22,361 nt of DNA, taken from positions 1-22,361 of IMG/VR virus record IMGVR_UViG_3300031565_000417. The stretch is one strand, 5' to 3'. Positions 1 to 22,361 of this stretch are shown here, piece after piece (within the stretch, counting starts at the first letter, position 1; the number at the start of each line of letters is the position of its first letter). The DNA comes from a virus. Below the pieces are notes generated by a model. The model saw nothing but the letters and a program-made list of their open reading frames with translations. It ran no database searches and was not told where the DNA came from. Both the position numbers and the translations under genes were made by a program.

Positions 1-1
1 T

Positions 2-1699
2 AATTATCATGATGATTCGGTACTATCTATGGCATTTTCAGATGGTATTGATACTTGGTTTATTCCCTTGGAACATTCACAATCCCCATTTAAGGATTCT
101 TCTTTGGAAGTATTGGATGGATTTGATTATTTGTTTACCAATAGTAAAGTAAAATTAATTATGCAGTATGCCCAGTTTGATATGAAATTTATGTTTAAAA
201 GATATGGAATACAGGTTAGGAATTTATACTATGATACTCAATTTGCAGAGTATTTTTTACATGGTAAATATGTACCTACCGGGTTGAAGGAAATGGCTTG
301 GAAATATACTGATTTTGGTGGATATCAGATAGATCCAACAACCTTAAAGGATACTCCTATAGAGGAGGTTGCTGGTTATAATTGTTTGGATGCTTTTCTT
401 ACTAAAAAGATTAAGGATGTTCAATGGAGTAATTTAGACGACTTGCAAAGAAAAACGATAACTGAGGTTGTTGTACCGTCGATGATGTGTATTGCAGAGA
501 TGGAAGAAACTGGAGTATGTTTGGATCTTGGGGCATTAGAGGAAATGACGGATAACTATATTGATGAAATAACTACCTTGGAAGATAGGATGGTGAATTA
601 TAAGGAAGTTCTTGAATTAGCTAAAAATATGGGCAAACCAGTTAATTTTAATTCCGCTGATGATATTAGATCATTGCTTGATATGATGAAGATTATAATT
701 AGAAAGAAAACGAAAAAGACGAAAAAGGTTTCTACTGATGCTGAATCACTTGAGCAAGTAAAGGATAAGCATGAGTTTATTGGTGATCTATTAACGTATA
801 AGAAAAAAGAAAAGATTCTTAGTACTTACTTAAAGAGATATTCCGAGGATATGATAGATTCTAAGATTCACTGTACATATTCATTTACAATTTCTAGTAC
901 TGGAAGGTTATCAAGTTCTAAACCTAATTTACAGAATGTACCGTATGATACCAGGCCGGTGTTTACAGCATTTTATGATTATCTTTTGGAAGCTGATTAT
1001 TCTCAGTTGGAACTTAGAGTACTTGCGGATATTTCTAAGGATGGGAATTTACTACAAGTTTTTAGGGATGGTAGGGATATTCATGAGGCTACTAGGTATT
1101 CTATTTTTGGGGATAATTCAATGTTACCTCTATCTAAACAGAATGAGCAACGTGTCCAGGCAAAATCTGTTAATTTTAGTGTAATTTATGGTGTTAGCGC
1201 AAAGAGTCTTTCTAGGGATCTTCAGGCTAGTGTTAAGGAAGCCCAAGGTTGGATAGATGCTTTTTTTACGGCCTATCCTGAGGTAAAGGAATATCAAAAC
1301 CGGGTAATCAATCATGTTTTTAAATTTGGGTATATAGATACTCCATTTGGAAGGAGAAGATACTTTAATACCTCTAATATTTTTGGTCCTGCCGAACATG
1401 AAGCCGTTATTCGTGAGGCAATAAATATGCCAATTCAATCCACAGCTAGTGATATTGTACTTACAGGAATTTATCAGGTATGGAAAGAAATGAGGCGTTT
1501 ACAGTTTAAGAGTAGGATGGTTGCCGAGATACATGATGCCTGTTTATTTGATGTTTGTGAGGATGATGGGATGAAGTTAATAGAAATTATTAATAGTAGA
1601 ATGGTATCTTTCCCACAATTTCCTTGGCTTACTTGTCCATTAACCGTTGATATTTCTATAGGCACTCACTGGGGTAAGTTGGAGAAATTATCAACTTGA
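2..1699 (+). CDS. polA: Family A DNA polymerase (Pol I-like), 5' partial
   Basis: Replicative phage DNA polymerase with proofreading exonuclease and polymerase domains. The frame is open to the left edge and the residues before the ATG at 29 (ending DDSVLS) read as exonuclease sequence, so the gene starts outside the window; numbering below is from that ATG. Exo II motif QYAQFD (about 47-52) and Exo III motif YNCLD (about 117-121) are visible; Exo I (DxE) would lie upstream. The polymerase domain has the TGRLSSSKPNLQNVP template-binding motif, motif A DYSQLELR (Asp323), motif B with Lys379, Phe383 and Tyr387 spaced as in E. coli K758/F762/Y766, and motif C IHDA (Asp503). Both catalytic aspartates are present, but the Glu after HD in E. 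coli is Ala504. Phe383 corresponds to the residue that makes Pol I discriminate against dideoxynucleotides. The 5' nuclease function is supplied separately by the FEN gene at 4295. Confidence 0.96.
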   Translation, partial: NYHDDSVLSMAFSDGIDTWFIPLEHSQSPFKDSSLEVLDGFDYLFTNSKVKLIMQYAQFDMKFMFKRYGIQVRNLYYDTQFAEYFLHGKYVPTGLKEMAWKYTDFGGYQIDPTTLKDTPIEEVAGYNCLDAFLTKKIKDVQWSNLDDLQRKTITEVVVPSMMCIAEMEETGVCLDLGALEEMTDNYIDEITTLEDRMVNYKEVLELAKNMGKPVNFNSADDIRSLLDMMKIIIRKKTKKTKKVSTDAESLEQVKDKHEFIGDLLTYKKKEKILSTYLKRYSEDMIDSKIHCTYSFTISSTGRLSSSKPNLQNVPYDTRPVFTAFYDYLLEADYSQLELRVLADISKDGNLLQVFRDGRDIHEATRYSIFGDNSMLPLSKQNEQRVQAKSVNFSVIYGVSAKSLSRDLQASVKEAQGWIDAFFTAYPEVKEYQNRVINHVFKFGYIDTPFGRRRYFNTSNIFGPAEHEAVIREAINMPIQSTASDIVLTGIYQVWKEMRRLQFKSRMVAEIHDACLFDVCEDDGMKLIEIINSRMVSFPQFPWLTCPLTVDISIGTHWGKLEKLST

Positions 1700-1724
1700 T
1701 TTTTAATGGTAAATACGTTAAAAT
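1696..1724 (+). promoter_or_regulatory. Sigma-70-like promoter P1
   Basis: TTGATT (1696-1701), a 17-nt spacer, then TAAAAT (1719-1724). The -35 hexamer contains the polymerase TGA stop (1697-1699). It lies 27 bp upstream of the next start codon. Its spacer closely resembles that of the promoter at 9718; both contain TTTA and GTAAATA at nearly the same place. No experimental support; inferred from hexamers, spacing and the junction position. Confidence 0.55.
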
Positions 1725-1750
1725 AAATATAACAATAGGAGAATGTTTAA

Positions 1751-2161
1751 ATGCTTAAAGTCATAATTAGTGGTAATGAGTATGAGTGTAACTATGTAGA
1801 AGAGTTAAAACTTAGTGAAGAGACAATTAATCAAGATTTACAGAGACAGGCAAGTTTATTTGCGTTTTATTCTATTTTATTTGTAAAGGCAGATGGTGTT
1901 TTGAGAACAACAGAATCCAGATTAAACAATGAGGTAAGAGATGCTTTTTTAGCAGCTGGGGAGAAATTTTCTGAAAAAAGGATTGAGAGTACTGTATTTT
2001 TAGATGGGGAGTATATAACGGCAAAGGAGACTTGTGATGTTTTAAAGTATATTTCTGAGGCTTTTAAGATAAATAAGGATATGGCAATTACCCTTGCTGC
2101 AAATATGAGAAAACAATGTGATCCAGAGTTTGTAACAAGAAGTAAAGAAATTGGAGATTAA
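1751..2161 (+). CDS. Small helical protein, UvsY-like recombination mediator candidate
   Basis: 136 residues, started by ATG after a good AGGAG site. Not recognised by a diagnostic motif. A short N-terminal strand region is followed by helices with a pattern of small, aromatic and charged residues (FAFYSILFVKADGV, then a conserved-looking Arg in NNEVRDAF). Size (T4 UvsY has 137 residues), all-helical look and position just before the SSB and RecA/UvsX genes suggest a mediator that loads the recombinase onto SSB-covered DNA. That role is an inference from context and general pattern; it could equally be an unrelated replication accessory protein. First gene after promoter P1, so it may head the recombination operon. 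Confidence 0.5.
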   Translation: MLKVIISGNEYECNYVEELKLSEETINQDLQRQASLFAFYSILFVKADGVLRTTESRLNNEVRDAFLAAGEKFSEKRIESTVFLDGEYITAKETCDVLKYISEAFKINKDMAITLAANMRKQCDPEFVTRSKEIGD

Positions 2162-2183
2162 CAAAATTTTTAGGAGGTTTTAA

Positions 2184-3323
2184 ATGGGATTATTTGGAAA
2201 AAGGGATTTTGATCAGGAGAGTCAGCAGGCTGCTGAGAATGCAAGCCATGGTAGAAAGTGGTCGGATAGGTTTTGGAAGCCAACCTCAAACATAGAAAAT
2301 GTGATTCGAATTCTTCCTCCGGCCCCTACTAGTACTAACTGGTACTTCAAGGGAGCAAAGCATTTTATGCGCCATTCTGACGGGTCATTAGAAGTGTTTA
2401 CTTGTATGAGGGAGGTCTATGGTCTGCCTTGTCCAGTCTGTACCCGTAGGCAGGACCTTATCAAGGAGAAACAGGAACTTAAGAGCAATATGGGAGTGGA
2501 TAAGATTACTAAGGTTGAGGCTTTACAGGAGTTGGACAGGTTGATTAAGGATTACGCACCTCAAAGGTATGGTTTATTTAATATTGTGCCTAGAGGTGGC
2601 GATGGGGTTGTGATGCTTTGGGAGGCCCCTATTTCAGTGTGGACAAAGATTTTTAATATTGTTCATTCAAAGGGTCGTATGTCAAATGTTTTCGATGAAT
2701 TTGCAGATGATAAGGGCAATATTAGTACTCCTGGACGGGATTGGGTAGTTACTTATGATAAGGAACAACAACCGCAAAATAAGTATAATGCATACCCTGT
2801 TGATCAATGTCCAATGGGTTCACCGGATGAGGTACTTAGATGGGTAGAGGATATGATACCATTGGAGGCAGAGAAGGTGGCATTTAGAATTGAACCAGAA
2901 CATGCAGAGATTAAAGCATTTGGATCTTCAGAAGAACGGAAATTACTGAAGGAGCTTTTACAGAAAATTTGGGAAGAGGAGAACACTAAGTTTAGTTCTA
3001 GTGAATCCAATTCTGAAGATACAAAGGAAGAAAAAACGGTAGAAAAGGAATCTGCTGGAAAGTCAGAAAAGGCTGTAGAAAGAGAAACAAAGGCAGCGGA
3101 GAAGGTAGCAGAGAAAAAGGAAAAAGAAGAACAGGAGAAAAAAGAAAAAGCAGAAAAAGAAGAACAGGAGAAAAAAGAAAAAGCAGAAAAAGAAGAACGG
3201 GTCAAATTGGAAAAGGAAAAGGTAGTAGAAAAAGCTGAGGAAAAAACTGTAGATACGCCTGATCCAAATGATGCTGTTGCCGTGTTAAAGGCTAGGTTAA
3301 AGGCGATGCAGAAAGGAAAGTAA
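2184..3323 (+). CDS. Single-stranded DNA-binding protein, gp32-like with zinc site
   Basis: Coats ssDNA during replication and recombination. The N-terminal half carries the pattern of T4-type gp32 proteins: a basic WSDRFWKP segment, IRILPPAP, WYFKGAKH, then a zinc-ligand cluster with Cys74, Cys83 and Cys86 (C-x8-C-x2-C; T4 gp32 has C-x9-C-x2-C) and His60 or His64 as fourth ligand. The core continues to about residue 275 with the GLFNIVPR and LWEAPISVW segments. The last 110 residues are a highly charged Lys/Glu tract, mostly low complexity with an 11-residue tandem repeat, far longer than the acidic tail of T4 gp32 that recruits partner proteins. The protein has 379 residues versus 301 in T4. 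ATG follows a near-perfect AGGAGG site, in keeping with a protein needed in large amounts. The recombinase gene starts 2 bp after its stop. Confidence 0.9.
   Translation: MGLFGKRDFDQESQQAAENASHGRKWSDRFWKPTSNIENVIRILPPAPTSTNWYFKGAKHFMRHSDGSLEVFTCMREVYGLPCPVCTRRQDLIKEKQELKSNMGVDKITKVEALQELDRLIKDYAPQRYGLFNIVPRGGDGVVMLWEAPISVWTKIFNIVHSKGRMSNVFDEFADDKGNISTPGRDWVVTYDKEQQPQNKYNAYPVDQCPMGSPDEVLRWVEDMIPLEAEKVAFRIEPEHAEIKAFGSSEERKLLKELLQKIWEEENTKFSSSESNSEDTKEEKTVEKESAGKSEKAVERETKAAEKVAEKKEKEEQEKKEKAEKEEQEKKEKAEKEERVKLEKEKVVEKAEEKTVDTPDPNDAVAVLKARLKAMQKGK
3126..3203 (+). repeat. 33-bp tandem repeat in SSB tail
   Basis: Two identical 33-bp units, 3126-3158 and 3159-3191, followed by a partial third copy that diverges after about 7 nt. 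Each unit encodes the same 11 residues, EEQEKKEKAEK, so the reading frame is kept. It lies in the charged linker of the ssDNA-binding protein. Copy number probably changes by slippage or unequal recombination without harming the frame. Confidence 0.9.
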
Positions 3324-3325
3324 GG

Positions 3326-4282
3326 GTGGTAAACTTTAAGCCACATGGGGTTCAGTTATTGGACCTTTCTTTGCATTTTGCTGATCTTGTTAAGTTTCGT
3401 GTTCCTACTGGGAATATTGCTATGGATATAGTTACCGGCGGGGGCATCCCCGCCGGTAAGTTCACCGAAGTATACGGTGATTTTTCCAGTGGTAAAACTA
3501 GACTTGTTTGTCATATAGCTGCTGAAACTCAAAAACTTGGTGGGATTGTGATATTTTTGGATGTTGAACGTTCACTAGCCCCTGGGCTTTTGGATCTTAC
3601 TGGTGTAGACAGGGATTCTATTGTCTCTGTTAATCCGGATGAGGAGCTTCTTACTTTGGAAGATACGTTTGAGGTGATGGAGAAATTAATCACTCAGATT
3701 AAGAAAAACCATAAGGATTTACTAGTAACGTTTATTCTGGATTCTATTGCTGTTATTCCTTGTAAGGATGAATTAACTGGTGACTTGGGTGGTAGAATGG
3801 TGCCCGCTAGAAGAGCAGCTATAATTGGTAGTGGTTTACGGCGGATAGCCCCTGAAGTACACCGGCATAAAATCTGTATGGTGTTTGTTAACCAACTTAG
3901 GGATAACGTTGGTGTGATGTTTGGAGAGCAGGCATCTACAGTGGGTGGAAGGGCTTTGAAATTCCAATATTCTCTTAGGTTACACTGTAGGATTACTAAG
4001 CAAATTAAGGATGCCCAAACAAAAGAAGTCACAGGATATGAGGGTAGAATTAGTGTAGATAAATCAAAGGTATGTAGACCATTTGGAGTTGTGAATTTTG
4101 AAATGTTGGCGGATTATCCAATAGATCCATATAGCGGATTACTTGATTATTTTGTTCGGCATGGGAAGCTGATTGACAAGGGAAAAGGAAATTATGCTTC
4201 AAATGTTGGTGATACTGATGTAAGTTTTAAGAAAAAGTCTTTTCCGGAATATTATAATAACAATAAAGAATTATTTAAATAA
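3326..4282 (+). CDS. recA: RecA/UvsX-family recombinase
   Basis: ATP-dependent strand-exchange protein that forms filaments on ssDNA. Walker A is GDFSSGKT (51-58). The LDVER segment holds the catalytic Glu (Glu81), ILDSIAVI (about 137-144) is Walker B, FVNQLRDNVG (187-196) ends in a polarity-sensor-type Asn-Gln, and GVMFGEQASTVGGRALKF (196-213) matches the DNA-binding L2 loop. At 318 residues it is shorter than bacterial RecA (about 350) and T4 UvsX (391), lacking most of the N-terminal helix domain and the C-terminal domain. The start is GTG at 3326, 8 nt after AAAGGA; the first in-frame ATG would remove 32 residues just before the core, so GTG is preferred. It is cotranscribed with the SSB gene. 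Codons for about residues 37-50 are unusually GC-rich and form a perfect hairpin in DNA (see 3432). Confidence 0.94.
   Translation: MVNFKPHGVQLLDLSLHFADLVKFRVPTGNIAMDIVTGGGIPAGKFTEVYGDFSSGKTRLVCHIAAETQKLGGIVIFLDVERSLAPGLLDLTGVDRDSIVSVNPDEELLTLEDTFEVMEKLITQIKKNHKDLLVTFILDSIAVIPCKDELTGDLGGRMVPARRAAIIGSGLRRIAPEVHRHKICMVFVNQLRDNVGVMFGEQASTVGGRALKFQYSLRLHCRITKQIKDAQTKEVTGYEGRISVDKSKVCRPFGVVNFEMLADYPIDPYSGLLDYFVRHGKLIDKGKGNYASNVGDTDVSFKKKSFPEYYNNNKELFK
3432..3459 (+). repeat. Perfect GC-rich inverted repeat inside recA
   Basis: Arms TTACCGGCGGGG (3432-3443) and its exact reverse complement (3448-3459) enclose the 4-nt loop GCAT. The arms are 10/12 GC within strongly AT-rich DNA. There is no T-tract after it, so it is not a standard terminator. 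It encodes VTGGGIPAGK, just before Walker A. Confidence 0.85.
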
Positions 4283-4294
4283 AAGTACAAGTTA

Positions 4295-5254
4295 ATGAAA
4301 ATTTTAATCATTGATGGTAATAATTTTGCACATATGGGGCACTCTTCCCAGGTATTATCCTATAATGGTCAGCGTACAGAGGTTATATTTTTTGGGTTAA
4401 ATATGCTATCTAATCTCCTAAATATTCATACTCCGGATAGATTATTTATAGTATGGGATGGTGGTAGAGATCCTAGAAGATTGGAAAAATTTCCTGAATA
4501 CAAGGCCCATAGAAAAAAGAAAAATGAAACTATGATTGAGAAGAGGGAAAGAGAAATATTTTTTGAACAGGTGGATATTTTGAAATCCTGTTTTAGTGGG
4601 TTTGGGTTCATTCAAGCAGAGTGGCCGGACAGGGAAGCGGATGATATCATTTATAGTATAATTGATTTATCATCTACCATATTTAAGGATGAACAGGTTG
4701 AATTTGTAGTTAGCTCAACAGATAAAGATTTCTTTCTACTATTTTCGGAATTTAGTAATGTTATAATATATAATCCAGTTAAAAAGATTGAAATTACTAA
4801 AGAAATTTTTGAGCAGGAATTTGGTTTTCCAGTAACTCATTATCTTGATTATAAGGCTATGATTGGTGATACTTCTGATAACTTACCTGGAGTATCTGGA
4901 ATAGGGGAAGTTGGCGCAAGGATGTTAGTAGAACGGGTATTTATGGAAGTACCAAAGGAATCTGCTGGTGAAGAGATACCGAATAAGGATCTTAGATTTA
5001 TAAACCTGCTAACAGAAAATATGCAGGAATTTACGAAAATGAGAGATCTTATGGAGTTTATACGGGTGGATAATGGGGAGCTTAATTTAGCAATAAAAGA
5101 GGATTTTTTAACAAATATAAATGAATTACATACTAGGGTAATTGAAGTATTAAATAAATATGGGTTTCAGCATACTATTGATAGGTTTCCTTTGTTTATT
5201 CAACCGTTTGAGCTTTTGTTTAAAAAAAGGGCTGCTTTATCCATTGGGGAGTGA
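4295..5254 (+). CDS. FEN-family 5'-3' exonuclease / flap endonuclease
   Basis: Structure-specific 5' nuclease, like T5 D15, T4 RNase H or the N-terminal domain of Pol I; it removes RNA primers and 5' flaps. Acidic metal ligands are visible in order: Asp7 (IIDGNN), Asp55 (VWDGG), Glu114/Asp116/Asp117 (READD), Asp143 and Asp145 (STDKD), Asp192 and Asp195 (GDTSDNLPG). The following GVSGIGEVGA is the helix-hairpin-helix-type DNA-binding motif. The basic YKAHRKKK segment (69-76) corresponds to the arch region. The length (319) fits phage homologues (about 290-305). It complements the polymerase gene, which has no 5' nuclease domain in the part seen. The start has only a weak ribosome-binding site 13 nt after the recombinase stop, so translation may depend on reinitiation. 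Confidence 0.94.
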   Translation: MKILIIDGNNFAHMGHSSQVLSYNGQRTEVIFFGLNMLSNLLNIHTPDRLFIVWDGGRDPRRLEKFPEYKAHRKKKNETMIEKREREIFFEQVDILKSCFSGFGFIQAEWPDREADDIIYSIIDLSSTIFKDEQVEFVVSSTDKDFFLLFSEFSNVIIYNPVKKIEITKEIFEQEFGFPVTHYLDYKAMIGDTSDNLPGVSGIGEVGARMLVERVFMEVPKESAGEEIPNKDLRFINLLTENMQEFTKMRDLMEFIRVDNGELNLAIKEDFLTNINELHTRVIEVLNKYGFQHTIDRFPLFIQPFELLFKKRAALSIGE

Positions 5255-5259
5255 ATACT

Positions 5260-6294
5260 ATGAAATTTCTTATTTTTGCAGATTTACATGGACATAATTT
5301 TAAAGAATTTAGCTATATTGATGAAAATGGGGTGAATAGTAGATTAGCAGAGCAGGTTACTGTACTAGATAGGATTACTAAGGATGCCAGTGAGAATGAG
5401 GTTGATGCGGTACTGTTTCTTGGTGATCTTACTCATTTAAAAAATAATATGGATACCCAAGTTCTTAAATTGTTATCTTCTTGTTTTAATCATATGGCAA
5501 GGCTTTTTCCATTGTTTATTATTCCCGGTAACCATGATTATAGATTATGGGGTTACTCACCGGCATTTTTAGAGTTGTTTAAAAACTTTGAAAACCAAAT
5601 ACAGATAGCAGATGTACCTGGGTTTCTACATGAAAAGTTTGAGGATTGTAATGATGTCTTTATTCCGTATACTACACCATATACTAGGAGTACTAGTGGT
5701 ATGAATGAAGTACTTTCTAAAATATCTGGGGATGTCTTCCTTGGGCATCAGGATATAATTGGGGTACATTATGGTGGATTTTTAGTGGAAAAAGGTTTTG
5801 ATGCCGATATTTTAAGCAGTAAATTTAAGATATCATTTCTGGGGCATTGTCATGAATCTTTTAAGGTTAGGGATAATGTTATAAGTGTTGGGGCTCCTCT
5901 TCAGCATACATTTTCTGATGAGGGTGGAAAGAGAGGATGGTGGATACTTGATTTTGATAAAGGGGTAAAGGATCTTAAATTTATTGAAAACACAATTTCT
6001 CCAAAATTTTACAGTGTTGATTATTATGATGATGGCACTAAAATTCCAGGAAATCCAGAAGTTGATTATTATAGGATTACAGTACATGGTAAATTACTTC
6101 CAAGTGAGTTGGGGGTGATTAGGCATAAGCGGATAACTTATAAATTCAGTGGGAAAGAATCCTTAAGATCTACTATTAAATTTTCTGATTCTTCAGAGGA
6201 TATTATAACCAAATATGTGGATATGCGTGCGGGTGATTTGGATAAAAATAAATTGGTTACTATCGGTAGGGAATTTTTTCATGGGGTAAAATGA
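5260..6294 (+). CDS. sbcD: Mre11/SbcD-like nuclease subunit (gp47-like)
   Basis: Metallophosphoesterase nuclease subunit of the phage Mre11-Rad50 complex, which resects DNA ends for recombination-dependent replication. Metal-binding motifs appear in the family order: ADLHG (Asp8, His10), FLGDLTH (Asp56), IPGNHD (Asn91, His92), a GHQD segment (His163) and LGHCHE (His196, His198). The ATG at 5260 is chosen because GGGGAG (5246-5251) lies 8 nt upstream; an in-frame GTG at 5251 overlaps that site and is less likely. The 344-residue length is close to T4 gp47 (339). The stop overlaps the start of the Rad50-like gene (ATGA), as expected for a two-subunit enzyme made in fixed ratio. Confidence 0.95.
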   Translation: MKFLIFADLHGHNFKEFSYIDENGVNSRLAEQVTVLDRITKDASENEVDAVLFLGDLTHLKNNMDTQVLKLLSSCFNHMARLFPLFIIPGNHDYRLWGYSPAFLELFKNFENQIQIADVPGFLHEKFEDCNDVFIPYTTPYTRSTSGMNEVLSKISGDVFLGHQDIIGVHYGGFLVEKGFDADILSSKFKISFLGHCHESFKVRDNVISVGAPLQHTFSDEGGKRGWWILDFDKGVKDLKFIENTISPKFYSVDYYDDGTKIPGNPEVDYYRITVHGKLLPSELGVIRHKRITYKFSGKESLRSTIKFSDSSEDIITKYVDMRAGDLDKNKLVTIGREFFHGVK

Positions 6295-8213
6295 TGCAGA
6301 TATTAAAGGTTAGTGCCAGTAATTTTTTAAGTTTTAAAACCCTTGAGTATACCTTTCCCACATCCGGGTTATACTTTGTCGGTGGTGATGTGATTGGCAG
6401 GACTATATCAAATAGTAATGGGGCAGGGAAAAGTGCATTTTTTGAAGTTCTTTGTTTTGCATTTTTTGGTAAAACAATTAGAAATGCTGATGCTGATAGA
6501 ATTGTGAATAGGGATGTAGGTAAAAACTGTATTGTGAATGTATCATTTTCAACGGAAGAAGGTGAGTATGATATTATCAGATCCATTAATGACTCTGATT
6601 TAGGTAGTTCTTTACGTCTTATAAAGGGTTCCCAGGATTTAACCCAATTGAGTAAGAGAGAAACCCAAAAATTAATAGATAGTACTATTGGGTTGGACTG
6701 GTTGTTATTTTCTACTGCAATAATTTTTGGTGAAAAGGCTAGAAGGTTTACTGAGGCAAATGATACAGAGAAGAAAAAGATTTTTGATGAATTGATTATG
6801 CTAAATATCTTTGATGAACCATGCCAAATGGTGAAGGATAAGATAAAAGAGTTAATTGAGGATATGGGTGAAATTTCCTCTAAGATTACTGGGATAGAGG
6901 CCTACTTAGAAAAATGTGTAGTAGACTATAGCCAGTTAAAACTTAAGGGTGAATTATTTAAGAAAAAGGAAGTCGATTCTGCTTTAGTATCAGCGGATAT
7001 TAATAATAAGAAGAAGGTTTTAGAGGCAGAACTTACCACAGCTAAGGAAGAGTATGAAAAATCTAGTAGTAATATTGAGGAACTTAATGAGGAACAGAAT
7101 AAGTATTTTGCTGCTTTTAGTGAAATCAGGCTAGAAAAGATTACAGCAATTAGTAATTTAAATGATATTACTCAGAAAAGTAATGTCACATATTGTACAC
7201 TTTCCGCTAAGGTTTCTACTTTAAAGGACGCCATACAGGCGGTAACTATCTCGGAGAAGGGGGTAAGATGTCCAACTTGTTACTCTGTAGTAGATGAGAA
7301 ATCAGTTGCAGAGGTTTTGGAACATCTTCATGGTGAGCTTGATAAACTATCCCCATTATTAGATGAAGCCAAGAAAAAGTATGAAGTTGCCCTGGCGGAG
7401 GTGGTGAAAATAACCGCTATTTTTGATAAGAAGTTGGATGAGGCGTTGAAATTAAAGAGTGCAGTAGAGGAGTTTATTCATACAGAGAAACTAAAAATGG
7501 AGAGGAGAAAAAGTACTATTAGGGAGATTGAAAATAAGATTAGTAATTTTGCTGTAGAACTTAGGAATATTGGTAGGTTACTTGAAACTGAAAAAGAACA
7601 AATAGGTGATCAATTAAAGGAACTTAAAGGTAAAATTGCTGAATCAGAGAAGGAAGATGAGGAGTTAAAATCTGGATATGCTGGGATAGAATTAGATATT
7701 GAGTATTATAAATTCTGGGTAGAGGGATTTGGGCCTAAAGGAATAAAATCATTTCTACTTGATGAGATTTTACCTGAGTTAAATGATGAGGTTAGTAAGT
7801 ATGCTTCTGTTCTTTTGGGGGATGAGATGGTAGTTAGATTTGATACAGAGGCAACGTTGAAAAGTGGTGAAAAACGAGATAGATTTTCTGTTCAGATACT
7901 TGCTAATGATATAGAGGTTGGGTATGAAACTTGTTCAAACGGGGAAAAGGCTAGGATAGATATTTCTATTCTTCTTGCACTTCAGAGTCTTATTTTTAGG
8001 CGAAGTGTAAAGGATTGTAATTTAGTAATTTTTGATGAAGTATTTGAGTGTTTGGATATAGTTGGGATTGAAAATACTGTAAACTTGTTAAAAGAATCAT
8101 CCAGGGATAAGGCAATATTTGTAATCAGCCATCAAAATGAACTTAGGGATTATTTTGATAATCTTATTATTATAGAGAGAAAAGATGGTATATCAGAGTT
8201 AAATGATGGATAA
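6291..8213 (+). CDS. sbcC: Rad50/SbcC-like ATPase subunit (gp46-like)
   Basis: SMC-like ATPase partner of the nuclease encoded just upstream. Walker A is SNGAGKS (42-48); the first Gly of the GxxxxGK pattern is replaced by Asn41 and about 8 extra residues (around DVIGRTIS) precede it. A long coiled coil follows, with the zinc-hook CPTC (Cys327, Cys330) near its middle, then a second coiled-coil arm. The C-terminal ATPase half has the signature SNGEKARIDISILLAL, Walker B LVIFDE with catalytic Glu, a D-loop-like segment (CLD) and the switch His in VISHQNE. The 640 residues are longer than T4 gp46 (560) but much shorter than bacterial SbcC, meaning a short coiled coil. The ATG at 6291 overlaps the sbcD stop; a second ATG at 6294 is equally possible. 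Confidence 0.95.
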   Translation: MMQILKVSASNFLSFKTLEYTFPTSGLYFVGGDVIGRTISNSNGAGKSAFFEVLCFAFFGKTIRNADADRIVNRDVGKNCIVNVSFSTEEGEYDIIRSINDSDLGSSLRLIKGSQDLTQLSKRETQKLIDSTIGLDWLLFSTAIIFGEKARRFTEANDTEKKKIFDELIMLNIFDEPCQMVKDKIKELIEDMGEISSKITGIEAYLEKCVVDYSQLKLKGELFKKKEVDSALVSADINNKKKVLEAELTTAKEEYEKSSSNIEELNEEQNKYFAAFSEIRLEKITAISNLNDITQKSNVTYCTLSAKVSTLKDAIQAVTISEKGVRCPTCYSVVDEKSVAEVLEHLHGELDKLSPLLDEAKKKYEVALAEVVKITAIFDKKLDEALKLKSAVEEFIHTEKLKMERRKSTIREIENKISNFAVELRNIGRLLETEKEQIGDQLKELKGKIAESEKEDEELKSGYAGIELDIEYYKFWVEGFGPKGIKSFLLDEILPELNDEVSKYASVLLGDEMVVRFDTEATLKSGEKRDRFSVQILANDIEVGYETCSNGEKARIDISILLALQSLIFRRSVKDCNLVIFDEVFECLDIVGIENTVNLLKESSRDKAIFVISHQNELRDYFDNLIIIERKDGISELNDG

Positions 8214-8682
8214 AACAACGGACTATAGAGATATGTGCCATACAGTTGTATTGCAGGAATCTTGGAAGCCTGAGTATGGTGATTTTGTCTGGTCTGGGGA
8301 TTCCCTTAAGGTTCTTTCATATGACTTTATAGAGGTAAAAGACCATTTTAGGTATGGATATGATAGGCACTTTTATGTGGCTATGCCATCGGACATAACT
8401 CCCTTTACTATGGAAAGTAGCCTAGATAGGGTAGTTATGCGTAGAGAGGAATATGTTATTCATAACATATATAATCCAGTTTGGGTACCAAGAATTGATC
8501 AGTGGCTAGATATGGTAAAAAATTTTCCTTGTCTCTGGGATAAAACAATTCTACGTGGTGCTGTTAGGATGTTTGATCAGACTAGCCTTACACTTGAGAA
8601 ATGTCTTTGTTTACATGTTTTTCGAGTACTACATGATATTGCTTGGAATGAAAAGAATAGAAAGTGGGAACAGGCTTTTTAA
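8203..8682 (+). CDS. Hypothetical protein (159 aa)
   Basis: Not recognised. A soluble, aromatic-rich acidic protein with no membrane segment or cysteine cluster. It contains WKPEYGDFVW near the N-terminus and WVPRIDQWLDMV (about 93-104) in the middle. The latter resembles a Trp/Pro...Gln pattern seen in small hypothetical proteins of low-GC phages, but that is a loose impression. Its start overlaps the end of the Rad50-like gene by 11 bp; two ATGs in tandem (8203 and 8206) are possible and no strong ribosome-binding site is visible, which suggests translational coupling. Confidence 0.7.
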   Translation: MMDKTTDYRDMCHTVVLQESWKPEYGDFVWSGDSLKVLSYDFIEVKDHFRYGYDRHFYVAMPSDITPFTMESSLDRVVMRREEYVIHNIYNPVWVPRIDQWLDMVKNFPCLWDKTILRGAVRMFDQTSLTLEKCLCLHVFRVLHDIAWNEKNRKWEQAF

Positions 8683-8694
8683 AGGAGAAATATA

Positions 8695-9066
8695 ATGAAA
8701 ATTGATTGGAGTTTTACACAAAAGATTCATGGTGCATTACGGAAATTTCCAGAAAAGGAGGAGGAGTATAGGCTACTTTATCCAGCCGCAATGAGGAAGA
8801 AATCTCTTCTTTTCAAGGAACTTAAAATTGGGGCATCCTTATGCCATGGTAATTATATACAATCATTTATTCTTACTTGGAGAGAGTTATTAGTTGCTGA
8901 ATTTAAGGTACATAGTTTTGATGTTTGTGAGGATGATGGGGAGGATGGAAAGAGGGTTGTTTCAATATTAACAGTTGAGCCTGGTTTTGAGGTATTCCAC
9001 TGTAGCTATGGATTTACGGTTAATAAATATGGTCCAGATCCTGATAAGCCATTAGTGGTGAGTTAG
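8695..9066 (+). CDS. Hypothetical protein (123 aa) sharing an 8-codon block with the polymerase
   Basis: Not recognised. It has a good ribosome-binding site (AAAGGAG) 12 bp after the previous stop. A basic N-terminal half (RKKSLLFKELKIG) is followed by a mixed C-terminal half. Residues 75-82, FDVCEDDG, are encoded by 24 nt identical to those encoding polymerase residues 507-514 just after its motif C. Valine-Ala-Glu also precedes the block in both proteins. Nothing else links it to polymerases, and it has no catalytic signature I can name. Confidence 0.7.
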   Translation: MKIDWSFTQKIHGALRKFPEKEEEYRLLYPAAMRKKSLLFKELKIGASLCHGNYIQSFILTWRELLVAEFKVHSFDVCEDDGEDGKRVVSILTVEPGFEVFHCSYGFTVNKYGPDPDKPLVVS

Positions 9067-9067
9067 G

Positions 9068-9118
9068 ATGGATTGCGAGGTAAAAACTGAGTGTTTAAGT
9101 TTTAGAAAGGTGAAATAA
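9068..9118 (+). CDS. Possible 16-aa microprotein
   Basis: ATG at 9068 opens MDCEVKTECLSFRKVK and a stop. It begins 1 bp after the preceding stop, and its TAA overlaps the ATG of a second tiny ORF (TAATG). A possible ribosome-binding site (GTGAG/TTAGG) lies upstream. Such short ORFs arise by chance; the only support is the coupling to its neighbour and the otherwise dense gene packing. Confidence 0.25.
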   Translation: MDCEVKTECLSFRKVK

Positions 9119-9174
9119 TGCTTTATGTAAAATATTATATTGCCACAATAGGAGTTTATATTGAAAAAGGGTAG
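9118..9174 (+). CDS. Possible 18-aa microprotein
   Basis: ATG at 9118 after AAAGGTG opens MLYVKYYIATIGVYIEKG, a short hydrophobic, Tyr-rich peptide. It overlaps the stop of the previous tiny ORF and the TTG start of the nuclease gene at 9161 in another frame. It may serve as a leader whose translation passes ribosomes to the TTG start, or be chance. Low certainty. Confidence 0.25.
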   Translation: MLYVKYYIATIGVYIEKG

Positions 9175-9712
9175 GCAAAGACCAAAAGGTGGTGCATATG
9201 AGTTGGTTGTTGCTAAGTTATTTACTGAACAGTATTACCCCAATAATGAAGGTGTATTTAAAAGGGTACCAAAATCCGGCGGTTGGGATAAAAGGATTAT
9301 TTGTGGGGATATATCACCATTTTTATTTACTGCTAAAGATGGTGGGGATGGTACAGGACAGCTGGAACCAGATTCTACTTTTCCTTTCTCTATTGAATGT
9401 AAGAATTGGAATGCAAAGAATGTAAAGCATTTTTTTTCTGGGTTATATTCCGCTGAATCTGCTATGTTTGATTGGGTGGAGCAGGCTAAATTGGATTCAA
9501 TTCCTACTGGGAAGTTGCCCATGGTGGTTTTTAAATTATATGGGAAAAATAATATTGCTATTTTATCACAGCCTGTTTTTAATGATTTATTAGATATTTT
9601 TGGTGTTCCAGATTCTAAGTTTTATACTATATTTAGTGATGAGGTATTTTGTACGTTTATTCTACTGAGTGAGGTTTTTTCTTGGATTGATTTTGCTCAT
9701 TATAGAGGATAG
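9161..9712 (+). CDS. PD-(D/E)xK nuclease, possible Holliday junction resolvase
   Basis: A single-domain nuclease of the restriction-endonuclease-like fold. Visible active-site pattern: Glu14 in the first helix (GGAYELVVAKLF), Arg-rich FKRVPKSGGW, Asp50 in CGDISPF, and Glu79-x-Lys81 in FSIECKNW. This E...GD...ExK order with an N-terminal helix Glu resembles Hjc-like archaeal and phage resolvases and the small resolvase-type nucleases common in phages. Branched-DNA cleavage would suit the upstream recombination genes, but substrate choice cannot be read from sequence; nicking or host-DNA degradation are alternatives. The start is TTG, supported by AGGAG (AATAGGAG) 7-8 nt upstream and by the lack of a later in-frame ATG near the N-terminus. 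Codon use matches the neighbours. Confidence 0.78.
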   Translation: MKKGRQRPKGGAYELVVAKLFTEQYYPNNEGVFKRVPKSGGWDKRIICGDISPFLFTAKDGGDGTGQLEPDSTFPFSIECKNWNAKNVKHFFSGLYSAESAMFDWVEQAKLDSIPTGKLPMVVFKLYGKNNIAILSQPVFNDLLDIFGVPDSKFYTIFSDEVFCTFILLSEVFSWIDFAHYRG

Positions 9713-9717
9713 TAGAA

Positions 9718-9746
9718 TTGATTTTTATGAGTAAATATTTTATAAT
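9718..9746 (+). promoter_or_regulatory. Sigma-70-like promoter P2
   Basis: TTGATT (9718-9723), a 17-nt spacer and a perfect TATAAT (9741-9746), in the 53-bp gap before the transglycosylase gene. Transcription would start near 9753, at the ribosome-binding site, giving a very short leader of about a dozen bases. The spacer strongly resembles that of P1 (1696). Inferred, untested. Confidence 0.6.
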
Positions 9747-9765
9747 AAAGTAAAGGAGAATCAAA

Positions 9766-10479
9766 ATGAAAAAAAGTAGTTTAGTAGCTTTTAATGTTGC
9801 TCTTTGCGTTTGTTTTATTGGCCTTGGTGTTTTGTCCTACGCTATTATTCAAGAAAGGGCCCAAAGAAAGGTTGAGTATGTTAAAATTATGGGAAATGTT
9901 GAGTCCTTTAAGACTGTATCTAATGAGGTTTTACTTTATAAGAAAATTTTAGATATTTGGTTTGAGAATGGTAGGGAGTATATGGATGATGATACTTTAC
10001 GAAATTTAGCACTATTAACTTATACTTACCATCAAAAATATAATGGGGAAACTGGGGAAATTCCAATTGGATTAGAATACTGGAAGATTTTTGCCTGGAT
10101 TGATGTAGAAAGTAATTTTGATCCAACTGTAGAATCTTATGCTGGGGCGATGGGGCTTACACAGCATATGTATATTACGGCTATTGATGGTTTGGATAGA
10201 TATTTTGGGTTAAAGGGATTATCTAAAAAACAAGTTTTAGAGTATGTTGATGATCCAATATGGAACTTTAGGTTAGGTATAAGAAGGCTTGTTGATTATC
10301 AATTGAAATTCATTGCTGGTGGTGTGGCGTCTAAGGATGATTGGAAACTAACCTTTTCATTATATCAGTGGAGTACTATGGCGGTTAGTAATCTTATGGT
10401 GGCCGTAAACTCTGATACTCCAAAGGCAAGTTTAAAATATGCCATTTCCATTGAAAAGAAATTGAAGGAGTTTATGTGA
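9766..10479 (+). CDS. Membrane-anchored lytic transglycosylase (SLT family)
   Basis: Cleaves the glycan strands of peptidoglycan. Residues 7-28 form one hydrophobic segment preceded by two lysines, i.e. a signal anchor or uncleaved signal peptide, so the enzyme domain would lie outside the membrane. The SLT core appears at about 107-135: FAWIDVESNFDP with catalytic Glu115, then SYAGAMGLTQHM, the usual GA.GL.Q motif, though the canonical M-P after Q is HMY here. The region around 200-215 (FSLYQWSTMAV) corresponds to the usual A-Y-N-x-G segment but is divergent. Length 237. ATG follows AAAGGAG and promoter P2. It sits among replication and metabolism genes, not structural or lysis genes. It could be a lysis enzyme, a superinfection-related wall enzyme, or a host-envelope modifier. 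Confidence 0.8.
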   Translation: MKKSSLVAFNVALCVCFIGLGVLSYAIIQERAQRKVEYVKIMGNVESFKTVSNEVLLYKKILDIWFENGREYMDDDTLRNLALLTYTYHQKYNGETGEIPIGLEYWKIFAWIDVESNFDPTVESYAGAMGLTQHMYITAIDGLDRYFGLKGLSKKQVLEYVDDPIWNFRLGIRRLVDYQLKFIAGGVASKDDWKLTFSLYQWSTMAVSNLMVAVNSDTPKASLKYAISIEKKLKEFM

Positions 10480-10697
10480 TGCCTATATCTAATGAACTTC
10501 TTTCCCGTGCTACTGAAGTATTCAGAAAAAAGAAGGCCATAAAAACAGGGGAGTTTGGTTTATTAAGGAGTGATCTTAGAATTCTCGAAAAACATGGGTA
10601 TATAACAAAAATACGGATGTTTGGTGCTAGGAAGTATCAAACAGTGAATCCGCCTATGTATTATTTATGGCAGTGGGTGGAGAAAACTAATGAGTAA
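10479..10697 (+). CDS. Small hypothetical protein, winged-helix-like (72 aa)
   Basis: Not firmly recognised. The segment GEFGLLRSDLRILEKHGYITKIRMFGARKYQTV has the layout of a recognition helix followed by a two-strand wing, and the whole protein is small and basic, so a DNA-binding regulator is possible. The ATG at 10479 overlaps the transglycosylase stop (TGATG) and lies 8 nt after GAAGGAG; an in-frame GTG at 10476 is less well placed. Likely cotranscribed with the genes on either side. Confidence 0.65.
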   Translation: MPISNELLSRATEVFRKKKAIKTGEFGLLRSDLRILEKHGYITKIRMFGARKYQTVNPPMYYLWQWVEKTNE

Positions 10698-11097
10698 GAG
10701 TAAAAAGACTAAATCTGGTGTTCCAACTACAAAGATATATGCCGGCAAGGAGGCTGTTAAACTGTCTGAAATTGCCTCAAGGCTCATATACTCAATAGAG
10801 CTTTTAAAACATACACGTAATAAATTACGTCGGAATAAACGGTTGACTGAAAGGTTAGATCTTGAATTTAAAATCACTATGGGTACTATTGCTAATATCC
10901 TAGATACCCATTTTGCTATGACTAAGGCATTTATAGTAGCGGTAGAGGAAAATATTCATAATAATGAGGAAGAGTTTCAAAGAAATTTAACAAGGTTCAT
11001 GGATATCCATTATCCAAACGCTGGTGTTTTAGTTACTACAAACTTGGAGAAGGAAATGCAGGATCTTAGTAAGAGAAATATTTTGGCTGGTAAATAG
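10690..11097 (+). CDS. Hypothetical helical protein (135 aa)
   Basis: Not recognised. It opens with a Lys/Ser/Thr-rich stretch (MSKSKKTKSG), then looks mostly helical with a basic KHTRNKLRRNKR patch at about 40-51 and an acidic EENIHNNEEE patch at about 95-104. It has no cysteines, membrane segment or catalytic motif. The start overlaps the previous gene by 8 bp and follows GGTGGAG. A nucleic-acid or structural adaptor role is conceivable but unsupported. Confidence 0.68.
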   Translation: MSKSKKTKSGVPTTKIYAGKEAVKLSEIASRLIYSIELLKHTRNKLRRNKRLTERLDLEFKITMGTIANILDTHFAMTKAFIVAVEENIHNNEEEFQRNLTRFMDIHYPNAGVLVTTNLEKEMQDLSKRNILAGK

Positions 11098-11106
11098 GGG
11101 GAAAGG

Positions 11107-11547
11107 ATGGATACTATATTAGTTATGGAATTAAAATTTGATGCGGCACATAGGCTATTAGACCATGATGGTCTTTGTGTCAATCTTCATGGCCATACGT
11201 GGAAAGTTCGATTTACAGTTAGTGGACCAGTGGGGGATACTGGAATGGTAGTGGATTTCAAGGTTTTGAAATCACTATTTACTAAAACTATTTCTAATTT
11301 TGACCATAGTGTTTTATTGAATCCTTCTGATCCACTATTTGATATGATTGGTAAATTTGGACTTAGAAGAATTGCCTTAACATCAGGAAACCCTACATGT
11401 GAGAATCTTGCCTATATGATTTTTAGTCAGGTAGGGGCGGACTTACAGTATTATTCCCTTACCATCCGGAATAAGATAAAACTAGTGTCTGTTCAGGTTT
11501 GGGAATCTGATATTGCTAGTGCTATAGTGGTAGATAATAATGAGTAA
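11107..11547 (+). CDS. queD: QueD, 6-carboxytetrahydropterin synthase
   Basis: Converts 7,8-dihydroneopterin triphosphate to 6-carboxy-tetrahydropterin, the second step of preQ0/queuosine synthesis. Zinc ligands His15 (FDAAHRL), His28 and His30 (LHGH) are present, as is Cys24 (the catalytic Cys four residues before the HGH), Asp66-His67 (FDHSVLL) and a Glu near the C-terminus (VWES). The length of 146 fits the family (about 120-150). The ribosome-binding site is AGGGGG. The queE start overlaps its end by 8 bp, so the two enzymes are made together. The first enzyme, GTP cyclohydrolase (FolE), is absent from the window and could come from the host or elsewhere in the genome. Confidence 0.93.
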   Translation: MDTILVMELKFDAAHRLLDHDGLCVNLHGHTWKVRFTVSGPVGDTGMVVDFKVLKSLFTKTISNFDHSVLLNPSDPLFDMIGKFGLRRIALTSGNPTCENLAYMIFSQVGADLQYYSLTIRNKIKLVSVQVWESDIASAIVVDNNE

Positions 11548-12181
11548 ACATTTAATTGTATCAGAAATGTTTAAGGGGATTCAGGGAGAAGGGTTTCATG
11601 CCGGTAGACAGGCAACATTTGTGCGATTTTCTGGATGTAACTTGAGGTGTGAGTTTTGCGATACTGTTTGGGCACAGACCGCCGCAAGTGGTGGGGGATA
11701 TCAACCTAGAGAGTTGGCAGATAAACTTTTAGAATCTATTTTATTTTCAGATTTTATGATATTCACTGGTGGTGAGCCACTTTTACAAGATCATGAAAGT
11801 CTTACTGAATTAATTAGATTGTTAAAGGTTGGAAAGGTGAAGGAAGTTGCTGTGGAAACAAATGGTACCGTCCTAATGAATAAGGATAGGCTTGGGCTGG
11901 ATTGGGTGACAATTTCCCCTAAAACAAAATCATTTTTTACAGATGGGGATGAATTAAAATTGGTAATAGATAACTGGGATGTAGAAGAATTTAATTTAAA
12001 GTACTATGAAAATATGGGGTTTAAGTACTATTATTTACAGCCAGCACTTGCCCAGGAATACCAAAATACCGCCCCATTGTGGGATATTAGAAGTGCTTTT
12101 GCTGTGGTATTTGAGTTACTTAGAAAGAATCCAAAGTGGCGTTTATCCTGTCAGATTCATAAAATTTTGGGGCAAGTATGA
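11540..12181 (+). CDS. queE: QueE, 7-carboxy-7-deazaguanine synthase (radical SAM)
   Basis: Radical-SAM enzyme that turns the QueD product into 7-carboxy-7-deazaguanine (CDG). The N-terminal substrate loop motif FKGIQGEGFHAGR (11-23) and the [4Fe-4S] motif Cys33-x3-Cys37-x2-Cys40 are intact, followed by FTGGEPLLQ, the SAM-binding GGEP segment. An ETNGT segment and a near-C-terminal QPA also match the family. The length of 213 is usual. It overlaps queD and, by ATGA, the reductase gene. QueC (CDG to preQ0) is not seen here. In phages these genes serve DNA guanine modification or supplement tRNA queuosine. Confidence 0.94.
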   Translation: MSKHLIVSEMFKGIQGEGFHAGRQATFVRFSGCNLRCEFCDTVWAQTAASGGGYQPRELADKLLESILFSDFMIFTGGEPLLQDHESLTELIRLLKVGKVKEVAVETNGTVLMNKDRLGLDWVTISPKTKSFFTDGDELKLVIDNWDVEEFNLKYYENMGFKYYYLQPALAQEYQNTAPLWDIRSAFAVVFELLRKNPKWRLSCQIHKILGQV

Positions 12182-13854
12182 GGTATCTTAATGTGGATTT
12201 GAAGCACCAGGAAACTGTTGCAGAATCTAGATATTATCAAGATGGTGAGAAGTGGGAAGCATTGGCAAGAAGGGTGGCTATAGCACTTTGTTCAAAAAGT
12301 GATGGTGATAAGGCAGTTTTAGAGGATACTTTTAATTTAATAAATTCAAAATTATTTCTTCCTGGTGGTAGAATTCTAAGGAATGCTGGGCAGTATAATA
12401 GGAATATGTTGAATTGTTTTGTACTTCCAATTGGGGATAATATAGAAGCGATTGGTACCTGTATTAAGGATTCTTTGATTACATGGGCTGCTGGAGGTGG
12501 TGTTGGTATAAATTTTTCTTCCCTCCGGCCAAAAGGAACACAGATCCAAGGTAAGGGTGGGTATTCTTCTGGTCTTGTGTCTTTTATTACTGCTCTTGAT
12601 GCTGTTGCTACTACGATAGAGAGTGGGGGGCAGCGGAGGGCAGCTGCTATTGCTATTGTTGATATTTCCCATCCGGAGGTTGAAGAGTTTATTGACGCAA
12701 AATTAAAACATGATAAATTAAAAAATTTTAATATTTCTGTCGCCATAACAAATGAGTTTATTGAGGCGGTAGAGCGTGATGACTTTTGGAAACTTACTTA
12801 TGGTGCCAGGGAATACAAACAGATTAGGGCTAAGGTTTTATGGCATAAGATTTTAAAAAATATTATTACTAGTGCAGAACCTGGGATTATTAATATGAGT
12901 AATCTTTTAAAGGCAAATAGCTTCTATTACGCCCCAGTAATAGCAACTAATCCTTGCGGTGAGTTACCTTTACAAGCATATGGTTCTTGTGATTTAGGTT
13001 CTTTGGTATTACCAAAATTTGTAAATCCTAAGGACGGTAGTACAAAATGGCTTAATCTTGCGAAAGCAATTCCTCTTGCTGTGCGGTTATTAGATAATGT
13101 AATTGATCTTACTACATTTCCTATACATGAAATGAAGGTTGTGGCTGAGGATAGTAGGAGGATAGGATTAGGGGTAATGGGATTAGCAGATTATCTTTTT
13201 ATGAAGAAACTACGCTATGGTTCAGTAAAGGCTAATGAGGAGATAGAGCGGTTATTTAAATTTATTCGGGATGAGGCATATAATGCTAGTGTAGAATTGG
13301 CAATTGAAAAGGGGGTATTTCCTAAGTTTGATACTGTGGAATTTAGTAAGGCTAGGTTTATTCGGAAATTGCCGGCAAAACTAAGGATACGTATTAAGAA
13401 GTTTGGTATTAGGAATGTTGCGTTATTAACTTGTCCTCCTACTGGTACTATTTCTCTTGTTGCCGGGGTTACTAGTGGTATAGAGCCGCTGTTTTCCAAG
13501 GCCTATTGTAGGAAGGATAAAATAGGAGAGCGGATATATATTCACCCTTTATATAAAGAGATTCTCTGTAAAAAAGAGAAGATTCCAGATTGGTTTGTAG
13601 ATTCTTATGATCTTACACCAGAGGAACATTTTGAGGTACAAGCCAGTATTCAAAAATACATTGATGGGGCTATTAGTAAGACTGTTAATCTTCCAGCGGG
13701 AACCTCTGTAATCCAATTAGCCAGTTGGTTACAGGAGTACTTGTATGAACTTAAGGGGGTAACCGTCTATGTGGATAAGAGCCGTGCAGAGCAGGTATTA
13801 TACCCACTTAATAAGAAAGAAGTACTGGATTATCTTGAAAAACTGAAATCTTGA
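12178..13854 (+). CDS. nrdJ: Class II (B12-dependent) ribonucleotide reductase
   Basis: Reduces ribonucleotides to deoxyribonucleotides for phage DNA synthesis, using adenosylcobalamin. The barrel is clear: Cys80 (MLNCFVLP) and Cys271 (YGSCDLGS) form the expected redox pair, and Asn258-x-Cys260-x-Glu262 (NPCGE) holds the thiyl-radical Cys. TCPPTGTISLVAGVTSGIEP (418-437) is the phosphate-binding region in its class II form. No NrdB-like radical subunit lies next to it, and no glycyl-radical motif is present. The 558 residues are short for the class: no N-terminal ATP cone and no C-terminal Cys pair, which usually passes electrons from thioredoxin to the active site. Its start overlaps queE by ATGA and its stop lies in the -35 box of the tRNA promoter. 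Class II rather than class I is chosen from the TGTIS motif. Confidence 0.9.
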   Translation: MRYLNVDLKHQETVAESRYYQDGEKWEALARRVAIALCSKSDGDKAVLEDTFNLINSKLFLPGGRILRNAGQYNRNMLNCFVLPIGDNIEAIGTCIKDSLITWAAGGGVGINFSSLRPKGTQIQGKGGYSSGLVSFITALDAVATTIESGGQRRAAAIAIVDISHPEVEEFIDAKLKHDKLKNFNISVAITNEFIEAVERDDFWKLTYGAREYKQIRAKVLWHKILKNIITSAEPGIINMSNLLKANSFYYAPVIATNPCGELPLQAYGSCDLGSLVLPKFVNPKDGSTKWLNLAKAIPLAVRLLDNVIDLTTFPIHEMKVVAEDSRRIGLGVMGLADYLFMKKLRYGSVKANEEIERLFKFIRDEAYNASVELAIEKGVFPKFDTVEFSKARFIRKLPAKLRIRIKKFGIRNVALLTCPPTGTISLVAGVTSGIEPLFSKAYCRKDKIGERIYIHPLYKEILCKKEKIPDWFVDSYDLTPEEHFEVQASIQKYIDGAISKTVNLPAGTSVIQLASWLQEYLYELKGVTVYVDKSRAEQVLYPLNKKEVLDYLEKLKS

Positions 13855-13879
13855 TAGAATTTGTTAATTATTTTATACT
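13851..13879 (+). promoter_or_regulatory. Sigma-70-like promoter P3 for the tRNA cluster
   Basis: TTGATA (13851-13856), 17-nt spacer, TATACT (13874-13879), 24 bp before the first tRNA. The -35 box includes the nrdJ stop codon TGA (13852-13854). Five of six bases match the consensus in the -10 box and five of six in the -35. It would start transcription near 13886, giving a short tRNA leader. Inferred. Confidence 0.65.
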
Positions 13880-13902
13880 ATAAACATGAAAGATATTGCA
13901 GT

Positions 13903-13978
13903 GGAGAAGAGATGTTGCTGGTAACAGCTGGGCGTTGGAAGCCCGGAATTGTGGGTTCAACTCCCACCTTCTCCACCA
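13903..13978 (+). tRNA. tRNA-Pro (anticodon TGG)
   Basis: Acceptor GGAGAAG/CTTCTCC, T arm GTGGG-TTCAACT-CCCAC, anticodon stem TGGGC/GCCCG with loop GTTGGAA (anticodon 13936-13938), discriminator A and an encoded CCA. It is the only one of the six with a genomic CCA. The D arm is weak (three clear pairs), with A8 and T14 in place of T8 and A14, and position 32 is G. It reads CCA-type Pro codons, favoured in AT-rich genes. The acceptor starts with G1-C72, unlike the C1-G72 usual for bacterial Pro tRNA, so the charging identity is less certain than the anticodon. Confidence 0.8.
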
Positions 13979-14001
13979 TTAATTTTTAGGGGAAAAATAA
14001 A

Positions 14002-14247
14002 ATGATTATTAAGGAAGGTTTAAAATTAAAAATGACAGTAAAATCCACTTCCAGCTTTGAAATACTTTCTTTTACTGGGGATAAAATAATTAAATCACTT
14101 TATATCCCAAAGAAGCCACTTTTAGTGAGTGAAATAATACAACTTTTTCATGGTGCTATAATTGGTTTAGTAAAATTAGAAGAAGAAGAATTGAATAATG
14201 CTATAGAGCGTATTAAAGAACTTAAACAAATGGAGACGGTAATTTAA
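14002..14247 (+). CDS. Small hypothetical protein within tRNA cluster (81 aa)
   Basis: Not recognised. ATG follows AGGGG. The N-terminal half looks like beta strands (LKLKMTVKSTSSFEILSFTG), the C-terminal half helical and charged (VKLEEEELNNAIERIKELK). It ends 7 bp before the second tRNA and is transcribed with the tRNAs from promoter P3. Its codons resemble those of other phage genes, so it is probably real and not a by-product of tRNA sequence. Confidence 0.65.
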   Translation: MIIKEGLKLKMTVKSTSSFEILSFTGDKIIKSLYIPKKPLLVSEIIQLFHGAIIGLVKLEEEELNNAIERIKELKQMETVI

Positions 14248-14254
14248 AATGTAT

Positions 14255-14331
14255 GGAGTGGTAGCTCAATTAATAAGAAGAGCCCCCAAAAGTTTTTTGG
14301 GGAGATGCCAGTTCAAATCTGGCTCACTCCA
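14255..14331 (+). tRNA. tRNA-like, anticodon GTT (Asn), aberrant
   Basis: Good acceptor (GGAGTGG/TCACTCC), D stem GCTC/GAGC, T arm GCCAG-TTCAAAT-CTGGC and discriminator A. The anticodon stem is CCCAA/TTGGG with loop AAGTTTT, giving anticodon GTT (14292-14294). Two near-universal features are missing: position 33 is A rather than T, and the D loop has AA where G18-G19 belong (the His tRNA next door has GG in an otherwise identical AATTxxTAAGAA loop). It may be a decayed copy, or a tRNA with a special use. No encoded CCA. Confidence 0.6.
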
Positions 14332-14344
14332 TTTTTCTTTATTT

Positions 14345-14417
14345 GGGGCGGTAGTTCAATTGGTAAGAATTCCTGACTGTGGATCAGGAGACGGTGGTTC
14401 GATTCCACCCTGTCCCT
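14345..14417 (+). tRNA. tRNA-His (anticodon GTG)
   Basis: Acceptor GGGGCGG/CTGTCCC with two G-T wobbles, D arm GTTC/GAAT with GG in the loop, anticodon stem CCTGA/TCAGG with loop CTGTGGA (anticodon 14379-14381), T arm GGTGG-TTCGATT-CCACC. The base before the acceptor is T and the discriminator is T, so the G-1:C73 pair that normally marks tRNA-His is not encoded. It has the U33-G34-U35 sequence recognised by queuosine-inserting enzymes. No encoded CCA. Confidence 0.88.
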
Positions 14418-14421
14418 TCTT

Positions 14422-14492
14422 AACCCCCTCGTTCAATGGTAGGACACCGGGCTTTGATCCCGGCAATCTTGGTTCGAATCCAAGGAGGGTTG
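14422..14492 (+). tRNA. tRNA-Gln (anticodon TTG)
   Basis: Acceptor AACCCCC/GAGGGTT with one C-A mismatch, D arm GTTC/GGAC with GG, anticodon stem CCGGG/CCCGG and loop CTTTGAT (anticodon 14454-14456), T arm CTTGG-TTCGAAT-CCAAG. Discriminator G fits Gln identity. Only 4 nt separate it from the His tRNA; they must be processed from one transcript. CCA is not encoded. Confidence 0.88.
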
Positions 14493-14495
14493 TTT

Positions 14496-14571
14496 GCCAT
14501 GGTAGCCCAAATAAGGTAGAGGCAGTAGGCTTAGAACCTATGTGTTGGAAGTTCGAATCTTCTCCATGGCA
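14496..14571 (+). tRNA. tRNA-Leu (anticodon TAG), short variable loop
   Basis: Acceptor GCCATGG/CCATGGC, anticodon stem GTAGG/CCTAT with loop CTTAGAA (anticodon 14532-14534, reading CTA), T arm GGAAG-TTCGAAT-CTTCT, discriminator A. The variable region is 5 nt (GTGTT), whereas bacterial Leu tRNAs have a long variable arm. D stem GCC/GGC with a C13-A22 mismatch, the same as in the next tRNA. The anticodon does not read a stop codon. No encoded CCA. Confidence 0.8.
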
Positions 14572-14575
14572 TTAT

Positions 14576-14649
14576 GCCCCAGTAGGCCAATTGGAAGAGC
14601 CAGTGGACTTAAAATTCACCAAGTGTCGGTTCAAATCCGACCTGGGGCA
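14576..14649 (+). tRNA. tRNA-Leu (anticodon TAA), short variable loop
   Basis: Acceptor GCCCCAG/CTGGGGC, D stem GGC/GCC, anticodon stem GTGGA/TTCAC and loop CTTAAAA (anticodon 14610-14612, reading TTA, a very common codon here), T arm GTCGG-TTCAAAT-CCGAC, discriminator A. The variable loop is 5 nt (CAAGT), again unlike standard Leu tRNAs. Shares its D-arm layout with the tRNA before it, suggesting duplication. No encoded CCA; it is followed by a run of T. Confidence 0.82.
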
Positions 14650-14673
14650 TTTTTTGGATCAAAATGGTGGGAT

Positions 14674-15573
14674 ATGCTAATTGATGATATTTTTGATGGG
14701 GAATGGAAATCAAATCAGGAATACTGCATTAGATGCCCATATTGTGGTGATCATCCTACCCATAATCACTGTTATGTTAACGCTGAGGTGGGGTTTTTTA
14801 TTTGCCATTTTTGTGGGAAAAAAGGTACTATTAGGCAGTTAGCATTAGATTATGGAAATGGGGATGAGATAGAAAGCGGGCCTGGATTAGTTGAGAAAGA
14901 GCGGCATACGGAAACAGACTTTTTACAGTTTAGAAAGGTTACTGGTATACATGATCAACTTGACAGGCAGGCTTTAAAATACCTTAAAAGTAGAGGATTT
15001 ACTAAAGAATTAATAAGGTTCTATAATATTAAATTTGCATCTTTTGGTAGGTACTATGGGAGGGTTTTAGTACCTATTTTAGAGGATGGTAGGATTGTTT
15101 GTTTTGTGGCCAGATCCTTTCTAGAAGGCGTGAAACCAAAATATTTATTTCCTCACCATGGGGAAACTATAAATACAACCAGTGAATGTATGTTTGGGTG
15201 GGATGCTGTAAGGAAGAATAACCCACCTTATGTTGTGATTGTAGAAGGGATTTTTGATGCAATTTTAGGTTCTGTCAAAGATGGTGGTGCCTTTATTGCT
15301 ATTAATGGGAAACAGCTGCATAATGGGCAGCTTTTTAAACTTTTAAAATTGGATACGTGTTTTTACATAATGTTGGATGGGGATGCCCTGGATGGGGCTA
15401 TGAGGATAGCTAGGACATTAAAAGGTTTTGGGCATATTCCTAAATTGTGTAGATTATCAGGTGAGGAAGATCCTGCTAGTATTACAAAGGAGAGGATGAA
15501 AGAAGTGCTTAATGAGGCTATGTTCTTTACAACATCAGGGGAGGTTAAGTTACTATTAAGGGAAATGTTGTAA
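14674..15573 (+). CDS. dnaG: DnaG-type primase (zinc-binding and Toprim domains)
   Basis: Makes RNA primers for lagging-strand synthesis. The zinc-binding domain is residues 15-50: Cys21-x2-Cys24 (CPYC) and Cys44-x2-Cys47 (CHFC), with Cys18, His28-32 and Cys33 nearby. The Toprim domain has Glu191 (VIVEGIFDA) and Asp235/Asp237 (LDGDALDGA), the metal-binding acidic residues. With 299 residues it has no fused helicase domain (contrast T7 gp4); the replicative helicase must lie elsewhere. The ATG at 14674 is the first plausible start after the last tRNA; upstream frame is tRNA sequence. The GGTGG before it is closer than ideal (about 3 nt), so expression may be low. The next gene overlaps its stop (TAATG). 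Confidence 0.9.
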   Translation: MLIDDIFDGEWKSNQEYCIRCPYCGDHPTHNHCYVNAEVGFFICHFCGKKGTIRQLALDYGNGDEIESGPGLVEKERHTETDFLQFRKVTGIHDQLDRQALKYLKSRGFTKELIRFYNIKFASFGRYYGRVLVPILEDGRIVCFVARSFLEGVKPKYLFPHHGETINTTSECMFGWDAVRKNNPPYVVIVEGIFDAILGSVKDGGAFIAINGKQLHNGQLFKLLKLDTCFYIMLDGDALDGAMRIARTLKGFGHIPKLCRLSGEEDPASITKERMKEVLNEAMFFTTSGEVKLLLREML

Positions 15574-15935
15574 TGTATGACCAAGATGAAATAAATGCAT
15601 TATCAATACTCTATATTACATTTGGGAAAGAAGAGGATTTTAGGTCTTTATTGCACGCTCTTATACCAATGATTAATAAGATATTACTCAGGTTTCCTGA
15701 TTTTTCAGAATTTTATGATGATATACGGCAAGATGTTTTACTTTGTATTTGGAAGAATTGGAAAAATATAGACAAGTTAAGAAATAGCCTTGAAGATACT
15801 GTTCCTGTTAATTTTTTCTTCTTCAAAGTAAGGGGTTTTATGGATTCTAGTCTTACAAGGATATCTAAGCATTCAAAGATTAATTGTGTTCCTATTGATT
15901 CTTTACTTATGGAAGTGGATGAACTAGATGATTAA
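15573..15935 (+). CDS. Sigma-70 region 2-like protein (120 aa)
   Basis: Likely a small sigma-like transcription factor. Residues 23-95 follow the pattern of sigma region 2: a helix (FRSLLHALIPMINKILLRF), then YDDIRQDVLLCIWKNWKNID (48-67) like the DD..QE....WK segment that binds the RNA polymerase clamp, then VNFFFFKVRGFMDSSLTRISK (79-99), like the W..........N...D.-R segment that contacts the -10 element. There is no region 4 for the -35 element; the following gene carries a helix-turn-helix and overlaps by 8 bp. The start overlaps the primase stop. Assignment rests on pattern only; alternatives are an anti-sigma-like or adaptor protein. Confidence 0.55.
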   Translation: MYDQDEINALSILYITFGKEEDFRSLLHALIPMINKILLRFPDFSEFYDDIRQDVLLCIWKNWKNIDKLRNSLEDTVPVNFFFFKVRGFMDSSLTRISKHSKINCVPIDSLLMEVDELDD

Positions 15936-16545
15936 AAAATCGAAGTCCGATATAATTAAGGAAAGTTTATCTGAAGTACAGAGTAGGTATCCAGATTCTA
16001 TTATTGCAGATTTATTAACCCATTTTGATCAGGATACGGTATTAAAGTTGATGATACTGTACAATGGTAGAACAATATGTTTTCCAAAGATAGATACTAT
16101 GTGGAAAACTTTTAGAAATAAAATTATTGTTGATGCACTTTCTATTTTAAATAATCATACGAATGTAAAACAATTAGCCCATTATTTTGGTATTCCTGAA
16201 TATACAATAAGGAATATATATTACTCCCAAAGAAACAGGCTTCCTAGTATGAAATTAACAAGTACTACAGTGGGAAAAATAGTGGAAACAATTTACAGGA
16301 AAAATGTTGAAAAATTTAATAAAGATATGAGAGGATTATTTACTGATAAGTATGGTGTTGGGTATTTTTCTGTGCATGATATCACCCAGAATCCTGAGGA
16401 TCTCTTTGTTCTTAAAGATGGTGTGGATAAGTTAAAGAGTAAATGTATATTGGATGTACAGAAACACCCAATCTTTACAGGCAGGGAGTACAAGATTGAT
16501 GAGGCGGTAAAATTAGTACTAAAAAAAATTGCTGAGAATCATTGA
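15928..16545 (+). CDS. Mor-like helix-turn-helix protein (205 aa)
   Basis: Probable DNA-binding transcription activator. Residues about 46-100 resemble the C-terminal part of the Mor/C activator family of phage Mu: an NGRTICFPKID strand region (like the GG..IYIPK motif), an RN.II helix, then TNVKQLAHYFGIPEYTIRNIYYSQR (78-102) as a helix-turn-helix. The remaining 100 residues are unrecognised, with helices and basic patches (ERK-rich, RKNVEKFNK). It overlaps the sigma-region-2-like gene by 8 bp, implying that the two act together, and lies just before the head genes, where a late-gene activator would be expected. A sigma region 4 replacement is an inference. Confidence 0.5.
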   Translation: MIKKSKSDIIKESLSEVQSRYPDSIIADLLTHFDQDTVLKLMILYNGRTICFPKIDTMWKTFRNKIIVDALSILNNHTNVKQLAHYFGIPEYTIRNIYYSQRNRLPSMKLTSTTVGKIVETIYRKNVEKFNKDMRGLFTDKYGVGYFSVHDITQNPEDLFVLKDGVDKLKSKCILDVQKHPIFTGREYKIDEAVKLVLKKIAENH

Positions 16546-16610
16546 ATATTTTGGTTTTTACTATGGAGAATGGTTAGATTTGCCATACTATATTTATAAA
16601 GGGTTAATAA

Positions 16611-17081
16611 ATGAAGAATAATTTTAAAGCTGTTACTACTGAAATAGAAACTATTTCTGAGGCTACTGTTATTATTAAATCAGAAGCTGTTGATCTGGCG
16701 TTAAAGGATATTGGCCAAGTTAGAGCTAAGTTAGAGGCTTATAATAAGGTTTACGCACACTTTTCTAAGTTTATAACTTACCAGGCAGAAAGATTAGCGG
16801 AAAAGAAATTTGCAGCAGAGGCTAATAGAGAGGTTGCTGTTGCTAGATTAGTACTTCAATGGTTGATAGAAACCGAACATTTTCTTACAGAGATGGAGCC
16901 GGTACTACAGGGAGCAGCACAGGATGTTAGAAAGGGGTTTATTGAGGAATCACTTTCTGGGTTGGACTCGGATATTAGGGATGAATTAATGGGGCGGTTG
17001 GAAGATAAGAAGTTTGAGATGCTGGAATGGTTTACCAAGGAACTTCAGAAGGCTAAAAAGAGAATGTCTGGGAGAAAATAA
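16611..17081 (+). CDS. Helical protein upstream of TerL, small terminase candidate
   Basis: 156 residues, almost wholly helical and charged, with heptad-like coiled-coil segments (about 25-75 and 105-153). No helix-turn-helix or other signature is visible. Position directly before the large terminase (2 bp apart) is where phages usually place the small terminase, which recognises viral DNA and feeds it to the motor, and T4 gp16 is likewise a small coiled-coil protein. The role is by location only; a scaffold or adaptor is possible. ATG follows AAAGGG. The 65-bp gap before it is AT-rich; no promoter with good hexamers and spacing is apparent there. Confidence 0.6.
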   Translation: MKNNFKAVTTEIETISEATVIIKSEAVDLALKDIGQVRAKLEAYNKVYAHFSKFITYQAERLAEKKFAAEANREVAVARLVLQWLIETEHFLTEMEPVLQGAAQDVRKGFIEESLSGLDSDIRDELMGRLEDKKFEMLEWFTKELQKAKKRMSGRK

Positions 17082-17083
17082 CT

Positions 17084-19051
17084 GTGTTGGATAACAGTAG
17101 GATAATTGAAAATATCTATCATTCTGGGCTTTCTATTGATGCCCTTGACTCAGGTTTAAATGGAATATACAAAGAAGGGTATCCATTTGTATCTATTCAA
17201 CAGTTTTTAGATGATGATTATTACTTTGGTAAGATTGCCAAAGATTTGTATCCAGAAAATCGTCCTGATTTAGAAGATATTTTTGATCCAGAAAAGAGTT
17301 ATATTGAAATAATATTGGGTGGTGCTATTGGTTATGGGAAAACTTTTGTAACCACTATTGGATTATGTTACATGATTGGCCAATTATCTGTATATATTGA
17401 TCCACATAGATGGCTAGGGGCTTCTCCAACCTCTCCTTTAGTATTCATCAATATGAGTGTAAGTGGGAAGAAGGCAAAGGAAGTAATTTTTACTAGGGTT
17501 AAAACTATGTTGGATTCTTCCCCATACTTTCAGGAGAAATTCTGTAGAAATAAACGGTTAATTGATACTATGGAATGGAATGTTGATCCAAATGATAAAG
17601 TAAAAAGAAGTGGTCAACAGATTATATTTAAGCCGGGTACGGGGGAATCTTTAAGTGCTTTAGGTGATGATATTTATGGTGGGGCTTGTGATGAGTTGAA
17701 CTTTTTTAGGATTGTGGAAAAATCTAAACGGGCATTTGGTGATAGATTTGACCCAGCCCAGAAACTATATGATACTATTTCTAGAAGGATGAAATCCAGG
17801 TTTTTAAGTGGTGGGATACAATTAGGTAAGTTATTTCTTGTTTCATCTGCACAGGTACCTGAGGATTTTATTGAGCGTAGGATTTTAGAGGCAGAAAAAG
17901 ATGGTAGTTTAGGGAATACAGTAAAGTATATAAAAAAGAGCCAGTGGGAAGGTAAAAGAGGAGTTACAGTTGCTGGTAGGCCAGTATTTAGTGAACAAAC
18001 ATTCCGGGTGGAGGTTGGGGATGCAAATAGGAAATCGAGGTTACTTGATAGAGTAGATTTGAAAACAAAAGAAGTTATATCTGTTATTGATTCAGAAGCT
18101 AGGATTAATGGTAAAGTGATTGAACCACCAATTGATTTTTGGGATGATTTTTATAGAGATTTAGATGGTTCAATACGGGATTTTGGTGGGGAGGTGACTA
18201 GGGCTATTAATCCATTTTTTACAGATATAGAAGTAATATATACTGCTGCTGAATCAGGGACTGACCAAGGGCTTATACACCCATGGGCGGCTGAGGAAAC
18301 GACTCTTGAGGATGGTATGCGGTTACTGATAAATAAAGTTTTCAAGTACAATGAGAAAAAAAAGAGATGGAAACCAATTCGGCACCCAAATAAGGCAAGA
18401 TATTGGCATATAGATATTTCTTTAAGTGGTGACGCCTTAGGGTTAAGTATTGTGCATACATGCGGTTGGAGGCAGGTATGTCCACAGCCCGGAGTATATG
18501 AGGATAGGCCCATTATAGAAACAGATTTAATGTTGAGGGTAGTTCCTCCATATGGTGGTGAGATTAAACTTGGTAATGTTAGGTCCATTTTGTACCAACT
18601 TCAGAACCATGGGATGTATCTTGCAGTAGGCTCCTTAGATCTTAAAATGATGTCTTCTGATTTTATGCAGATTGTTAGAACTAAAGGTCTTACTTGTGGG
18701 CATCTTAGCGTGGATACAGATTTTACTCCTTACCGAGTACTTAAAGATGTATTTTATGATGGTAGAATGGTTATGTACTCTTATGAGCCAGTAATTACTG
18801 AACTTGTGCGGCTAGAGAAAAGGTTGGAAAAGGTTGATCATCCGGCAGACGGCAGTAAGGATGTTTCCGACTCTTTAGCTGGGGCGGTGTATAATTTATT
18901 TACAAATGAATTAAGAGTTTCACCAAGGGAGCTTGATGCTAGGTTACCATTAAATAGTACTGTGAAGGAAAAAGATACCTTAGACAGGAGGATGAAGGAT
19001 GAGGCGGAAAAATTCCGCACTCTAGTGAGGGCAGGGAAGGTGATAAAATGA
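17084..19051 (+). CDS. terL: Terminase large subunit (packaging ATPase-nuclease)
   Basis: Motor that drives DNA into the prohead and cuts the concatemer. ATPase domain: Walker A GAIGYGKT (80-87), Walker B-like GGACDELNFF with Asp203-Glu204, and the coupling segment LVSSAQ (252-257). Nuclease domain of RNase H fold: HIDISLSGDALG (442-453, Asp444 metal ligand), VGSLDL (515-520) and the final DGSKDVSDSLAG (589-600) acidic pair. The 655-residue length is close to T4 gp17 (610). The start is GTG at 17084, about 10 nt after GGGAG; a TTG at the next codon is also possible. The gene overlaps the 57-residue ORF by ATGA. This type of TerL fits headful or T4-like packaging, but the sequence does not settle the end type. 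Confidence 0.95.
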   Translation: MLDNSRIIENIYHSGLSIDALDSGLNGIYKEGYPFVSIQQFLDDDYYFGKIAKDLYPENRPDLEDIFDPEKSYIEIILGGAIGYGKTFVTTIGLCYMIGQLSVYIDPHRWLGASPTSPLVFINMSVSGKKAKEVIFTRVKTMLDSSPYFQEKFCRNKRLIDTMEWNVDPNDKVKRSGQQIIFKPGTGESLSALGDDIYGGACDELNFFRIVEKSKRAFGDRFDPAQKLYDTISRRMKSRFLSGGIQLGKLFLVSSAQVPEDFIERRILEAEKDGSLGNTVKYIKKSQWEGKRGVTVAGRPVFSEQTFRVEVGDANRKSRLLDRVDLKTKEVISVIDSEARINGKVIEPPIDFWDDFYRDLDGSIRDFGGEVTRAINPFFTDIEVIYTAAESGTDQGLIHPWAAEETTLEDGMRLLINKVFKYNEKKKRWKPIRHPNKARYWHIDISLSGDALGLSIVHTCGWRQVCPQPGVYEDRPIIETDLMLRVVPPYGGEIKLGNVRSILYQLQNHGMYLAVGSLDLKMMSSDFMQIVRTKGLTCGHLSVDTDFTPYRVLKDVFYDGRMVMYSYEPVITELVRLEKRLEKVDHPADGSKDVSDSLAGAVYNLFTNELRVSPRELDARLPLNSTVKEKDTLDRRMKDEAEKFRTLVRAGKVIK

Positions 19052-19221
19052 AGAATATTGATAGATTTTTGAGTAAGTTATTTGGGTTGATGCCAAAGGG
19101 GAAAACCGAATTAGTTATTGAAACTACAACAAAAGATCCAGAAAATGAGAATGAAGTAATTATGTTTGACTATTTGCAGAAAAGTGCTGATAGTGGAAAA
19201 CTTGGGATACCGGTAAAGTGA
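19048..19221 (+). CDS. Small hypothetical protein between TerL and portal (57 aa)
   Basis: Starts MKNIDRFLSKLFGLMPKGK and ends GKLGIPVK. Its ATG overlaps the TerL stop (ATGA) and is preceded by GGGAAGG at a good distance, so it is very likely translated. An amphipathic N-terminal helix with bulky hydrophobics (FLSKLFGLM) is followed by an acidic middle (KDPENENE). Function unknown. Location suggests a terminase or portal accessory, and it fills an otherwise unexplained 186-bp gap between two conserved genes. Confidence 0.65.
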   Translation: MKNIDRFLSKLFGLMPKGKTELVIETTTKDPENENEVIMFDYLQKSADSGKLGIPVK

Positions 19222-19237
19222 TGGAGTTATAAAACTA

Positions 19238-20800
19238 ATGAAACAAGATAAGGAGAGAAATGCGGGATTTGTGGCCTTAGTGCGTGATACCATGTTTAAG
19301 CCAAAATCAGGTGGGCAATCTATAGGGAAGAAAACAACGCAGTTTATTCCAAGGGGGGATGGTGTTAGCGCATATTATGCACTAACTAAATGGTATCAAA
19401 ATGCTGTAAATCCAAATTTTTCCAGACTAGACCAGTATAAGGTTTTTGATTTTTTGGATAGGAATTTAGCGGAAGGATCTACAGCGTTAAATATATATGC
19501 GGATAATATAGTTAGTGGTGCAATTGGTGGGGCGGAGACCTATAAGGTTCTGATTGAAGAAGGTACACCAGATGCTGAGAGGAAGGAAGCATTAATTAAG
19601 GATGCGGAGGATAGAACAGGAATAAAAAAACATGTATGGGAAATTGCTAGAGATTTAACAAAATTTGGGGATGATTTTGAGGAAGTGGTAGTGATACAGA
19701 CTCCTGCTGGAGATTATTTGATAGATAAGTTAAAGAAACTTCCAGAAGGAGAAATTTTCGCAAATGTGGATGAGCGTGGTGTAGTCAAGGATAATGATTA
19801 TCCATATTATCAGAAGGCTCCGGATATGCCAGATGATGCGCTAATTTATTTTGATTGGTGGAGGTTGATTCATTTCAAAATTGGTAGGGGTACTTATGGT
19901 TTTGGTAAATCTCTTTTTTCCAATGCTTCTCAGCGGATAGGTCGGCAATTGCTTTGGATGGATGATTGCTTAGTCATTGGTAGAATTACTAGAGCTTGGA
20001 TGCGGTATGCGTTTGGGGTGGATGTCACTAATCTGCCACCAGAGGAAGTTTGGGAATATCTGGATAAGTTTAAATCTAGGGTTACTAAAAAAGAAGTTGT
20101 AGAGAGGTCAGATGGGAGAATACTCATTGGTGATAATCCGCCAATGGTTGATGAGGATATTTTTTATCCAATTCGTGAAGGATCTAATCAAGATGTTAAA
20201 GTACTTAGTGGTGATGCCAATATAGGAAGTATTGATGATATGAAATATGTACAAACTAAGTTTCTTATGGCGGTTTCTGTTCCTAAGGCTTACGTAGGGT
20301 TAGAGGCGGATACTAGGTCTAGGGCTACACTTACTCAAATTGATGTACAATTTTCCCGTCAGGTAAGAAGACGGCAATACGAATTGGTACCAGGATTGGA
20401 ACGGTTTTATGAGATTGTATTTACCTTAGCTGGGATTGATCCAAATAGTTTTGCATGGTCTATACAGTTTCCTGAGTTAAATACTACTGATGAACTACTA
20501 CAGTGGGAAATGATGAAGCTGAAAGCTGAGGTAGCAAAGACATATGTTATTGATATTGGCTGTCTTAACAATGAATGGATTTATGATAAATTATTAGGAT
20601 TTACCCAGGAGGAAAAAGATCTTTATGCTGAGATATTTGAAGTTGATGATGAGGATGAAGGTCAGTTTTTATTTACTCCGGAGCAGTCAAGGCAGATTAG
20701 GCAAGATCCTGCTGTAAGAACTATTTTACATAATATAAAGGATTTGGTTGCCTATAAGCAAGCTAGGGCGGCTGATGCTAAGGATAAAAAGGAAGTTTAA
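19238..20800 (+). CDS. Portal protein (T4 gp20-like)
   Basis: Forms the dodecameric ring at the prohead vertex through which DNA enters and to which the tail joins. Recognised from the gp20-type pattern: FKIGRGTYGFGKSLFSNASQRIGRQLLWMDDCLVIGRITRAW (about 212-252), where a basic helix precedes a conserved RI.RA segment, LPPEEVWEYLDKFKSR, and KYVQTKFLMAVSVPKAYVGLE (about 335-355) with the later RRRQYELVPGLERFYEIVF helix. The N-terminal part (AEGSTALNIYADNIV) is also typical. Length 520 is close to T4 gp20 (524). ATG after a GGAG site. It lies between TerL and the head morphogenesis protein, the normal order. Confidence 0.9.
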   Translation: MKQDKERNAGFVALVRDTMFKPKSGGQSIGKKTTQFIPRGDGVSAYYALTKWYQNAVNPNFSRLDQYKVFDFLDRNLAEGSTALNIYADNIVSGAIGGAETYKVLIEEGTPDAERKEALIKDAEDRTGIKKHVWEIARDLTKFGDDFEEVVVIQTPAGDYLIDKLKKLPEGEIFANVDERGVVKDNDYPYYQKAPDMPDDALIYFDWWRLIHFKIGRGTYGFGKSLFSNASQRIGRQLLWMDDCLVIGRITRAWMRYAFGVDVTNLPPEEVWEYLDKFKSRVTKKEVVERSDGRILIGDNPPMVDEDIFYPIREGSNQDVKVLSGDANIGSIDDMKYVQTKFLMAVSVPKAYVGLEADTRSRATLTQIDVQFSRQVRRRQYELVPGLERFYEIVFTLAGIDPNSFAWSIQFPELNTTDELLQWEMMKLKAEVAKTYVIDIGCLNNEWIYDKLLGFTQEEKDLYAEIFEVDDEDEGQFLFTPEQSRQIRQDPAVRTILHNIKDLVAYKQARAADAKDKKEV

Positions 20801-20815
20801 AAGGGATTATTAATA

Positions 20816-22361
20816 GTGTTATTGGATATTCTTTTACATGCTATTCCGGTACTGGAGGAAGTTGATAAAAGTTATATAGGGAAATTTAATACTCAAGATC
20901 CAATTGCTCAATCACAAACTAATTTATTTATGTCCATGGGGCTAGAAAATCCAGAATTGATGCAGGCTGGGTTTAAACAATATACTCAAGTTATGGGGAA
21001 TTTTGAGAATGGTATGATTGATATTGTATCCAAGTTTCAAGCTGGAAATATTTCATGGACAAAGGCAGTTCAGGATTTTAAACTACTGTCTGGGGAGAAT
21101 TATAAAAAGTTATTTACTGCCGGAGCAAGGGCTGTAGGGAATGAATTTTATGATAAATTGGCATTAAATAGGAAAGATGTGTCCTTTTTGAATAAAGCAA
21201 GAAGAACTGAGATGCGGTTTTTTAAAGGGTTTTTAAACGATATAAAAGATCCAAAGCATATGCCTTCCAGTAAGATTCCTAGAGATCCAACTACTGGTAA
21301 GAAGTTACCTGGATACCGGGTACAAAAATTTGATTATTTAGACAGATCTAAATTTTATTCTGCTAGTGGGAAGGCTCAGTTTTTTAATGGAATGGTGGCT
21401 GGAGCTGGTTCTGAAATGGATATATTTTGGAGATTAGGGGTTCCACAAACAGAACATTGTGATGTTTGCCCACAATATGCTAGGGTGAGATGGACTTGGC
21501 AAACGATTCCCACAGTGCCTAGATCTGGGGATACTCCATGCTTGTGGAGATGTTATTGCTATTTAGAATTTAAGCCAAAAACTGGTAAAATGCGGGGCGG
21601 TGATCCTGATAAGTGGATTAGCCGAGGGATTCAGGCTGGGCAATTACCACCAACAGATACCACTCTTACTCCAGCAGGGAGGATTTTAGATCCTAATACC
21701 AGGCTTCCGGCAATAGATGTTTCAGAGTCATTAGTTACAGTACATGATGGTTTAAGGGCTGGGTTGAACAAGGCTAGGCAAATGTTAGAGCTACCACTTA
21801 GTAAGTTATCAATGAAGGAGTGGATAAAAACTAGGATTCATCTGAATGATGAATTGATTTTACTACAGGAGCAGTTTCCACAGTATAGATTTTTACCCAA
21901 GTTTGCAGTGAAAGATTTAGTGAGTACAGTAAAAAGTGCTGCTAAGATTGGTGGGAAATTAACTCCAATTAACAAGTTACTTGCTGCTGATGAGGTTGTA
22001 TTTGTTAGAGGTATTTCTTCTGATGTTGGAAGGGTTCAAGTGGTTAATGGAGAAATGGTTCTTGTAAGGCCTTCTGGTGAGATAGTACGGTTGGATGATA
22101 GTTCTGATCTAGCATTTTTACTAAAACGTACAGTGGTAGAGCCAAGTTTCTCAGTTTCTGGTACTGGGGAGAAATTATATTTTCATGACCATGTATCTTC
22201 TGCTGAGCTTGATATCATACGTGGGTGGAGTAAGACTAACTATTCATCAATTAGGGCATATTTGTCTGGTAGGATGCCTATTGAGACAATTGAACGCTTC
22301 AAGAAGCAAGGTTTTGATGTAGTTGCTGAATCGGAAAGGTTCAAGGCATTATTTAATAAGT
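20816..22361 (+). CDS. Phage head morphogenesis protein (Mu F/SPP1 gp7-like), 3' partial
   Basis: Minor head protein needed for capsid assembly, in its usual place after the portal gene. The start is GTG at 20816 after AAAGGG; the frame is open to the window end, so at least 515 residues. The family core is at about 80-255: an N-terminal helical region, then RTEMRFFKGF and a cysteine-rich end with Cys215-x2-Cys218 (HCDVCPQYA), PRSGDTPC (Cys242) and CYCYLEF (Cys246, Cys248), matching the C..C...P.G..C...CRC pattern typical of these proteins. The region after about 270 is extra; from about residue 462 (AELDIIRGWSKTNYSSIRAYLSG) it resembles the opening helix and Y..IN..LRG segment of ADP-ribosyltransferase domains. 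The end of that domain lies outside the window, so the call is tentative. Confidence 0.85.
   Translation, partial: MLLDILLHAIPVLEEVDKSYIGKFNTQDPIAQSQTNLFMSMGLENPELMQAGFKQYTQVMGNFENGMIDIVSKFQAGNISWTKAVQDFKLLSGENYKKLFTAGARAVGNEFYDKLALNRKDVSFLNKARRTEMRFFKGFLNDIKDPKHMPSSKIPRDPTTGKKLPGYRVQKFDYLDRSKFYSASGKAQFFNGMVAGAGSEMDIFWRLGVPQTEHCDVCPQYARVRWTWQTIPTVPRSGDTPCLWRCYCYLEFKPKTGKMRGGDPDKWISRGIQAGQLPPTDTTLTPAGRILDPNTRLPAIDVSESLVTVHDGLRAGLNKARQMLELPLSKLSMKEWIKTRIHLNDELILLQEQFPQYRFLPKFAVKDLVSTVKSAAKIGGKLTPINKLLAADEVVFVRGISSDVGRVQVVNGEMVLVRPSGEIVRLDDSSDLAFLLKRTVVEPSFSVSGTGEKLYFHDHVSSAELDIIRGWSKTNYSSIRAYLSGRMPIETIERFKKQGFDVVAESERFKALFNK

What the first reader, a model, noticed from the sequence alone, without database searches (positions are those of the whole stretch)
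22130..22361. Head morphogenesis protein apparently fused to an ADP-ribosyltransferase-like domain
After the Cys-rich Mu F-like core the protein continues past 500 residues. From about residue 462 the pattern (acidic helix start, Trp-Ser, N-Y-SS-I-R-A-Y-L-S-G) resembles the N-terminal helix region of ART domains that occur on some phage head proteins. Such a domain could be delivered with DNA to modify host targets at the start of infection.
Basis: inference. Interest (0 to 1): 0.5.

Follow-up and report, generated by a model that had tools for sequence, protein, structure and literature searches.

The report
Phage head protein carrying ADP-ribosyltransferase tail
A structural protein of an uncultured phage's head ends in what looks like an intact enzyme for tagging proteins with ADP-ribose, probably injected with the DNA to reprogram the host; this is a known kind of phage fusion, here in a lineage that swaps this tail for many other enzymes.

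Summary
The window stops inside the gene, but contig L002 (99.96% identical over 5,010 bases) continues it: 628 residues, stop 113 codons past the window edge, with Arg (YRG, R527), Ser (S-W-T, S557) and E-x-E (E599, E601) in order. A second contig, L011, carries the same tail (38% identity) on a Pfam-positive Mu F protein whose core shows no significant similarity to this one. A three-sequence AlphaFold model matches ADP-ribosyltransferases (Foldseek 1e-5; VIA Z 10.2). Weak points: PF03496 is below cut-off (E 0.03), that model's alignment held one known ART, and the two-sequence model found none by Foldseek. In 12 of 12 other records with this core, similarity ends at residues 437-460; their tails include other ART-like domains, HEAGH peptidase-like domains, a zeta-toxin kinase and a topoisomerase IB. 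The next gene is shared across different tails, so a tail-specific immunity gene is unlikely. Integrase or resolvase: 0 of 14 records, many partial. MuF-ART fusions are already in print: a new member of a known kind.

The parts
20816..22361 (+). MuF-like head protein gene with C-terminal ART tail, 5' 515 codons; the gene continues past the window (113 more codons in L002)
20816..22126 (+). MuF-like core, residues 1-437, shared with 12 other records
21455..21559 (+). Conserved His-Cys cluster (H214 C215 C218 C242 C246 C248), invariant in 8 of 8 aligned cores
22127..22177 (+). Linker between core and tail, residues 438-454
22178..22361 (+). N-terminal helical part of the ART tail, residues 455-515; the catalytic R/S/E-x-E half lies outside the window, in L002 5037-5276
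19238..20800 (+). T4-like portal protein gene directly upstream
   Evidence: PF07230, 4.7e-35
17084..19051 (+). Large terminase gene
   Evidence: phrog_2, 5.1e-4; annotated terminases, about 33% identity

Best explanation
The gene encodes a MuF-like protein of the portal region of the phage head whose core (1-437) is joined by a short linker to a C-terminal ADP-ribosyltransferase of the R-S-E type (455-628). Most likely the core builds a few copies into the head near the portal, the tail leaves with the DNA at infection, and in the cytoplasm it uses NAD+ to put ADP-ribose on host protein (arginine is the likely acceptor, from E-x-E), as T4 Alt does, to turn the host to phage use. Shown here: the fusion, the complete ORF in a near-identical contig, the catalytic motifs in order, the swapping of tails on one core and of this tail between two cores. 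Inferred: incorporation in the head, ejection, enzyme activity, acceptor residue, target.
For: Continuation and motifs. Tail homologous to that of L011, 57 of 151 positions identical, single-comparison E 7e-30; R, G, S-W and E-x-E-V-I are among the identical positions. L011's upstream part is a Pfam Mu F protein above cut-off (PF04233 2.6e-9) and its tail matches phrog_832, RNA polymerase ADP-ribosylase, at 9.2e-6. PF03496 covers nearly the whole L002 tail, though below cut-off (E 0.03). Only PDB sequence matching the two-sequence profile at E up to 10 is the ART Certhrax, E 0.47. Three-sequence AlphaFold model, pLDDT 70.9, pTM 0.61: Foldseek against PDB, 68 matches at E up to 0.001, best Certhrax 1.0e-5 and 50 of 50 listed rows ARTs by title; VIA best HopU1 Z 10.2, rmsd 2.7, 99 residues; viral library best a 'Minor capsid protein' 2.1e-7, then named phage ARTs and head morphogenesis proteins. 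Gene order terminase, portal, MuF.
Against: PF03496 is under its gathering score for L002 (14.1 against 23.4 bits); a first-look search of the L002 record found no PF03496 match and that of L011 gave 17.2 bits, under cut-off; L011's tail alone gave no PF03496 match at E up to 1 by hmmscan; NCBIfam gave nothing. Single-sequence phmmer against PDB gave no ART. The two-sequence model was poor (pLDDT 56.6), with no Foldseek match at E up to 0.001 and only Z up to 3.2. The better model's alignment included a known ART (L007), so it is partly led; its Foldseek superpositions are loose (TM 0.30-0.44, rmsd about 7-9). hhalign of the two-sequence profile to that ART scored 16.9 while at least 5 of 200 shuffles scored 19.1-22.3. 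Residue 513 onward of the window's own copy is not seen; it is taken from L002. No data on virion content or activity.
Confidence: 0.65

Rival explanations
1. It is a MuF polymorphic toxin in the strict sense: a prophage-borne weapon against competitors or a lysogeny switch, with a cognate immunity gene beside it, like Bxa of a Bacteroides prophage.
For: Bxa is a MuF-ART that ADP-ribosylates arginine and kills bacteria, neutralised by neighbouring BAH and Bsi (PMC11699363, passages). Jamet et al. report MuF toxins in temperate phages, 89.4% of 191 followed by a small ORF (PMC5576092, passages and Discussion). A 100-aa ORF starts 39 bases after the MuF stop in L002.
Against: That small gene or domain has relatives in 10 of 13 other loci, next to unrelated tails, and inside the MuF ORF itself in L004 and L005; in L002, L008, L009 and L023 it is the next ORF although the tails are of three kinds. 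No integrase or resolvase in 14 of 14 records, though none is rated at least 90% complete.
Confidence: 0.15
2. The tail is an ART-fold domain that no longer or never transfers ADP-ribose: an NAD+ glycohydrolase, or a structural or binding domain in the head.
For: The Ser motif is S-W-T or S-W-S rather than S-T-S; fold alone shows no function; some ART-fold toxins are NAD(P) glycohydrolases (title and abstract start of PMC13285283 in a listing).
Against: Arg, Ser and both Glu are kept between two tails only 38% identical, on different cores; E-x-E points to transfer rather than plain hydrolysis (recalled).
Confidence: 0.12
3. The tail is not an ART; motif and model matches are chance or led by the one ART in the alignment.
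For: Below-cut-off profile scores, hhalign within shuffles, poor two-sequence model.
Against: Ordered motif in 186 of 100,000 shuffles and in just the three ART candidates among 683 ORFs; L011 tail against phrog_832 at 9.2e-6; Certhrax the sole PDB profile hit; alpha-beta order of the poor, ART-free model already fits.
Confidence: 0.06

Closest known systems
MuF domains fused to Alt/VIP2 and N4-ART family ARTs in phages (PMC9503650, passages seen)
   Same: ART C-terminal to a MuF head domain, in the terminase-portal gene block; same proposed delivery with DNA.
   Different: Here the core gives no PF04233 match, and the core family gave no match in 50,697 phage records nor in the genome scan.
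Bxa, MuF-ART of a Bacteroides stercoris prophage (PMC11699363, passages seen)
   Same: MuF fused to an ART active on arginine.
   Different: Bxa has neighbouring immunity genes; here the neighbour is shared across different tails.
MuF toxins of temperate phages (PMC5576092, passages and Discussion)
   Same: Constant MuF part, variable C-terminal enzymes, ARTs and metallopeptidases among them.
   Different: Reported only from temperate phages; no integrase or resolvase found here.
T4 Alt (described in passages of PMC5512222)
   Same: Head-carried ART acting at the start of infection is the proposed way of working.
   Different: Alt is a separate protein, not part of a MuF head protein (recalled).
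PHROG 832 and PHROG 16619
   Same: L011's tail matches phrog_832 (9.2e-6); L002's tail matches phrog_16619, minor head protein, at 0.0057.
   Different: Partial matches within profiles of 1,480 and 1,440 positions.

Membership tests
ADP-ribosyltransferase superfamily, R-S-E type | Arg, S-x-[ST], E-x-E in order with fitting spacing | tested here: met
   R527, S557, E599/E601 in L002; same in L011. Outside the window itself.
ADP-ribosyltransferase superfamily, R-S-E type | ART fold | tested here: inconclusive
   Three-sequence model matches ARTs, but its alignment held a known ART; two-sequence model did not match by Foldseek.
ADP-ribosyltransferase superfamily, R-S-E type | Transfer of ADP-ribose from NAD+ | not testable with these tools
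   Needs a bench assay.
Pfam PF03496 ADPrib_exo_Tox (formal family) | Score above the gathering cut-off | tested here: not met
   14.1 bits against 23.4, E 0.03; so it is not filed under PF03496.
Pfam PF04233 Phage_Mu_F (formal family) | Score above the gathering cut-off | tested here: not met
   No PF04233 match for the window protein nor any of 8 cores; hence 'MuF-like'. L011's protein does meet it.
MuF-like head proteins | Gene next to portal in the head block, C-terminal Cys cluster of the core | tested here: met
   Portal PF07230 directly upstream; His-Cys cluster invariant in 8 of 8; profile match to L024, 7e-17.
MuF polymorphic toxins of temperate phages (Jamet et al.) | Constant N-terminal part with exchangeable C-terminal enzyme domains | tested here: met
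   Similarity ends at residues 437-460 in 12 of 12; tail kinds.
MuF polymorphic toxins of temperate phages (Jamet et al.) | Carried by temperate phage or prophage | tested here: inconclusive
   0 of 14 records with PF00589 or PF00239; records partial; no relative found in the genome scan.
MuF polymorphic toxins of temperate phages (Jamet et al.) | Cognate immunity gene directly downstream | tested here: not met
   The next gene is shared across unrelated tails; an immunity gene elsewhere is not excluded.

The most novel reading that the evidence does not exclude
This uncultured, possibly virulent phage lineage uses one MuF-like core, with a small companion domain kept beside or inside it, as a general loading platform for exchangeable injected enzymes: ARTs of several kinds, HEAGH peptidase-like domains, a zeta-toxin kinase, topoisomerase IB. 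It needs no immunity genes, because the enzymes act only in the next host.
Probability: 0.4. Interest if true: 0.55.

Novelty: new member of a known kind. Interest (0 to 1): 0.38.

Why it matters
It adds a deep-branching, uncultured phage lineage to those that arm a head protein with an ART, and shows the tail to be a movable cassette: one core with many tails and one tail on two cores. If the lineage is virulent, MuF effectors are not confined to temperate phages as the 2017 survey (PMC5576092) found, and host takeover rather than competition between lysogens would be their likely use. The small companion domain is a testable candidate for loading or ejection.

Tried and rejected
Close relatives in isolates: the 515-residue query gave no match in 50,697 phage records at E up to 1; the tail gave only E 0.7 in 68 Flavobacterium phage records, inside one very long structural protein with a loosely similar YRG...WVS stretch, and E 0.3 in a plasmid record that proved to be a MurD-like gene, chance; L011's tail gave none at E up to 0.1.

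More relatives of the tail: scans of viral contigs with the tail, the pair alignment and L011's tail returned only the L002 and L011 contigs; scans with L007's ART and L008's tail returned only themselves and L009's contig. Genome scans with the core and then the tail pair gave no relative.

Statistical support by aligning to L007's ART: hhalign 16.9, not above shuffles; set aside as evidence. In the same script hmmsearch ranked L007's ART at E 0.14 behind L036 (0.0038) and L035 (0.0061), both of which had been fetched because they matched the tail.

First structure model: too poor to use; 9 of 30 listed VIA rows are Tpt1, KptA or HopU1 by title, all at Z 3.2 or less, so not counted.

ChaB identity of the downstream small protein: E 0.069 for L002, no ChaB match for the five relatives scanned beside it; not claimed. 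L008/L009 as the same tail as L002: an alignment suggests S-W-S and E-x-E but BLAST of tails did not link them; left open. Neighbourhoods of three isolate phages with related terminases showed no annotated MuF or ART.

Full report
What is there. The ORF at 20816 runs off the window at codon 515. It follows a T4-like portal gene (PF07230, 4.7e-35) and a large terminase gene (phrog_2, 5.1e-4). L002 overlaps window 17352-22361 with 2 mismatches in 5,010 bases and gives the complete protein, 628 residues. Positions: IYRGL 525-529, SSWTSS 556-561, SEKEVIL 598-604. The R-S-E half is thus outside the window and is taken for this phage from a near-identical contig.

Core. Eight cores align over about 437 residues with an invariant His-Cys cluster. 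No member matches PF04233, but the profile matches L024 at 7e-17, and L024 matches PF04233 weakly, 0.029. I call it MuF-like.

Tail. The tail is homologous to that of L011, a protein whose own N-terminal part is a Pfam Mu F domain (2.6e-9) with no significant similarity to this core (hhalign 0.062 over 24 columns). Identity is 57 of 151, with the R-G, S-W and E-x-E-V-I positions kept. L011's tail matches phrog_832, RNA polymerase ADP-ribosylase, at 9.2e-6. PF03496 covers residues 9-169 of the 179 scanned in L002's tail at E 0.03, under cut-off. Aligned with L007's Pfam-positive ART (3.5e-28), 20 columns are invariant, R73, G74, S103, E145 and E147 among them.

Structure. The two-sequence model was poor (pLDDT 56.6) and matched nothing at E up to 0.001. 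Adding L007's ART gave pLDDT 70.9, pTM 0.61. Foldseek then gave 68 PDB matches at E up to 0.001, the 50 listed all ARTs by title, though with loose global superposition. VIA gave HopU1 Z 10.2 over 99 residues at 2.7 A, mostly on the C-terminal half 64-174. In the viral library the best match is a minor capsid protein, followed by named phage ARTs and head morphogenesis proteins among the 32 at E up to 0.001. The known ART in the alignment makes this supporting, not independent, evidence.

Swapping. Against 12 other records with this core, similarity to the L002 protein ends at residues 437-460 in 12 of 12; three of these ORFs (L004, L005, L014) are cut by contig ends and L008 and L009 are near-duplicates. 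Tails by evidence: L013 zeta toxin (6.5e-9, above cut-off) plus a HEAGH stretch; L019 topoisomerase IB (2.4e-17, above cut-off) with a weak PARP match (0.0019, below), and a second ORF with an RNA 2'-phosphotransferase match (3.6e-6, above); L006 weak PARP (0.0017, below), related to L023's tail; L003, L016 and L014 related to each other, with HEAGH seen by eye in L003 and L016; L007 an unassigned tail with a canonical ART gene next door; L004, L005, L008 and L009 unassigned by profile.

Neighbour gene. The 100-residue gene 39 bases after MuF in L002 has relatives in 10 of 13 other loci searched (none in L011, L014, L016), in the MuF ORF itself in L004 and L005, and as the next ORF in L008, L009 and L023. 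It goes with the core, not the tail. In L003, L013 and L016 other small ORFs come first, so immunity genes there are not excluded.

Life style. PF00589 and PF00239 gave 0 of 14 records, the window included; three records are 92.8-98.4 kb, none rated at least 90% complete. Window genes include DNA polymerase A, gp32-like, RecA, 5'-3' exonuclease, PTPS, radical SAM and a DnaG N-terminal match and five tRNAs. This suits a virulent phage but does not prove it.

Known background. MuF-ART fusions and their likely head delivery are described (PMC9503650, PMC5512222; passages); MuF toxins are reported from temperate phages only (PMC5576092; passages and Discussion); Bxa is a tested case (PMC11699363; passages). 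A search for MuF with 'virulent phages' and 'toxin domain' listed two papers, the 2017 survey and a meeting report. So the finding is a confirmed new member of a known kind, with the swapping and the missing tail-specific neighbour as its more interesting sides.

Noticed in passing
window 22234 and 22295: The only two differences from L002 in 5,010 bases both change residues of the ART tail (473 K/N, 494 R/C) and lie within 130 bases of the contig end; variation or contig-end error.
   Followed up: partly
L002 5391-5693; L004 6255-6371; L005 6819-6950; L008 6710-6916: A small domain of unknown function accompanies the core as its own gene or inside the MuF ORF; weak ChaB match in one only.
   Followed up: partly
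L004, L006 downstream ORF, L007, L019: Short repeated linkers of the form GSGN-F-x-H-x-G-x-x-GEVGGSA between domains, and GMKWGxHK stretches (DUF7211) in L019; possible cleavage or loading signals.
   Followed up: no
L003 6380-6574; L006 5572-6303; L013 7086-7361 and 7489-7935; L016 6333-6524: Small Cys-rich proteins with a C-x-AFPxGIP stretch after several MuF genes; L016's matches phrog_33375 at 6.5e-5.
   Followed up: partly
L019 5180-8985: Two adjacent ORFs that together carry topoisomerase IB, PARP-like and RNA 2'-phosphotransferase-like domains: a large polyvalent arrangement.
   Followed up: partly
window 13903-14650: Five tRNA genes (Pro, His, Gln, two Leu); the 143-aa ORF at 14249-14680 overlaps four of them and is probably not a gene.
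   Followed up: partly
window 11107-12181: PTPS and radical SAM genes side by side, QueD- and QueE-like, hinting at a deazaguanine base modification (the names are recalled).
   Followed up: no
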